Assembly (NCBI GenBank): GCA_023205875.1
Contig: CP060759.1
Span: 845,501-909,500 of the forward strand
Direction: 5' to 3'
DNA from: Chloropicon primus
Taxonomy: Eukaryota; Chlorophyta; Chloropicophyceae; Chloropicales; Chloropicaceae
DNA: 64,000 bases
Program-made: the position numbers and the translations under genes
Notes under the pieces: model-generated
The model's input: the letters and a program-made list of their open reading frames with translations, nothing else
Told to the model about the DNA's origin: nothing
The model's database searches: none
Shown here: piece by piece, positions 1 through 64,000 of the stretch
Layout of the letters: the number at the start of each line of letters is the position of its first letter
Position numbering within the stretch: position 1 is the stretch's first letter

Positions 1-572
1 CGCTTCTAACCTAGCTAAAGAGAACTGCATTTCGCATAAGAGGGGACCATACTTACGCGACCCGCGTCATGCATACTCACACTCTCCTCTTCCCCTGACG
101 CCTTGCCTGCAGAGATGCGGATGCACCCAAAACGAAAACAAGTTCAGTCCCAGTTTTAGTCGTCGTTCCCTCGCCAGGACGTCTTTCGCTTCCACCGAGG
201 GTCGGAAGCGGAAGAGGGGAGGAAGAACCATGCAATGTCGTCCCAACTCCTCCCCCGTTAGTCTCCTCCCCGTGGTCCACATTGTCCCAATACTCACCTC
301 CTTCTGTCTCTCTCCTCTCCTCTCTCTCTGCAGGTTTCGAAAGTCAACCGACGGAGGGCGAGGAAGGGGGGAACGAAGGTGAGTGTGTGGGACGACGCGG
401 ACGGCGAGGAGGACGAGAGGAAGGAAGGAAGGGAAGAAACTGGATGCATGGGGTCCTCTTCTTTCTTTTTCTTGCTTGGAGAGAGAGGACGTCGCGGTGA
501 GCTGACGAGGAGATTTTGTTTTTTTGCGTTTGCAGACTTTTTGTTGACACAAGGGGGCTTTGCCCTTTGGTG
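1..572. other. 5' flank of the RRM-methyltransferase gene, with possible small exons
   Basis: No confident gene is seen here. On the plus strand an acceptor-like site ends at 333, a strong donor (AAG followed by GTGAGT) starts at 379, and another acceptor ends at 535. A 45 nt internal exon (334-378) would splice in frame to the downstream coding region, so the next gene may have extra 5' exons. On the minus strand a frame opening at 283 runs to a donor-like GTGAGT near 75 and could be the first exon of a gene leaving the window, but its product is unrecognisable. Confidence 0.3.
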
Positions 573-2156
573 ATGAGAAGCGCGGGACTTGGAGTGAGGT
601 GGTTGTCTACGATGATGGTGGACCCGAACTCGGTGACGTTGCGGAACGTGAAGGACGTCCGATCGTGCGCAATCCTTGGGAAGGGAAAGAAGATTTACAT
701 AGGGAACCTGCCGAGGGACCTGCACCACCAGGAGCTCGGCCGCCTGGTGAAGCAGACGTGCGAGACGGGCTTCGGCGAGATAGACCACGTGAGGGTCGCC
801 CACGCCGAGGATGACCGCAGGAGAAGGCACAAGTCGAGGGACAAGACCAAGCTGAACGAGGGGTTCTGCTTCGTCAGGTTCAAGGCGGAGTCTTCTGCGG
901 AGAAAGCTATGAAGGAGCTCTGCGCGAGCCCCGGCGGCCTCGCCTTCGAAGGCCTTGGGCCCCTCAAGGTGGAGTGGGCGAGGGATGTGCACAAGGAGGA
1001 CGTCGACCAGACGATGCTGCAGCAGAAGGAGGCGAAGAGGAAGCAGAGAAGCGAGCACAAGATCAGGCAGAGGAAGAGGAACAAGGAGAGGGAGGTCGAG
1101 GAGATCAAGACCATTCTTCAGCAGGTGCCCGAGCCTGCCGGGCAGGGCGCCATGGACCTGTTCAAGAACCTCGAGGAGTGCGATTTCCTGGCCGAGGGAG
1201 TGTCGAGATCGGAAGAGAGCCTGCGGGGGATTGGGACCCACGCCGCTCTGGACAGGAAGACCTTTGACATTGATTGGTCTCAAGTGCCCGTGGACTGCGA
1301 TCCGGGCGCAGGGGAGTGGTACGGCAGCGTCCACGAGGATCACGTGAAAAGGAGGAGGGAAAGGAAGAGGGACCAGGTGCGCAGCTTTGCGCTCGTTCTC
1401 GCTCACTTGGTCGGTGCCATGGCGAGGAGTAAGTCGGGCGCAGAGGCACCAAACCCTCAGGCGCGTGTTGTTGACTTTGGAAGCGGGAGCGGCGCTCTCG
1501 CCCTCCCCTTGGCCTTTCTCTTCCCTCAGCTTCACTTCCATGCCCTCGACATGAAGCCCAGGGCGATTAAGCTCCTGCTGGAGAAGGCTGAGAAGGGGGG
1601 TCTCAAGAACCTGACGGCCTCTCACGGCATGATCGAGCACTATGAAGATGAGTTCGACATCGGGCTCGCTCTCCATGCCTGTGGAAACGCCACCGACTAT
1701 TCCATGATCCAGTGCGTCAAGAACAGGGCCGCGTTTGCCCTGTGCCCTTGCTGCGTGGGAAAGCTCAAGTTCTCCCTCGCAGGCGGAAGCTCTTTTTCTG
1801 CCAAGTACAAGAACTACAGGGAGCTGCCCGACGGGGCCGGGGGGAAAGAGAGCGGAGGGCTGAAGCACCCAAGGTCAGATTGGATGAGGCAAAGCATCTC
1901 TCAAGACCAGTTTGCCCTGATCGCGAAAGCTGGGGACATCTCCCACGGCTGTGACCAAGACAACCACGGCCAGATTCACGGGTATGACAATCTCGCGAGA
2001 ACGTGCAAAGCCAACATTGAGTTTGACAGGTCCATGTATGCATCAGAGAATCAGTACGACACGGGTCTTTTTCGGCTGATTAACTCTGGAACCACGGCGA
2101 AAGCAGAGATCATCCTCGGAGTCCCGTATGCAAGCAAGGTAGAGGAGGGCGCCTAA
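573..2156 (+). CDS. RRM domain fused to a GSTCD-type methyltransferase domain
   Basis: A protein of about 527 residues. The N-terminal third carries an RNA recognition motif: the RNP2-like KIYIGNL is near residue 42 and the RNP1-like EGFCFVRF near residue 95. A lysine/arginine-rich linker follows. The C-terminal half is a Rossmann methyltransferase of the Methyltransf_32/GSTCD type, with the SAM-binding VVDFGSGSGALALPLA, an LDMKPRA acidic strand and the family-typical LALHACGNATD followed by a cysteine-rich CPCC loop. The role is inferred to be methylation of an RNA or an RNA-bound substrate. The first ATG of the conserved frame is at 573 (MRSAGLGVRW...); the frame stays open upstream to 516 beyond an acceptor-like site ending at 535, so the true start may lie in an earlier exon. 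An alternative start is at 612. The early basic residues could be an organelle presequence. Confidence 0.75.
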   Translation: MRSAGLGVRWLSTMMVDPNSVTLRNVKDVRSCAILGKGKKIYIGNLPRDLHHQELGRLVKQTCETGFGEIDHVRVAHAEDDRRRRHKSRDKTKLNEGFCFVRFKAESSAEKAMKELCASPGGLAFEGLGPLKVEWARDVHKEDVDQTMLQQKEAKRKQRSEHKIRQRKRNKEREVEEIKTILQQVPEPAGQGAMDLFKNLEECDFLAEGVSRSEESLRGIGTHAALDRKTFDIDWSQVPVDCDPGAGEWYGSVHEDHVKRRRERKRDQVRSFALVLAHLVGAMARSKSGAEAPNPQARVVDFGSGSGALALPLAFLFPQLHFHALDMKPRAIKLLLEKAEKGGLKNLTASHGMIEHYEDEFDIGLALHACGNATDYSMIQCVKNRAAFALCPCCVGKLKFSLAGGSSFSAKYKNYRELPDGAGGKESGGLKHPRSDWMRQSISQDQFALIAKAGDISHGCDQDNHGQIHGYDNLARTCKANIEFDRSMYASENQYDTGLFRLINSGTTAKAEIILGVPYASKVEEGA

Positions 2157-2583
2157 GAAAGAGAATCCCCATATGGTTGTGATTAATACAAGTATCAATA
2201 AGAATGAAATTTCCCCAGAACTCTTGCTCCTTTGATGACCCCTTGTTTCTCTCTCTCTTTCTCTTTCATCTGCAGCAAGCCTGGCCATTGGATGAGACAG
2301 AGAGGGAGACAGGGAGACAGGGTGCAGGACAACGGCGAGTCTCTCTGCATTTCAAACACACGGCACGACCTCCTCCTCCTGCTCATCCCTCTCACACTTC
2401 CTCCTCTCACACACTCCAGTCGTGTGGTACACTCGTGTCATTTTAGGTGTGCGTTGACCCCAAGGACAATCAGGTCACCGCGGGGGAACCGGGGACGCCG
2501 GCCAAGAGGGGGAGGGACAGTGAAGAGGTGGCGGTCTTGCGTTCCGTTGTCTTCTCTTGTTGAGGAGGGGCTGAGGAGGAACC
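2157..2583. other. intergenic / 5' leader
   Basis: A pyrimidine-rich acceptor-like tract ends in CTGCAG near 2276, and the coding frame of the next gene remains open upstream to 2232 in another frame only. No independent gene is visible. It probably holds the 3' end of the methyltransferase transcript and the promoter or leader of the coiled-coil gene. Confidence 0.4.
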
Positions 2584-4248
2584 ATGCTTCACTGGCTGGA
2601 AGTGTCCCGGCCGTCCTTGCCGAAGGCAAAGACAAAGCTCACGGGGAACACGGGGTCGGCGGACAAGCTGCCAGAGATTGCACAACAGCAGTCCAAGTCC
2701 AAGGCTCGGAGGGAGTGGAACTCGCGGCTCCCTGTGGAGAATGGGAACAAGACCAGCAAGTTAGATGCGAAGAAGACCAAGTACGGGGGTCTCCCGCCTC
2801 AGACGAAGGAGAGGAAGGCCTCGGAGAAGAAGGGCAAAGCAGATGCGGAGCTGGACGCCACGGTGAAATTCCTCGAGCTGCACCTTGCGGCCTTGCAGTC
2901 CAAGCACAACGCCCTCCGGAGGCTCTGCAGGGAGAAGAAGCACCTCCTGAGCAAGTCCATGGACAAGTGCAACATACTGCGCAGGGAGAACTCGAGCGCC
3001 CAGAACCTGCTGCACCACAACAACACCTTGAAAGAGAAGCTTGGTGGGTGCGAGGAAAAGAACTACAACCTGGAAGACTTTCAGAGAGAATTCAGTCACT
3101 GCGACAACCTGCGCCCTGTTGTGTCCCTGTCGAGCGTGTCCTCTCTCGCTTCCTTCGAGGACGAGAGTTACGTTCACCAGCTGGAGGAGACGCTGAAGAG
3201 GGTGAACATAGGGAAGATGAAGGAGGGCGGGATCGAACTCAGCCTTGCGCATATGCTCCGCAGGTGCAAGCAGGCCCACACGACGAGCTCCGCGAGCGCG
3301 GAGAACAAGAGGTCGGACCTGTTCGTGACGTGCAAGAAGTTTGAGAAGCACCAGCACAAGACCTTGAAGGCCAAGCACCTGAAGAAGGTGGCGTTCGAGC
3401 AGAAGTCCAACTTCGAGCAGTACGTCAACAACAACAGGTCCATCTGGATGAAGAAGATAAACCATCGGCGGAACCACGTCAACAAGATTAGGCAAGCCCG
3501 GGAGCGGCTGAAGCGGAAGCAGGCGAGCAAGAAGGGGGGGGGGAAGGAGGCCTCGGGGAGCGCCATCAGTTCCGTGGTGGCGGACTTCGAGTTCAACGTG
3601 ATCAAATCGAGGTTCGAGAAGCTGCAGAGTGCGATCGGGACGACGGACTTGTCCTTCCTCGCGAACACGATTTGCGAGACGATCCAGGGCACGAGCAACT
3701 TGAACGGCAAGGTGTCCTACCTCCAGGAAAAGCTGGAGCAGAAGAACGTGCTGCTGAAGGAGGCCAAGACGCAGATGAACAGCCTTCAGATCCACGGCAG
3801 CACGGACTTCACGGGGACCTACAAGAAGGTGGAGACGCTCGAGGAGGAGCTCCAGAACAAGCTGCACGGCTTGAAGGTGGCCAACCAGAAGGAGTCCGAA
3901 GCGCAGAAGCTGATATCCTTGTGCAGCAACTATTTTTCCAAGCTCACGCACCAGCTCCAGCCCTTCAAGGTCGAGGCGACGAACCAGTCCATCGCGGAGA
4001 ACGTCGAGGGCAACGAGGTGGAGACCATTCCGGAGATCCTCAGGACGCTCCAGACGTGCGAAAGCAAGCTTGACTTGCTGTGCCGCCTGGAGCAGCATAA
4101 CTTCAACATGAACGAAGTGGTGAATGCCCAGCAGCAGGAGGAGACCGCCCAGCAGGTCAGGCTCGCAGCCAGGAGGGACAGCACTTTCGTTCCCCACAAC
4201 GAGAACCCCGCCCACCACGGAAAGAGGCTGTCCACCACTACCTATTGA
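2584..4248 (+). CDS. coiled-coil protein resembling outer dynein arm docking subunits
   Basis: A 554-residue, almost wholly helical protein rich in Lys, Glu, Gln and Leu, uninterrupted by introns. A segment near residues 340-365 (FEKLQSAIGTTDLSFLANTI) matches the pattern shared by the CCDC63/CCDC114/CCDC151 family, whose members write F.KI..ATG..D.NEVI..F at this place. Members of that family (Chlamydomonas ODA1/ODA10 relatives) tether outer dynein arms to doublet microtubules. Upstream coiled coils (about residues 100-170 and 200-330) have the asparagine/glutamine-rich heptads usual for axonemal docking proteins. Assignment to a specific subunit is not possible by eye; ODAD3/CCDC151 or ODA10-like is the best guess. 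Start chosen at the first ATG of the frame after an in-frame break. The 3' end lies only about 200 bp from the next gene. Confidence 0.55.
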   Translation: MLHWLEVSRPSLPKAKTKLTGNTGSADKLPEIAQQQSKSKARREWNSRLPVENGNKTSKLDAKKTKYGGLPPQTKERKASEKKGKADAELDATVKFLELHLAALQSKHNALRRLCREKKHLLSKSMDKCNILRRENSSAQNLLHHNNTLKEKLGGCEEKNYNLEDFQREFSHCDNLRPVVSLSSVSSLASFEDESYVHQLEETLKRVNIGKMKEGGIELSLAHMLRRCKQAHTTSSASAENKRSDLFVTCKKFEKHQHKTLKAKHLKKVAFEQKSNFEQYVNNNRSIWMKKINHRRNHVNKIRQARERLKRKQASKKGGGKEASGSAISSVVADFEFNVIKSRFEKLQSAIGTTDLSFLANTICETIQGTSNLNGKVSYLQEKLEQKNVLLKEAKTQMNSLQIHGSTDFTGTYKKVETLEEELQNKLHGLKVANQKESEAQKLISLCSNYFSKLTHQLQPFKVEATNQSIAENVEGNEVETIPEILRTLQTCESKLDLLCRLEQHNFNMNEVVNAQQQEETAQQVRLAARRDSTFVPHNENPAHHGKRLSTTTY

Positions 4249-4448
4249 TTGTTACCTTTTTCTTGTATTATTATGATTATCAAATCCATCCTAAAAATCG
4301 TACCCTTCTTCCCCTTCTCCTTGTCTCCGCCCTTGTCCTCCCTTGGCTTTCCTCCAGCAGGAGCTCCCCCTTCGATGTTTTACCTTTCCCCCCCAAAAAA
4401 ACGCTCGGGTGCGAGGCGGCGAGAGAGGATGGAGGAGTCTTGCGCGCC

Positions 4449-5577
4449 ATGGACCGGCCTGGCGAGGACGACCTGCGGATCAGGTACCGTGACACACGCG
4501 CTCAACGGCGAGCGAGACCGAGACTGACTGACTCCGCGACGCACGTGGATTTGCTTTTTCGTAATCAAAGGGGGAACGAGTTGTTCCAGAACGCGCGTTA
4601 CGGGGAGGCCATTGAGCACTACTCGCGGGCGCTGGGGCGCGCGGAGGGGCGCGTTGGGGAGGCGTCGAGGATCCTGATCAACAGGAGCGCGGTGAGTCGA
4701 GTTTCGGTCGCCTTTTTCGTCGGCGCTTCCGTGTGCCACCGCATTCCGAATCGAACTGACGGTCTCGCTTGCTTTTTCGCCGGAGCGCAGGCGTACGCCA
4801 AGCTCGGGCTCTGGAACGAGTCCCTCGCGGACGCGGAGCGGTCCGTCTCGCTGGGGGGGGCGACCCTCCGGGCGTGCTACAGGAAGGGCGTGGCCCTGAG
4901 GGAGCTCGGCCTGCTGGCGGAGTCCCTCGAGGCCCTGGAGCTCGGGGCGTCGCTCGACCCGAGCAACGAGCGGGTGGCGAGCGCGGTTGGGGAGGGCCGG
5001 GCCCTCGTCCGGGACAGGGCGAGGAGGGATTCCTTCCGCCGGGCGAGGACCGAGGAGGTCCTGGAGGCGAGGCGGAGGTTCGAGGTCAACGCGGAGGAGA
5101 GGCTCGCGGCGGAGAGCCTCAGGAGGGAGGCCGAGGAGAGGGCCAGGAGCCAGAGGAGGGCGGGCTACGAGAGGCACAGGCTGAGGACGGAGGAGCACCA
5201 GAGGTACGTCGTGGTGGGGAGAAGCCCGGTGCATTCGCTCGGACGCAGCATTGACACACACGCACACACACACACACACTCACACTCACACTCTATCTCT
5301 CTTGGTGTGCCCCAGCAGGGCGTTTCGGGAGAGGGAGGCGGAGGAGGCGGACCGGCGGAGGCGGAGGGGCGAGGGGGATGCGGGGGTGCGGGACGACCCG
5401 TACGAGGTGCTCGGCCTGCCCCCGGAGGGCTGCCCCCCGGGCCAAGTGCGGAGGCAGTACCTCCGGCTGGTCTCCAAGTGCCACCCCGACAAGCCGGGGG
5501 GCAGCCGGGAGGCGTTCGAGGCCGTCAGACACGCGTACGAGGAGCTGCTAGGAGTGGGGACGACGGAGAGGGGGTAG
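4449..5577 (+). CDS. TPR and J-domain co-chaperone (DNAJC7/TTC2-like)
   Basis: Four inferred exons: 4449-4483, 4571-4691, 4791-5203 and 5319-5577, giving about 275 residues. Splicing exon 1 to exon 2 (AG|G) creates the classical TPR opening RGNELFQNARYGEAIEHYS, and exon 2 to 3 restores NRSAAYAKLG, both strong support for the junctions. Two to three TPR units (about residues 12-125) are followed by a charged helix full of Arg and Glu and then a C-terminal J domain with YEVLGL, the HPD motif and the KPGG loop. J proteins of this layout hand Hsp70/Hsp90 clients between chaperones. The J domain is shorter than usual, ending soon after helix III. The third intron carries a CA microsatellite. The last acceptor is ambiguous by one codon (5315 or 5318). 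Confidence 0.75.
5254..5296. repeat. CA/AC microsatellite inside the third intron of the TPR-J gene
   Basis: An imperfect run of AC dinucleotides with one CG interruption, lying between the GTACGT donor at 5204 and the acceptor near 5318. Confidence 0.9.
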
Positions 5578-5899
5578 GACTGCTAGTTCAGAGAGTGGGC
5601 TTTAGGGCCTGGGTGGTGGAGCGGGTGTTCTTTTTCTTCGGCGTCCCCGATGATTGTTGTAAACAACCCCGCCTTCGCTTTTTCTTTCCCCAAGCGGAGC
5701 ATAGAAACCTCCTTCTTCTTATCGCGGGTCCTTAACGCTCGCCTCACAACCTTGTCCGCTCAGAGTAGAAATCGCCGGGTTTTTTTGTGGGGGTCCAGAA
5801 ATTGCGAGCCCTCGGCGACGCGAGGCGGGCGGGCGGAAGAGCAAGGACGGAGCGAGGAGGGTTGGGACGCGAGCGCCGGGCCGGCGACGAGGTTGCGAG
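5578..5899. other. intergenic, promoter and leader of the HMG-box gene
   Basis: It holds a T-rich tract and no recognisable coding sequence. The last 140 bases before the ATG at 5900 are probably the 5' leader of the HMG-box gene. Confidence 0.4.
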
Positions 5900-7279
5900 A
5901 TGTCCGAACCGTACAACCAACCGTGGCAGAACTTCGGGTACCCGTACATGTACACGACGGGCGGCATGATGCCCAGCAGCATGCCCCCGATGCATGAGTA
6001 CAGAGGCGTTGGCGTCCAGGTGAGTGAGACCCCTCCTCCCGCTTCCCCCGGGAGACGTTACGAAATATCTCGTTTCCGGTTTTTTTCTGTTTGAACGGCG
6101 GTGGGTGAGAGAGAGAGAGGACCTGGCTGACTTGACGTAACCCTCCCTCCCGTTGTCCTGTCTCCTCGGTCGCCAGGCCGTCAACCCCTACCACCCTCTC
6201 TCGTCGGTGCAACCGTTGCATCAGCCGATCGGGGTCGACGTCCCGCCTGCAGGTGCGCCGGGCTCGTCGCAGGGGAAGGGCAGCAAGAAGGGTGGCGCGA
6301 AGAAGGCCGGGAAGAAGCCGAAAGGGAAAGCGAAGAAGCTGAAGAAGAGCCCCGAGAAGACTGCCCTGGAGAAGAAGAGGCAAGCCCAGCAGAAGGTAAG
6401 AGTCGGTTTGCGCGCACACACACACACACACAGTGACAGTGACTGACCGGACGGGTGGTGTTTTCGTAACGCTCGCGCGCCCGTGAAAAGCAAGCCGAGC
6501 GCGAGAGGAAGCAGAAGCAAAAGAAGGCCGATCAGGAGAAGAAGAAGAGGGAGAGGGAGAAGGTGGGTCCTCGCGATCGGCCGACGCGCCGCACGACAGA
6601 GAGAGAGGGAGAGAGAGAGATCGCTGACCACGACAACAAAAACGCGTTTTTTTCGCGCTCTTTCCTGTGTGCACACACGCAGGAGAAGCAGAACAAGCTC
6701 AAGATGAAGCAGCAGACCAAGGCAGGCAAGAAGAAGAAGGAGAAGGACCCACTCGCGCCAAAGAGAGCCAGGACCGCGTTCAACTTCTTCCTTGACCAGT
6801 TCCGGGGGGAGTACAAGCTGCAGCACCCCGAGTCCAAGGGCGTCGTCGCGGTGACCAAAGCGGGCAGCGAGAGGTGGAAGCAGATGTCCCCGCAGGAGAA
6901 GCAGCCCTACGAGCAGAAGGCGGAGAGCGCGAGGGACATCTACCAGAAGGCGAAGAAGGAGTACCAGGACCAGGGTGGAGGGGCGAAGTTCAAGCTCATG
7001 AAGGGTCCTCCCAGGCCGCCCACGGCGTACTTCATGTTCCTGAATACGTTCAGGCAGGAGTACAAGGCGAGGCACCCTGACGTCAGCGGGATCAAAGAAA
7101 TGTCCAAGGAAGCGGGTGAGAGATGGCGCGCCATGGACCAGGTGGCGAAGGAGCCTTACGAGAGCAAGGCAAAGGCGGCCAAGGAGTTTTACAACAAACT
7201 CAAGGACATGAGTCCCGAGGAGCGCGTCAGTGCCACCGAGCACATCCCGGGTGGAAAAATATATGATCAATTCAAGTGA
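5900..7279 (+). CDS. double HMG-box chromatin protein
   Basis: Four inferred exons, all phase 0: 5900-6019, 6177-6395, 6491-6562 and 6683-7279 (about 335 residues). The N-terminus is tyrosine/methionine/proline-rich, followed by a long lysine-rich segment, then two HMG boxes: the first begins near KRARTAFNFFLDQFR and includes GSERWKQMS, the second begins near PRPPTAYFMFLNTFR and includes AGERWRAMD. Each keeps the aromatic and proline positions of HMGB-type boxes. Such proteins bend DNA and act in nucleosome organisation and transcription. The intron after exon 2 carries a CA repeat. The acceptor at 6490 (GAAAAG) lacks a good pyrimidine tract, but all downstream frames agree. Confidence 0.85.
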
Positions 7280-7365
7280 GCACGCACCGGGAACTTGTGT
7301 AACACGCATTTTGGAAAACCCGCCACTCTGCGCACCCCAACACCACCACCGTCCCCTCCTCGCCC

Positions 7366-8916
7366 TTGGCCTACTTTTCGCATCCCGTTCGTTCCTCCTC
7401 CTGCCTTGTCAGCTGGTTGATCATCCACAGACAAGACAGATTCAGCGCGAGCGCGGCCCAGCAGCGGAGGAGGTGCCATCTAGCCATGAGGGCGATGAGG
7501 TTGTGCAAGGGAGGTTTGGCCTGCGAGGGCGCGGGCCGAGGACGGTGTCGAGCCTCGAAGCTTGGGACCGGGAGGGGGAGAAGCGGCTTGGCCACGGGTA
7601 TCTTTTGTACGGAGGGTGGAAACCGGGAGGCCAGCAGGCGCGGTCACGACCATGGGGAAGACTATGATGGCTATGGCGAGCAGCGTCGCCGGGGAGACGG
7701 TGGTGGAGGGAGGAACAGGGAGAGGCTGGTCTCTCTTTCGGGCGTCGAGGACGGAAGGTACGCCGACGTGGACCTCGAGAGCTTGAGGAAGGCCCTGGTC
7801 TCGTCCCAGTCGTTCGACGAGGACGTGGACTCCGGGCCGGACTACTCGTCCGTCCAAGGGCGGAACCTCGCTCTCGAGCTGGTCAGGGTGACGGAGGCCG
7901 CGGCGCTGGAAGCTGGGCGCTGGTTCGGGAGGGGGAGCGAGGAGAAAGCGGACCGAGCTGCGACGGCAGGGATGAGGAAGGTCCTGAACGCGATGGAGAT
8001 TGACGGAGTCGTGGTGATAGGCCAAGGAGCCCTGGACGACGTGGAGGAGGACCCCAGGCTGGCGCTGCTGTGCGGCGAGCGCGTGGGTTGTGGCTACGGC
8101 CACGAGGTCGACGTGGCCGTCAAGGCGCTCGACGGCACGACCCTCGTTTCCGAGGGGCACCAAGGCAGCCTGAGCGTCATCTGCACGGCGGAGAGGGGAG
8201 CCCTCCTGGACACCGGACCTTGCGAATACATGGAGAAAATTGTGGTCGGGGCAGACGTGGAGCCCGGGGTCGTCTCCCTCGACCGAAGCCTCGAGGAAAA
8301 CCTCAACGCCCTCTCGGAGACTCTGTCAAAGCCGGTGACAAGCCTGACGGTGGCGCTGCTGGACCGCCCGAGGCACGCGGATATTGTCCAGGAGTGTCGA
8401 AGGCTGGGCACCCGCCTGATGCTTTTCTCGGACGGCGATGTCGCGGTGTCCCTCGAAGCGGCGAGGCCGGACAGCAGCATCGACCTGATGATCGGGGTGG
8501 GCGGCAGCCAAGAGGGCGTCATCTCGGCCTGCGCCTTGGCGTGCATGGGCGGATACATGCAGGGAAGGCTGTGGCCAAGTAACCAGGACCAGAGAAAGCT
8601 TGCCGAAGACCTGCAGCTTGACCTGGGTGTCCTGGAGATCGAAGACATCGTGAAGAGGGGCAACGAGGTGGCGTTTGCTGCGACAGGAATATCGGACGGC
8701 CTGCTGAACGGTGTCAAGTATTGGAGTGGGGGGGCAACCACGAACAGCCTGGTCATGAGGTCTGCCAGCGGGACGGTCAGAATCCTTGAGACCCACCACC
8801 ATTGGTCCAGACCAGGGTTGACGAACATCGACGACATGAATAGCATGGATGAGCTCCAGGAGCAACAGAGGCGTGGCATGCCCATGCAGCCTTCCAGGGA
8901 GCTTGGGAAGTTTTGA
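7366..8916 (+). CDS. GlpX-like (class II fructose-bisphosphatase family) protein with altered metal site
   Basis: 516 residues from the first ATG; an internal ATG at 7486 is an alternative. The first ~110 residues are Arg/Gly/Ser-rich and could be a plastid transit region. From about residue 165 the protein follows bacterial GlpX through its full length: LALELVRVTEAAALEAGRW, the AD.AA..GM segment, LTVALLDRPRH, the IGVGGSQEGV loop (position of E. coli Glu213) and AATGISDG. Two metal-ligand positions appear changed: the E. coli GEGEID segment reads GQGALD, and the VDPIEGT signature reads VKALDGT. Family members hydrolyse fructose-1,6-bisphosphate (and sedoheptulose-1,7-bisphosphate in cyanobacteria) with Mg/Mn. 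With these changes catalysis is doubtful, and a regulatory or altered-substrate role is possible. The tail-to-tail gap to the next gene is only 48 bp and contains a TGTAA polyadenylation-like signal. Confidence 0.8.
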   Translation: MAYFSHPVRSSSCLVSWLIIHRQDRFSASAAQQRRRCHLAMRAMRLCKGGLACEGAGRGRCRASKLGTGRGRSGLATGIFCTEGGNREASRRGHDHGEDYDGYGEQRRRGDGGGGRNRERLVSLSGVEDGRYADVDLESLRKALVSSQSFDEDVDSGPDYSSVQGRNLALELVRVTEAAALEAGRWFGRGSEEKADRAATAGMRKVLNAMEIDGVVVIGQGALDDVEEDPRLALLCGERVGCGYGHEVDVAVKALDGTTLVSEGHQGSLSVICTAERGALLDTGPCEYMEKIVVGADVEPGVVSLDRSLEENLNALSETLSKPVTSLTVALLDRPRHADIVQECRRLGTRLMLFSDGDVAVSLEAARPDSSIDLMIGVGGSQEGVISACALACMGGYMQGRLWPSNQDQRKLAEDLQLDLGVLEIEDIVKRGNEVAFAATGISDGLLNGVKYWSGGATTNSLVMRSASGTVRILETHHHWSRPGLTNIDDMNSMDELQEQQRRGMPMQPSRELGKF

Positions 8917-8964
8917 ATGACTCTAGTAATTAAATTTTTTTCTCCTTTGTAATAATTCACCGTC

Positions 8965-10498
8965 TTATTTTGACAGGTATCTGCTCTGCGCCAAAGTCCT
9001 GAGCCTCAGAGCCTGCAACTTGATGAACCCTTGCGCGTCTGCCTGATCGTACACGCTGTCCTCCTCGAAGGTCACCACCTCCTCGTCGTAGAGAGAGTAC
9101 TTGGACTTTCTTCCGGTCACCATGACGTTGCCCTTGTAGAGCTTCAGCCTCACCACTCCCGACACGAACTTCTGCGTGTCATCGATCGCCGCCTGGAGCA
9201 TCTCTCTTTCTGGGGACCACCAGAAGCCGTTGTACAGAAGCTCGGCGTACTTGGGCATGAGCTCGTCCTTCAAGTGCATCTGACCTCTGTCCAAGCAGAT
9301 GCTCTCCATCGCCCTCCTCGCCTGGAGCAAGATCGTTCCGCCTGGTGTCTCGTAAACACCTCTAGACTTCATTCCGACAAACCTGGACTCCACGATGTCG
9401 GTTCTGCCGACGCCGTTCTGGCCTCCAAGCTCGTTCAACTTGGTCAACATATCTGCGGGTGAAAGGTAGACGCCGTCGATCGCCACGGGGTCTCCCTTTT
9501 CGAACTCGAGTTCAAAGTAAGTGGGAGTATCCGGCGCGTTTTCCGGGGACACCGATCTCGTGTACATGTCCTCCTCAGGCTCTACCCAAGGGTCTTCGAG
9601 GATGTTCCCCTCGTAAGAGATGTGGAGAAGGTTCGCGTCCATGGAGTAAGGCGCCTCCCCAGACTTCTTGCTGGCCGGGACCTCGATTCCATTTTCCTCC
9701 GCGTAGCGGATCAAGCTAGTTCTCGAGTTCAAGTCCCACTCTCTCCAGGGGGCAACCACTCTGATGTCCGGCTTGAGCGCGTAATACCCGAGCTCGAAGC
9801 GGACCTGGTCGTTTCCCTTTCCAGTCGCACCGTGGCACACGGCGTCGGCCCCCGTCTCCATGGCGATTTCGATCTGCCTCTTCGCAATGAGGGGCCTCGC
9901 GATGGACGTGCCGAGGAGGTAGGTGCCCTCGTAGACGGCGTTCGACCTGAACATCGGGAAGACGTAGTCCCTCACGAACTCCTCCCTCACGTCCTCGATG
10001 TAGATCTCCTTGATGCCGAGGGCCTCGGCCTTCTTCCTGGCTGGTTCCAGCTCCTCTCCCTGACCCAAGTCAGCGGTGAAGGTCACGACTGGAGGGCAAT
10101 GCGAGGCGAGACAGAGGGAAGAAGGGCTCGTCAGTACACGCGACACGCGACATGACGATCGGGCGCGGGGAGAGAGGGGCGGGAGGAGTTTCCTTACCTT
10201 CACAGCCTTTGTTCTGAAGCCACTTGAGGATGATGCTCGTGTCCAACCCTCCGGAGTAAGCGAGGACCACCTTCTTCGGGGTGGACGCGTCCCCCGCGGA
10301 GGCGGAGCAACGAAGTCCTCGCGAACCCGCCCGACCATTTCGGCAAACGTTGTGGGACTTCGTCGTCGCCCTCCTGCGCAAGCTAGCCTCCTCGCCCTCC
10401 ACCGAGGCCCTGGCGATCCTCTTCTTTCTCTGCGCTACGACGGGCGTTCTCGCCGCCGAGAGAGAGACGGAAGCAGGTGATGGACGCAACGTCTTCAT
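8965..10498 (-). CDS. ASS: argininosuccinate synthase, probably plastid
   Basis: Two exons on the minus strand, 10198-10498 and 8965-10088, joined by a GTAAGG/CAG intron; the junction gives [18 protein letters not shown], as in bacterial-type enzymes. Total 474 residues. The ATP-binding [13 protein letters not shown] follows a 75-residue Arg/Ser/Ala-rich leader typical of plastid transit peptides. Later motifs are [13 protein letters not shown], the NGIGVGR-like [11 protein letters not shown], and YETPGGTIL. The enzyme joins citrulline and aspartate with ATP in the penultimate step of arginine synthesis, which is in the plastid in plants and algae. Reading straight through the intron gives a false N-terminus, so the spliced model is preferred. 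Confidence 0.92.
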
Positions 10499-10848
10499 CC
10501 TTCGTTTCGTCCGGGCGGTGCTTCGCTCTGCGGTCTTACAGCAACAAACAGACAGACAACACTTTCGTCACGTGCCTACTTGCGAAGGCGGCCGGCGTTC
10601 TGATCAGAGAATGAGAATCTCAACGGCCTGGGGGTCTGGGGCTGAGAGTGTGGGGGGTGTGGCGAGTGGATGCATCGCTCGTGGCCGACGCAGCGGAGGG
10701 AAGAACCCGAACCAAGGACAACCTCGCTGCTTCGTCTCTTTGGACTCGAGTGTGTGGAATCTCTTTCAGCTGGGAGCCAGGAGAAGATGCGCCTTGCTCG
10801 CAAGAAAGGTCGCCAGATACGTCTGTGGAAAGTGATGGATCGCAAAAA
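10499..10848. other. intergenic between argininosuccinate synthase and the ML genes
   Basis: It holds the ASS promoter side and the 3' side of the first ML gene. No coding signal or repeat is recognised. Confidence 0.4.
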
Positions 10849-10874
10849 TGAATTATCTTGGCCCTGGCTCGCGG

Positions 10875-11021
10875 TCAGAAGATGGCGGGGCCCTTGATCT
10901 CCAGGTCGAGCACCATGCACACGAGATCCTTGTCCTCCGTGTCTTTTGCTGTAATCTTCAGCTGGTAGTTTCCCTGCGGCAACGTTCGCGAGCGACACAC
11001 GCACACACACACACACAGAGG

Positions 11022-11052
<31 letters not shown>

Positions 11053-11609
11053 GGTCAGGCTCGAGCTCTTGACCTGGGGAGGACGTGGTGCGGGGGTGGT
11101 GGTCACCTACCGGGAGGGTGAACGGGGGGAGCTTTTGCTTTGCGTTCACGGTGAAGGCCCCGTTCGCCGGACACGACTCCAGTCTGTCGCAGAGGTCGTC
11201 CTTCTCCTTGTACACGGGAATCCTGTGGAACAGAACAGTGAGATCGAGCTCACCGCCCTTGACGAGCCTCCCTGCGAGTCCGCGAAAGAGACACGAAATC
11301 GTGTGAACCCCCGAAAAGAGAGAGAGAGAGAGAAAGCAGGACTGTCAGTGTTGTCGAGGGCACGGTGCGAACACGGTGCCGTTGGTCCTTCGACGGCGCA
11401 AACTCACCAATCTCTCCGTCGATGAGCACGTTGATCTCCTGCCCTGCCCTCGGCCGGTCCGGGACCACCGTGGCGTTCATGATTCGCGCCTCCCACTCCC
11501 CATCGCAGTACTTCCACTTCGCGGCCTGAGCCTGCGCGGCCACCAGGAAGCCCAAAGCGAGCACGAGCACGCGAGTCCACGTCTTCGCCACACGCGTCAT
11601 GTTGCGCAC
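10875..11609 (-). CDS. secreted ML-domain (NPC2-like) lipid-binding protein, copy 1
   Basis: Three exons on the minus strand: 11408-11609, 11111-11271, 10875-10973 (153 residues; a start three codons in, at 11600, is equally good). A hydrophobic signal peptide (VLVLALGFLVAAQAQA) is followed by the mature start KWKYCDGE. The ML pattern is clear: an early YCD cysteine, LDLTVLFHRIPV, the paired-cysteine segment LCDRLESCPANG, KLPPFTLP then GNYQLKI, and a last cysteine strand DLVCMVLDLEIKG. ML proteins form a two-sheet pocket that carries sterols or phospholipids in the secretory or lysosomal/vacuolar lumen. Length (about 150 residues) is normal for the family. Copy 2 lies immediately upstream in the tandem duplication. 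Confidence 0.82.
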
Positions 11610-11819
11610 CCCTCGTCCTCAGTCCCCTTTCGCGCTCTTCCCCGACCCTTTGTCCGCTTGTCCTCTCTCTCTCTCTGGGGCCTCCTCCGAGCAAAGCTGG
11701 TACGAGGTCTTTCGTGATGCGCTGATGCGGATGTGCAGAGCAGATCACGGGGGGGGAGGGCTGGGCCGTTACGGCAGGGACCAAGGCTCTAAACTCTCTT
11801 GTGACAATTGAGGTATAAA

Positions 11820-11940
11820 TTACAATGCGGCAGCGGTGTTGTTGACAATGGTGCCGACGGCGAGGGGGATGCCTTGGGCGTGGTGGAGCCTGGAGTTGCT
11901 CTTCCCGTTCCCGAAGAGGAAGGAGGAGGATAAGCCCAAG
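11820..11940 (-). pseudogene. 3'-end fragment of the glycosyltransferase-like gene carried in duplication unit A
   Basis: These bases repeat the last ~40 codons and stop of the type II glycosyltransferase-like gene (intact copy ends at 12936). The fragment is cut off at the unit boundary and has no start or upstream exons, so it is a passive passenger. It carries one extra GAG relative to the intact gene. Confidence 0.85.
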
Positions 11941-11975
11941 TGAATTATGTGTGTGCGCGAGTTTTTGGCCCTGGC

Positions 11976-12697
11976 TCACGGTTTGTGCCATCGAAGGGCC
12001 AGAGCGGGCCCCTTGATGTTCAGGTCGAGCACCATGCACACGAGATCCTTGTCCTCCGTGTCTTTTGCTGTAATCTTCAGCTCGTGGTTTCCCTGCGGCA
12101 ACGTTCGCGAGCGACACACGCACAGAGGGAGAGAGAGAGAGAGAGGGTCAGGCTCGAGCTCTTGACCTGGGGAGGACGTGGTGCGGGGGTGGTGGTCACC
12201 TACCGGGAGGGTGAGCGGGGGGAGCTTTTGCTTTGCGTTCACGGTGAAGGCCCCGTTCGCCGGACACGACTCCAGTCTGTCGCAGAGGTCGTCCTTCTCC
12301 TTGTGCACGGGAATCTTGTGGAACAGAACAGTGAGATCGAGCTCACCGCCCTTGACGAGCCTCCCTGCGAGTCCGCGAAAGAGACACGAAATCGTGTGAA
12401 CCCCCGAAAAGAGAGAGAGAGAGAAAGCAGGACTGTCAGTGTTGTCGAGGGCACGGTGCGAACACGGTGCCGTTGGTCCTTCGACGGCGCAAACTCACCA
12501 ATCTCTCCGTCGATGAGCACGTTGATCTCCTGCCCTGCCCTCGGCCGGTCCGGGACCACCGTGGCGTTCATGATTCGCGCCTCCCACTCCCCATCGCAGT
12601 ACTTCCACTTCGCGGCCTGAGCCTGCGCGGCCACCAGGAAGCCCAAAGCGAGCACGAGCACGCGAGCCCACGTCTTCGCCACACGCGCCATGGTCAT
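11976..12697 (-). CDS. secreted ML-domain (NPC2-like) lipid-binding protein, copy 2
   Basis: Three exons on the minus strand: 12499-12697, 12204-12364, 11976-12092 (158 residues; alternative start at 12691). Signal peptide, cysteines and exon phases match copy 1. Substitutions include KTWARV for KTWTRV, PVHKEKDD for PVYKEKDD, PPLTL for PPFTL and GNHELK for GNYQLK. The C-terminus has diverged: copy 1 stops at ...EIKGPAIF, whereas this copy reads on as ...NIKGPALALRWHKP, because the duplication boundary changed the sequence around the stop. Whether both are expressed cannot be told from sequence, but both frames are intact. Confidence 0.8.
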
Positions 12698-12746
12698 CGT
12701 CCTTGTATTACAAGATCAAGATCTTCCTCGATCCTTTGCTTATCCG

Positions 12747-12774
12747 CTCTCTCTCTCTCTCTCTCTCTCTCTCT
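12747..12774. repeat. CT microsatellite
   Basis: An uninterrupted CT dinucleotide run just upstream of ML copy 2 (on its 5' side). Confidence 0.95.
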
Positions 12775-12935
12775 GCGGGGCGTTCCTCCTCCGAGCAGTG
12801 ATGGTACGAGGTCTTCGTGATCGGTGATGGCGGATCAGTGATCCCGGTAGTGATCCGGGAATCACGGGGGGGAGGGCTGGGCCGTTACGGCAGGGACCAA
12901 GGCTCTAAACTCTCTTGTGACAATTGAGGTATAAA

Positions 12936-14297
12936 TTACAATGCGGCAGCGGTGTTGTTGACAATGGTGCCGACGGCGAGGGGGATGCCTTGGGCGTGGT
13001 GGAACCTGGAGTTGCTCTTCCCGTTCCCGAAGAGGAAGGAGGATAAGCCCAAGTGCTGGACGAGAGAAACTCTGGTCATGAAGCAATCCTTGGGGTGCCA
13101 CACGCAAAAGTAGCCTATCTCCATGTCGCCGTTCTCCACCTCCTTCTTGGACTCCGCGTTCTTCAGGAACCGTTCGAGGAAGCCCGGGCCAAAGAGCATG
13201 GACTGGGATCCCCTGTTAAACCAAGTCCCAACGCCGCCGACCAGCGTGTCCTCCAGGCACCCCTTGTACTGCTTGTTGACGAGGGGCATCACGGTCTGAA
13301 GCCCCCCCTGGACCAACCCCCTGTTCTTCGACTCTTCCAGGTCCATGTACTCCCCCAACTGCTCCCGGGGAATGACGCTGCCCAGCGTCGTGTCGGTGGC
13401 CTCGAAGTCGGAGGCCTGGTAGAGCTTCACCAGCTTGTCGTCCCCCATGCAGTTGATCCAGTGCCTCACCTTGTCCTCGAACCCGGGAAGCACTTCCGTG
13501 TCCCCCTCCAAGAAGACGGTGTGGGCCTTCCTGCCCCGCTGGGTCCTCAACGCGCTCAGGAACGCTGGGCCCGCCCTCGTGTTCGGCTCGCTGGGCTTCC
13601 AGCTCCAGTTGCTGGGCTCCATCAGGTGGACGACGTTGGGGGCAGTCGCGGCGTTGCACTGGACGGTGAATTCCCGGATGATCTCAAAGTCCCGCTCGCT
13701 CTTCGCGCCGTTCCAAATGACCGAGACGCGCTCCGGCTTGGTCGTGGCGACGATGGACCACAAGCAATTGCACAGAAGCAAGTTGGAGTTCTGCTTTCCC
13801 TTCACGTCGTTCATGCTGGTGAGGACGACGATGTCGTACCCCTTGCTCTCCCCGCCCTCCGAGCTGATCCCCGGGAACTGCCTCTCGGGGACGCCGCTGG
13901 ATCCCCGGGACAGGACGTCGTACGTGTCGCCCGACGGGCTGATGAGGGAGCCGTTGCTCCAGCCGGCCGCCCCAGGCTTGGCGCTGCCGTCGGACGGGGC
14001 CCTGCTCCACTGGGCCTCAACCTCCTTGGGGTGCCCGGCGGATCCCCCCACCGAAAGGGTTCGGATCATCCCCGGGGGCTCGTCCCCCGAGGCTGGAAGC
14101 CCCCTCAAGCTCTGCAGGACCAAGACGAGGCAGGCGCTGAGCAGCAGGGCGGTGGCCACGTACATCAGCTTCGCTGGGCGACGCCCGTTGTTCAAAGAGG
14201 CCCTCGAAAGGCGGTCCATCAGAACGTACCCCTTGTAACCCCTCCCCGCCGGCCCGCCAGGAGGCCCCTTCCCCCTCGTGCTCCTCTTCTCCATCAT
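12936..14297 (-). CDS. type II membrane protein, putative Golgi glycosyltransferase (GT54-like features)
   Basis: 453 residues in a single exon. A short basic cytosolic tail is followed by one signal-anchor helix near residues 45-62 (KLMYVATALLLSACLVLVL), then a Gly/Ser/Pro stem and a lumenal domain from about residue 150. In that domain DIVVLTSMNDVKG, NLLLCNCLWSIVATTKPERVSVIWNG and VFLEGDTEVLPGF suggest a GT-A-like fold with an acidic metal-site candidate (EGDTE). The late segment MTRVSLVQHLGLSSFLFG recalls the QH(V/L)G.HSS segment of MGAT4-type N-acetylglucosaminyltransferases. The family assignment is tentative. The stop at 12936 lies in duplication unit B, so a fragment of this gene also lies at 11820-11940. 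Confidence 0.55.
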   Translation of the reverse strand: MMEKRSTRGKGPPGGPAGRGYKGYVLMDRLSRASLNNGRRPAKLMYVATALLLSACLVLVLQSLRGLPASGDEPPGMIRTLSVGGSAGHPKEVEAQWSRAPSDGSAKPGAAGWSNGSLISPSGDTYDVLSRGSSGVPERQFPGISSEGGESKGYDIVVLTSMNDVKGKQNSNLLLCNCLWSIVATTKPERVSVIWNGAKSERDFEIIREFTVQCNAATAPNVVHLMEPSNWSWKPSEPNTRAGPAFLSALRTQRGRKAHTVFLEGDTEVLPGFEDKVRHWINCMGDDKLVKLYQASDFEATDTTLGSVIPREQLGEYMDLEESKNRGLVQGGLQTVMPLVNKQYKGCLEDTLVGGVGTWFNRGSQSMLFGPGFLERFLKNAESKKEVENGDMEIGYFCVWHPKDCFMTRVSLVQHLGLSSFLFGNGKSNSRFHHAQGIPLAVGTIVNNTAAAL

Positions 14298-15002
14298 CCG
14301 TCCTCGATGTACACGTCCGAACCTCGAGTGGTTCGCCTCCCTCTCCGTAACCGTGACTCCTCTCCCGCCCGCCAGACGACGACCACCAAACGAAAGACCG
14401 CGACTTCACCCGCCACCCTGCCCAACCCCTCCAACCAATCCCAACGCTCCCTCCGTCGTCGCTTCAGGTTCCGCCCCACGTTACCAGAAGTGTAACTGCC
14501 ACCCCCGGCGCTCCAACTCCATCTCCTCTCCGCTCGATTTTATCACGAACCAGAGAGAACCAGAGAAAACCAGAGAGAGGTTGAGGTGAGGTGAGGTGAG
14601 GTGAGGTGAGGCCTCGGGAGACACGGAGGGCACGGGGTGGAGGTGTAAGGGACACACGAAGCGTCGTCGTCGTGTCTTCGTCTTTCGAAAGAGCGCCCCT
14701 CGCTTGAGGGCATTGCATTGACGCACGCGAAGACTGACACGAGGGAAGAAGGTTTCGCCCTCGCTTGATCCTGGCTGGCGTCGGAGCAGACCCCTTGCGG
14801 GAGAAGGTGCGTGTGCGGGCGCAGGGGTGGGACCTAAAACGCGAGTGTCTCTGGAGGGGAAGTGGAGGGACTGAACGAGACTTGCTTTGGTTTTGTTTTG
14901 TTTTGTTTTGGGGTGTCGTCGCGACTTCGTTTTCGCCCAGGGAACGAGCGAGCTCACTGGGGAGGAAAGGGCTCGAGGTGAGGCCACGCGCAAGGGGGGT
15001 CT
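14298..15002. other. 705 bp divergent promoter region with two pentanucleotide repeats
   Basis: It separates the minus-strand glycosyltransferase gene from the plus-strand GYF gene. It contains a GAGGT pentamer repeat (14583-14611, about six units) and a TTTTG repeat (14891-14910, four units). Open frames here on either strand are low-complexity and look non-coding. Confidence 0.6.
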
Positions 15003-17105
15003 GTGCGCGTCGCGATGAGGACGGCGGGTCCGCGAACGGACTGCGACGACCTTCCACCGCCACCGCCACCCCAACCTGCTCCTGCGGGCTACGGTTCGTT
15101 CCACCAAGCCTTCTACGGGCAGAACACCGACCGCCAGCACCACTACTTCGAGGCGGGGGGCGGGCACCAGCACTCAAGGGGGAGGGATGGAGGCCACGAG
15201 AGGCCCAGGTCCACGAGCAAGGGCGGCGGGAGGCACCGGGACTATGGCGACGACCGGGACCGGGATAGGGATCGGGATAGGGGTAGGGATCGGTGCTGGG
15301 ACCGGGATCGGGGCCGGGATCGGGGCCGGGATCGGGGCCGGGACCGGTATCGGGACTACGAGGAGGACTACGGGGCCGACCGAGAGCGGGACCGGGATCG
15401 GGGCCGGGACCGGTATCGGGACTACGAGGAGGACCACGAGTACGACCGGCGCAGGAGCAAGAAGAGGCACCGGTCGAAGGATCGCGGCGGCAAGAGACGG
15501 GGCTCGGAGGATGGTGGTGGGAGGAGGAGGAGGAGGAGCAAAGGGGGGAGGGACTACGACGACAGAGACATTCGGTACGATGACAGAGATATTTGGGGGG
15601 GGTCGGAGGGTACCAAGGGGGAGGAGGCCGCCCTGCAAGAGAGCGACTTCAAGAAGTTTTGCACGACAACGGATGACGGTTTGGCCATCCTGTCGACCGC
15701 CCTCGAGACCGGAAACAAGAGTGTCTGGCTGGATGGCTTTTTCGCCCGGAGCTTTCGAAGCATCTTGAACGACGCGCACAGGTGCACGCTCGATGGCGGC
15801 GTTCCCATGGGGGACGATTTCAGGGACGAGCCAGAGAGCGAGCTCCTCTCAAAGTTTCCAAGCTTCTTTGAGTGCCTGGCCAGGGGAATCGGAGGGCCTC
15901 CGAAGTACATGAAAGATGGTTCGGTGGAGTATCCTGAGCTTCAGGATCAAAATCTGCCGGAGACTTACAAGTTCTTGAACACCACGGAATTGCCAAAGGC
16001 AGACGAAGAGCCAGGTGCGGGACCGTCCTCGACCAGGTCTGCGGAAGACCCCAGAAGTTCCGTTGCCGCTGCCGATGAGAAGACCAATATAGCTTTCCCT
16101 CGATATGTCTTTCTGCCTAGGTTTGAGGACCCGAAAGACTCGGGCGGGAAAGAAAAAGAAGGCAAGGAGAGGCCTGGGCTACCCGCACCGGGTAATAAGG
16201 TCAAGGCCCTTTACTTGACGCCCGCTGCGAGTAGGGTCCAACTGCTCAGCAACGACGGGCTGGACTTTGAAGAGTGCGACTGGTATTACGTGCAAGCCCA
16301 AAAACTTGTGGGGCCCCACTCCATGTTCGCCCTCAGGGAGAGAGCGTTCAGGGGGGAAATTCCTTGGGGCATGGCCTTGAAGACCAAGAACAGTAGCTGG
16401 ACATTTTTGCAGCCTGATCACCACAGCAGCGACAGGCGCAGACTAATGCACGACTCGGATGATTTCTCGAAATGGGTGACCGGGAAGCTGGAGGTGGAGA
16501 GCGAGAGGCACCGTATCAAGGAGAAGCGTGCGACGGCGGCCAGCCTCCGTCCAGAGCTGGTGCACGGATATGTCCGGAAGAGCATGCACAAGAGCATCCT
16601 CAAGGAATGCGAGGGAGCTCTCGATGCCTTGAAGAAGGAGGTGCTCGGCAGCCTTCCTGAGAAGTACCCGAGCTTGCCCCTTCAGCCGCTTGCGCACGAG
16701 GTGAAGGTGGCGATACCGGAAGCTGCGGATCCTGCGCCGAAGCGAGGGCGGGATCAGGGGGTCCAAAACCTGCAAATCAGAAGGTTCAGAATTCTGCCTC
16801 GATGGGAGATGGTGCAATCTCGCGTCCGCACAAACCCCCCATCCTCGAAGCCGGAGCCGAAGAAGAAGGAGGAGCCGAAGGAGCCGAAGACGGAGCCGAA
16901 GAAAGAGCCGAAGAAGGAGCCGAAGACGGAGCCTCATCCTCATGTGAAGGCCGAGAAGACGTCGAGCAAGTCGTCCTTGCCACCGACGAAGAAGGAGAAT
17001 GCCGCTACAGGGGAGAAGAAGCAGAAGAATAAGGGGGTGGCCAAGAAGGAGTTGACGGGGAAGGAGAAAGCGAGGATGGGAAGGAGAAGGAGGCTTGCAA
17101 GATAA
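15003..17105 (+). CDS. RD-repeat, GYF-like nuclear protein
   Basis: 700 residues from the first ATG (15015 is an alternative). Residues ~75-160 are Arg/Asp dipeptide repeats (RDRDRGRDR...), like spliceosomal and RNA-processing proteins, followed by a basic KKRHRSKDRGGKRRG block. Around residues 420-460 the sequence CDWYYVQAQKLVGPHSMFAL resembles a GYF domain (W.Y....G..GP), which binds proline-rich peptides. A helical region precedes a C-terminal tail of EPKKEPKTEP repeats and a KEKARMGRRRRL basic end. It is probably a nuclear RNA-processing or chromatin adaptor. An open frame with cysteine pairs follows the stop, but no clear splice joins it. Confidence 0.6.
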   Translation: MRVAMRTAGPRTDCDDLPPPPPPQPAPAGYGSFHQAFYGQNTDRQHHYFEAGGGHQHSRGRDGGHERPRSTSKGGGRHRDYGDDRDRDRDRDRGRDRCWDRDRGRDRGRDRGRDRYRDYEEDYGADRERDRDRGRDRYRDYEEDHEYDRRRSKKRHRSKDRGGKRRGSEDGGGRRRRRSKGGRDYDDRDIRYDDRDIWGGSEGTKGEEAALQESDFKKFCTTTDDGLAILSTALETGNKSVWLDGFFARSFRSILNDAHRCTLDGGVPMGDDFRDEPESELLSKFPSFFECLARGIGGPPKYMKDGSVEYPELQDQNLPETYKFLNTTELPKADEEPGAGPSSTRSAEDPRSSVAAADEKTNIAFPRYVFLPRFEDPKDSGGKEKEGKERPGLPAPGNKVKALYLTPAASRVQLLSNDGLDFEECDWYYVQAQKLVGPHSMFALRERAFRGEIPWGMALKTKNSSWTFLQPDHHSSDRRRLMHDSDDFSKWVTGKLEVESERHRIKEKRATAASLRPELVHGYVRKSMHKSILKECEGALDALKKEVLGSLPEKYPSLPLQPLAHEVKVAIPEAADPAPKRGRDQGVQNLQIRRFRILPRWEMVQSRVRTNPPSSKPEPKKKEEPKEPKTEPKKEPKKEPKTEPHPHVKAEKTSSKSSLPPTKKENAATGEKKQKNKGVAKKELTGKEKARMGRRRRLAR
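15243..15440. repeat. coding tandem repeat for RD/RG dipeptides
   Basis: Repeats of a 12-base unit built on CGGGATCGGGGC and relatives. A longer duplicated block encodes RDRYRDYEED twice, at about 15340-15370 and 15400-15432. Confidence 0.85.
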
Positions 17106-17331
17106 CTGGTTTCGGTTGCAGGTGGTCCAAGACCGGATGCATAGGCTGCAACAAAGAAAAGAAGAGAGCACATGCAAGCGAAGAAGGGGAGAGAGAAGGA
17201 TGCCAGCAATTAAATGCGCTCGCGAAGGTTTTTTTGGATTATGGGATTGCAAAGAATGTAAAGTTACAACAAAATTCATCGCTCCGTTTTGTTTCCTTTT
17301 ATTCGGCGGTGGTCGTCGCGATTGATTCTCT

Positions 17332-18483
17332 TCAGGGGAGCTCGCCCGTCCTGTACGTGCCCCTGACCTGGTACCCGGACGTCTTGCACCTCACGTACTC
17401 GAGCGGCTGGTTCCCCTCCCCCTGCTCGCTGATGTGCCAGATCGCCCGCCCCACCTGCTGGCCCTCCACGTTCGTAAAGTCGTACGCCACAGCCTCGGGC
17501 TGGGGCTGGTGCAAAACGTTGCTCGCGACCTTCTCCTCGAACCTTATGGTGGAGAAGTCGAAGGGCTTGTCGAACGCGTAGGCGTACGACCCGCCGTCGT
17601 CCCCCGTCCTGACGATCATTTCCTCGCCCGTGGGGTGGAGGTCCGCCCCCGTGATCTTCCAGCCGTTCGGGTTGTAGATCGTGTTGACCAGCCTCAGGGG
17701 GATCTTGGCCCTCGACGGCACGCTCGTGAGGTTCTGCGACGTCTCGTAGATCCTCGCCGGCGTGTGGTGGTAGTCCCAGTGCAGCCCGTGCCTCTTCTCG
17801 ATCAGCCAGGCCTTGGAGCCGTCCGGGGACACGACCATGGCCTCCGAGTCCATGGGGATGTCCGGGTACTCCCCCGTGTCCGGGTACTCCACCTCGACCT
17901 CGAACACGTCCTCGGCGTCCAACTTCTCGTACCCGCCGTGGTCCTCGATCCGGGGCTCCGGCACGGCCATCAGGTAGAACCTCCCCCCGCAGTCCCGGGA
18001 CCACGGCTGCCCGTTGCTCTGCAGCCTCGCGCAGTTGTCCCCGATGTCCCCGGCCCAAAGGCAGTACCCCTCCCGGTGCGGGCACCGGGAGAGCGCGATG
18101 TCCTCAAAGTCCGGGCTCTGCTCGTGCCTGTCGGTGTACTCGTCCAGGTCGACGCGCGCGACGATCTCCCCGGGGGGGTCCGAAAGCAGCGAGATCGCGT
18201 ACAGCCTCGAGTGCTTCCCCGAGTCCTCGTGCGTCCACAAAATCCCCTCGTTCGCCACGCTCGACACGATCCCGGACGCCTCCGCGACCTTCCGGCTCCG
18301 CACGTACGCCACGTTCACCGGGTCCTCGTAACCGTTCTCGCACACCACGGACGCCCGGACGCCGCCGACCAGCCCGAGGGCCGCGAAGACGACGAAGGCC
18401 AGGCGCGCCTTGAACGCGAGGGTCACCGTCATTGTGCTGAGGTCTCGACCCGCCGCCATCGTCGTCGTCGTTGTCGTCGCCAT
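17332..18483 (-). CDS. secreted beta-propeller-like protein of a mainly bacterial family
   Basis: 383 residues from the ATG at 18483; the frame stays open upstream but there it reads like leader sequence. A signal peptide (LAFVVFAALGLVGGVRAS) precedes the mature domain. Three motifs match a family common in bacteria: ASGIVSSVANEGILWTHEDSG, DFEDIALSRCP and LWAGDIGDN. These repeated aspartate-containing loops suggest a six- or seven-bladed propeller. MDSEAMVVSPDG and EMIVRTGDDG are further blade signatures. The catalytic or binding role is unknown. The stop lies about 225 bp from the GYF gene's stop (tail-to-tail). The bacterial-type motifs raise the chance of old horizontal transfer. Confidence 0.65.
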   Translation of the reverse strand: MATTTTTTMAAGRDLSTMTVTLAFKARLAFVVFAALGLVGGVRASVVCENGYEDPVNVAYVRSRKVAEASGIVSSVANEGILWTHEDSGKHSRLYAISLLSDPPGEIVARVDLDEYTDRHEQSPDFEDIALSRCPHREGYCLWAGDIGDNCARLQSNGQPWSRDCGGRFYLMAVPEPRIEDHGGYEKLDAEDVFEVEVEYPDTGEYPDIPMDSEAMVVSPDGSKAWLIEKRHGLHWDYHHTPARIYETSQNLTSVPSRAKIPLRLVNTIYNPNGWKITGADLHPTGEEMIVRTGDDGGSYAYAFDKPFDFSTIRFEEKVASNVLHQPQPEAVAYDFTNVEGQQVGRAIWHISEQGEGNQPLEYVRCKTSGYQVRGTYRTGELP

Positions 18484-18779
18484 CTCGCGCTCAAAGGTGG
18501 CCCTCCGCCGCAGGCCGTTCGTTCGATTCGGAGAATCGAGAAATCGAGAGGGAAGAATTTTCGTTTTTTGTAACGTCCCGAGCGTTTCCTCGGACACCAC
18601 GAGAGACAGCAGGGAGGAGCGCGAGCACTGGTGGGCCGTGAGTTTTGGTCCACTCGATCAATCGCTCGAGGAGGAAGGCGACCACCGGGACGACGTGCGA
18701 GCGCGCTCGTTCTTTCGTTCCCCCCCCCTTTCCCTTTCCCCCCTTCCCCCAACCGGGAGCGGTCCGGAGAGAGAGAGAG

Positions 18780-20423
18780 ATGACGATGTCGGAGTCCGAG
18801 GCGTCGGAGAGGGAGAAGGTCATCATGGAAGACGATTGGGACCACCCCAGGTTCCGACGCCGGGGGTCCTCGCTCTGCACGAGGAGGAGGCTCTGCAGTC
18901 TTGCTTGGATCACGGGGGCGGCCGCCCTGGTCGTCGCGGCGTGCCTCTACCTGCAGGTCTTCCGTGGCTTCGACGAGAGGAGCCGGCTCGGCCCGAGCTC
19001 GAAGCCGACGCCGCCGACGCCGCCGCGCTGGCCCGTCCGGGAGAACCAGTTCGTGAGCGTGTACGAGGGCGACTTCGTGCTGGTGGAGGACCTGGCTGCT
19101 GGCGCGGAGGGCGAGGCCGCCAACGCCACGACCGCCCCGAGGAAGGACTGCCAGTCCCTGTACCTCACGGGCTGGAACGCTTGGGACATCACGAGGGCGG
19201 CGAGGATCTCCCCGAGGAACCACAAGACGAGGGGCGGCCTGACGGGCGAGGAGGCAGTGCGCCTGCAGTTCCAGGAGGCGAACGCCCTCGGGCTGAACGT
19301 GGTCAGGGCCTGGGCGCACACCGTGGACCCGGCGTACCGGGTGATGGTGAGTCCCGGGCTGTACGACGAGGCCGGGCTCGAGGCGATCGACTACGTGCTG
19401 CACCAGGCCAGGGAGAGCGGGGTCAGGGTGATATTGTCGTTCGTGGACAACTGGAAGTACCACGGGGGCGTGGACGAGATGGTGGACTTCAGCGAGACGG
19501 CCCCCGAGCGGACCAGCGAGAGGCCCACGGACGAGAGCGGCGACTTTGACCAGGTCTCCCTGAACGAGACGGTCAAGGAGTACGAGGTCAGGAGGCACGC
19601 CCTGTTCTTCACGGACGAGGGCTCCAGGGAGGTGTACAAGAGCCACGTCCGCGAGCTGCTCAACAGGCGCAACGCGTACAGCGGGGTGCTGTACAGGGAC
19701 GACCCCACCGTGTTCGCCTGGAACCTCATCAACGAGCCGAGGTGCGAGAGCTGGCTCGTGGAGGGCTGCGAGGCCTCCCTGCAGGAGTGGATCGAGGAGA
19801 TGTCCCTCTACGTCAAGAAGCTGGACCCGAACCACCTGGTGACGGTGGGCGGCGAGGGGTTCTTCGCGGGGCCCTCCAAAGACGGGAGCGCGCCCGAGGG
19901 CGCGCTGGACGGGATCGAGGCCGCGAACCCTGCGGGCTGGGCGGCGCAGACCGGGCAAGACTTCGTCGCGAACCACCTGCCGGAGACCATCGACTTTGCC
20001 ACGATCCACTTGTGGCCGGACAACTGGAACCAATCCTCCAGGGGATTTCAGGAGAACTGGATCAACAAGCACGTGGAGGTCGCGAGGGAGGTGCTGAAGA
20101 AGCCCGTCATCGTCCAGGAGTTCGGCAAGAAGCTCCCTGGCGGTTCGGCGGCGCAAGGCAGGGATCTGTCGGAGAGGGACCAGGTGTACGAGATGGTCAA
20201 CGGCATCGTGGAGAGCAACGTCGCCGATGGAGGCGCACTCAAGGGCTCCCTTTTCTGGAATTGGGAGCTGGATCTGATGGTCGGCGCCGCGGACGATCCC
20301 TACACCCTGCAGACGACCGACTCGACGTTCGGGCTGGTGGAGTCCCACGGCCTGAGGATGCACAACTTGAGCGCGAGCAGCATCTACTCGTGCGATGACT
20401 TTGAGCGGCACCCTCAGTACTGA
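18780..20423 (+). CDS. membrane-anchored endo-beta-1,4-mannanase, GH5_7
   Basis: 547 residues from the ATG at 18780; an in-frame ATG at 18645 would add 45 Pro/Arg-rich residues that look like leader. A short acidic tail and one signal-anchor helix (LAWITGAAALVVAACLYL, about residues 40-58) predict a type II membrane protein of the Golgi or surface. The catalytic domain begins near TGWNAWDITRAAR. The acid/base glutamate is E319 in NLINEPRC and the nucleophile E447 in VIVQEFGK; NVVRAWAHT and the histidine of ATIHLWPDNW also fit the family. GH5_7 enzymes cut mannan backbones, which suggests mannan remodelling in the cell covering. Confidence 0.85.
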   Translation: MTMSESEASEREKVIMEDDWDHPRFRRRGSSLCTRRRLCSLAWITGAAALVVAACLYLQVFRGFDERSRLGPSSKPTPPTPPRWPVRENQFVSVYEGDFVLVEDLAAGAEGEAANATTAPRKDCQSLYLTGWNAWDITRAARISPRNHKTRGGLTGEEAVRLQFQEANALGLNVVRAWAHTVDPAYRVMVSPGLYDEAGLEAIDYVLHQARESGVRVILSFVDNWKYHGGVDEMVDFSETAPERTSERPTDESGDFDQVSLNETVKEYEVRRHALFFTDEGSREVYKSHVRELLNRRNAYSGVLYRDDPTVFAWNLINEPRCESWLVEGCEASLQEWIEEMSLYVKKLDPNHLVTVGGEGFFAGPSKDGSAPEGALDGIEAANPAGWAAQTGQDFVANHLPETIDFATIHLWPDNWNQSSRGFQENWINKHVEVAREVLKKPVIVQEFGKKLPGGSAAQGRDLSERDQVYEMVNGIVESNVADGGALKGSLFWNWELDLMVGAADDPYTLQTTDSTFGLVESHGLRMHNLSASSIYSCDDFERHPQY

Positions 20424-20503
20424 GAGAGCGAGAGAGAAAAAAATTGATTCCACCACCATTTATAACGCTTTTAATAACGACGATCGATAAACGACGATAA
20501 CAT

Positions 20504-22159
20504 TCACAGCTTTCTCATGTCGATGTCGTCGTACAGATCGTCCACCTTGTACTCCGCCATCTGCAACTCGGCTTTGAACCTCCTGGCAGAGTCTGTGGCG
20601 ACTCCCACGAGGATCAGCAGGCTCGTGCCGGCGAACCCCCTCAGGGCGGTCACGTCCGTCAGCGCCTCGACGATTCCCGGGGCCAGGGCCAGTCCCCCGA
20701 GGAACAAGCTTCCGAGCACCGACATCCTCTCCAGGGACTGGGAGATGTACTCCGAGGTGCTCTTCCCCGGCCTGATGTTCGGGATGCTGGCCCCCTGCCT
20801 CTTCAGCTGCTGGGCCAAGTCGTCCGGCTCCAGCTGGAGGAAGGTGTAAAAGTAGTTGAAGAACGCGATGAGGATCACGCTGAGGGGGAGGTAGAACTTC
20901 CCTCCCGGCCCGAGGGCCTGGGCGACGGTTCCGATGCCTTCGATGTTCGTGAACCTGAGCAGGGCCGAGGGCACCGCCAGCAGGGACGAGGAGAAGATCA
21001 CCGGCATGACCCCCGCTGAGTTGACCTTGAAAGGCAAGTAGGACGACTTGGACAAGCTGCTGGAAGCCGTCGAGTACCTCTGGGCGTAGTTGATCGGTAT
21101 CTTGCGCTCCGCCTCCTGCACGTACACGATTCCGGCGCAGGTGAGGAGGAAGCTGAGGGCGTAGACGAGCGGGGCCCCCCCGTTGCCGTCCCCAGACCCT
21201 TGGGCGAGCAGCTGACCGATGCTCGTCGGCACGCTGGAAGCGATATTCACGAATATCAGCAAAGAGGTCCCGTTTCCAAGCTTGAGCTTGCCCATCTCGT
21301 CGCTGATGGCGATGAGCGCGGCCGCCCCGGCCGTGAGGGTGATCACGCTCGTGACCAGCCACTGGAAACTAAAGTCGTCCACGTAGGGCCTGATGTAGAG
21401 GCACTGGCCGACTCCCTGCGCGACAGCAAACCCGAGCGCCGCGGTCTTTTGGTACCTCTCGAACTTCTTCTTCCCGTACTGCCCGTCCTCCCTCTGCATC
21501 GTTTTCAGCGAGGGGAACACGCTTGTGAGGAGCTGGAACACGATGCTCGCGTTGATGTACGGCACGATGCCCAGGGAGAACACCCCGACCTTGGAGATGC
21601 TCCCCCCGCTCAGCGTGTCGATGTAGCTCAGCAGGCCTCCCTGCTGGACGGCTTCCCCGAAGGCCTGGGTATCGACGCCGGGAAGCGGGATGTAGACCCC
21701 GGCTCTCGATATTGCGATCAGGATCAGCAGCTGCAGGATCTTGTCGGGGAGCTTGGAGTTGAAGAAGTTGTCGGAGAAGTTGCCGTTGCCCGACGACGAC
21801 GACCCCGAGCTTGACGACGACGCCCTCGTGGACACCTTCCGAGACTCGAGCGAGCGCACGAACTTGTCGTGCTCCTGCCAGTCGGGAAACCTGGACCGTT
21901 GCTTCAGGCCCAGCGGGTCGAACTGCCAAAAGTCCCCCGCGTCGCCCGACTCCCCGGACTCGCCACGAACCTCGAGGTCGCTCTCCGCATCGACCCGCCG
22001 TCCCGCCGTCCGACCGTCACTCCACGTTCCCGCACCCGCCCCACCCGTGCTCCAAGACAGCGCTCCCGCGACGTGCCTCCCCGCACTTCGCCCCCTCCAC
22101 CCGCGACTCTTCCCGCCGCCGCAGCCCCTCCCCCCTCGCGCGCAGCCCCTCGCCAGCAT
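20504..22159 (-). CDS. SCY1: plastid preprotein translocase SecY
   Basis: About 551 residues from the ATG at 22159; an earlier in-frame ATG at 22198 exists. The first ~120 residues are Arg/Gly/Ser-rich and then acidic, consistent with a transit peptide. From LPDKILQLLILIAISRAGVYIPLPGVD onward all ten SecY membrane helices are present. Diagnostic segments are the plug/TM2 SLGIVPYINASIVFQLL, the cytosolic loop PSLKTMQREDGQYGKKK, QEAERKIPINYAQR, and IRPGKSTSEYISQ. It forms the thylakoid channel for cpSecA-dependent export and for cofactor-assisted membrane insertion. SecY is nuclear in green plants and algae but plastid-encoded in most red-lineage algae, so this gene is useful for placing the host. 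It is head-to-head with the GNAT gene. Confidence 0.95.
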   Translation of the reverse strand: MLARGCARGGRGCGGGKSRGWRGRSAGRHVAGALSWSTGGAGAGTWSDGRTAGRRVDAESDLEVRGESGESGDAGDFWQFDPLGLKQRSRFPDWQEHDKFVRSLESRKVSTRASSSSSGSSSSGNGNFSDNFFNSKLPDKILQLLILIAISRAGVYIPLPGVDTQAFGEAVQQGGLLSYIDTLSGGSISKVGVFSLGIVPYINASIVFQLLTSVFPSLKTMQREDGQYGKKKFERYQKTAALGFAVAQGVGQCLYIRPYVDDFSFQWLVTSVITLTAGAAALIAISDEMGKLKLGNGTSLLIFVNIASSVPTSIGQLLAQGSGDGNGGAPLVYALSFLLTCAGIVYVQEAERKIPINYAQRYSTASSSLSKSSYLPFKVNSAGVMPVIFSSSLLAVPSALLRFTNIEGIGTVAQALGPGGKFYLPLSVILIAFFNYFYTFLQLEPDDLAQQLKRQGASIPNIRPGKSTSEYISQSLERMSVLGSLFLGGLALAPGIVEALTDVTALRGFAGTSLLILVGVATDSARRFKAELQMAEYKVDDLYDDIDMRKL

Positions 22160-22507
22160 CCTTGGCACGAGAGAGAGAGAGAAAGACCCGTCCACCAATC
22201 AAAGTCAGCGACCCCTGCCCAATCCTGGCCCGAAAACTTCGAGAGAGGGGTCAGTCGAAAGAGCAAATCAAGGGCGGTTCCGCTCGCGTCCTCCCCCCTC
22301 CCTTCCCTTTCCCCCGCCTCGTCCCTGACTCACCTCCGCGTCGTTGTGAGCCTCGTCGTGTTGTGAGCCACAAGCGCCAAACCTTCTTATCCGGTTCGGG
22401 GCACAAGGAGCGAAAGAGCGAGGAGCAGCTGTCGACGAGGGAGGGGGTCCTCGGGAGGGGAGGGGGATCAGACAGAGGGGCCCGGGTGGAGGGGATCGCG
22501 CGACGCG
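22160..22507. other. divergent SecY/GNAT promoter region
   Basis: About 350 bases of GC-rich sequence shared by the two genes. No core element is recognised. Part may be 5' leader. Confidence 0.4.
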
Positions 22508-23350
22508 ATGCGCGGCGGCCTGGGTTGGAAGGGGAATCGTTATTCCCGGAAAAGGTTACGACCACCCAAAGGGAAAGACATGCTTTTGTCACGTGGTCGC
22601 GTGGTGGTCGCCCAGGGGAGGAGGAGGGGGAAGAGGGCGGGGGAGAGGGCGACCGCTGTGGCGGGGGAGGCCGCGGGGAGACTCGCGGAGCGTCCAACGG
22701 TGTCGTGTGGGGGGGGCGAGGACCCCAATGCGGGATCGACGGTGTCGTGCTGCATCGTGCTGCAACGGCCGGAAGGCACGAGGTACCACATCCGCCTGGC
22801 GAGGGACTTGAGCGAGCTGTACCAGGTGGCGATGCTCAGGGCCGAGTGCTACTACGAGGATCGCCCTTTCACTCGCTTCGTGGAGAACTTCAAGATAGAG
22901 TACGCCAGGGCCGAGTTCAGGCGCTTGAAGAGCCAGAAGGTAGCGACTTGCCTCGTGTGCGTGGACTTGGACAGCGAAGCGGGGGGGCTGAACGTCGTGG
23001 GGACGATAGACGTGTCGGATCTCTCCCAAGTCTCCGGGAAGGTGGGCGTCTCGAGCGTTCAGAGCGGCGACGCGGTCTTCGGCAGCTACCTCTCCAACTT
23101 TTGCGTGAGGCCGGGCCGGCGCCGGCGCGGGTTGGGGAGCCTGCTGCTGGCTTGCGCTTCCCACGTCCACCTCGCGTGCGACCGAGCAGTTGCGCACAAC
23201 GTTTACGCTCACGTCAATCGGGACAACGCCAAGGCCCTGCTGTTCTACGCGACCGAGGGGTTCAGCGAGGTCCAGGGGGCCAACTCGTCGTCGTCGTCGT
23301 CGTCCGCTCTGGTCGGGGATTCAAAGCTGTTGATGAAACATTATTATTGA
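22508..23350 (+). CDS. GNAT-family N-acetyltransferase, probably organellar
   Basis: 280 residues (M25 is another possible start). A basic N-terminal ~60 residues resembles a transit peptide. The acetyl-CoA site is the motif A sequence FCVRPGRRRRGLGSLLLA (about residues 197-215), and the motif B-like NVYAHVNRDNAKALLFYATEGF follows. The C-terminus has a run of eight serines. GNATs of this RimI-like type acetylate N-termini or lysines; plants have plastid members with both activities. The substrate is unknown. Confidence 0.8.
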   Translation: MRGGLGWKGNRYSRKRLRPPKGKDMLLSRGRVVVAQGRRRGKRAGERATAVAGEAAGRLAERPTVSCGGGEDPNAGSTVSCCIVLQRPEGTRYHIRLARDLSELYQVAMLRAECYYEDRPFTRFVENFKIEYARAEFRRLKSQKVATCLVCVDLDSEAGGLNVVGTIDVSDLSQVSGKVGVSSVQSGDAVFGSYLSNFCVRPGRRRRGLGSLLLACASHVHLACDRAVAHNVYAHVNRDNAKALLFYATEGFSEVQGANSSSSSSSALVGDSKLLMKHYY

Positions 23351-23698
23351 CTTTTGTTTTTTTGTACTTTTGTTTGTAAGCATATGATTTGTTTTTTTTT
23401 CGTGTCTTTCTTCGTTCTTGCTGAGGATTGCCTCGTGGCACTGGCGCTCCCCTCCTTTCCCGAGGAGGAGGAGGAGTTTTCCTTTTCCATGTCCCCCCCC
23501 TTTCGTCTCCACTTCTGTCTCCGCCCCAGCCAAGATCTGGAGCCCCAAGGTCCCCAGTCTGTGGTCCCACAAAGGATTGGGCGGCCAAGTTCGAGTCTTT
23601 CCCCTCGTTCGACCCAAGGGGGCACCTTGCTTTGGCTTGCATTGGGGGGACTTTGCAAACTCGCCTTGCGCCTAACACAGCCCGCCTGTTCAGGAACG
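23351..23698. other. intergenic, 3' end of the GNAT gene and leader of the VHS-GAT gene
   Basis: A T-rich stretch follows the GNAT stop. No gene is seen. The first exon of the VHS-GAT gene opens at 23699. Confidence 0.4.
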
Positions 23699-25687
23699 AT
23701 GCCCTTGTTGAACAACTTTAGAAAGAAGTCGAGACCCGCGGTCCACTCAGGTCTACTGGTACGTGAAAGGGACACACTCCTCGCTGCGAGTTCCTTGGTC
23801 ACCTTTCTAGGCCCGAGTCTTTCTGACACGGTTCTCTTTCTCTGCACCTTTCTTGTGGCCTGACCTCTCTGCGCCCCACGCCCACGCAACAGGGCAGCGA
23901 AAGCCCCAGCAGTGCTTCGGCAGATGTCTTTTCGCCTCCACCTCCACCCGTGAGAGCGGAGAGTCCACCGACGACAGAGCACCACGTCTCGGGACCGGCT
24001 TCCACGGACTCTTACCTGCAGTTAGGAAACCACGTGAGGGCACTGGTAAGTCGCTGTCGCACTGGCCCTGCAGCCCGAAGAGGCTTTTTGTTCTTGGGCC
24101 CCGTGCAATGTGGAGACAGACTTTCCACCACGTTGTTCACGGCCCTGCTGCTGGGTGTTCCCTGCTGACTGAGCGCGAACTTGTTTGTTGACTCTTTCTG
24201 TCCAGGTTCGGGAGGCCACGAGGAAAAAGCTCAAGGACGTGGACCATGACGCGAGCACGCGAGTGGTCAATTTCGTTAAGCACAACCAATGCCCCGTCGT
24301 CCTGGAGGAGATGGCAAAAATTTTGTGCGAGAAGCTGAGCTCCAACTGGGCCAACAAGCAGTGGCTAGCGGTCAAACTCACGGATAGACTGTACTCGTCC
24401 GACGCCAAAAACTTTGACGGCACGCAAGACATGGTGGTGCAGGAGCTCACCATGTTGTTCCAGAAGCACACGCAGCTGCACCATCCGACGAGCGACAAGT
24501 GCAGGATAGAGGCATCGAGACTGCTTCAGAAGATGACCGGCCTGGCTCCCCAGGTGCAGGTGAACCAGATGATGGGCGGGCACCTCGTGTTCGCGCCCGC
24601 GGGAGGAAGCGTGCCTCCCCAACTCAGCATGAATTTTCCACACCAAGCCGCTGCTGGCCAACCCGGGGGCGCGCTGGAGGGCGATCAATTCTTCCAGACT
24701 TTGGTGGGGAACGGGCGGAGCGTCCACGCGCGGCCCTCCCCGATGACCGTGACCCCGGCCGCCTTTGTGGATCCCAACGCCCTCAAGAGGGAAGTCTTGG
24801 AGAAGGCCGGGATGACCAACCAGCACGCTGACATCTTGCAGGAACTCCTGTGCAACTTCAGCACGAGCGATTCCTCGGAGCAGGGGGAAGAAGCCGACAC
24901 TCTGGAGATGTTGAGCGAGCTCTCCGAACAGTCCAAGGCCCTTCTGTCGGACATCAACGGCCTGGTTCTGAAATGTCAGGAGCACATCGAGTCCCGAGGC
25001 ATCGCCCAAGCCGTGGAAGAGTCCACCATGGCGATCGACAAGCTGAAAGACGCGCTGGACTTGTACGAAGACGTGAAGCACACGAGGCAGATGATGCTAA
25101 GGCGGACGGGTGGGTCGCAGGGGGCGTTGGCGGCGGGATCCAGCCAAGCGTCGAGGGGCGTGGTCGACGGCGTCCCGGTGTACGGCGACCACGACCCGGG
25201 GTCCTCTCGAGGCGTGGCCCCGACACCTCCTCCCGCCTCGGCGGCGCGGGCGAGCACTCGGGTAGACACGAACCCATTCAGGCGTCTGACTCGGGACAAC
25301 GACTCGGACGGTCACCAGGCAGTCGGTAGGCAAAACCAGGGGAGGCCCAGAGGCAGCTCACAAGAAACCTCCACCGCGAAGGGACCAGGACCCGCAACAA
25401 AGTCGTCTCCACCACTGATTGACGTCAACCAAGATGCCGGGAGCAGCAGCCAGCGATCGATGGGGGAGGCCAGTCAGCCGGCTTTCGCGGCCTCGGGCAG
25501 CCAGGACCAATCCAAGGAGATGCAGCAGCTCATGGGACTTTTTGACACATCGATGGACTTGCTAAGCAGCAGCGGCAGCGCCGGTGGTGATGGAGGCGAA
25601 AAGCTCGAAAGCAAAAGCAGAGGGAGCAACGTCGGGGCCATTGCAATGCCACCCGGTCCCTCGAATCCCTTCGACAGGGTCGAATGA
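23699..25687 (+). CDS. VHS-GAT domain protein, TOM1/TOL-like ubiquitin sorting adaptor
   Basis: Three phase-0 exons, 23699-23758, 23893-24045 and 24206-25687 (564 residues). After a short Pro/Ser-rich exon 2, residues ~55-170 form a helical VHS-like bundle (VREATRKKLKDVDHDASTR..., EMAKILCEKL, KWLAVKL-type helix, ASRLLQKM). Residues ~265-360 form a GAT-like three-helix bundle (LEMLSELSEQSKALLSDINGLVLKCQEHI). A disordered tail ends in NPFDRVE and carries DTSMDLLSS. TOM1-like proteins bind ubiquitin and clathrin/ESCRT on endosomes and act as the ESCRT-0 substitute in plants. The VHS domain is divergent. The stop is only 228 bp from the Fanzor ATG. Confidence 0.65.
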
Positions 25688-25876
25688 AAGATTGATGCGG
25701 CTTCAATTAATCCAGTTTCACCAAGATCTTCTTCTTGCCAATTCTCCGCCCCAGTGTTGGAGGTTTTCCCCTGTTGGTGGGATTCCAGTGTATACCAGTT
25801 TGGTCACACCCAAAGGACAACCCCCTAAGCGTTTTCTCGTGTTCTCACTTGCTGGACAAGGCCAATCTATAGTTAC

Positions 25877-28196
25877 GAGGAGTTACGAGCAGCGAGTGAA
25901 ACCCTAATAACCGTCATGGCGCGATCAGGGAAGCGCCGTAAGAAAAAGGAGAAGCAGGGGAGTGGCTCGACGAGTTCCACAAGGAGGTCGCACTCTGGCG
26001 AGAGTCATGCTCAGGGCGCTTCGAAGTCGGGGCAGGAGTCTCCGACGACGGAGCCGTTACGTCGGTTCTGGAATCAGGCGTTGAAGTGGCTCTACGAGAA
26101 GTGCATGCTTCCTATCGCGGACGACCCCGCCTCTGCGGGTGAGGGTTCGAGCACGCCTCGCAAGAAGCGGGGGGGGAAGCGGAAGGAGAAGCCGCTGGAC
26201 GACCCCGCCTCTGCTTTCGAGGAGGGTTCGAGCACGCCTCGCAAGAAGCGGGGGGGGAAGCGGAAGGGGAAGCCGCCGGAGGCGGCTTCCTCTGCGGGTG
26301 AGAGTTCGAGCTCGTCAGGCAAGCCTCGCAAGAAGCCTCGCAAGAAGGGCAAGAAGAAGAACAAGAAGAAGGGTAAGAAGAAGAAGAACAAGAGGGGGAA
26401 GAAAGCAGGGAAGCAGCCGGGTGGCTTGGCGGACGACAGCGTGAAGAAGACCTGGTTCTCATCGATGAAGAGAGAACTTGAAGAGGTAAAGTGTCCGAAG
26501 ACGGGATGGAGGTCGTGCTTGAACCTTCCAGAAGATTCTGTGGTATCCGTCGAGACATTGCAGCCGCCCGCCAAAAGGAAGAGGGGGCAGAAACTGAAGA
26601 CCTCCAAGCTATTGTCGGAGCGAACGGTGATACGGACGAGGAAGCTGAGGATGCGCTTGAACCCTGAGCAGGCGAAGTGCCTTTGCAACTGGATGGGAGC
26701 TGCGCGTTTCACATACAACAAGTGTTTGGAGGCGGTCAAGAAGGAGCGTTTTCCGCTGGTTTGGACCGTCCTGCTGGACAGATTTGTGACGGCCAAACCT
26801 CGAGGCCCTGAGGTCTTTGAGGGCCTGGAGAAAGAGCTGAAAGAAATCCAATGCTCTCCACGGCCATGGACAAAACAGGAGGCAGAGCTTTTCGCGGCCA
26901 GAGAGAAGAGACTCGAGAGCCAAATTGGAGGCAGACGATTTCGCGCCGAAGTGGCCAAGGACCGGGACTACGTTAGCGGGGCCTTTGTAAATCAGAAGCA
27001 TCCTTGGCTGAAGGATACCCCCTGTGCCATCAGACAAGCTGCCGTGCGAAGTCTCATCAAGGCATGGGATTCGAACATCGCGAAGCAGGAAGCGATGAAG
27101 GAGCGCGGCGAGGAGAAGGGGCACCGCTTCGTTCTCAAGTATCGTCAACGTCAGCAACCGAGTTCTTGGACCATTGAAATTGATGCAAGAGAGTTAAAGA
27201 ACGTGGAGACGATCGAAAGGCCAAACACGAGACACAAGGATGACACCAAGCACAAGAAACGACGCAAGTGGACCAAGCTGGAGGTGTTCAAGGAGAAGAT
27301 GGCCGGCGGGCCCCTGTACTTGACGGAGGAGATCCCCGGGGGCAAGATCGAGGGTGCCGTGAAGATCACAAGAAATCGCCTTGGGCAGTTCCACATGCAC
27401 ATTCCCATCGCGACGCCATGGGATCGCCTGCCACCCCTGAAGCCTGAGAACAAGCGGAAGGTTGTCGCCCTGGATCCGGGAGTCAGGACCTTTCAGACGT
27501 CGTACTCGCCGCAAGAAGGCGTCGGGGAGTATGCCACGGGCGAGCGAGGCTTCGCGAGGCTGTTCAACCTCTGCTGGAGGATTGATGAGATCATTTCCGA
27601 GCGCGAAGACCCAAAGGTGAAGCTCCCTTACCTCGACCGCCGCGACTTGAAGAGACAGCAATACGCCTGCATGGAGAAACTTCGAGGTCTGACGAACGAG
27701 CTTCACAAAAAGGTAGCCAACGATCTATGCAGGAGGTTCGACACAATCCTCCTCCCGGAGTTCAAGTCCCAAGACATGGTGAAGAAGAACAACAACGGGA
27801 GACGCCGAGTGATCAGGAAGAAGACGGCTCGCACGCTCTTGACGTTGAGGCACTATGCGTTCAGAACGTTCTTGGCTTCCAAGGTGCTCTTGCACGGCAG
27901 TGAGCTGGCGATCGTGACGGAGGAGTACACCTCCAAGACCTGTGGCAAGTGCGGACACATCAAGGACAACCTGGGTGGAGCAGAGGTGTACAAGTGCCAG
28001 AAGTGTGGCTTCAAGTGCGGTCGGGATGTGAACGGGGCACGCAACGTCCTCCTGAAGCACTTGCGTCAACCAAAAAGTGTGTAACTCCTCAGGGTTGCAC
28101 ATACGTTTGTTAGTACGGGCTGCCGTGCGCTAAGTGGGCGGAAGTATTCGTTCATGTACGGTGGAATGGTCGTGGTAGGGCCGAATTACCCTGCCG
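25877..28196 (+). mobile_element. Fanzor/TnpB (OrfB_IS605-type) element, limits uncertain
   Basis: The nuclease gene plus its structured 3' flank form the recognisable element. No transposase gene and no convincing target duplication are visible. A 10-base inverted match (GAGGAGTTAC at 25877-25886, GTAACTCCTC at 28081-28090) and a 10/11 match (25715-25725 with 28210-28220) are the only candidate ends. Matches of this size are expected by chance at nearly this frequency, so the limits given mark content rather than proven termini. The element lies between two ordinary host genes. Confidence 0.4.
25916..28084 (+). CDS. Fanzor-type RNA-guided nuclease (TnpB relative)
   Basis: 722 residues with no visible intron. 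Residues 1-230 are a lysine-rich extension with nuclear-localisation-like blocks (PRKKRGGKRK) and an imperfect internal duplication. The conserved body starts near residue 238 (RTRKLRMRLNPEQAKCL, then WMGAARFTYNKCLEAV), as in TnpB. The RuvC-like core keeps all three acidic residues: D520 in VVALDPGVRTF, E615 in ILLPEFKSQDM and D704 in CGRDVNGARN. A four-cysteine zinc knuckle lies between the last two (C676-x2-C679 and C694-x2-C697). TnpB and eukaryotic Fanzor proteins cut DNA guided by an omega-RNA whose scaffold is encoded over and past the 3' end of the gene. The frame and every catalytic residue are intact, so it is probably active or recently active. Fanzor1 is the likeliest subgroup, by analogy only. 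Confidence 0.88.
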   Translation: MARSGKRRKKKEKQGSGSTSSTRRSHSGESHAQGASKSGQESPTTEPLRRFWNQALKWLYEKCMLPIADDPASAGEGSSTPRKKRGGKRKEKPLDDPASAFEEGSSTPRKKRGGKRKGKPPEAASSAGESSSSSGKPRKKPRKKGKKKNKKKGKKKKNKRGKKAGKQPGGLADDSVKKTWFSSMKRELEEVKCPKTGWRSCLNLPEDSVVSVETLQPPAKRKRGQKLKTSKLLSERTVIRTRKLRMRLNPEQAKCLCNWMGAARFTYNKCLEAVKKERFPLVWTVLLDRFVTAKPRGPEVFEGLEKELKEIQCSPRPWTKQEAELFAAREKRLESQIGGRRFRAEVAKDRDYVSGAFVNQKHPWLKDTPCAIRQAAVRSLIKAWDSNIAKQEAMKERGEEKGHRFVLKYRQRQQPSSWTIEIDARELKNVETIERPNTRHKDDTKHKKRRKWTKLEVFKEKMAGGPLYLTEEIPGGKIEGAVKITRNRLGQFHMHIPIATPWDRLPPLKPENKRKVVALDPGVRTFQTSYSPQEGVGEYATGERGFARLFNLCWRIDEIISEREDPKVKLPYLDRRDLKRQQYACMEKLRGLTNELHKKVANDLCRRFDTILLPEFKSQDMVKKNNNGRRRVIRKKTARTLLTLRHYAFRTFLASKVLLHGSELAIVTEEYTSKTCGKCGHIKDNLGGAEVYKCQKCGFKCGRDVNGARNVLLKHLRQPKSV

Positions 28197-28200
28197 AGAA
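28085..28200 (+). ncRNA. candidate omega-RNA (guide scaffold) of the Fanzor gene
   Basis: The flank just after the nuclease stop folds into two simple hairpins. The first has a 6 bp stem (28113-28118 with 28123-28128, loop GCTG). The second has an 8 bp stem with two G-T pairs (28173-28180 with 28189-28196, loop CCGAATTA). In TnpB and Fanzor systems the scaffold RNA occupies this position and sense, and the guide follows it. No RNA data were used, so the limits are notional, and the scaffold may begin inside the 3' coding region. Confidence 0.35.
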
Positions 28201-28242
28201 ACTTACAAACTCGGTGAAACGACCTTTGCAGAAAACTAACAG

Positions 28243-28287
28243 GTAAGTTGTGGCCGGTCTTCTTCTCTCCGTGTTTCTCTCTTTCAG
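28243..28287 (+). other. candidate 45 bp intron in the leader between Fanzor and the hydrolase gene
   Basis: A perfect AG|GTAAGT donor and a long pyrimidine tract ending in TTTCAG bound a 45-base intron. The flanking exon sequence is non-coding in appearance. It belongs either to the 5' leader of the downstream membrane hydrolase or to the tail of the Fanzor transcript. Confidence 0.55.
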
Positions 28288-28724
28288 TGGAAAGGAGAAC
28301 TTGCCTTTGTGCTTCCAGTATTGACTGTGAATTCCCTACCGTCCTTTCGTGACTTTTCTGTGTGCTGTTTTGATCTGATGTCTGAACACCATAACACCCA
28401 GGGTAAACGGCAAACAAATCCTGCGACAGAGTCTCTCTCTCGCTCGCTCTCGCTCTCGCTCTTTCAAAGCCTCTCTCTGCCTCGCTCTCTGTCTCCTTCT
28501 CTCTCTCACTCTGTCTGAAACTTCATTGAGAAAGCGTCCGAGGGGGTGGGAAAGTCACGAGAGAGCGAACCGAGGAGGGAGAGAGGGAGAGAGCCTCGTC
28601 TTCCCCTCGCCCCAGACGTCACACACACACACACACACACACGCTCACACACACATACCTTCACGGTCTGTCAACAACAGGAGTGATGCTGACCTACTAG
28701 ACGGGCACCTCCTTTGCAGGCAGG
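28288..28724 (+). other. leader/intron region of the membrane hydrolase gene with CT and CA repeats
   Basis: It contains CT-rich runs (about 28430-28515) and a CA microsatellite (about 28620-28655). It ends in the acceptor CTCCTTTGCAG (28709-28719), five bases before the hydrolase ATG. The acceptor strongly implies a 5' leader intron covering much of this stretch; its donor was not fixed. Confidence 0.5.
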
Positions 28725-31427
28725 ATGTTGTCGCAGGGGTACTGGTTTTTGGAAAGGGATTGCGTGAGGGCCGTGAAGTTATTCTTGTCGAGTGCGTCTT
28801 GCGTTCTCTCCGTCGCAGCAGCGGCTTTGGCGTACACCTTCCTCGCCGGAGCGAATGAGGCGCCCCCTGCCTTCAGAGGCCTCGCTTTCCCTGGGTACAC
28901 ACACACTCCTTTCAGTCTGCTGTTGATATGCGTGAGCGTCGCGGCGAGCTATCCTCAGCCGTGGCCCTGGAGGGAGAGGAGGGTGAAGGTCCTCTTCCTG
29001 CTGCACTTGTTTCTTTGTGCGATAACAACTTTCTTTTCCATTGAGCTCGCCAGGAACATCTTCCACTACGTCAACGACACGAGGGTGTTTCGAGAGCCGC
29101 ACGGGGCACTCGTGGAAAGGACAAGCTGGATAGCACAGAAGCTCTTCGAATTGGCTGGGCTGCTGATCGGCCAGTCGATGGCTGTGCTGCTGCTGGCTCT
29201 CCTCCAAGTCTTCGAGTGCTGCCGAGAGACCATCTGGAAGGGCAAACGGACCGAGTCATCGCCATCTTTGCCGAGAAGGAAGTCGAACAAGAACGACTAC
29301 AACAGAGTTTACAGCGAAGTCAGCCCAGTGCCAGACGGCGAGAAGCTCGACGACGATGATGAGGACGAGGAAGACGAGGACGAGGACGACGACGATGCCG
29401 GGGGTGCAGGGGAGGGAGGTGGCAAGGAGGGCGTGCTCGCGCTGGAGATCGAACAACCGGGGTCAGAGGAGTCAGAGGAGAAAGAGGTGCCGTTCAAATA
29501 TCTCAACTGGCTCTCCCGATGCATCAAGTGGCTCTCTTTGGGTGTGGGCTTGGGCTTTTTCGTCTATGGTTTGGTGATCGCCACGATGACCTTCGCCCCC
29601 ATCGCATCTTCAACGTCATGGGATCAGTCCGCGGAACACCGGTGCAACCCAGGCTCGTCGCGGTGCATGCTTCCGTTTCCCAGCCTGCACCTTCTGAGCC
29701 AGAGCAATGAGACGGCGACTGGGTGGCGGTTCGACGTTCGAGATCCGGGCGTGGGCGTCTATCTGAGGACCTTCAAGTTCCTCACTTTCGAAAGCACGAG
29801 AGATCTGGATGGCTTCAGCCCCATGTCGGCGGTCGTGTTCGAGATGCCTGAGGCGGCCGAAGTGTCTCCGTATCCAGGCAACTACTTTTCGCCCGAGGAA
29901 TCCTCGGAAACAATTCTCATTGACACCACCGTCAACAAAACAATTCCTCACTTCCTTTACAAGAAGGACGGCCTCGTGTACATGCAGCCCAGGGAGCCGT
30001 TCGGCTTCGACCGGCGAATCGTGGCAGGCGTGAGGCAGTTGAAAAACGCGGCCGGAAGCGTCATCTCGCGAAAGCCAAACCCCGCTCTGGCCGGGGAGGC
30101 CGTCGTGAAAGCCCTCGAATCCTTCGGTTGGAGATCGGATGATGAGCTTCAGCTCTGCTGGGAATTCCACACCGCCAGCTGCAGCTCAACGCTTGTTCCA
30201 GGCATGGAGCTGAGGAGGTTCGCTCTCGAAAAGCACAGGGAAGGAAAAGTCAGAAACAAGGTCATCAAAGCGATTGACGAGAGAGACCTCTGCTCGAGTG
30301 ACGACGAGAACCAGACGGCGTACACAATTCACGGCAAGATCGAAAGCCCGAGCTTCCTCCCGATATTGAGCAATACCGCAAACCATGTCCGCGACGGGGA
30401 GAACTACTCGTGGACGGAGTACACCGTGCGAGTTCCGTGCTCGATTGCCACGAACGCGAGCGGGAATGTGACGATAGTCCAGTACGGTCACGGCTTCCTC
30501 GGGGACAGATCCGAAGTCTTGGGGCACTACCTCGGAGAGCTTTCGAACTTACACCGATGGATTTTAGTTGCGGTGGACACCCAAGGATTGACGCGCCACG
30601 ATTTGTTGTTCCTGCTGCAGCTCTGCCTGAACCAAGCTTCGTTAGCGGCGCCTCTGACGGAAATGGTGTGGGAGAGCCACATCAACAGAATGCTTTCTGA
30701 GATGATACTGGTGAAAGAGCTCAGGGAGGAGGTCGCCCCAATTTTGGACGTGTTGAACGGGAGCGTGGACGTCAAGTACGCTTACTATGGCAACAGCCTC
30801 GGAGCGATCACTGGACTTTCGTACGTATCCATGCAAGAGACGACCAAGCGAGCCGTCCTGGGTGTGGGTGGCCTTCCCTACAACTTGATTCTCAGGTTCT
30901 CGGACCAATTCTCGTTCTTCAAAACTCTGCTCCGGGCTCAATTCTTTGACTCGACGAGCGTGGAGCTCTTCGCGCTGATTTCTCAGAGCTTCTGGGATCA
31001 GATAGGAAGCGGTTGGCTTGGGTGCTATTCGCAGGGCGAAGACTTTCAGTGCGGGGGCGCGGGTTACGACTGGGACCATTATCAGAACAAGAACTTTTTC
31101 CTGCAAGACGGCGTGGTGGATGACTCTGTGCCAGCGATCTCGGGCCACCTTGTGGCCAACGCGGTCAACGCCTCGGTGGTCAATCCGGTCCGAGGGATTC
31201 CACTGCTCCGCAACGAAACCGAAGCCAGGTCGCCGAATTCATTTCTGGTGGAGTGGCTGCCAGAACGCAACCTGCACCGCTGCTTGCGTTTGCAACCGGC
31301 AGCAAAGGCGCAGATAGGAAATTTTATCACCAATGGCTGGATCACGGGAGACGAGTGCGGAGCCAACAGCACTTGCGTGGCCGACACCAGCATCGATTCG
31401 TCGTGCGACGTCGACATTGGTCAATGA
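28725..31427 (+). CDS. multi-pass membrane protein with lumenal alpha/beta-hydrolase domain
   Basis: 900 residues. Four or more N-terminal hydrophobic helices (up to about residue 165) are followed by an acidic cytosolic loop with a run of ~20 Asp/Glu, another membrane helix (SLGVGLGFFVYGLVIATMTF, about residues 268-287) and a large C-terminal domain rich in N-glycosylation sequons and cysteines. The hydrolase core reads IVQYGHGFLGDRSEVL, then AVDTQGLTRHD, and the nucleophile elbow YYGNSLGAITG with S691 as candidate nucleophile. The YGHG.LG motif is known from bacterial hypothetical lipase-like proteins. The substrate is unknown, probably a lipid or ester. The start follows directly on a splice acceptor. 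Confidence 0.65.
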   Translation: MLSQGYWFLERDCVRAVKLFLSSASCVLSVAAAALAYTFLAGANEAPPAFRGLAFPGYTHTPFSLLLICVSVAASYPQPWPWRERRVKVLFLLHLFLCAITTFFSIELARNIFHYVNDTRVFREPHGALVERTSWIAQKLFELAGLLIGQSMAVLLLALLQVFECCRETIWKGKRTESSPSLPRRKSNKNDYNRVYSEVSPVPDGEKLDDDDEDEEDEDEDDDDAGGAGEGGGKEGVLALEIEQPGSEESEEKEVPFKYLNWLSRCIKWLSLGVGLGFFVYGLVIATMTFAPIASSTSWDQSAEHRCNPGSSRCMLPFPSLHLLSQSNETATGWRFDVRDPGVGVYLRTFKFLTFESTRDLDGFSPMSAVVFEMPEAAEVSPYPGNYFSPEESSETILIDTTVNKTIPHFLYKKDGLVYMQPREPFGFDRRIVAGVRQLKNAAGSVISRKPNPALAGEAVVKALESFGWRSDDELQLCWEFHTASCSSTLVPGMELRRFALEKHREGKVRNKVIKAIDERDLCSSDDENQTAYTIHGKIESPSFLPILSNTANHVRDGENYSWTEYTVRVPCSIATNASGNVTIVQYGHGFLGDRSEVLGHYLGELSNLHRWILVAVDTQGLTRHDLLFLLQLCLNQASLAAPLTEMVWESHINRMLSEMILVKELREEVAPILDVLNGSVDVKYAYYGNSLGAITGLSYVSMQETTKRAVLGVGGLPYNLILRFSDQFSFFKTLLRAQFFDSTSVELFALISQSFWDQIGSGWLGCYSQGEDFQCGGAGYDWDHYQNKNFFLQDGVVDDSVPAISGHLVANAVNASVVNPVRGIPLLRNETEARSPNSFLVEWLPERNLHRCLRLQPAAKAQIGNFITNGWITGDECGANSTCVADTSIDSSCDVDIGQ

Positions 31428-31495
31428 TGAATGTGTACAACATAAGTACGATGATGTGTAACAATATCAATATATTAACCACGCTTTTCCTCGGT

Positions 31496-32626
31496 TCACT
31501 GGGTCCCAGACTGAATCGGATCCCCCCCTTCCCACTCTTGGCTCTTCCCCCCGGGAGTGAGGAGGTCGGCGCGGGGACCGAGGACAGAAACGTCCTGGTC
31601 CCACTCCACCAGGCTCCTCTCCTGCCACTGGCTCACTGCCTTCTGCAGATACATTTGGCTCTCGAGGTGAGTCCACCGGTTGACACGCATGAGCTGCTGC
31701 GTCACCAGCTTCAGTTCCCCGGAGAGGATGCACCTCCCAGCGTGCTTCACCTTGTGGCAGGCAGGGCAAAGAGCGACAAAGCCTTTGAGGGTCTGCCTGT
31801 GCCTCGAAAGCGACTCCACATCGTAGTGATACTCCTCCTGGCACTCCACGGGCCACTTGTCTCCCTGGTCACCGCAGACCTCGCACCTGTACCCGGCTTT
31901 CTCGTACACGTCCGTCCTGAGCTCGTCCCAAACCTCCACCGGGAGCTCGGCCTTCATGTTGGTTCTCCTGACGCTCTTGGGGACCAAGTCGATCGTGAGG
32001 GCGGGCAGACTCGGCTTCACCGTGACGCACAAATACCACAAGTTCTCACTCTCCATCTCCTCCAAGCCCGTATTATCTTCCGGGCCTTCCAGTCCACCCC
32101 CCTCCGACTCCAGCGCCACGGGCCCGACTGACTCCACAACTCCCAGAGCATACCTCTGCTGCCTCAGCAGATGGGTCATCGTCCTCGGCACGTACCCCAG
32201 CTTCTCTCCGGACAACGTGTAAACCGCCACCGCCAGAGGGTCGAACCTGTTCAAGGGCTCCTGCTCCAGCAGAACAGCATTGCCCACTCGCATCATCTTG
32301 ACCAAGTCTTGCCGCTGCTCGAAAGAAACCCCAGCAACGTTTATGGAAAGCGTTCTCGCGGCTTGTATCATCTCCCTCCTCGGCTTGTACGCCGTCAAGC
32401 GCGGCACGTTGAACGTGGTCCGCTCCAGCTCGTCGCCAGGCTTCCCCGCTGGAGATGGCCCTGCACTCAAGCTGCTCGACAACCGCGACGACGACGAGGA
32501 GGAGGAGGAGGAGGGAGAGAGGCACAAGCATGGCACGACCGTCTTCCTCCAGCCCAACCGAGTCCCCCACCTCCGTCCGGGGCCCCTCAGAGCTCCCATG
32601 GTGACCTTCCCCACGCAGCGCTGCAT
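31496..32626 (-). CDS. HIRAN domain plus HNH-like zinc module
   Basis: 376 residues from the ATG at 32626, preceded by a GA microsatellite. The Ser-rich, Arg-rich first ~60 residues look like an organelle presequence. A HIRAN domain spans about residues 85-160: NVAGVSFEQRQDLV, then VLLEQEPLNRFDPLAVAVY and EKLGYVPRTMTHLL. HIRAN domains bind 3' single-stranded DNA ends in HLTF. C-terminally RCEVCGDQG and CPACHKVKH form a C4/HNH-type zinc site, suggesting nuclease activity. HIRAN linked to HNH without a helicase is unusual and suggests a DNA-repair or organelle-DNA role. Target compartment and activity are inferred. Confidence 0.7.
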   Translation of the reverse strand: MQRCVGKVTMGALRGPGRRWGTRLGWRKTVVPCLCLSPSSSSSSSSSRLSSSLSAGPSPAGKPGDELERTTFNVPRLTAYKPRREMIQAARTLSINVAGVSFEQRQDLVKMMRVGNAVLLEQEPLNRFDPLAVAVYTLSGEKLGYVPRTMTHLLRQQRYALGVVESVGPVALESEGGGLEGPEDNTGLEEMESENLWYLCVTVKPSLPALTIDLVPKSVRRTNMKAELPVEVWDELRTDVYEKAGYRCEVCGDQGDKWPVECQEEYHYDVESLSRHRQTLKGFVALCPACHKVKHAGRCILSGELKLVTQQLMRVNRWTHLESQMYLQKAVSQWQERSLVEWDQDVSVLGPRADLLTPGGKSQEWEGGDPIQSGTQ

Positions 32627-32662
32627 CCTCCTGAACTGAATTATGAACCACCCCAGAGCTGT

Positions 32663-32666
<4 letters not shown>

Positions 32667-32699
<33 letters not shown>
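32667..32699. repeat. GA microsatellite
   Basis: A GA dinucleotide run in the 5' flank of the HIRAN-HNH gene. Confidence 0.95.
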
Positions 32700-32701
<2 letters not shown>

Positions 32702-32854
32702 AGGGAAGGCAGTGGGGAGGGAGTCCAAGTCTGGTGGATCGTGTCGTGATGCATCTCTCGGGTCCAGCCAAGTCCGTCCTCGGTGGAAAGTGATGGCGGA
32801 CTGTTGAGAGGAAGTTTTGGTGAAAGTCAGACGCGTCGTTTTTTGCAGAGGACG

Positions 32855-34177
32855 ATGGGGGCGATGGGGATGGCCAGGGGGACCAAGCCGCCATCGTGCG
32901 GGTTGAAGGGGGTCCCATCAATGGTGGCAAGGGCCGTTGCAGTGGGACGGTGGGGGAGGAGCCATCGACGGTGGGAGAGGAGCGCGGTCGAACGGATTGG
33001 GGGGGGGGTTGTGCCAAGGCTGTGCGAGGCGAGGCGAAGGCGGGTTCACCGGCACAGCGGAGAGAGCCCGGGACCGGTGGGATCCCAGGGGGGTTCTTCA
33101 GCGGATGTGTTGGTCTCCAGGATGCTGTCGAGGTACGGCATCGCTGTGCTCTTGGGGCTGTGCTTGCTCGCCGGCGGGGGGCGGATGCAGCTTCCAGCAC
33201 TCGAGTGCTTCCTCGCTTCTTGGTCTCTCGTCGCGGTGGTTGGCGGGTGGGCTGTGCCCAAGATGGGCCGGCTAAAGCAGACCTTCCAAGAAGACGGGCC
33301 GGAGCACGCGAGGAAGGAGGGAACTCCCACCGCCGGAGGAGCGTTCTTCGTCCCCATTGGGGTTTTGGTTGGCTTGTGCTTTGCGTGGCCTCTGGTGGCC
33401 CGAGTCCAAGCGCAGAGGACGGTGGCGCTGGCCGTGGCCTGCTGCACATTTTCCTGCGGCCTTGTTGGGCTCGCGGATGATTTGCTGATCATTGCAAAGA
33501 GAACAAACAAAGGCGTCTCGCCGAGACTCAAACTGTCTCTCCAACTGGTTGCGAGCTTCGCCTTCTGTGCCGTGGCTTTACTATCGAATTACAGGCAGAT
33601 TAGTCTTGCTCTCCCTTTACTTGCTGGCCAAGCGATGGGAGTTTTGTACAGCGCGTCTAGTGTTGTTGTCATCGCGGGGGAGAGCAACGCCGTGAACCTC
33701 ACGGACGGCATCGATGGCTTGGCGTCGGGGCTGTTTGCCATCGCCGCCGTTGGTTTGGGAGCCACGCTCGCCTCCCCCCGATATTCTAGCCCAGGCCTGG
33801 CCCTCATGTGCTGGAGCATGGCAGGAGCAGCTTGCGGCTTCCTCGCGCACAATGGAAACCCCGCCAAGATCTTCATGGGTGACACCGGCTCGCTCGCCTT
33901 GGGAGCGTTTCTGGCCTCCACCGCGGTAGGCACAGGCTGCGTCGTCCCCTTCCTGTTGTTGACAATGGTGTTCAACCTGGAAATGCTCTCTGTCATGCTG
34001 CAAGTCGGCTACTACAAGTGGACAAGAGCTAGGTGTGGTGAGGGCAGGAGAATATTCAAAATGGCTCCGTTCCACCACCACCTGGAGCAGTGCAACTGGA
34101 GCGAGGGCGGTATCGTTCTCGCATTTTACGCCTCAGGGATCTGTCTACTCGCTGGAAATTTTTTTCTGCCTCTCTAG
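32855..34177 (+). CDS. MRAY: phospho-MurNAc-pentapeptide transferase MraY, plastid-type
   Basis: 440 residues from the ATG at 32855, which lies seven bases after an acceptor-like TTTTTTGCAG; an in-frame ATG at 32783 is an alternative. The first ~90 residues are Arg/Gly/Ser-rich, like a transit peptide. Then come MraY hallmarks: the substrate loop QEDGPEHARKEGTPTAGG, the DD motif LADDLLII, the active-site NAVNLTDGIDGLASG, the NPAKIFMGDTGSLALG loop, and the C-terminal FKMAPFHHHLEQ. About ten membrane helices are present. MraY transfers phospho-MurNAc-pentapeptide to the lipid carrier, making lipid I for peptidoglycan. In streptophytes, glaucophytes and some prasinophytes the pathway acts in plastid division. 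The 3' end overlaps the terminal exon of the minus-strand neighbour by 33 bp. Confidence 0.9.
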   Translation: MGAMGMARGTKPPSCGLKGVPSMVARAVAVGRWGRSHRRWERSAVERIGGGVVPRLCEARRRRVHRHSGESPGPVGSQGGSSADVLVSRMLSRYGIAVLLGLCLLAGGGRMQLPALECFLASWSLVAVVGGWAVPKMGRLKQTFQEDGPEHARKEGTPTAGGAFFVPIGVLVGLCFAWPLVARVQAQRTVALAVACCTFSCGLVGLADDLLIIAKRTNKGVSPRLKLSLQLVASFAFCAVALLSNYRQISLALPLLAGQAMGVLYSASSVVVIAGESNAVNLTDGIDGLASGLFAIAAVGLGATLASPRYSSPGLALMCWSMAGAACGFLAHNGNPAKIFMGDTGSLALGAFLASTAVGTGCVVPFLLLTMVFNLEMLSVMLQVGYYKWTRARCGEGRRIFKMAPFHHHLEQCNWSEGGIVLAFYASGICLLAGNFFLPL

Positions 34178-35196
34178 TACCCTCTCCTTGGACTCCTCGA
34201 GCCACTTGACGTCGCTGACGTGCCTGAAGTCCGTCATCCTCCTGTGGTTCAAAAGAAAGGGCGACGCATCCATCGTTAGTTTTGGGGATCCTTAAACAAC
34301 AACTGTAAAACAACAATACTTCGTGTACCAACCAAGCCAGACACGCCGGACGCTGGCGAGCGACGCTCGTCGGCGAAGCTTCGCTCGACTTACCTTCTCC
34401 CCTCCTCCTTCTTCCTTCTCTCTCGCAACCAGTCCTTGATTTTCCGGTCTTGGGCCCACTCGTGGAGCTCGTTGGAGACCGAAGCCTTGGCAGCAGTCCT
34501 CTCGTAGGAGATTGGGCGTCCAATTTTCGTTTTCCGCTTCGGCTCCGTCAAGGCGGAGTGGTTCACGACCTTGTCCAAGTGGTTCAAGTTCGAGCTCTTC
34601 TGCTTCTGTCGCCGTTCCTCCTTTCCTTCCGACCCTCTGGGACTTAAGGAGTCCTTGTGCTGAAGCGCTCGGCTCGTGGAAACCTTTGGACTGATGTGCA
34701 TGTAGCTAGTCCTGTTCGGAGTTATCCTCTTCACGGCCTTCTTCAACAGGGTCGCTTCCTCCGGGTACGCTTTCGGGTACTTGCGGCACAGGTACGACGT
34801 TGCCGTGCACAGCAGTGTCACCGCATCGTCTGCACACAGGGCAAGAAGTTTCTCTATTCCATCTTGAGCATCAATGCTGTTGGAAAGGTCCGTCCAGTGT
34901 GGGGCCTTGTTCTCGTTTTCTGCCTCGGCAGTCGCGGAGTAAAGGTCTTCCATCTCGTCCCCGCCCTCTCTTTCACTCCAAAGACCCTTCACTCTGTCCA
35001 AGTCCGGTACCCAATCCGCCTTTGCTCTCTCGCTCTCTCTCTTGGACACCTTTGACCAGAAGAAAAGTTGGGAAATATCATCTGGGTGGATGATGAACAC
35101 CTTTGCTTTGGCCTCAGCAATGATGATTGCGGTGTTGTCGCCGAAGGAGCCTCTGCTCGCGATGTTTGCCCTCCGCTTCCGATGGTATAGATTCAA
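34145..35196 (-). CDS. unknown basic protein, two exons, tail overlaps MraY
   Basis: I do not recognise this gene. Exon 1 is 34394-35196 and exon 2 is 34145-34241 on the minus strand, joined by AG|GTAAGT and a pyrimidine-rich acceptor TTGAACCACAG. The junction is in phase and yields ...EEGRRRMTDFRHVSDVKWLEESKERV... (299 residues). Without splicing the frame stops inside the donor itself. The N-terminal half has a KAKVFIIHPDDISQLFFW segment and a helical IEKLLALCADDAVTLLCTATSYL segment; the rest is Lys/Arg/Ser-rich and ends in a charged helix. It may be a structural or ciliary protein, but no family motif supports that. The last exon overlaps the coding end of MraY by 33 bp on the other strand. 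Confidence 0.6.
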
Positions 35197-35263
35197 GAGT
35201 CTCCCTCCACGCGCCGCGCTGAATGCGGTATCAGAAAAGACACCCGTTCGGGTCGCTCGGGCG

Positions 35264-36514
35264 CTAAAGTTTGCTGCGAAGACGGTGGTGGCGCTCGAAT
35301 TCGGCCACCGCGTCTGCCAGGCTCAGAAGCTCTTGCTCGGAATGCATTGCACACACCGCGATCCTCAGCCGCGAGGTGGGGACTGTCGGCGGGCGGATTG
35401 CGGGAACGAATATTTTGTGATTCTTTCGCAAATAAAGACTGGCTTCCATCGCGTATCTCTCGGACGGCATGTCAACAGGAACGATGGGGCTCACGAGCTC
35501 GCCATCCATCGCACCGCTCCCGCACAGAAAGCCCCGCTTCGCCAAAGCACGCACCAGCAGAGTCACATTTTTCCTCAGCCGTTGCCTCAGCTTGCGACCC
35601 TCCTTTGACATCCCAAAGCAAATGTTATCGCACGCCTGCTCCACCAAGGCCACGGGCAGAGACGTGGAGTAGATGACTGGCCGCCCCTTGTTCAGCACGA
35701 TGGACCTCAGCAGGGGCGTGTGCGCAACCACGAACCCCCCCAAAGACCCTACAGCCTTGCTGAGCGTGCCCACACTTAAATCAACCTCGCTGGACAAGCC
35801 CAGTGCTTGGGCAAGTCCGCCTCCCTTGTCGCCGAGCACAAGCGTTGCGTGGGCTTCATCCAGCACGAGCAGGAACTTGTGCTCCCTCTTCAATCTCACG
35901 ATGCCTCGCAAATCACAGACGTCCCCGTCCATCGAGAACACGGACTCAGTGAACACGATCTTCAGACCGGACTCATTCTCCTCCTCGAGCTTGGCCCTCA
36001 GGTCCCTGGCGTCGTTGTGCTTGTAGATGTGCAAGACGGACCTCCCCGTCCCTCGCCTCGTCGTCGCTCGGGCGTACCTGATGCCATCGATGATGCTGGC
36101 GTGGTTCAAAGAATCGCTGTAGACATGAATGGTTTGGGACGGATCCTGCCCCTCGTGCACAGTGCAGAGAGCCATTCCCACGGACAGGTTGGCCGCGTAC
36201 CCGCTCGGGAAAAGCAGGGCGCGGGACCCACGGCGCCGGGACAGGCCCTTGAGCTCCAGGATCTTGTCCTCGAGATTCTCGTGGGCTTTACTGTACCCGG
36301 AGACCAGCACCGATCCGCGGTACTCCCTCCCCCCCTCTCCGTTAGCCGCGGCCCTGTCTGGCAATCGCCTTTGCGCAATTCCAAGGTAGTCGTTCGTCCC
36401 AAAGTGCGTCACGATGCCGTTGTCACTCCTTGTGGTCTCCCTCAGCAAGCTCTGTTCCTCCAACCGACCCAACGCCCCCCTCACGTGGCACAGCCACGCC
36501 TCCGACAACGGCAT
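35264..36514 (-). CDS. BIOF: 8-amino-7-oxononanoate synthase (BioF/KAPA synthase), peroxisomal
   Basis: 416 residues from the ATG at 36514; an in-frame ATG at 36592 is less likely. It is a PLP enzyme of the alpha-oxoamine synthase family: THFGTNDYLGIAQ, a SRALLFPSGYAANLSV glycine turn, SDSLNHASIIDGI, the aspartate signature LVLDEAHATLVLGDKGGG and the PLP lysine in GTLSKAVGSLGG. It condenses pimeloyl-CoA with alanine in biotin synthesis. The chain ends in RSKL, a textbook PTS1 peroxisomal signal; plant and fungal BioF enzymes are also peroxisomal. Close relatives (ALAS, KBL, SPT) differ in the substrate pocket, so a small doubt remains about the exact substrate. Confidence 0.85.
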   Translation of the reverse strand: MPLSEAWLCHVRGALGRLEEQSLLRETTRSDNGIVTHFGTNDYLGIAQRRLPDRAAANGEGGREYRGSVLVSGYSKAHENLEDKILELKGLSRRRGSRALLFPSGYAANLSVGMALCTVHEGQDPSQTIHVYSDSLNHASIIDGIRYARATTRRGTGRSVLHIYKHNDARDLRAKLEEENESGLKIVFTESVFSMDGDVCDLRGIVRLKREHKFLLVLDEAHATLVLGDKGGGLAQALGLSSEVDLSVGTLSKAVGSLGGFVVAHTPLLRSIVLNKGRPVIYSTSLPVALVEQACDNICFGMSKEGRKLRQRLRKNVTLLVRALAKRGFLCGSGAMDGELVSPIVPVDMPSERYAMEASLYLRKNHKIFVPAIRPPTVPTSRLRIAVCAMHSEQELLSLADAVAEFERHHRLRSKL

Positions 36515-37248
36515 GATAAGCAGTCTCCCCCCACCCACGAAGCCAAACGTGGCAGAGGTGGGACGATCGATCGACCACCTATCGCACCTCACTCTCTTGC
36601 CCCACTCCCGTCACACCACCACCATTCCCCCCATATCGACAACGGCAGGCATATAAGACCCCCCGCCCGCCCCTCTCCGAGAGAGAGAGGAGAGGAGAGG
36701 AACACACAAACGAAAGGGCGAGCAAGAGCACGCGAAGAACAGGCGCACGAGAGAACCGTGCGTTTCAACTGCAAGACGAAACACCGTGAGACCCGTAATG
36801 TCCCCTACAGCAGGCAGTGAAGCGGCCTCCCTCCCTCCTGATGCTCCTCCTCCCCTAGCGACTGCCGTTACTCTCGCGCTCTCGCCTCCTCCCGCCTCGA
36901 ATTAAATTCTGGAAACCTAAGAGCTGAAGATTCTGGCCTACCCATACGATCGGGCGGTAAGAGGGAGAAGTTGATCCGGGGCGGCCGAGGGCGAGGCTTT
37001 GTGGTCGGAACAAGGTCCCAGGAGGTGTCTTGGCATCGTCGCTGGTCTCAAAGATTGTTTTCGGTCCAGGCGAGGTGCGAGAAGGAAAGAAAGGGAGAGG
37101 AAAGATGGAAAGGACTTGGGCTTGACCTCTCTCTCGTACACACAAGGTCGGTCGGTCAGCATAGAGTCGAAGGAATACGAGGAGGATGCAGGGGTACCGC
37201 CGGCCGAGTAGCACGCCTCTTTCCACGAGGCGGGCGAACAATTCAAAT
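36515..37248. other. intergenic between BioF and the giant coiled-coil gene
   Basis: A 734 bp divergent promoter region. It contains TATAAG-like sequence near 36652 on the plus strand and a GA-rich run near 36680-36700. No gene is recognised. The leader of the next gene includes a short in-frame ATG at 37186. Confidence 0.45.
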
Positions 37249-40200
37249 ATGATGTTTGGGGATGAAGCACCGGAAACGAAAGCGAGCCCTCAGCGTGGGA
37301 AGTCTGGTCTCTCGGAGATGGACAAGTCCTTCGGCCCTTTGATAATCAAGTCGTTCACTCCGCCCGTGAGCACAAGCCCTCGATCTTATGGAAGGAGGAA
37401 GCAGGCGAGCAGCTCCCTGGGGATGGGCCCGGACTTTGGGATGTCGCGGAGCCCGCCGAACGCCCAGCAGCTGCAGAGGCCGTCGACGACGGGGTCGTAC
37501 ACCACCACGAGCAGCAGGCTGAGGCAGAAGAACGCGATGCTTGCTTATCAGCAGCAGGTCGGCACGCTTCCGAGGGAGACGGGTGAGTACGGGACGCTGA
37601 GCGAGGAGAGGTCCATCGACATGCTGCCGAGCGAGGAATCGCTTTTGGAAAGAGGGGAAGACGTCACCTTCATCGACAACGCGGACGTCCGGCAGGTGGA
37701 GCACATGGTGGACGCCTGGCTCGAGCAGTTCATCGAGGACATCGGCCCTCAATTCCCCGGAGTGGCGAGGAAGAGGGAGTTCGGCATGAGGCTCTTGAAC
37801 GTCTTTCTCGAGAGGAACCTCGTGAAGGAGGCGAGCAACCAGCCCAACAGGCTCGTTACAATGCAGGACAAGTGCACGGGGACCGAGGGGTTGGAGGCCG
37901 CAGCGGAGCGACCGAAGGAGGCCATCGCCGCGTTTGGGGAGGACCCAGGAACGAGCGACTTTGGCACCCAGACGATCGTCCACAGAAACTTGAGCGAGGC
38001 GAAGATTCTTGAGCAAGGAGACGAAATCAAGGAGCTGAAGTCGAGGCTGCAAAAGGCGAGCGAAGCCGTGAAGAAGCAGACTGGACACATCACCTTGAAG
38101 GAGCTCGAGAAGGTCAAGCTCGAGAAGGAGGTCAAGGATCTCAAAGAAAGGATTGATGGCTGCTGGTGCTGCTCGAATCCCGCGCTTCAGACGCCGCAGA
38201 ACAGGAAGAATCCTCCCGCGAACGGTCCGGCCACGAACCAGAGACCGAACACTTCCATGGGCTTTATCAGGACCATGACGCCGGCACCCTCGGGCGGGGT
38301 GGCGCTTCAACAGCAGAGCCAGCCGGCCAAAAAGAGCGTCCCGGTCAAGCGCCTGGAGAGCAGATTCGAGCAGAGTGGCGACCTCAAGGGCACACCAAGG
38401 GAGACGCCCAGAAAGGATGGCGCCGGGGATGACGCTGGGCGGCAAACCCAAATTGAGAGGACGAGGAGGGAGATCAAGGACAGGCAGTTCCAGGGAGCAG
38501 GATCCCCGATTTTCGATATTCAGTTGAGAGCGGGCCAATCATTGAACAAAAAATTGAGGACGGAGCTCGTCACGCTGAGGGCCAAGGTCCAAGAGATGGC
38601 CGTCCACGTGGAAGACGAGAACTCGAAATCAGTGGCCTCGCTCTCGGAGACCAAGGAGAAATTGCAGTGCAGACTGGAGAAGCTGGAGGTTGGCCTGGAC
38701 AACAAGCACGAGATCAACGACCGGGTGGCCAAAGAAGTGCAGAAGAGGCTCGCTGCTATCGAGGAGGCCGCGACGGTGCTGATGAAACACCAGGAGGAAG
38801 AATTGATCCGGTTGAAGAACCGGGCTCACTCCGAGACGAGGGAAAAGAGGAAGCAGCTCACGAGCGCGAGGAAAGAGTGCGAGAAGAAGGAGGAGATGAT
38901 CATCCAGTCGCAGGACGACAGGATCAAGAAGCTGCGGTACCAGATCCAAAGCAAGGAGCATAACATGATGCAAAAGCAAGTTATGATGGAGCAGGAAAAT
39001 AGAGCTGTGCTGCAGGAACTGGACGAGAAGTGCTCCCAGACGGAGAAGCTGAACAAGGAGAACCACCAACTGAAGCAAAGCATCACGAAGCTGGAGGAGA
39101 GGGTCAAGCAGGAGCAGCACAAGCACAACATCCAGCAAATCGAGCTCGACGACGTGAAGGCAAAGGCAAAGAAGGAGACGAGCACCAGCCACGGCCTGAA
39201 AGACCAGTACGAGTCCTTGAAGGCGGACCTCAAGGAAGCGAGGCTGACGGCAGAGGATTACATCAACAAGTTCAACCTCGCCACGTACCAGATTGAGCAG
39301 CTCGAGAAGAGCAAGTGGTTCATGGACAAGCACATGAAGAGACTGAAGAGGGACATCGACGAGCTCGAGGAGCAGCACAAGTCCACCACGGACGAACTCA
39401 TACAGACGAGATCGCAGTGCTCTTACTTGCTAAGGGATAATTCGCACATGAAGGTGGCGGTGAACGAGGCGACGAAGTCTATCACCGCGTGCACCCAGGC
39501 GTTCGCGCTCATGAACCAGAAAGTCGCTGTCTGCGAAACTTCTGTGGACGATTCCAGTGCCACCCTCGGTGACCTTGGCAGCGTTTTGGACAAGGATCAG
39601 ATCCGCCTCGGCAAAGAATACAAGGCGTTGTGCGAGTCCCTTGGAAAGGAACTCCGAGAGACCAAGAAGGAATTGCTGGGCACCCAATCCTCAAAGAGGA
39701 AGACGAATGAGGCCATAAAGGAGGTCTCTTTGAGTCACGCGAAGAGCCAGTGGCAGGAGGATCACATGAATTACGAGGACTTTGGGGAGGAGTTCAAGCA
39801 GGAAAGGGCGCAGCAGCTCGTGGCCCGAGCGGATGAGATGAAGACGAAGACCTTGGTGGAAGCATCGAACATGGACGCGGATGCCAACTTGGCAGAAATT
39901 CTTGACGTTGTCAGGGATTCCAACGATCTGCGCTTGAATTTGGGCGAAGAGTGCATGAAGGTCTCTACCACAAATCACGTGGGGACTGCCGTGCTGGACA
40001 CCCTGGGCGACTTTTATGGCAAGCTGTTCAAGGGTGTGGACAACCTCCTGTTCAGGACCGAGAAGAAGCTCAAGTCCTTCGAGAGGAAAGAAGTGAATCT
40101 TCGCAAGCGGGTTGTGAATTATGCGGAGAAGATGAAATCTCTAAGAGTTCGTCACAACCAGGAGCTCCACGAGAGGAACAAGAAGATCAAGGATATCGAC

Positions 40201-40698
40201 AAGTCCCTCACGCACGAGAAGATGAAGGTTCAGGACCAGGACCACACGATTTGTGACCTGAAGGAAGACGTGAAGGCCAAGGGCAAGCAGGTGGACAGCC
40301 TGAAAATCAGTTACGACGCCGCTAAGCATTCCAAGGAAAGCCTGTTGAAGGAGCTGACTCTGAGCAAAATCAAGGTCAAGCGCCTGGAAAGCCAAATCGA
40401 GGAGAAGGACACCCTGGTGCACGAGGTGCAGATGACATCTGCCGAGTACCAAGTTCAAGTGAATGTCAACAACAAGAAGTTTGACCAGAGGCTCGAGCAC
40501 TTCAAGGGCTGGCTCGGCTTGGCGAGCGAGAAGTTGAGTCAGAGCATGGTGAGCATCAAGGAGGACTTCAATTGCTTGCAGGACGACGTCCTGCACGACC
40601 TCATGAAGACCAAGGCGTATATTGATTACGAGTTGACCAACGACAACAGCTTCCTGGCGAAAATGAAACTGAAGGACTGGGAGCGCGGCAAGAAGTGA
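37249..40698 (+). CDS. large coiled-coil protein, 1149 residues, unknown
   Basis: No intron is seen. The first ~130 residues are Ser/Pro/Gly-rich and disordered. A small folded-looking segment around residues 150-205 (VEHMVDAWLEQFIEDIGPQFPGVARK) precedes a long coiled coil that runs with few breaks from about 255 to the end. A CWCC tetrad near residue 305 is followed by a Pro/Asn-rich gap. The heptads are Lys/Glu/Gln-rich. The C-terminal ~170 residues read like a structural rod. It may be a centriolar, basal-body or ciliary scaffold, given other flagellar genes in the window, but no motif identifies it. The ATG at 37249 is preferred to 37186, which would add 21 residues. Confidence 0.7.
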   Translation: MMFGDEAPETKASPQRGKSGLSEMDKSFGPLIIKSFTPPVSTSPRSYGRRKQASSSLGMGPDFGMSRSPPNAQQLQRPSTTGSYTTTSSRLRQKNAMLAYQQQVGTLPRETGEYGTLSEERSIDMLPSEESLLERGEDVTFIDNADVRQVEHMVDAWLEQFIEDIGPQFPGVARKREFGMRLLNVFLERNLVKEASNQPNRLVTMQDKCTGTEGLEAAAERPKEAIAAFGEDPGTSDFGTQTIVHRNLSEAKILEQGDEIKELKSRLQKASEAVKKQTGHITLKELEKVKLEKEVKDLKERIDGCWCCSNPALQTPQNRKNPPANGPATNQRPNTSMGFIRTMTPAPSGGVALQQQSQPAKKSVPVKRLESRFEQSGDLKGTPRETPRKDGAGDDAGRQTQIERTRREIKDRQFQGAGSPIFDIQLRAGQSLNKKLRTELVTLRAKVQEMAVHVEDENSKSVASLSETKEKLQCRLEKLEVGLDNKHEINDRVAKEVQKRLAAIEEAATVLMKHQEEELIRLKNRAHSETREKRKQLTSARKECEKKEEMIIQSQDDRIKKLRYQIQSKEHNMMQKQVMMEQENRAVLQELDEKCSQTEKLNKENHQLKQSITKLEERVKQEQHKHNIQQIELDDVKAKAKKETSTSHGLKDQYESLKADLKEARLTAEDYINKFNLATYQIEQLEKSKWFMDKHMKRLKRDIDELEEQHKSTTDELIQTRSQCSYLLRDNSHMKVAVNEATKSITACTQAFALMNQKVAVCETSVDDSSATLGDLGSVLDKDQIRLGKEYKALCESLGKELRETKKELLGTQSSKRKTNEAIKEVSLSHAKSQWQEDHMNYEDFGEEFKQERAQQLVARADEMKTKTLVEASNMDADANLAEILDVVRDSNDLRLNLGEECMKVSTTNHVGTAVLDTLGDFYGKLFKGVDNLLFRTEKKLKSFERKEVNLRKRVVNYAEKMKSLRVRHNQELHERNKKIKDIDKSLTHEKMKVQDQDHTICDLKEDVKAKGKQVDSLKISYDAAKHSKESLLKELTLSKIKVKRLESQIEEKDTLVHEVQMTSAEYQVQVNVNNKKFDQRLEHFKGWLGLASEKLSQSMVSIKEDFNCLQDDVLHDLMKTKAYIDYELTNDNSFLAKMKLKDWERGKK

Positions 40699-41057
40699 GC
40701 GACCATATTACATCAGATTTAGCAAATTTTTAGAATCCTTGTGTGATCGCTGGTGAGAGCGATCACACTCATGACGCACCCGCAGGGCTTCACCAGGGCT
40801 TCGCCCTAGCTTCGGCCTGCGCTGCGTCTACGTTGCTTCTCATCATTTGATTACACGATACCATCACGCAAAAGTTACCCCGGAGGGGTTACTCCCATCA
40901 GGTACCTTCGATTGTATTCTATGCGGCCCGGCACCAGCGAATCGAAACGCCTTGAATGGAGCGGCCATCTCGTGTATTGTATAATTATTAATGCTTTTTA
41001 TAAATACTTTATTTTTACATCTGCATACCACCTAGCACTGGTTAAGCAAAGTTCTTT
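40699..41057. other. structured intergenic block with three hairpins
   Basis: There is a perfect 11 bp inverted repeat (40741-40751 with 40758-40768, loop GGTGAG), a 5 bp hairpin AGGGC-TTC-GCCCT (40795-40807) and a near-perfect hairpin with one mismatch around 40872-40892. GC-rich direct repeats of GGGCTTC lie between them. The downstream part, near 40980-41040, is AT-rich. It may be a small non-autonomous repeat, a transcription end region or an unknown structured RNA. Confidence 0.45.
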
Positions 41058-41984
41058 TCACGCCCCGATGCTGCCTATGCTGTCCAGGAAGAAGTACGTC
41101 CCCCCCGCCACGAGCAGCGTCCCACTGACCGGGTTGATCCACTGGGAATAGGCTCTGATCGAAGGTATCTGCTTGAGATTTTCCGTGGCGCTCGCTGCCA
41201 CGAGTAGTGGGGTCACGTACCCCATCGCGTAGAACAAAAGCAGAACCCCCCCGCTGGTGGGACTGTCGACCGTCGACCCCGTGTATGCCAAGAGCGTTGC
41301 GAGGACTGGCGTGCTGCAGGGGGAAGAGACGAAGGCAAAGGCGAGGCCAGCGAGAAAGGAACGAAGGAGTGGGGGCACCTCCAAATTCCTTGGGTCAAAG
41401 TTTTGGAACGCCGAGGGAAACTGAAACTGGACGACCTCGAGCAGGTTCAGCCCCATCGAAACCGCCAGAAGGCTCGCGAGGCAGGGCAGCACCGGGCCCG
41501 TCTGCCCGTACGTCTTCCCCAAGGTCGTGGAGAACACTCCAAGAGCCGCGAAGCTCGACGCGATGCCGAGGGCGAAACCCGCAGCGTTCTTGCTGAGCGC
41601 CTCGCTCCCCTCCACCGCCGTTTTTGAGTAACCCCCGATGTATCCAATGGTTAGGGGCAGAATGCTCAGAACGCACGGGGATAAGCTCGTCAGGAGGCCT
41701 GCCACGGTCGTCAGCGGGTAAACGAACAGCGGGACGGACTTGGAAGCTAAGCTGCAAACGATGAGGTCGTTCAAGTCCTGCGACGCGGTGTAGAGCGCCT
41801 CGTCGAGTCCGGCCTCGCACGGCCCCGCCCGCTCCCGCTTCCGCCGAGGGCGTCCCCCCCTCCCTCCCGTCCTCCCCCCCCTCGGGCCCACAAAGAGCCA
41901 CCCGTGGCCCTCCCTTGCCCTTCGTTCCCCCCTCCCCCTCGCCCTTCCTCCCCTCGCCCTTCCTCCCCACGCCCCTGCTCTCAT
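41058..41984 (-). CDS. CCDA: thylakoid thiol transporter CcdA
   Basis: 308 residues. After a Gly/Arg-rich leader of ~65 residues, six membrane helices follow. The two redox cysteines are in LSPCVLSILPLTIGYIGG (TM1) and SSPCSTPVLATLLAY (TM4), each followed by the family's proline. CcdA passes electrons from stromal thioredoxin to the thylakoid lumen for haem attachment to cytochromes f and c6. The N-terminus is uncertain: the Arg/Gly leader may be incomplete or an earlier exon may exist. It is head-to-head with the polymerase iota gene, about 280 bp apart. Confidence 0.9.
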   Translation of the reverse strand: MRAGAWGGRARGGRARGRGERRAREGHGWLFVGPRGGRTGGRGGRPRRKRERAGPCEAGLDEALYTASQDLNDLIVCSLASKSVPLFVYPLTTVAGLLTSLSPCVLSILPLTIGYIGGYSKTAVEGSEALSKNAAGFALGIASSFAALGVFSTTLGKTYGQTGPVLPCLASLLAVSMGLNLLEVVQFQFPSAFQNFDPRNLEVPPLLRSFLAGLAFAFVSSPCSTPVLATLLAYTGSTVDSPTSGGVLLLFYAMGYVTPLLVAASATENLKQIPSIRAYSQWINPVSGTLLVAGGTYFFLDSIGSIGA

Positions 41985-42261
41985 TCTCCCTCCCTCCGAG
42001 TCCCAGGTCAGGCCAGGTCAGGTCAGTTTCGCCCTTCGCCCTTCGCTCCTCCCGCCACACGCACAGAGTCTCCTTGCCCGAGGCGTCGAATGGGTCGACC
42101 GACACAACCGACCAAAACCTCGCCGAGGTTGTCGTCGTCGTCGTCGTCGTCGTCGCGGTCCTTCGTTTATTGTTGTCCTCCTCGTCCTCCTCGCTCGCCA
42201 GGAGCACGTGTCATGGTGGACCTGCTCAGCTGCTTGTGTGAGAGGAGGACTACAGGCGTAG

Positions 42262-44112
42262 ATGGATGGTGTGGGGGAGGACTACAGGCGGCGTGCCTTC
42301 GCGGAGGAGCCGGTGGAACTGCGACGAGCGGCGAACGAATTGGCGACGACGTCGACGACAACGCTCCAGGGGGAAGCGGGTTGGTGTGTTCGGTTGTATC
42401 CTCTGCAAGAGCCTCGCACGAAGCAGGACGTGAGCAAGGCGGTCGTCGTGCACCTGGATCTGGACTGCTTTTATGCACAGGTGGAGGAGCTCCTGGATCC
42501 GAGCCTCAAGGGGAAGCCCGTGGGCGTGACGCAGAAGTACCTCGTCGTCACTTGCAACTACGAAGCTAGGAAAGCTGGAATAACCAAGCTGATGAACGTC
42601 AAGGAGGCCATGAGGAAGTGCCCATCATCGCTCGTGTTGCGCAGCGGCGAGGACCTTACCCCTTACCGCTCGTACAGCAGGAAGGCTGAGGCACTTTTGC
42701 AGAAGTTTGGCCCCGTCGAGCGATTGGGTCTCGATGAGTTCTTCGTCGACGTCCAGGCGCTGGTGGACGAGAGGCTCGCGGCCGGGGAGGTTCCTCAGCA
42801 CTTCAGAGGGCACTTGGTGGGAAGCGGAACGTCGGTGAGGGCAGACACTAGGTTCCGGCCGCAAGATCTCAGGTCTGGTGCCTCTTCGGGGACGTTGTTG
42901 GACCTAAACCCGCCAGTAGGGGCAGAGGCCACGGAGGAAGAGCGCAGGCTCGCCGTTGGCTCGGTGATAGCAGCCACGGCCAGGGGCGAACTCCGGCAGC
43001 TGCTCGGGCTCCGGGCCTCAGCAGGCATAACCGTCAACAAGCTTCTCAGCAAGCTCGTGGGGGGACTGCACAAGCCCGACGACCAGACCACAATGCTTTT
43101 CAAAGACGCAGACCTGTTCACCGCGACACTGCCGGTGAGGTGCATCAAGGGCGTGGGCGCACTCACGGAACAAAAGTTCAAGTCGATAGGAGTTCACACA
43201 TGTCTTGATCTGAGGGCGAAGACCGTTGCGGAGATCTCCAAAAGTGTCACAAAGGGGAACCAGGAGTTGGCCAAGTTCTTCCACTTGTGCTCGTGGGGAA
43301 TTGATCTAAGCAGAGTCGTGCCCAAAGGTCCGCCGAAGACCGTTTCCGTTGAGGACAGCTTCAAGTCTCTTGAAGGCTACGAAGCGACCATGAAAGTCCT
43401 CAAATCCGTCTTGGTGCCTGACTTGCTCACCAGGCTTAGGGAAGACTGCGATCAGCACCAAAGGAGGCCGGTGACTCTGACGGTCACGTACCGGACGATG
43501 AGAATGAGGGAGAAGAAGCATTTTGCAAGAAAGAGCCTATCGTGCGCCTTCCCAAGAGCCATGGATACGCCAGAGGTCTCAGAAGCATGCCTCGCACTGC
43601 TTAGGAAGGGGCTGGGAGGCGAGGCGGTCTTCGCCATGACCCTCCTGAATATTGGCGCGAGCCGCTTCACAGATTTCAAGCCGGAAACCGGCAGCAGGAG
43701 GCCCACGACGTCGGTCGCGACCTTCAAGGCTTTCGACGTTCGAGACGGAAGGAGGATTGCAGACGGTTTGACGATGAAACGGAGGAATTACGGAAAGAAT
43801 CCGAGCCTCTTGCTGAGCAAGCAGCAGACTCGGACGCTTGCTTCTACGGGAGAAATCCCAGAGCCAGCAGAATCTCGTGCGACCCCTTCTTCTCTCCCCA
43901 GCATCCAAAGCCACTTCAGGAGTCCAGGAGGCCGACCTTCCCAGCCTGCCGCAGGCCGTAGGAGCGCAGAAGTAGGACTCGGGATCGACATGGAGATCTT
44001 GAAGGAGATGCCCGAGGACGTTCAGAGGGAGTACCGTAATGCCCTAGGATCGCGTAAGAGGGCGAGGGAGGGCCAGGGCGGCTCCATCAGGACGTTCTTC
44101 GCCAAAAAGTAA
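42262..44112 (+). CDS. POLI: Y-family DNA polymerase iota
   Basis: 616 residues, single exon. The palm carries D66 (HLDLDCFYAQVE) and D158-E159 (LGLDEFFVDV), with the finger motif YLVVTCNYEARKAGITKLMNV, which is closer to polymerase iota than to eta, kappa or Rev1. SAGITVNKLLSKLVGGLHKP and IKGVGALTEQKF form the thumb. The little-finger domain starts near VSVEDSFKSL. The C-terminus has a ubiquitin-binding-motif-like helix (EILKEMPEDVQREYR) and a PIP-box-like SIRTFFAKK at the very end. Polymerase iota inserts opposite lesions during translesion synthesis and interacts with ubiquitylated PCNA. The assignment to iota rests on motif wording only. Confidence 0.82.
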   Translation: MDGVGEDYRRRAFAEEPVELRRAANELATTSTTTLQGEAGWCVRLYPLQEPRTKQDVSKAVVVHLDLDCFYAQVEELLDPSLKGKPVGVTQKYLVVTCNYEARKAGITKLMNVKEAMRKCPSSLVLRSGEDLTPYRSYSRKAEALLQKFGPVERLGLDEFFVDVQALVDERLAAGEVPQHFRGHLVGSGTSVRADTRFRPQDLRSGASSGTLLDLNPPVGAEATEEERRLAVGSVIAATARGELRQLLGLRASAGITVNKLLSKLVGGLHKPDDQTTMLFKDADLFTATLPVRCIKGVGALTEQKFKSIGVHTCLDLRAKTVAEISKSVTKGNQELAKFFHLCSWGIDLSRVVPKGPPKTVSVEDSFKSLEGYEATMKVLKSVLVPDLLTRLREDCDQHQRRPVTLTVTYRTMRMREKKHFARKSLSCAFPRAMDTPEVSEACLALLRKGLGGEAVFAMTLLNIGASRFTDFKPETGSRRPTTSVATFKAFDVRDGRRIADGLTMKRRNYGKNPSLLLSKQQTRTLASTGEIPEPAESRATPSSLPSIQSHFRSPGGRPSQPAAGRRSAEVGLGIDMEILKEMPEDVQREYRNALGSRKRAREGQGGSIRTFFAKK

Positions 44113-44156
44113 AGATAAATGGAACTGTTGCGTATCATCATCAGCTGGAGATAAAA

Positions 44157-46144
44157 TTATTGCTTCCATTGCTTCGTTCTTGCTTTTCCTTTTCTTAACA
44201 CGTCGCTGGCCACGTGCTGGAGGGCTCCCGCCAGGGCCCCGAGCACCGCACCAGCTATGATCAATATGAACTCCTCCTCCTGGAAGACTGGGTGGAGAAC
44301 GTTCTCAAACTCGTGCGGAGTCAAGCTCTGAACAGCGAGAGAGACGACAGAGAAGTTAGTTCGTTGTGGACCGTTTAGTGAACTCGAGATTCCAATCAGA
44401 GGACCAAACCTACCTTCAGGCCCTCCTCAAGCATGGGCTGCAAGTCGAGGGTCTGGTCGATGTGGTCATGCAGCACGTGGACGTGCTTCGGCAGCTCCTC
44501 AAGCACTTTCTTCGCGCCCGTGGTTCCCAGACTCCTCACGACGCCATCATCCAGCAAATCTGCCCTTATCCCCATCTGCCCTGCCACTTCATGGATGCGC
44601 TCGACGTTATACTCCGTGAGCAGCTCCTTGAAGCTCTCTTTTTTGGGGCCCGTGAAGAGGTAATTCCAAATCAGCTTTGACTTGAGCAGGTACTTGCAGT
44701 AGAAGTCCGCAAAGGCGGTCGAAACTTCCGCCTGCCTCTGCAAGAATATGCCTTGGATCGTCAGCGGACCGACTTTTACGGGCAGGACAGGCTCGAAGAT
44801 CAACTTCAGGGCCAGCCAGTTTGTCGCGTATCCGACAATCGTGCCACCGATGACCAAGGACCAGATGTTGTCCACGAGGGCCCACACGATAATTTGAGGC
44901 AGGCCCAGCAGGAAGCCAAACCACACGCCGCTGTTGACGAGGAAGGCGAGCTCCTTGTTCCCGCACTCGAGGAAGAACTGGTTAAGGAGTGGCTTGTGCT
45001 TCACGTAGTACTGAGTCACGAACTCGTTCATGTCCAAAATCTTCTCCAAGTTTCCCTGCATGCACCTCACAAAGCCCGCCAAGTAATTGTGCTGGAACTC
45101 CAGAATCGCGTACTTGAGGTCACTCGTGAGCTTTGGGATCACGTGGTTCTCGGCGAACGACACGGACCAGCGGGGGAAGAGAGACCTGCCGACATCCCTC
45201 GCCAAGTCTGGTACCTCGATGGACAGGAGGGTGGCGAGCTTGTTCGGATCCAATTTCATGAAAGTCTCCTGCACGTCCACGAGTTTTGTCGTCACCATGC
45301 TCACCATGGCGAATCCCATCTTCGCCGCCTTGGCCGGGACGATTCCTTGCCATCCCAACAGCCCGTGCGGTTGCATGACGTCGCACCCGTAGATGGACCC
45401 AGTCACAAACCTCTTCGCGTTGATTCCCAAAAAGTCGATGGGATAGAATATCATTTGGACGGCGAGCCAGTTCGTGAGCCAGCCGACGAAAGCGGCCACG
45501 AGCGGAATACAAATTGCTTCCACCTTCTTCTTCTTGATCTTCGCGGTCGCTTTCTTCAACAGGAACACCGAGCGTGACTTCAAGTATTCCCTCTCGTTCT
45601 GTATCCCCTTCACCACCCCAAAGAAGACGAGCAGCCTGACAATCGGGTTCTTGGTAATGAAGCCCGTGCCCTTGTTCGGACTCTCCGAAGCGAGAGCTCT
45701 CAGGACGGTGCCGTCGCTGGCAACCAGGAGAACCAGTCCCAAGGTCACCAGGACGAGGCCTAGCCCCCTCCTCCTCCTCCCTTCTTCCCGAGGAGGAGGA
45801 AGGATCTCTGCCTCACACCCTTCCCCCGTCTCACTCCTCAGGCTCGCGCTCGGCCCATGCCCCCTCGGGCGGACCCTCCCCTCCCCGTGCTCCAAGGGCA
45901 GAGCCCAGCGTCCTCTCCTCAAACGGGATGACGATGATGACGATGATGACGATGATGACGATGTTGACGATGATGATGATGTCGTCGACGAAGCCAATCT
46001 GTTTCCACGTCGCCTCTTCGACAAGCCCCCCCCCTTGCTAACGCACCGACACACCCATCGTCCTTGCGTTCTCCCCGAAGTGGACGTGGACCCAACCATG
46101 CCTCCTCCCCTCCGTCCGCCTTGCCCCACGCTGCTCATCCCCAT
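44157..46144 (-). CDS. DUF445-family membrane protein
   Basis: Two exons on the minus strand, 44414-46144 and 44157-44327 (633 residues); the join is phase 0. An N-terminal Arg/Ser/Gly-rich stretch of ~110 residues with a serine run (from a GATGAC repeat) looks like a plastid or mitochondrial leader. Two DUF445 repeats follow, each with the hallmark G(W/Y).TNWLA...IF.P: FVGWLTNWLAVQMIFYPIDF and VGYATNWLALKLIFEPVLP, each followed by Q/W-G-I/F loops. Function is unknown; bacterial homologues are inner-membrane proteins. The final exon adds a C-terminal membrane helix (ILIIAGAVLGALAGAL). The ATG at 46144 is preferred; the one at 46318 would leave only 45 bp to the GT29 start. Confidence 0.8.
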
Positions 46145-46362
46145 CAGCTGTCCGCTCGTCCCGTGGACAACTGCAACTGGAACTGGACACCTTTGCTTTT
46201 TGGATGGTGGATGGACAAGGTGGGTGGTTTCGTTAGCGATTGAGGGCGCGGGGGGTGGCTGGAAGGAGAGGGAGGGTTTAGGATCGGAAAGATGGTCTCG
46301 AGATCTTTCGTTTGACATGTCGGTTGACCGTCTTCAACGACGAGAGAACCGGTGAGTTTGGA

Positions 46363-47667
46363 ATGATGAGAAGCCGGAAGGGGAAAGGGAACCGGAGGGT
46401 CCTGGGGCTGAGCACCTTCCTCCTCGCTGTCTTTGCGTGCTTCCTCTTGTACGACGCGTCCCACAAGCTGGCTTCCTTGGGCAGGAGCGAGATTCTTCAG
46501 ACAAGGCAGACGAAGGAGCTCTCCGACCACAGGGCTGCCGTCGGGGCGGCGAGAGATGCGGCGAGACAGAAGAGGGTGTTGGAGAAGTCCCCGCTCTCGC
46601 CAGAGGAACTCGGCTCGCTTCGGCGGAAGTGGGCCAGTGCTGTGAACTTGCCCGACGCCAGTGAGCTCGACGCTTACTCCAAAAAGGTCAGGGTCGAGAA
46701 CCTGTTCTTGCATCAGGGCAACTACAAGCGACTGCTGAGGCATTACCTGGAAGATATGGATGGAGGGGACGGCAACAGCAGCACCTCTGGAAGCGAGGGC
46801 ACGGATTCGGTTGACGGCGTGGACGCCTTTATCACAAACAGGCGGTCGTTCCCTGCGAGTTTGAGGTTCCTTCGCAACTACAATTTCGACACTTGCGCTG
46901 TTGTGGGAAACTCAGGGAGCTTGCTCAACGCGACGTTTGGCAAATGCATCGACAGCCACCACGTCGTATTGAGGTTCAATCAGGCGCCTCGAGGGGACTC
47001 CGGCAACAATCTGAAGCGCCAGGTGGGCTCAAAAACCACTTTCAGGCTCATCAACACAAGATGGACGCACAAGTACGGGGACGGGAGCCCCTCTCTCCAA
47101 GGATTGCCGTTGGAGACGGGGGTCACAATGGTGGCGACAAGGGCCCACCCCCGGTTATACGAGTCACTTGCGGAGATGCTGAAGAAGAAGAGGCCAGATG
47201 TCAAGCTCCTTTATCTTTCCTCGAGGGTAATCAGCTCGGCTAGAAACTTGCTAGTCGCGTTCAGGCGAAAGCTCGTGGAGGATGAAGCGGGGGAGTATGA
47301 AAAGATTCCGGGGGGCAACACGCCTAGCTCCGGGCTCGTTGGGGTTTACGCGTTGCTGCAAGCCTGCCGGACTCTGGACGTGTATGGTTTTGGCCTCGAT
47401 GACAGTGCAGGCGATGCCCAGGGCTATCACTATTTTGACATCCTTTCCCCAGCTCACGGCAAGAGGAAGGACAGCATGAATCCAACCCATAGTTTTGACA
47501 CCGAGAAGCTCCTGCTGAGAAGCTTGCAAGCCGGGGGGGCGCTCAACCTTTGCGAAGCGCGTCGGGGGGACAGGAAGGCAAGGAGGGAGTGTGGCCTCCA
47601 GGTCCAGAACTCACCAAATCGAAGGGCTGCAGACTCTTCTGCGGGCCTCTTCGACATGATTGACTAA
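46363..47667 (+). CDS. GT29 sialyltransferase-like enzyme
   Basis: 434 residues from the ATG at 46363 (an in-frame ATG lies at 46312). A basic tail and a signal-anchor helix (VLGLSTFLLAVFACFLLY) give a type II Golgi protein. The sialyl motif L is CAVVGNSGSLLNATFG...IDSHHVVLRFNQAP, running to VGSKTTFRLIN. Sialyl motif S is PSSGLVGVYALLQACRTLDVYGFG, and a VS-like HYFD/HSFDTE follows. Animal GT29 enzymes transfer sialic acid; plants and algae use GT29 members for other sugars such as Kdo. The donor here is therefore unknown. Confidence 0.85.
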   Translation: MMRSRKGKGNRRVLGLSTFLLAVFACFLLYDASHKLASLGRSEILQTRQTKELSDHRAAVGAARDAARQKRVLEKSPLSPEELGSLRRKWASAVNLPDASELDAYSKKVRVENLFLHQGNYKRLLRHYLEDMDGGDGNSSTSGSEGTDSVDGVDAFITNRRSFPASLRFLRNYNFDTCAVVGNSGSLLNATFGKCIDSHHVVLRFNQAPRGDSGNNLKRQVGSKTTFRLINTRWTHKYGDGSPSLQGLPLETGVTMVATRAHPRLYESLAEMLKKKRPDVKLLYLSSRVISSARNLLVAFRRKLVEDEAGEYEKIPGGNTPSSGLVGVYALLQACRTLDVYGFGLDDSAGDAQGYHYFDILSPAHGKRKDSMNPTHSFDTEKLLLRSLQAGGALNLCEARRGDRKARRECGLQVQNSPNRRAADSSAGLFDMID

Positions 47668-47709
47668 ATAAAAGTGTGTGTTCATAAAAAGAAGAAGAGT
47701 GTTTTGTTT

Positions 47710-49728
47710 TTATTTGTACTTGGACAGTTGTTGCATGTAGCGATCGACAGGATACTCGTACCACGGCGCCCTCATTAGTCCCTTCATCCACTCCAAGCGC
47801 TTGTCACTCTCCATGTGAAGCTCTTTCCTGAACTTGTACCGAAGGACAGACATGAGCTTAGACGGGTCCTCCAAGAGGGCGTTCAAGTCATATGCCTCCT
47901 CTACCTGTTCGCCAAAGGCCTGGAGCTCCTCTGTGTATGTCGTGATGAGATCATCCAAATCCTTAACCTCCTTTTCCAGGTGGATCTCGTCCTTCTTCGC
48001 GTAGTCTTCCAGGTACACCGTCAGCAAAAGCTTCTTGTGAAGAAGGTACATCATTCTGTGCACCATGCCAAATGAAACGATCTCCACAACCTTCTTCTTA
48101 TCGTCCTTCGGAACCTTCCCCTTCATTTCCACGAGCTTTTCCTTCATCTTCTCCTCGGGGTATTCCACCTTGAAGGAAGCTTTACGCTTGTGCTCAATAG
48201 CGCGCTTCAAGGGGTGCAGCCACTTGGTCGCGTACTCCTTGAGGCCTGGATCACTATCGCTGCGATTGAACACCTCTATGTGTGCCTGGGACTCCAAGAG
48301 TTTCGTGAACTCCACAGCCGCATAGGCGGTCTTTCCCTGGAATTTCTTCCCTTGCGCCCTTGCCTTCAAGTACATCCCGACCCCGTACACCATCCCGAAA
48401 GTGGAAAGGAGGAACTGGAACATGTATGGCATGCCCACGATCAGCACATCCATGACGAACTTCAAGGTCTGCACGTTTGCCTCGGCTTGCTTCATCATCA
48501 CGGTTTCCTTGCTTCCAGTCTTGAGAAGGTTTGAGTAAGCATCCTTAATCTTCATGAAGAGCTCCTGCGCCTTCGGATCAGGGTTTTTGTCCGGATGAAG
48601 GTTCCTAGAGTGGGTCCTAAAAGCTTTCTTGATCGCGGCAGCGCTAGCGTTCTCCGGTACTCCCAAAATCTGGTAGTAAGACTTTTCGGCGCTGACACCC
48701 CAAATCATCTGGAACATCTTGACTCTCTTGTTTCTGTGCAACTTCATGATCCTCTTATCGTTCCATTCTGTGAACATCAAGGGGGCTCCATACAAGAGGG
48801 GCAAGATCACAGGGAGCATCAGCATCCAGGACAAGATTATCGAAAGGGGCTGCGCGAACCTTCTTCCGGCTTTCTTTGCGAGGAACTGCACCAAGTCAAA
48901 CGCATACTTGAGTCCGAAGCCAATGAACGCCAACATACTCCCGTAGGAAAACCTCCAGTAGAGCACGAATCCCAGCTTTGGGAAAAATCTCAGCCACTTC
49001 TCCATGTGAAGGAGAGCGAGCGATACGTCCAGAGTATGGTAGAGGACATCGCCAGCCGCGTTCTTCACATAAACATCGTCCCCTCGCTCCAAGAGCATAA
49101 CAAAGAAGAGGTACAGGACTCCCCCAACGGCGCCAACCCTCACCCAGGACATGGCGCTCTCCCGGTGCCACGAGGGCTGGGGGAGAACGTCGGTCACAAG
49201 TTGTGTTGCCCCGTCCCTCAGCTGCCCTGCAACCAGCGCCCTCGAGAAGTCAGAGGTCGTTCCACCACCCCCGAGTGAGTACGTGATGCCGAAATACATC
49301 ACCAGCGATATCGCGAAGGACCTTGCCGATTTCACGAACTTCGACCGGACCTGCCCCTTGCCTTTCAGCTTCTTCTTACTGCTTCCAACGTGCTTGGGCA
49401 GGGAGGCCAAGAGCTTCTGTCCAGGCATTGCGCTGACCTGCTCGCCTTCTCCTTTCTCTCCCTCCTTGGCCCTTCCCTTCGAGCTCAGCTTCGAGTAGGC
49501 GAACATCAGCAGCCGGTACACGTAGTACACCAGCGCGCTCACCATGACGAGTTCTCTAGGATTTGGATTCTCGTACAACTTTTGGAAGCTCATGCCCAGG
49601 ATCTGATGCTTGAGCTCCCCCCCGTGGAACACAACTGCGACTCGAACGTCCTCATACACCTTGTCCAGGAGGTACTTGGCATCCCCAAGCGTGGAGTTGG
49701 CGACCGCCAACAACCACGCCACGTCCAT
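47710..49728 (-). CDS. multi-pass membrane J-domain protein
   Basis: 672 residues from the ATG at 49728 (an in-frame ATG lies at 49758). Several membrane helices flank a central J domain: KSYYQILGVPENASAAAIKKAF, the HPD motif in NLHPDKNPDP, then FMKIKDAYSNLLKTG. The order helix-helix-helix-J-helix-charged C-terminus resembles ER J proteins, but it lacks the Sec63/Brl domain. The helical C-terminal third (ELQAFGEQVEEAYDLN...) is conserved-looking but unknown. It probably recruits Hsp70 at the ER or another membrane. It is tail-to-tail with GT29. Confidence 0.75.
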   Translation of the reverse strand: MDVAWLLAVANSTLGDAKYLLDKVYEDVRVAVVFHGGELKHQILGMSFQKLYENPNPRELVMVSALVYYVYRLLMFAYSKLSSKGRAKEGEKGEGEQVSAMPGQKLLASLPKHVGSSKKKLKGKGQVRSKFVKSARSFAISLVMYFGITYSLGGGGTTSDFSRALVAGQLRDGATQLVTDVLPQPSWHRESAMSWVRVGAVGGVLYLFFVMLLERGDDVYVKNAAGDVLYHTLDVSLALLHMEKWLRFFPKLGFVLYWRFSYGSMLAFIGFGLKYAFDLVQFLAKKAGRRFAQPLSIILSWMLMLPVILPLLYGAPLMFTEWNDKRIMKLHRNKRVKMFQMIWGVSAEKSYYQILGVPENASAAAIKKAFRTHSRNLHPDKNPDPKAQELFMKIKDAYSNLLKTGSKETVMMKQAEANVQTLKFVMDVLIVGMPYMFQFLLSTFGMVYGVGMYLKARAQGKKFQGKTAYAAVEFTKLLESQAHIEVFNRSDSDPGLKEYATKWLHPLKRAIEHKRKASFKVEYPEEKMKEKLVEMKGKVPKDDKKKVVEIVSFGMVHRMMYLLHKKLLLTVYLEDYAKKDEIHLEKEVKDLDDLITTYTEELQAFGEQVEEAYDLNALLEDPSKLMSVLRYKFRKELHMESDKRLEWMKGLMRAPWYEYPVDRYMQQLSKYK

Positions 49729-50253
49729 CCTTCGCCGAACAAACCAACCTTCAGACAAAAAAGAAAGAAAACGGGTTTCTCAGTTCCCCGTCCAATCCCC
49801 ACCATTTTGCGTCATTTCTTTCAACTTCGGGGTCGTTCGAGAGATAAAGAGACGACGCTTCCGTCTGCCACTTCAGCGTCCCCCCTCAATACACGCCGAG
49901 CGCGTCCAAACCATCGCAATCCCGAGCGAACTTACCTCTCCCTCCTTCCGCTTGGGTCCTCCCTCTTGACAAAAAATTCACCCATGGCCTTGGGAAATCC
50001 GTTTCCCAAAGGGACCAGGACGACCAGGTCTGCTCCTTGCCAAAGGTCTTGGCCACTGCACCAAGTTCAGTGGTGGTTCCTTGCAAAGGCATCGTGGCAC
50101 CGTCTTAGGCATCCAAGGGTCTGCTCCTGCCAAGGTCTTGCTTCCACGTTGCGAAGAGCGAAGAGGCTCAAAGCAAAGGTAATCATCCATCCATTTGTTG
50201 TGTCTGACTCAAGAGGAGTTTCAGTTTCAAACTCCAGGGAGCTCCACTACAGT
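49729..50253. other. divergent J-protein/PIH promoter region with a hairpin and a direct repeat
   Basis: A perfect 8 bp inverted repeat with a 4-base loop lies at 49990-50009 (TTGGGAAA/TTTCCCAA), and a roughly 24 bp imperfect direct repeat lies at 50027-50051 and 50118-50140 (both contain GGTCTGCTCC and end in GGTCTTG). A donor-like AAAG|GTAATC is near 50179, and acceptor-like AGs precede the PIH ATG, so a leader intron is possible. Confidence 0.5.
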
Positions 50254-51232
50254 ATGGACCGCATCAACAGCGATCTTTACGTGGAAGTCCCGGTGAACTC
50301 GAGGCCAAAGGCTGCTGAGGATGTGTCTAGCGCAAGCAAGTCGGCGAAAGCCCAGAAAGCTCGTGGGTTCGACCCAGGGAAAGCTCTTGGTGGCATCGGG
50401 GCAGCGTCGAGCACGAGGAGTGCGTGCCATACCAGGGGGGACGGAAAGTACCAGAACGGGACAAGCTTTCTTCAGGAGGGGAACAAGGTTCACATCGGCC
50501 CAGCAGCATTCTCAGCGGAGAACATCGAGGAGACCATGAGGGAGCTTGACAAGTTCGGTGTTTTCGGTGCGAGGCAGGGGACGGCCGAGGGGAGGGCCGA
50601 GGGGTCCTTGGCGACGGCCAAGGCGGAGAAGCCTGGTGGTCACAGCGGTCCAGCCACTTCGTCGTTAGCTCCGCTGGATACTCAGATGGTTCAGGACCTT
50701 GAAAAATTCCTCAGTCTCAGCGAAAAGGTGCAGAAGTCAAGGACTCTGGACGAGTCACTCAGCGGGTTGTACGACATCTCTGGCGAGGCGGGGCACTCGA
50801 AGGCCGATGGTGGTGCGGGGTCACTCACACTTGGCAGGAGCGAACCGGATCACTCGATCAAGTGGATTCCGGAAGAGGCTAGTCCACGGAAACTCGAGGT
50901 ACGGGTGAAGCTGCCGGAGGTGGACTCGGTGAAGGACGTGACGCTGACATTGGAGGACTCCAAGAAACTGGGGAGAACGTTATCCGTGTCCTCCTGGAAG
51001 CACGAGCTCAAGGTAAGGATCTGCCCCCCCGCTCTCACACACGCGCACACGCACGCACGCCCCTCGCTCGCGATTGACACCTCGGGGATTGGATTCTCTC
51101 TGCCGCTGTTGTTGCGTGTTGGATCTTCCGCAGATCCCCGTCGACCGTTTCCCAGCCGGTGCCGTCGAAGCGTTGAAGCCCAGAGCCAAGTGGAACAAGG
51201 AGAAGAAGACGCTCAAAGTCGTGCTGAGTTAA
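50254..51232 (+). CDS. PIH1-family protein, DNAAF6/PIH1D3-like dynein assembly factor
   Basis: Two exons, 50254-51012 and 51134-51232 (285 residues). The C-terminal ~100 residues form the CS-like PIH1 C-domain: PDHSIKWIPEEAS, then LEVRVKLPEVDSVKDVTLTL, SSWKHELKIPVDRFP and ending KAKW-type AKWNKEKKTLKVVLS. PIH proteins act with HSP90 in the cytosol to pre-assemble axonemal dynein arms. The DNAAF6-like order PDY..x..Q.V..ED matches best, but the N-terminal half has no clear PIH domain. The ATG at 50254 follows ACAGT and looks like a leader/acceptor boundary; the frame is open upstream. Confidence 0.65.
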
Positions 51233-51350
51233 CAAGGGTTGTGGCGGTGGTGCAGTGTAAACAAGAGGAGTTCTCTCTCTTATTATTGCTGTTTGCCTTT
51301 TTTGTCAATAAAGCTGTAAGTTGAATACAAACCGCAGATTTTATATATGC

Positions 51351-52352
51351 TTATTCATCCTTGGTCTCCTCCTCCTTGGTCTCCTCCTCAGGCCTGTCCA
51401 CCGCGGCGGCGACGATCTCGTCTGAGTAATCGCCGTGAACCTCAAGGAGCTTCTGCAAGTCGAACCTTGGGGTCTTCAAAACCTTGCACTTTCTAATAGC
51501 CACGTTCTGAAGTGGGAAGATGCTGCTGCAAGACTTCTGGATCTCCTTTCCGATCACCTCAGGGATGAACTTGTTCACGAGCTCCTTCAAGTCGCAGCTG
51601 GAGGCGTGCTTCTTCATGATCTCAACCATCTTGGCGCGGATCTGCCTGATTTGGGCAGACTGGGCGTAGCAGCTCCTCTTAATCTGGTTCTGCCTCTTCT
51701 TGGTGAAGGCGATGCAGAAGATTCTAAGGTAGTAGTCGTCGGTGGTCTTGACATCAACGAAGGCCTCGATGAGAGTCTGCCACTTGCGGACCAAGGAGCG
51801 GAGCTTGTCCGTGGTGAAGTCCATACCGTGGAACTGGGTCAAGCAGTTCTTGCCCTGAATGTCATCACACCTCAGCTTGATCTTCCTGAAGGCCTGGTCC
51901 TCGTCCTGGTTCAAGTCCGCCAAGGAAACCTCGTACACTCTTCCCTTGAGTCCGTCGGAGGCAAGCTAAGAGCAAAAGAAAGCAAAAGAAAGGAGTCAGC
52001 ACTCACGAATTCACCAAAGCCGTGAAAGGTTTCTTCCCCTTACCTTGGTACCCTGAGTACGCGTGACAAGAGTCTGCCCGAAAGTTCTGGTGGAGAACAT
52101 CGTTGGGGCCTTGAGGGAGTACCAGTCCTTCTTCGTGAAGGGGTCCACACTGTCGTTGTCGCAGCATCACAACATCAAAGAGAAGAAGAGAAACTCGAGG
52201 GTTAGTGAACCTTTCGTGGACGACCCGCAACGCGCGCGCGCGCCGGGAAAACACACACACACACACGCCAGGTCGAGCGCCTCTGTCACTTACATCTTCT
52301 TCTTTCCACCCTTCTTTCCCTTGGAGATACGCTTGTTCTTTCCAACCGCCAT
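51351..52352 (-). CDS. RPS3A: ribosomal protein eS1 (RPS3a)
   Basis: Three exons on the minus strand: 52294-52352, 52044-52149 and 51351-51965 (259 residues). The first exon gives [19 protein letters not shown], and the joins give [18 protein letters not shown] and [16 protein letters not shown], each the eS1 sequence. It is a core protein of the small ribosomal subunit. An acidic EEETK tail is present. The first intron carries a CA repeat and a GCGCGC stretch. It is head-to-head with CRTISO. Confidence 0.97.
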
Positions 52353-52790
52353 GGTGCCACTTTGTCTTCACGAAGTCGCCCGCACGTCTTGTTCTGTTCT
52401 GTGCCTCCTCTCCTCGCCTTCCCTCCCTTTCCCCATCCCTCCCGAGGGGCGAAGACCAGAAATCTACTTGAGGATCAGTTTGGCGGCCGATTGTCCGCCG
52501 CCACCAAAAAAAAAACTTTTTTCGGATCCCTCCACGGGAAAATGGCTTCGGATTCTTTACACGACTCGTGATATAGGTGTACCACGCGTCATCCCCAACT
52601 TGAGGCTCAGAAGCGTCCAAGCGGAGAGAAGCGACCGGCGGACCGCTGTCTCGTCGCAAACTCGGCCTCTCCGCCGTCGTCGTCGAGTTGGGCGCTCTCC
52701 ATCTCGATCTCGATCTCGAAGGGATTTGGATTTGATCGGGATTCACTTTTTTTTCTTCTTTTTATCGATCGACGACGTCCTCCTCTGAGG
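52353..52790. other. divergent RPS3A/CRTISO promoter region
   Basis: 438 bp without a recognisable gene. A run of A followed by T (near 52506-52521) and a polypyrimidine tract close to the RPS3A start are the visible features. Confidence 0.45.
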
Positions 52791-54524
52791 ATGGTGAAGA
52801 TGAGGATGAGGATGAGGGTGAGCCAATCGCGAGGCTTTGGGCTTCGTGGCGGGGGTTTTCGTGGCCCGAGGCTTCGGTTGGGGTGCGAGGTCGTGGCCAG
52901 CGAGGAACCCGGTCGGAGGATTCGACGGGATGCTTCCGTCGCCCCCCCCGTGCCCTCCGAGGCTGACGTGGTCGTCATAGGGTCGGGGATCGGGGGGCTC
53001 TGCTGCGCCGCGGTTGCCGCCAAGTACGGGTTCTCGGTCGCGGTTCTGGAGAGCCACACGATCCCAGGGGGCTGCGCCCACAGCTTCAAGAGGGAAGGGT
53101 ACGAGTTCGACAGCGGCCCGAGCTTCTTTGCCGGGATAGGGGCGGGGGGCAAGAGCAACAACGCCCTCAAGCAGGTCCTCGACCTCGTCGGGGAGGAGGT
53201 GGAGTGCGCCGAGTACCGGGGGTGGAACGCGCACCTCCCCGAGGGCCTGTTCGCCTGCGAGAACAACGAGGAGTCTTACCTCAGGGAGCTGAGAAAGTAC
53301 GGGGGGGACGACGCCGTTCGAGAGTGGAAGGCCCTCAGCGCGGCCATGGGGCCTCTCGCGAGGTCGGCCGAGGCCCTCTCCTTCGCGAGCCTGAGGAACG
53401 ACGCCTTCGCTGCGCTCACCGTGGGCAGGAGCGGGAAGGCCTTCGCCAAGAGCGGGATTCTGAACGAGGGGCCCTTGGACGCCATGAACCAGCTCAACGG
53501 ACCCTTCTCCTACCTGCTGGAGAAGGCCAACGTCCGCAACGAGTTCCTGCGGAACGTGATCGACCTGGAGTGCTTCGTGCTGTCCGGCATGGTTGCCGAC
53601 GGGACCCTGTCGCCCGAAATGGCGTACATGTACCACGAGCGCCACAAGCCGGACTCCAAGCTGGATTACCCCCTCGGGGGGTGCAGGGCGATCATCGACG
53701 CGCTGATCAGGGGGATCGAAAAGCTCGGAGGGACCGTGCACTGTGGGAAGCACGTGGAGCAGATCGCCTTCAGCGGTGGGAGGGCCACCGGGGTCTTGCT
53801 GAAGAGCGGTCAGAGGGTGAGCGCGAAAAAGAAGGTCGTGAGCAATGCGAGCGTGTGGGACACCTACTCGAAACTGGTTCCAAAGTCCGAGCTCCCGGGG
53901 GAGGCTTCCAAGCTCGCGCACAGCGTTCCGAAACTCAACAGTTTCATGCACTTGCACCTGGGAATCGACGGCGAGGGACTGCCGGATGATCTTGGAATCC
54001 ACCACCTAGTGGTCAACAGCTGGGAGGGCGGCGTGGACGCCGATCAGAACGTCGTTAACATCTCCATTCCGAGCACGCTCGACCCGTCCCTCGCCCCTCG
54101 CGGGAAGCACTTGGTCCACGCTTACACGGCGGCCAACGAGCCCTACGAGGTGTGGGAGGGCGTCGAGCGCGGGACTGAGGAGTACAACGCGATGAAGGAG
54201 GAGAGATCGCAGTGCGTGTGGGCGGCCTTGGAGAGGGTCATTCCGGACGTGCGGGAGAGAACCGAGCTGAAGCTTGTGGGCACTCCACTCACGCACGCCA
54301 GGTTCGTCAGAAGGCAAAGCGGGTCTTACGGGCCAGGCATAGCAGCGGGAAAGCAATCTTGGCCAACGGCCAACACGGCCATTGATGGCCTGCTCCTCTG
54401 CGGAGACTCCACCTTCCCCGGAATCGGCGTGCCTGCTGTGGCGGGATCAGGCTTTATCGCCGCGAATTCGATAGCTTCTCCATTCCAACACCTCAAGCTC
54501 CTGGAGACGCTGGACAATTTGTAG
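52791..54524 (+). CDS. CRTISO: carotenoid isomerase-like FAD enzyme
   Basis: 577 residues. An Arg/Gly-rich N-terminal ~55 residues resembles a transit peptide. The dinucleotide-binding fold reads DVVVIGSGIGGLCCAAVAAKYG, followed by ESHTIPGGCAHSFKREGYEFDSGPSF. The C-terminus has the second FAD contact, DGLLLCGDSTFPGIGVPAVAGSG. The phytoene-desaturase-related family includes CRTISO (poly-cis-lycopene to all-trans) and its CRTISO2 and retinol-saturase relatives. The wording of the PGGCAHSF segment fits CRTISO, but CRTISO2 cannot be excluded. Confidence 0.8.
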   Translation: MVKMRMRMRVSQSRGFGLRGGGFRGPRLRLGCEVVASEEPGRRIRRDASVAPPVPSEADVVVIGSGIGGLCCAAVAAKYGFSVAVLESHTIPGGCAHSFKREGYEFDSGPSFFAGIGAGGKSNNALKQVLDLVGEEVECAEYRGWNAHLPEGLFACENNEESYLRELRKYGGDDAVREWKALSAAMGPLARSAEALSFASLRNDAFAALTVGRSGKAFAKSGILNEGPLDAMNQLNGPFSYLLEKANVRNEFLRNVIDLECFVLSGMVADGTLSPEMAYMYHERHKPDSKLDYPLGGCRAIIDALIRGIEKLGGTVHCGKHVEQIAFSGGRATGVLLKSGQRVSAKKKVVSNASVWDTYSKLVPKSELPGEASKLAHSVPKLNSFMHLHLGIDGEGLPDDLGIHHLVVNSWEGGVDADQNVVNISIPSTLDPSLAPRGKHLVHAYTAANEPYEVWEGVERGTEEYNAMKEERSQCVWAALERVIPDVRERTELKLVGTPLTHARFVRRQSGSYGPGIAAGKQSWPTANTAIDGLLLCGDSTFPGIGVPAVAGSGFIAANSIASPFQHLKLLETLDNL

Positions 54525-54599
54525 ATTAGGCAAGCCATAAAGGTACACAAAGGGTTTTTACAAGTATAATATTGAGTATTGTCTTCCGCACTTGAATGC

Positions 54600-56517
54600 T
54601 TAGACGAATTCCGACTCTTCTTCAATGTTCCCTCCATCGGCCTGACCCTCGTCGATCTCGTCGTCGCTCACCATGTCTGGATCGATCCCCTTCATCAGCT
54701 TCTCCAGCCTTTCCAGGCCCGTCTGGGCTTCCTCGTTCCTCTCGTTCAGGCTTAGGGCGATGTGGTAGTGCTCCACGGCCTCCCCGTACTTTTGCGACTC
54801 CACCAGTATTCCCGCGAGACTGGTGTGCAGCTCGTCGTTCACGTTGGATTCCAGGTGCTTGGACAAGATGTGCTCCGCTGCCACGAGGTTCCTGTTGGCG
54901 ATGTGGATGTCCACGATCGCGAGAATCGCTTCCTTGGACCCCGGACTCGACTTCAAGACCTTTTCGAAGATTTTCATACCCCTGTCCCTCGTCTCGCTCT
55001 GCTTGGCGTACACGTTGCCCAGCAGCATGAGAGCCTTTGTCGAGGTGGGCATCAGTCTGACCGCCTCCCTCGCCGTGACCAGGGCCTCCTTGTGCTTCCT
55101 GTACGCCGTGTACGCCTTGCTCAGGCCCTCGAAGGCCGAGATGTTCGGCTCCAGCGTCTGAGCCTTCCTGAAAGAGCTAACAGCACTGTCCGGTCGATTC
55201 AGCTTGAGGCACAAGTTCCCCTTGAGCAGGTGCAGCATGGCAAGCGTGTCGTCGAGCCTCAGTCCCTTCTCGGCGTAGCTCAGAGCCCTGAGCCTGTCCT
55301 CCTTCGCGTCCCAGTAAAGAGAGGCCGCCACCCAGGTCTCCGGCTTCCTGTTGTTGATCCTCATGAGGTCGTGCGTCAGCCTGTTCAGCTCCACCACGTT
55401 GTTCGTGGCGTTGAGCGCCAGGGCGTAGTGATCCATCTTATCCATGCAGGCGTTGTCGACGTTCCTCACGTGCTGGAAGCACGACACGGCTTCCCTGTAG
55501 TTTCCCGCCATGCAGTGCGTCTGGCCCAGCTCCAGCAGAAGGTGCACGTTGTTCGGGAAGACGCGGATGAAGCTGCTCAGGCTCACCGCGGACTTTTCGA
55601 CCTCGTCCGCCCTCTTCAGCTTGTGGCACTTGATGAACCGGGAGATCCACGACTGGAGGTCCCACGAGGAGGCGGCCTCGTGCCCCCCCCCGGGCTTGGC
55701 GGCGTTCTGGTCCCCGTTGGAAAAGTGCTGAGAGAGAATCCCTTGGAGCTCCTCGAGCTTGAGACCCAGCTCCGCGAGGGCGATCCAGGCTTCCACCGCG
55801 TAGGGGCAGAGCCTGAGGCACTCCCGGTACGTGGAGGCGGCCGCTCGCTCGTAGCCATTGACGCGGTACAGCTTGGCAAGCGTCAGGAGGAGGGGGAGGG
55901 TCCGGTACCTCGACGACACCGTCTCCAGCTCGGCAAGAGCGGCCCTCGGGGAGTTGAGGGCCATGTGGCACTTGGCCACCTCGAACTTTATGGCAGCCTC
56001 CGTCTCCTCCAGGTCCCCCCCGCCGCTCTTCTGCTGCCCCTGGAAGGGCAGGGACAGGGAGAACCCCCCCGACCCCGTGAGCTTCCTGGCGTGGATCTCG
56101 CAGTTCTGCAGGGCCTGCCTGTAGTAAGCTATCGCCCTGGCGTGCTCCCCCTTTCCCACCAGAGCCCCGGCGTACGTGACCAGGTACTCCACCCGGCACG
56201 ACGACGACAAGCCGTTCGACGTGCTCATCGTCGAGAGCAGGAAATTCCCCTGGACGGGACACGCAGAGAGGCAGAGGCGCAGAGGCGCAGAGAGAGAGAG
56301 AGAGTCAGCAGACCTCAGTCGTCTCACGCTTGGAAGAGAAGGAGAGCGAGCGAGGTTTGGTCTCTGGTTTCCCCCCTCGTGACGTTCGATTGGGTTCCAA
56401 AACCAAATATCTCACCAGTATCTCTGCCGATTCGTGGACGCCCTGGTCCAGAAGCTCCGTCATGCAGCCGTGCATCTCCCGCATCATCGCCTCGCCCGAA
56501 GCCTTCGCGTCCGCCAT
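54600..56517 (-). CDS. APC7: anaphase-promoting complex subunit 7
   Basis: Two exons on the minus strand, 56416-56517 and 54600-56249 (583 residues), phase-0 join giving AEILGNFLLSTMSTSNGL, like the start of vertebrate APC7. About ten TPR repeats follow. Typical segments are YRQALQNCEIHARKL, YRTLPLLLTLAKLYRVNG, HLLLELGQTHCMAGNYREAV, LRLDDTLAMLHLLKGNL and SFRKAQTLEPNISAFEGLSKAY. The C-terminus is acidic. APC7 sits at the top of the arc lamp of the cyclosome, a ubiquitin ligase that drives mitosis. It is head-to-head with the cyclin gene. Confidence 0.88.
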
Positions 56518-57356
56518 CGCTGCACGAGCGAACGCCGACGACCCAACAAACAACCAAACCTCTGCCGAAGCGGCCTGTCCCTCGCTCCCGCTCGTTCAAA
56601 AAAAGAGAAAAGGAGAACGAGACCCTCGTTCAAAAAGAAGAAGGAGAAGTAGTAGTAGAAAAGAGGGACAGGAGGACGACCTCGACCTCAACCCTTCCCT
56701 CCTCCTGGCCAACAGAAGCGACCGCAAACAACCTCACGGCACCAGGCACCAAAACCACGACAAGGCCCTCCTGTCTGTCGGCTTTCTTTCGAATTTTTGA
56801 ACGAATCCATCATGAATCGATGGTCCTGATTTTTCCTCTCCGGCCCCGTTGATTCGTTCCCCCAGGGGTCACGACCGGGACGGGGAGGTGAGTGAGTGGT
56901 CTTGTGCGATGGAATCGGCCGGGAAGGGGGTCCTTGGGACGAGGGGAGGGGGTGCCGATGGAATCTACGTCTTGAGACCTCTCGTTTGAGCCTTTGCTGG
57001 AAAGATTTGGCGGGCGGGAAAGGATTTGACTGACTGAAGGGTTGATTGTGGTTTTTTTTTATTTTTTATTATTATTTTTTTCTTGTAGCACTTCTACCTC
57101 GTGGTGTGAACTCACTCCGATCGCCGGGGTAGCGGGAAGGGCGGCGCGAGGGCTCACACTTGGTCGGATCGGGTGGATCGGGTGGTTGAACCCTGAGCGA
57201 CTGGACCACCGGGGGCGTTGGCTGGCTGGGGTAGTAGAGATGTCGTGCCCTTGAGAGGATCCCCAAGGGCTCCGATCGTTGTTTCGTTGTTATCGTTGTT
57301 ATCGTTGTTATTTCCCCCTCCCTCTCCGAGGAAGCGGGGCTCCGCCGTCACACGGG
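56518..57356. other. 839 bp divergent APC7/cyclin region
   Basis: No gene is recognised. A run of T (57052-57080) and a three-unit GTTGTTATC repeat (about 57283-57310) are present. Open frames here are short and low-complexity. Confidence 0.5.
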
Positions 57357-58213
57357 ATGGACTACGAGCTTCTTAGGCGGTTCGAGAGGCAGAAGCTCCA
57401 GTTCTACAAGGTAAGCGTGGCCTCCGCTCATCCTCCATGTCCGTCGGCGTGCCCGATCCTGACGCCTGCCTGCCTGTCGCATCGCAATCGCAATTGCAGA
57501 ACGCGGCGCTGCCGCGGAAGAGCTCCCGGGTCCTCGAGTTCGCCAGGAATCTCTGCTCGGACTTGAGCCTGCCCAGCGTCGTGCTTCACTCCGGCTTGCA
57601 GCTGTTGGACCGGGTTGGGCAGTTCATCGACATAGAGGACTCCATGGTGTCGACGATGGCGGCGGTGTGCACCTTCATCGGATCCAAGGTCGAGATGAAT
57701 CCGGAGGAGATCCCTTGCGTCCGGAAATTCTTGCCTGCGGTCGGGAACGGGAACCTGATCGCGGAGGACTTCCGAAGCTTGGAGGTCAACGTGCTGAGAG
57801 TGCTGGAGTGGAGCACGGTGAGCGCAACTCCCGCCCACTTCCTTCCGTCCTTCGTCCGCAAGCAGCCTCTGCTGGACGCCCTCGTCGGCCAGTCCCGGGG
57901 TGCTGGCCGGGGAAGCTTCGTCGACACGACGCTCCTCGTGCTCGCCGAGGAGGTCGGGGGCGCGAGGCTGAACTCCCTTCCGAGCGAGATCTCCTCCGTG
58001 GTGTTCCATCTGATGCTCACCGAGGCGCTGCCCCACTTGAACGCCTCCGAGATCGTCGAGGAGGTCACCGGGTACAGCGTGGAAAGGGACCTGCAGGAAT
58101 GCAGGAGGCAGCTCGTGGACAGGACGAGGGTTTGGGACCTGTTGAAATCGAAGCTGCCGAAGAACATCAGTCCAAGGAGCACCCTGAACCTTGTGCACGA
58201 AGAGCGTAATTAG
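57357..58213 (+). CDS. cyclin-fold protein
   Basis: Two exons, 57357-57410 and 57500-58213 (255 residues), phase-0 join giving QFYKNAALPRKSSRVLEFARNLC. A cyclin box follows at about residues 22-130, with LPSVVLHSGLQLLDRVGQFI, then TMAAVCTFIGSKVEM and LEVNVLRVLEWSTVSATPAHFL. A second helical half follows. The subtype is uncertain; it is short and could be a diverged B/A-type cyclin or a cyclin-domain protein of another class. It is probably a CDK partner. Confidence 0.65.
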
Positions 58214-58479
58214 GGGTGCTAGAATCGGGGTGGCACTTCGTGCGCGGGCGGGGTGGGGGCATTCTCCGCCCGGGTCGGTGCCCGGGAAAGGGACAAGGGG
58301 GTAGACGGGTGTGCCGTTGGTTTTTCACACAAACATCTTTAGAAGTAGAACAAGGAGGAGGTCGTTGGGGCATCTCATTTTTCAACAAATAAAACATGCT
58401 ACAACATAATACAATACTGCTCCTTGCTGACGCGCTTGGCCAGGCTGACCGTGGCCGCGGTTTAGGTTTCTGGTGGTTC

Positions 58480-58986
58480 TCAGAATATTCCAAACCTCCG
58501 CGGGGCTGGCTTCCCGCTCCGCCCTTCGAGCTCCTCCAGCCTGCTCAGCATCTCCCTCTGCTTCAGCTCGAGGTTGGCAATGATCGCCATCTGGTGTTCT
58601 TGCAGCCTCATCCTCTTCTCCTCCTTTTCTACCCTCCGCTTCTCTTTGTTCACCCTCTTCAGCTCGTCCCTCCTGTTGCTCCGGTCGTACTCGTACAGCA
58701 GCAGGCCCCCACCAACAGTGTAGATAAAACTTTCGGAGAAGAACTTCCCCGCCAGGTTCAGCGCCCGCTCGTCGTTCAGAGGCGATATCTCTGCGCCCTT
58801 CTTCTTCTCCTGGCCCCTTGCTGCCCTGTTGATCCTCACGTTCCACCTGTGGAGGACTTGAGCCCAATCGATCGCCCGCTGCCTCACCACCGGGTGGGAG
58901 AGCATGTAATCCTGGAAGACGTACGCCAAAGGCTTCGACGCCGTCTTCACCGTCATGGTGAACACTTTGATCGCAAGCTGCGCCAT
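58480..58986 (-). CDS. OPA3: OPA3-like protein
   Basis: 168 residues from the ATG at 58986 (an in-frame ATG at 59013 adds nine residues). It matches the OPA3 family: LAIKVFTMTVKTASKPLA at the N-terminus, a VVRQRAIDWAQVLHRWNVRI region, FSESFIYTVGGGLLLYEYDRS with its hydrophobic segment, then a long charged helix. OPA3 is a mitochondrial outer- or inner-membrane protein affecting morphology and lipid homeostasis. It is head-to-head with TERT. Confidence 0.8.
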   Translation of the reverse strand: MAQLAIKVFTMTVKTASKPLAYVFQDYMLSHPVVRQRAIDWAQVLHRWNVRINRAARGQEKKKGAEISPLNDERALNLAGKFFSESFIYTVGGGLLLYEYDRSNRRDELKRVNKEKRRVEKEEKRMRLQEHQMAIIANLELKQREMLSRLEELEGRSGKPAPRRFGIF

Positions 58987-59322
58987 CACAACCCCCGCAC
59001 CAGCCCCCTCCACACACCGTCCTCAACCAAGGCCACCACCAGGCTCCAATGCAATCCAAACCAAACCAAACCCGTTGCCTCCCTCTCCACCAACCCCCTT
59101 CTCTCTCTCGCCACCTCCGCCACTCCAGACGGCGGCAAACTCGTCGACTCCGAGCCTTGCCCCTCCCTTGCCTCGTCCCCACCGTCCTCCGCTTCGGGAC
59201 CGGGACGACGAACTCCGCTTCGACACGACCACCTTCGCTCCGCTCCTCGACAGACAGAGAGAGAGCGCGCGCGCGAGGGTGGTGGTGGTCGTGGGGAGGC
59301 AAAGGGCGGAAGGGGGGGGAGG
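58987..59322. other. divergent OPA3/TERT promoter region
   Basis: 336 bp, GC-rich, ending in a GA/GGA-rich leader just before the TERT ATG. The TERT frame stays open through this region, but it is antisense to OPA3 and codes low-complexity residues. Confidence 0.5.
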
Positions 59323-62300
59323 ATGAAGAGGGAGAGGTATCCGATAGTCCTGAAGGCCCTTTATGGAAACGATGTGCAAACGTTGCGAGAGGCGGTGGAC
59401 TTGTTGGCGCCGTTCGAGACGGAGGACCGTCGGGGTTCGACGGTAGGGGACTGGAGGAGGGAAGATGATCATGTGTCCTCCCTCCCCTCGAGCTCGTACA
59501 ACAGAGTGTCGCAGGACGGGCTGGACATGCTGTTGGACGAGACGTTCGTGGTGTTCGAGCGGAGGGCGCCCGACCTCGCGACGTGGTTCCAGCGGGCAAG
59601 GAACAGGCGAGAGAGCGGTAACGGTCGCTACCTCGAGGCGCGGAACTGCCAGAGGCGCTTGGTGTTGGAGGTCGTGAACGAAAAGTTCAAAGTAGGAAAG
59701 TCTGGGGGATCGGGGAACACGGACGTGTTGTGCATAGGGTACAAGAAGGTCAACGGCGCGAGCGGCAGGGGAAGGTCCATGAACGCCATGGACCTGCCGT
59801 GCTCCAGCAACGGGGGTGGTCATCAGGGCAACATCCAAAGGACGTTTAACTCCTCCGTTCCCGCTGATCTGCTCTCCACCACGGCTTGGCAAGGTCTACT
59901 GACAGTATTAGGGCGAGACATCCTCAAGTACATCTTGATGCACTCCTCAGTCTTTGTCACGCAAACCCAGCCGCGTGGCAGAAAGTACTATTTGCAGGCT
60001 TGTGGGTACCCGGTGAACAGCTACGTGTACAAGAAGGCGTGGCAAGCGAAGCACCTGCCGCCGCCAGCTCCCGGTGTGACCAAGGGCCTTAGCACGGAGC
60101 CGAGCGATCCCGAGGAGAGACTCTTGCAGTTCAGTGATATATCAACGAACCCAGAGCTAGACGAGTCGTACAGGAGAACTGTTAAGGACCAGATGGAGAA
60201 GGGCGCAAGGTGGTGGAACGACTTGGGAGAGTTAGAAGACGTGAGGATGTTAGATTCCGAGGGCAGCTTGCATTTCGGCGACGACGAGGGCGGCCTTGTA
60301 CCGCTCGCGGAGTTGTTCGATCAAGAGCCCTCGCAGCCGCGAAAGAGGAAGGCTGTCCGTCTTCCGGCTTGGAAGAGAAGGAAGGAGGCAAAAATGACTG
60401 AGCGTCAGGACCAAGAGATGGTCGAACCAGCCGCTGCACTCCCCAACCCCACGACGCATGGGAGGACCACAGCCATGAATGCATTCGAAGGGAATGGAAG
60501 TGCTGCCCCAGCCTGGAAGAAACAGCCCAAAAAGGATATTTCAGGATCGTTGAAGGTTCCAAGGCCTTACTTGTTTAATGTGAAGTGGTGCCTAACTTAT
60601 ACAGCTGGTTCAGGTTTGCCACGCAAACACATTTTGTTGGGGCTGACCAGCGACGTTCCCGGCAGCATGCAGCTGCTGCAAGACATATTCTCGAGCGAAC
60701 TGAGGCGGGACTCTGGGAAGGCAGGGATCGCGGCGGTCAGGAGTGGATCTCAAAAGCCGCCAGGTGCAAAGGTTCCCAATTGCGTGAGGCACTTGTGTCC
60801 AATGGCAAGGCACTTGATCAAGGCAGCGCGAGTCTGTCCCTATTTCAGGTTGCTCAAGGAATCTTGCCCAGATCCAGTCGAAATGAAAAGGAAAGGAATT
60901 CTTTTCAGCGAGAGCGAGAATGTCTTGGATTACAGCACGTCCCCGAAACAGTTAGGGGATTTTGTTTGGTCCGTTATCACATTCATCACTCCGAAGATAC
61001 TCTTGGGTAGCAAGTCCAACCGAAGGGCGCTGAGGAATGCGATCCACAAGTTTCTGTGCAAGAAGCGGTACGAGGAGATGACCATGCAGGAGGCCGTGTT
61101 CAATATGAAAGTGAAGGAATTCGACTGGTTCTGCCCGAGCAAACAGAAGGATCAGAAGAAGAGAACAGCAAGTCAGCACAGGGACTATTCCAACTTACTG
61201 AAAAGGTGGATCTTTTGGGTGTTCACTCGACTGGTCAACCCTTTGGTACTGACGAACTTCTATGTGACCCAGGCGGAGGGCCGCGGCTGGAAGGTCTTTT
61301 ACGTTCGCCACAGTTGTTGGAAAAAGGCATGCATGAGCCACATGGATGGCCTATGCAATGGAGGCAAGCGCATGTTGAAAGAGGTCGAGAAGGGTGATCT
61401 GAAGCAAGTGCTGCAAAGGAACCATTTGGGCGTAAGCCACCTCAGATTTCTTCCCAAACGCAGCACGGGCGTGAGACTTATATTAAACCAGAGCAAGCGG
61501 ACAGACCTTAGTTCTCATCTCAGCGAGCTCGACCTTCCCGGGTCCTTGAAGGAGGTCCTAGGACAATTCAAACGGCGGCCTATCAACAGTTTCTTGAGGG
61601 AGGCCCATTGCGCGATCCAGCACGAGGTAAACGCCCTTCCCGGTGTTTTGGGTACGTCGGGCTTGAGCTTGAGCGAGGCCCAGCGGAAGCTCAGCGCGTT
61701 CCTACACAAGCAGGCGGCGAGAGGTGCCAGTCAGAAGTTCTATGTAGTCTCCTGCGATGTGGAAAAAGCCTATGACTCTGTGGACGCAAACCACCTTATC
61801 TCCATGGTCGATGACATATTCCAGCAGGACGAATACGAGTTCTTCAAATTCACACGCACGAATTTCGGGCACGGGACTCCTTTCACAAAGACGACGCAGG
61901 CGTGTGGAGCCTTGCCGCCCAACAGCGATTTCGAGGTCGGTTTTTCCAAGCATGCCAATGAGGTGCTCCTGAACAAGGCCTCCAGCTCGAAGGTGAAAGC
62001 TTCAGCGCTCCAGGCGATTGTGAGAGAGCACTTGCTGTCAAACGTGATTCTTGGGTGGGGGAAATTCTACAAGCAGACGGTGGGGATCCCTCAAGGCTCG
62101 ACCCTGTCAGCCTTGCTGTGTTCCCTTTACTTGGCGAATTTGGAGGTGAACAGAATATTCCCATTGATGGATATTGAGTCGGAGAACGTCGATGCTCTGA
62201 GGTTCCACTTGAGGCACAGCAAGGGCGTGCAAGGCCACGGCGTCGGGGGGGAGGGCGGCCCTCCACCTCTGTCTGCAACCCTGAGCACGGATCCTTCTCA

Positions 62301-63165
62301 CGGCACACTGAGAGCATCAACCCAGGCGAAGGCGACGTCGCACCAGAGCACAATCCTGAGGTATGTGGACGATTTCTTGTACATCACCAGCAGCGAAGAG
62401 GACGCCAGGAAGTTCTTGAAAGTGATGCACCAGGGCTTTCCGGAGTACAACTGTTACATGAACAAGAAGAAGACCAGTTGCAACTTCAGCGTGGACGGAA
62501 GCGATGCGAGCGGGTCAAGGAATTTGTGGATCGACGGAAAAGGTTCTGCGTTCCTGAAGTGGTGCGGCATGCTGATCAACGCGAACACGCTTGAGATTCA
62601 GAGGGACCTCACCCAAGACACGGGGGGTGTCACGAACACTGTTCTGATCCCTCCGCAACCAGGAAATCACCTGAAGGCGAAGCTTTACCGATTCATGCAG
62701 TTCGATCTCAAAAATGCCTCGCTCTTTGACTTCGTCATCAATTCTCCCGAGGTGGTGAGGCTCAACGTGTACCAGGTGTTCCTTGTGGGCGCCACCAAGT
62801 GCGAATACATGTTGAGCCACATGGTCAGCTCCCCGCCGCTCGTAGACATCTTGTACGACGCGATCTCCAGCTCGTTGTCCCACGTGGTCTTTAGGGTCCG
62901 GAAGCACCAGGACGAGCTCAGGCAGCTGATGCGAGACCCGTCCTGCGACGCTTGCAAGAACGGGGTGGTGAAAATAACCCCGGAGAGCCACATCAGGTGG
63001 CTGGGCTACCAGGGTTTCCTGGGGGTCTTGAAAAGGAAGCAGACGAGGCACGCCGCGATCATCGCACGCTTGGAGTGCGACCTGAAGGACCCCGATTTCG
63101 AGTGCCTTCACGCCCGGCTGGCGGGAACCTTGAACCCCGACTTGAGGCGGTTTCGTCAGGTCTGA
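59323..63165 (+). CDS. TERT: telomerase reverse transcriptase catalytic subunit
   Basis: 1280 residues with no intron seen. A TEN-like domain contains W189 (WQGLLTVLG) and SVFVTQ...KYYLQACG. The telomerase-specific T motif is FYVTQAEGRGWKVFYVRHSCW from F646. Reverse-transcriptase motifs follow: 1/2 LRFLPK (L707-K712) with GVRLILN (G716 onward), A YVVSCDVEKAYDSV with D812, B GIPQGSTLSALLCSLY (G921 onward), C LRYVDDFLYI with D1016-D1017, D GFPEYNCYMNKKKTSCNF, and E WCGMLINANTLEI (W1080). All three catalytic aspartates are present. A ~60-residue Gly/Ser-rich insert lies between motifs B and C (about 940-1008). The C-terminal extension is ~190 residues. It maintains chromosome ends with the telomerase RNA. 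The ATG at 59323 is the first after the OPA3 gene. Confidence 0.96.
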   Translation: MKRERYPIVLKALYGNDVQTLREAVDLLAPFETEDRRGSTVGDWRREDDHVSSLPSSSYNRVSQDGLDMLLDETFVVFERRAPDLATWFQRARNRRESGNGRYLEARNCQRRLVLEVVNEKFKVGKSGGSGNTDVLCIGYKKVNGASGRGRSMNAMDLPCSSNGGGHQGNIQRTFNSSVPADLLSTTAWQGLLTVLGRDILKYILMHSSVFVTQTQPRGRKYYLQACGYPVNSYVYKKAWQAKHLPPPAPGVTKGLSTEPSDPEERLLQFSDISTNPELDESYRRTVKDQMEKGARWWNDLGELEDVRMLDSEGSLHFGDDEGGLVPLAELFDQEPSQPRKRKAVRLPAWKRRKEAKMTERQDQEMVEPAAALPNPTTHGRTTAMNAFEGNGSAAPAWKKQPKKDISGSLKVPRPYLFNVKWCLTYTAGSGLPRKHILLGLTSDVPGSMQLLQDIFSSELRRDSGKAGIAAVRSGSQKPPGAKVPNCVRHLCPMARHLIKAARVCPYFRLLKESCPDPVEMKRKGILFSESENVLDYSTSPKQLGDFVWSVITFITPKILLGSKSNRRALRNAIHKFLCKKRYEEMTMQEAVFNMKVKEFDWFCPSKQKDQKKRTASQHRDYSNLLKRWIFWVFTRLVNPLVLTNFYVTQAEGRGWKVFYVRHSCWKKACMSHMDGLCNGGKRMLKEVEKGDLKQVLQRNHLGVSHLRFLPKRSTGVRLILNQSKRTDLSSHLSELDLPGSLKEVLGQFKRRPINSFLREAHCAIQHEVNALPGVLGTSGLSLSEAQRKLSAFLHKQAARGASQKFYVVSCDVEKAYDSVDANHLISMVDDIFQQDEYEFFKFTRTNFGHGTPFTKTTQACGALPPNSDFEVGFSKHANEVLLNKASSSKVKASALQAIVREHLLSNVILGWGKFYKQTVGIPQGSTLSALLCSLYLANLEVNRIFPLMDIESENVDALRFHLRHSKGVQGHGVGGEGGPPPLSATLSTDPSHGTLRASTQAKATSHQSTILRYVDDFLYITSSEEDARKFLKVMHQGFPEYNCYMNKKKTSCNFSVDGSDASGSRNLWIDGKGSAFLKWCGMLINANTLEIQRDLTQDTGGVTNTVLIPPQPGNHLKAKLYRFMQFDLKNASLFDFVINSPEVVRLNVYQVFLVGATKCEYMLSHMVSSPPLVDILYDAISSSLSHVVFRVRKHQDELRQLMRDPSCDACKNGVVKITPESHIRWLGYQGFLGVLKRKQTRHAAIIARLECDLKDPDFECLHARLAGTLNPDLRRFRQV

Positions 63166-63561
63166 AAATGTTTCTTTTTTTTTTTTGCTTGGTGTAGAGA
63201 GAGTCTAGTAAACTGGAGTCACTTTTTCACCCGTCCCCCTTCGAGGCCGTTACGATGGATTCAGGATCAAGGCTGCAGCAAAATGAATCCCGCCTCCTCC
63301 TCGGCTTGGTGACACACGAAGCAGTGGAAGGACCAACCCAAAGCAACGCAATCCAATCACCAGTCCACAGGCGGAGAGATCCCATCCCAAAGTCCATCGA
63401 GCGCATCCATCCCCATCCATCCCCATCCATCCTTGCAGACCTCTTCCTCTTTCTCTTTCTCCCTGGAAAAGTTCAAAGTTTTCCCTTCAAAACCCTAGTC
63501 CGCGCTCAATGTCAATGTAGATTTCGCATGATGAGGAGGGGAGGGAGAGGGAAAGAGCACC
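63166..63561. other. intergenic between TERT and OSCP
   Basis: It holds the TERT 3' end with a poly-T run (63174-63185), and a CCATCCAT/CCATCCC repeat (63407-63432). The leader before the OSCP ATG is purine-rich. No gene is recognised. Confidence 0.5.
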
Positions 63562-64000
63562 ATGGCGGCCCTGTTGAGACTGAGCAGAGCAGCATGCGCG
63601 ACCGCGACGAGGACGTTCGCACTCCGGTGCGTGGGAGGGAGTGGACTGAGCTCGACCTCGGCCCACGCCGCCGTGTTCCAGCCAGCGCCAGCGTTCAAGC
63701 AGCCGTTTGCTATGTATTCTCAGGACCCTTTTGAGGGGACCACGGACCTCGAGCCTCCTGTGAAAATGTATGGCACGTCTGCCAAGTACGCTGCGGCTCT
63801 CTGGTCTGCCGCGACGAAGGCGAAGGTTCTCGACGACGTCGCGACGGAGGTCGCCCAGATAATTGAGCTCAAGAACGGGGACGAGAAGTTCTCCGCCTTT
63901 CTTGACGATCCAACAGTTCCAGTAGAAAAGAAAATTGAGGGCTTGCAAAAGGTGTTCGAGGCCGGGAAGTTCACCGACATTACGAAAAACTTCTTCTTCG
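63562..64000 (+). CDS. ATP5PO: mitochondrial ATP synthase OSCP subunit, 5' part
   Basis: The window ends inside this gene after 146 codons. An Arg/Ala/Ser-rich presequence (MAALLRLSRAACATATR) precedes the mature start, and the delta/OSCP signature begins at VKMYGTSAKYAAALWSAATKAKVLDDV. A second helix pair (IIELKNGDEKFSAFLDD) follows. OSCP connects the F1 head to the peripheral stalk. The remainder lies beyond the window. Confidence 0.88.
   Translation, partial: MAALLRLSRAACATATRTFALRCVGGSGLSSTSAHAAVFQPAPAFKQPFAMYSQDPFEGTTDLEPPVKMYGTSAKYAAALWSAATKAKVLDDVATEVAQIIELKNGDEKFSAFLDDPTVPVEKKIEGLQKVFEAGKFTDITKNFFF

Follow-up and report, generated by a model that had tools for sequence, protein, structure and literature searches.

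The window analysed here, a stretch of 64,000 nucleotides from contig 6 of the 20 in the assembly of the tiny marine green alga Chloropicon primus RCC138, carries an intact frame of 722 amino acids that an initial annotation read as an unbroken Fanzor gene followed by a possible omega-RNA. The question raised by this locus is whether the protein is a working RNA-guided nuclease in its natural host and, if so, which DNA its RNA would direct it to cut. The role of Fanzors for the elements that carry them is poorly understood.

The identification as a Fanzor was borne out in the PDB, where the best match by both sequence and fold was the mimivirus Fanzor2 (L79). In the fold search this structure (9b0l) stood at rank 1 (E 2.4e-18) and the SpuFz1 entries only at ranks 46, 48 and 49 (E 2e-6 to 5e-6), outranked by many TnpB/Cas12 entries. 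Judged from its predicted structure, the fold of the C. primus protein is nearer to Fanzor2 than to Fanzor1, and a phylogenetic position with Fanzor2 has been published for this species (PMC10711439). The mimivirus protein likewise has a lysine-rich stretch in its N-terminus, but it is viral, 520 rather than 722 residues long and 18% identical in the structural alignment. Profile searches of the C. primus frame recovered a Cas12f1-like_TNB domain (E 8e-18) and an HTH_OrfB domain (E 2e-6), and the NCBIfam guided_TnpB model gave 92.9 bits, below its cut-off of 100. The AlphaFold2 model was mostly confident for residues ~235-715 and mostly disordered before that; the N-terminus holds internal repeats and is rich in lysine, as had been claimed, with 67 K/R within residues 1-232.

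Three RuvC acids (D520, E615 and D704) and a C4 zinc knuckle had also been assigned from the frame. Across 53 aligned sequences, DPG at residues 520-522, D704 (the RuvC-III Asp) and all four zinc-knuckle cysteines were unchanged, and only the middle acid had to be given up: position 615 is E in just 18 of the 53, versus 53 of 53 for E669, which makes E615 unlikely as the catalytic glutamate. Fanzors have DPG at RuvC-I and a shifted RuvC-II glutamate, 'Ealt' (PMC10711439), and we infer from the alignment that E669 is this residue. Constraint on the protein was only moderate, with a pN/pS of 0.525 in the core ORF (singletons: 6 synonymous and 17 nonsynonymous), and 20 of the 30 genomic copies described below retain the full frame from MARSG to the C-terminus with every tested motif.

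A separate observation concerns fusions of Fanzors with another nuclease. In three metagenomic proteins (P0028, P0059 and P0121), an EXO1-like nuclease domain is joined to a Fanzor. The EXO1-like part of P0028 matches the structure of human Exonuclease 1 (E 1e-54); P0028 and P0059 are 51% identical over nearly their full length, P0121 is 37% identical to P0028 over 679 columns, and on visual inspection P0121 and P0059 have similar EXO1 parts. These proteins may represent an EXO1-Fanzor fusion lineage, which might couple cutting with end resection; literature searches gave nothing on such a fusion among the matches listed, in one case the best 10 of 360.

The genome searched was an assembly of 17,584,162 bp in 20 contigs, from a strain that is mostly diploid (PMC12301720). 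A tblastn search returned 62 matches, a number raised by copies that were matched in several pieces, and 30 loci were taken for analysis. They are mostly 96-98% identical to the window copy and are spread over 14 of the 20 contigs of this algal assembly, so the gene is not the bacterial contaminant against which the initial annotation had advised a check. At the DNA level the 3' region had 42 matches, 30 of which span at least its first 256 bases. Other copies with shared ends, also proposed as something to look for, were indeed present, with most of the 30 sharing the sharp ends TGTTGG...ATAACA (window 25755 and 28396). The mobile unit is therefore window 25755-28396, TGTT...AACA, with 5-bp duplications at its borders (Table 1); it is larger than the feature first proposed, whose end at 28242 stands as the end of the scaffold only. 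A pattern search located both ends in 21 elements (19 of the 30 with Fanzor and two without; 11 of the 30 were left out), and a perfect 5-bp target-site duplication (TSD) was found in 17 of these 21, comprising 16 of the 19 with Fanzor and one of the two without. The exceptions have one mismatch (L025), a 6-bp repeat (L026) or no TSD (L021 and L064). By eye, the inverted ends consist of just TGTT/AACA plus weak similarity. On its sequence the element is of the Fanzor2* type, with both a TIR and a TSD present. The copies are mosaic, and linkage along them is short, with a mean r2 of 0.76 within 10 bp and 0.15 at 60-100 bp. Of 28 left flanks (24 Fanzor, four Fanzor-free), 18 have a CAG no more than 8 nt from the element, versus 11% in the background, and two have a CTG, an asymmetric target preference.

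Table 1. Coordinates of the Fanzor element and its parts, in positions of the window.
Feature	Position	Strand	Basis
Target-site duplication CCCAG, left copy	25750..25754	.	sequence; equals 28397-28401
Carrier 5' arm, starts TGTTGG; common to Fanzor-free relatives	25755..25870	+	comparison of relatives
Fanzor cassette 5' leader; copies show two main haplotypes	25871..25915	+	comparison of copies
Fanzor2 ORF, 722 aa; D520, E669, D704, C4 zinc knuckle	25916..28084	+	ORF, domain, alignment and structure searches
Candidate omega-RNA scaffold, ends CTAACAG	28079..28242	+	copy invariance, predicted fold, relics
Putative guide position, nt 1-15, GTAAGTTGTGGCCGG in the window copy	28243..28257	+	comparison of 30 copies
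Hypervariable junction; candidate repair scars of cleavage	28258..28285	+	comparison of 30 copies
Carrier 3' arm, ends ATAACA; common to Fanzor-free relatives; first bases vary among copies	28268..28396	+	
Target-site duplication CCCAG, right copy	28397..28401	.	sequence; equals 25750-25754

Elements without Fanzor have positions 1-116 (5') and up to positions 2514-2642 (3') of the Fanzor element in common with it. One of them (L062) is a 571-bp element with a TSD, L061 and L064 have a shorter 3' part, L063 has shorter stretches of both arms, and L065 is the 3' end of the carrier only. Because the carrier arms occur without Fanzor, the Fanzor gene and the RNA scaffold form a cassette within a carrier. 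Internal repeats of a 103-bp unit are found in L061 and L063. As for what moves the carrier, the 16-base pattern of its 5' end has 28 exact matches, 24 in Fanzor-bearing composites and four in Fanzor-free elements, and shows no excess of near matches (154 in all versus 170 in the control); the matches listed included no autonomous partner sharing this 5' end. TG..CA ends and a 5-bp TSD would fit an LTR retrotransposon or solo LTR, yet this reading is weakened because intron-blind searches of the genome gave no match to the rve integrase profile and, for RVT_1, a sole match to TERT in the same window; an RVT_2 profile search was also run, and its control gave no match. The telomerase reverse transcriptase gene lies at window 58396-63165 (+), with a Telomerase_RBD match at E 2e-28. 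Carriage of the IS607 type was rejected, as current copies have a 5-bp TSD and the four Resolvase matches of the genome lie outside the element, although the old relics described below do end at GG, as IS607 right ends do. A Resolvase-type recombinase frame, 375 aa of it open in L102, occurs at four places (L102-L105) that are 98.6-99.8% identical across about 2 kb and represent another recent duplicate or mobile family; it has no DNA in common with the Fanzor element beyond chance words.

The proposal that the 3' flank encodes an omega-RNA, with two hairpins past the stop codon, gained support from the copies and from older relatives. In 159 nt of the scaffold (to 28243), the 30 copies hold no private allele, two shared alleles and one indel allele, whereas private alleles do occur in the core ORF (28 over 1504 nt), the 5' arm (7 over 116 nt) and the 3' arm (10 over 121 nt). 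The predicted fold consists of a 9-bp hairpin across the stop codon (28079-28100) and a long stem-loop within a closing helix, in which 28107-28114 pairs with 28235-28242. Its z-score is -2.7 versus 200 shuffles, three of which fold equally well, and drops to -1.04 once the following bases are included. Nine fetched relics (L067-L075, with L067 and L068 near-identical neighbours) carry a 5'-truncated Fanzor C-terminus and stop at CTAACGG, or at CTAACAG (L075) or CTAGCGG (L069), where unrelated DNA begins; L076 is a Fanzor fragment without scaffold. Covariation was assessed on an alignment of the composite, the scaffold copy L066 and eight relics, representing about three independent lineages. 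In the four helices 95.4% of cells are paired, with eight compensatory changes, versus 25-42% in slid controls; against 500 shuffles three of five measures of pairing stand out and two do not (55 and 454 of 500), and RNAalifold gave a weak consensus of -7.45 kcal/mol with a covariation term of 0.1. The hairpins are largely kept in these relatives, one of the outcomes on which the initial annotation had made its reading depend. Near-invariance among copies, a predicted fold and some compensatory changes in relics that stop at the same place together favour reading the 3' flank as a putative omega-RNA scaffold in the same sense as the ORF. A model of this scaffold, searched against 27 sequence sources that included 17 of 25 viral loci, matched the element itself only.

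Two further observations were made among the relics. L066 is a lone 151-bp scaffold copy without Fanzor or carrier. L073 and L075, which belong to different subfamilies, have about 80 bases of left sequence in common, joined at the same point of the Fanzor C-terminus; a genome search found this sequence in these two only, and it may be what is left of the left terminus of an element since deleted.

The scaffold ends at CTAACAG (28236-28242), 154 bp inside the element, and because of this the guide position would be internal to the element. In the canonical arrangement for Fanzor2*, the RNA would extend across the 3' arm and on through TIR and TSD, with DNA outside the element as the guide. This is the published view for Fanzor1 and, as it appears, for Fanzor2* (PMC10711439), and the CAG-rich left flanks (18 of 28 versus 11%) could be a TAM. 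We nevertheless consider this arrangement very unlikely here, since the old relics lack a 3' arm and stop where the scaffold does, the predicted closing helix finishes at the same point, and the 3' arm occurs in Fanzor-free elements too.

Directly past the scaffold, all 30 copies read GTAAGT[TA]G[TG]GGCCGG, so that nt 1-15 are kept in 30 of 30 save for two common SNPs and one extra base in two copies. These 15 nt have 28 exact matches in the genome, all 28 of them copies of the element, and a search for other genomic targets gave 24 one-mismatch matches versus 22 in a control. Beyond them follows the most variable segment of the element, with 29 distinct joints among 30 copies. In windows of 25 nt, the copies show 28 distinct versions at the junction, versus a median of 2 over 524 windows and a highest value elsewhere of 14, in the 5' leader. 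Raw 10-mers, which require no column alignment, gave one or two variants per block in the last 160 nt up to the scaffold end, whereas the four blocks that follow have 5, 16, 22 and 17. The 27 nt of the junction hold 22 distinct indel alleles; the scaffold has one (159 nt), the 3' arm 4 (111 nt), the 5' arm 7 (108 nt) and the N-terminus with its repeats 22 (665 nt). Scored against a junction reference inferred from the copies, with the two common SNPs and the extra base masked, the first deviation falls at nt 16-23 past the scaffold in all 30. Twenty of the 30 copies have 20-21 nt ahead of their first carrier match, and 26 have 18-23 nt; the remaining four have 10, 14, 16 and 32 nt, and the 10 nt of L006 look, on visual inspection, like an artefact produced by a base change at a later time. 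How much of the right side is missing varies, with the carrier resuming at 19 different places as scored, or 18 without L006. The motif CAG/GTAAGT...TTTCAG at this spot looks like a pair of splice sites, but in L002 and L023 such an intron would be only some 25 nt long, and on visual inspection GTAAGT could pair with the scaffold loop AACTTAC as well.

Ordinary repeat instability, in which a CT-rich 12-bp repeat of the carrier (CCGTGTTTCTCT) slips and mutates with the nuclease uninvolved, is one way to account for such a hotspot, and one to three units of the repeat are found right at the spot in copies and in the fragment L065. We regard it as unlikely: none of the 29 measurable copies (one was unmeasurable) differs by a nonzero multiple of 12, the deletions extend past the repeat in L002, L022 and L023, L020 carries a non-repeat insert, and the Fanzor-free L061-L063, a small sample of three, keep the same bases save for a point change. 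Alternatively, the joint between cassette and 3' arm might be made anew in transposition or gap repair, so that its diversity would reflect movement rather than RNA-guided cutting. Nearly every copy does have its own joint, and mosaic copies with short linkage are expected under much recombination; gap-repair joints should, however, scatter, whereas the left border hardly shifts (in 20 of 30 copies it lies 20-21 nt past the scaffold), and the outer ends and TSDs indicate that the element moves as a whole, which makes this account quite improbable in our view.

Copies that are identical over long stretches were also compared at the joint. L024 and L026 are identical across 1501 nt of ORF, yet have different joints; they also differ in other parts. 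Among pairs identical in the right arm, 101 of 102 differ at the joint, and among those identical over 27315-28243 (929 nt), five of six do, a proportion also reached in two of six control windows. Synonymous diversity is 0.034-0.041 at 26900-27500 and falls toward the scaffold to 0.010 and then 0.005.

The explanation that we favour, with about an even chance of being right, is that the Fanzor has cut its own family and that repair left scars at the junction. A Fanzor2 gene with its omega-RNA scaffold would have been captured as a cassette in a short cut-and-paste-like element and amplified with this carrier to about 30 copies. The RNA would run through the scaffold into the bases beyond, which would act as an element-encoded guide. 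As this guide would be part of the element and differ little from copy to copy, we propose that the Fanzor recognises its own family, and its targets would be element copies because the 15 guide-like nt match exactly only there. Cleavage about 16-21 nt past the scaffold end would be followed by end joining, leaving a new scar at the cut spot, and recombination between copies would homogenise the DNA to the left. The cuts of SpuFz1 lie after nt 16-17 of one strand and after nt 20-21 of the other (PMC10432273), and filled-in left ends of this type would retain 20-21 nt, as observed. Among Fanzor2 proteins, NlovFz2 cuts blunt after nt 19 and MmeFz2 with 3' overhangs (PMC10432273), so the fit to a Fanzor1 cut pattern may be chance. 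The drop in diversity toward the scaffold would fit repair from siblings, but it is one-sided and could equally be a sweep.

Several points speak against self-cutting. CTAACAG would need to act as a TAM, and such elements normally avoid carrying a TAM. The CT-rich 12-bp repeat adjoins the hotspot, and left sequence is never lost, whereas end joining often deletes on both sides. A bolder version, which we hold only tentatively and think somewhat unlikely, is a self-editing, homing-like element: because the guide is written inside the element, every Fanzor RNP would target all sibling copies, and each cut would rewrite the distal end of the guide and convert the left side from a sibling.

A Fanzor2 inside a TIR/TSD transposon of C. 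primus has already been published (PMC10711439), with the same species, protein family and transposon carriage as here. That study places the TIR and TSD of such elements within the scaffold and suggests them as scaffold parts, whereas the scaffold described here ends 154 bp before the element does. To the text of that paper as available to us, our analysis adds the internal scaffold end, the Fanzor-free carriers, the relics and the scar hotspot. SpuFz1 of Spu-1 (PMC10432273) is similar in that its element is short, has inverted repeats and is accompanied by Fanzor-free 'ghost' relatives, and in that a conserved RNA is followed by a variable guide, with cuts at nt 16-17 and 20-21; unlike the present protein it is a Fanzor1 whose RNA extends across the right inverted repeat to a guide beyond it. 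IS607 TnpB (ISXfa1; PMC10711439) also has a right-end RNA and a right-end GG dinucleotide like the C. primus relics, but it is bacterial and moved by a serine recombinase, and the current C. primus copies have TSDs. The papers listed for Fanzor in Chloropicon were PMC10711439 and a study citing it, which reports a Fanzor element as the most abundant repeat of an Auxenochlorella genome. A literature search on self-targeting, gene conversion and indels gave nothing on this point among the matches listed.

The scar pattern supports a working RNA-guided nuclease only indirectly. Twenty intact copies, a guide position inside the element and scars roughly where a Fanzor cut would be expected would together constitute genomic evidence of an active eukaryotic RNA-guided nuclease. 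If the homing-like version were true, the cassette would spread and be homogenised among carriers, and only carriers without the target would stay free of it. If self-cutting is correct, a Fanzor would be active in its natural host and acting on its own family, which is directly testable in the cultured alga.
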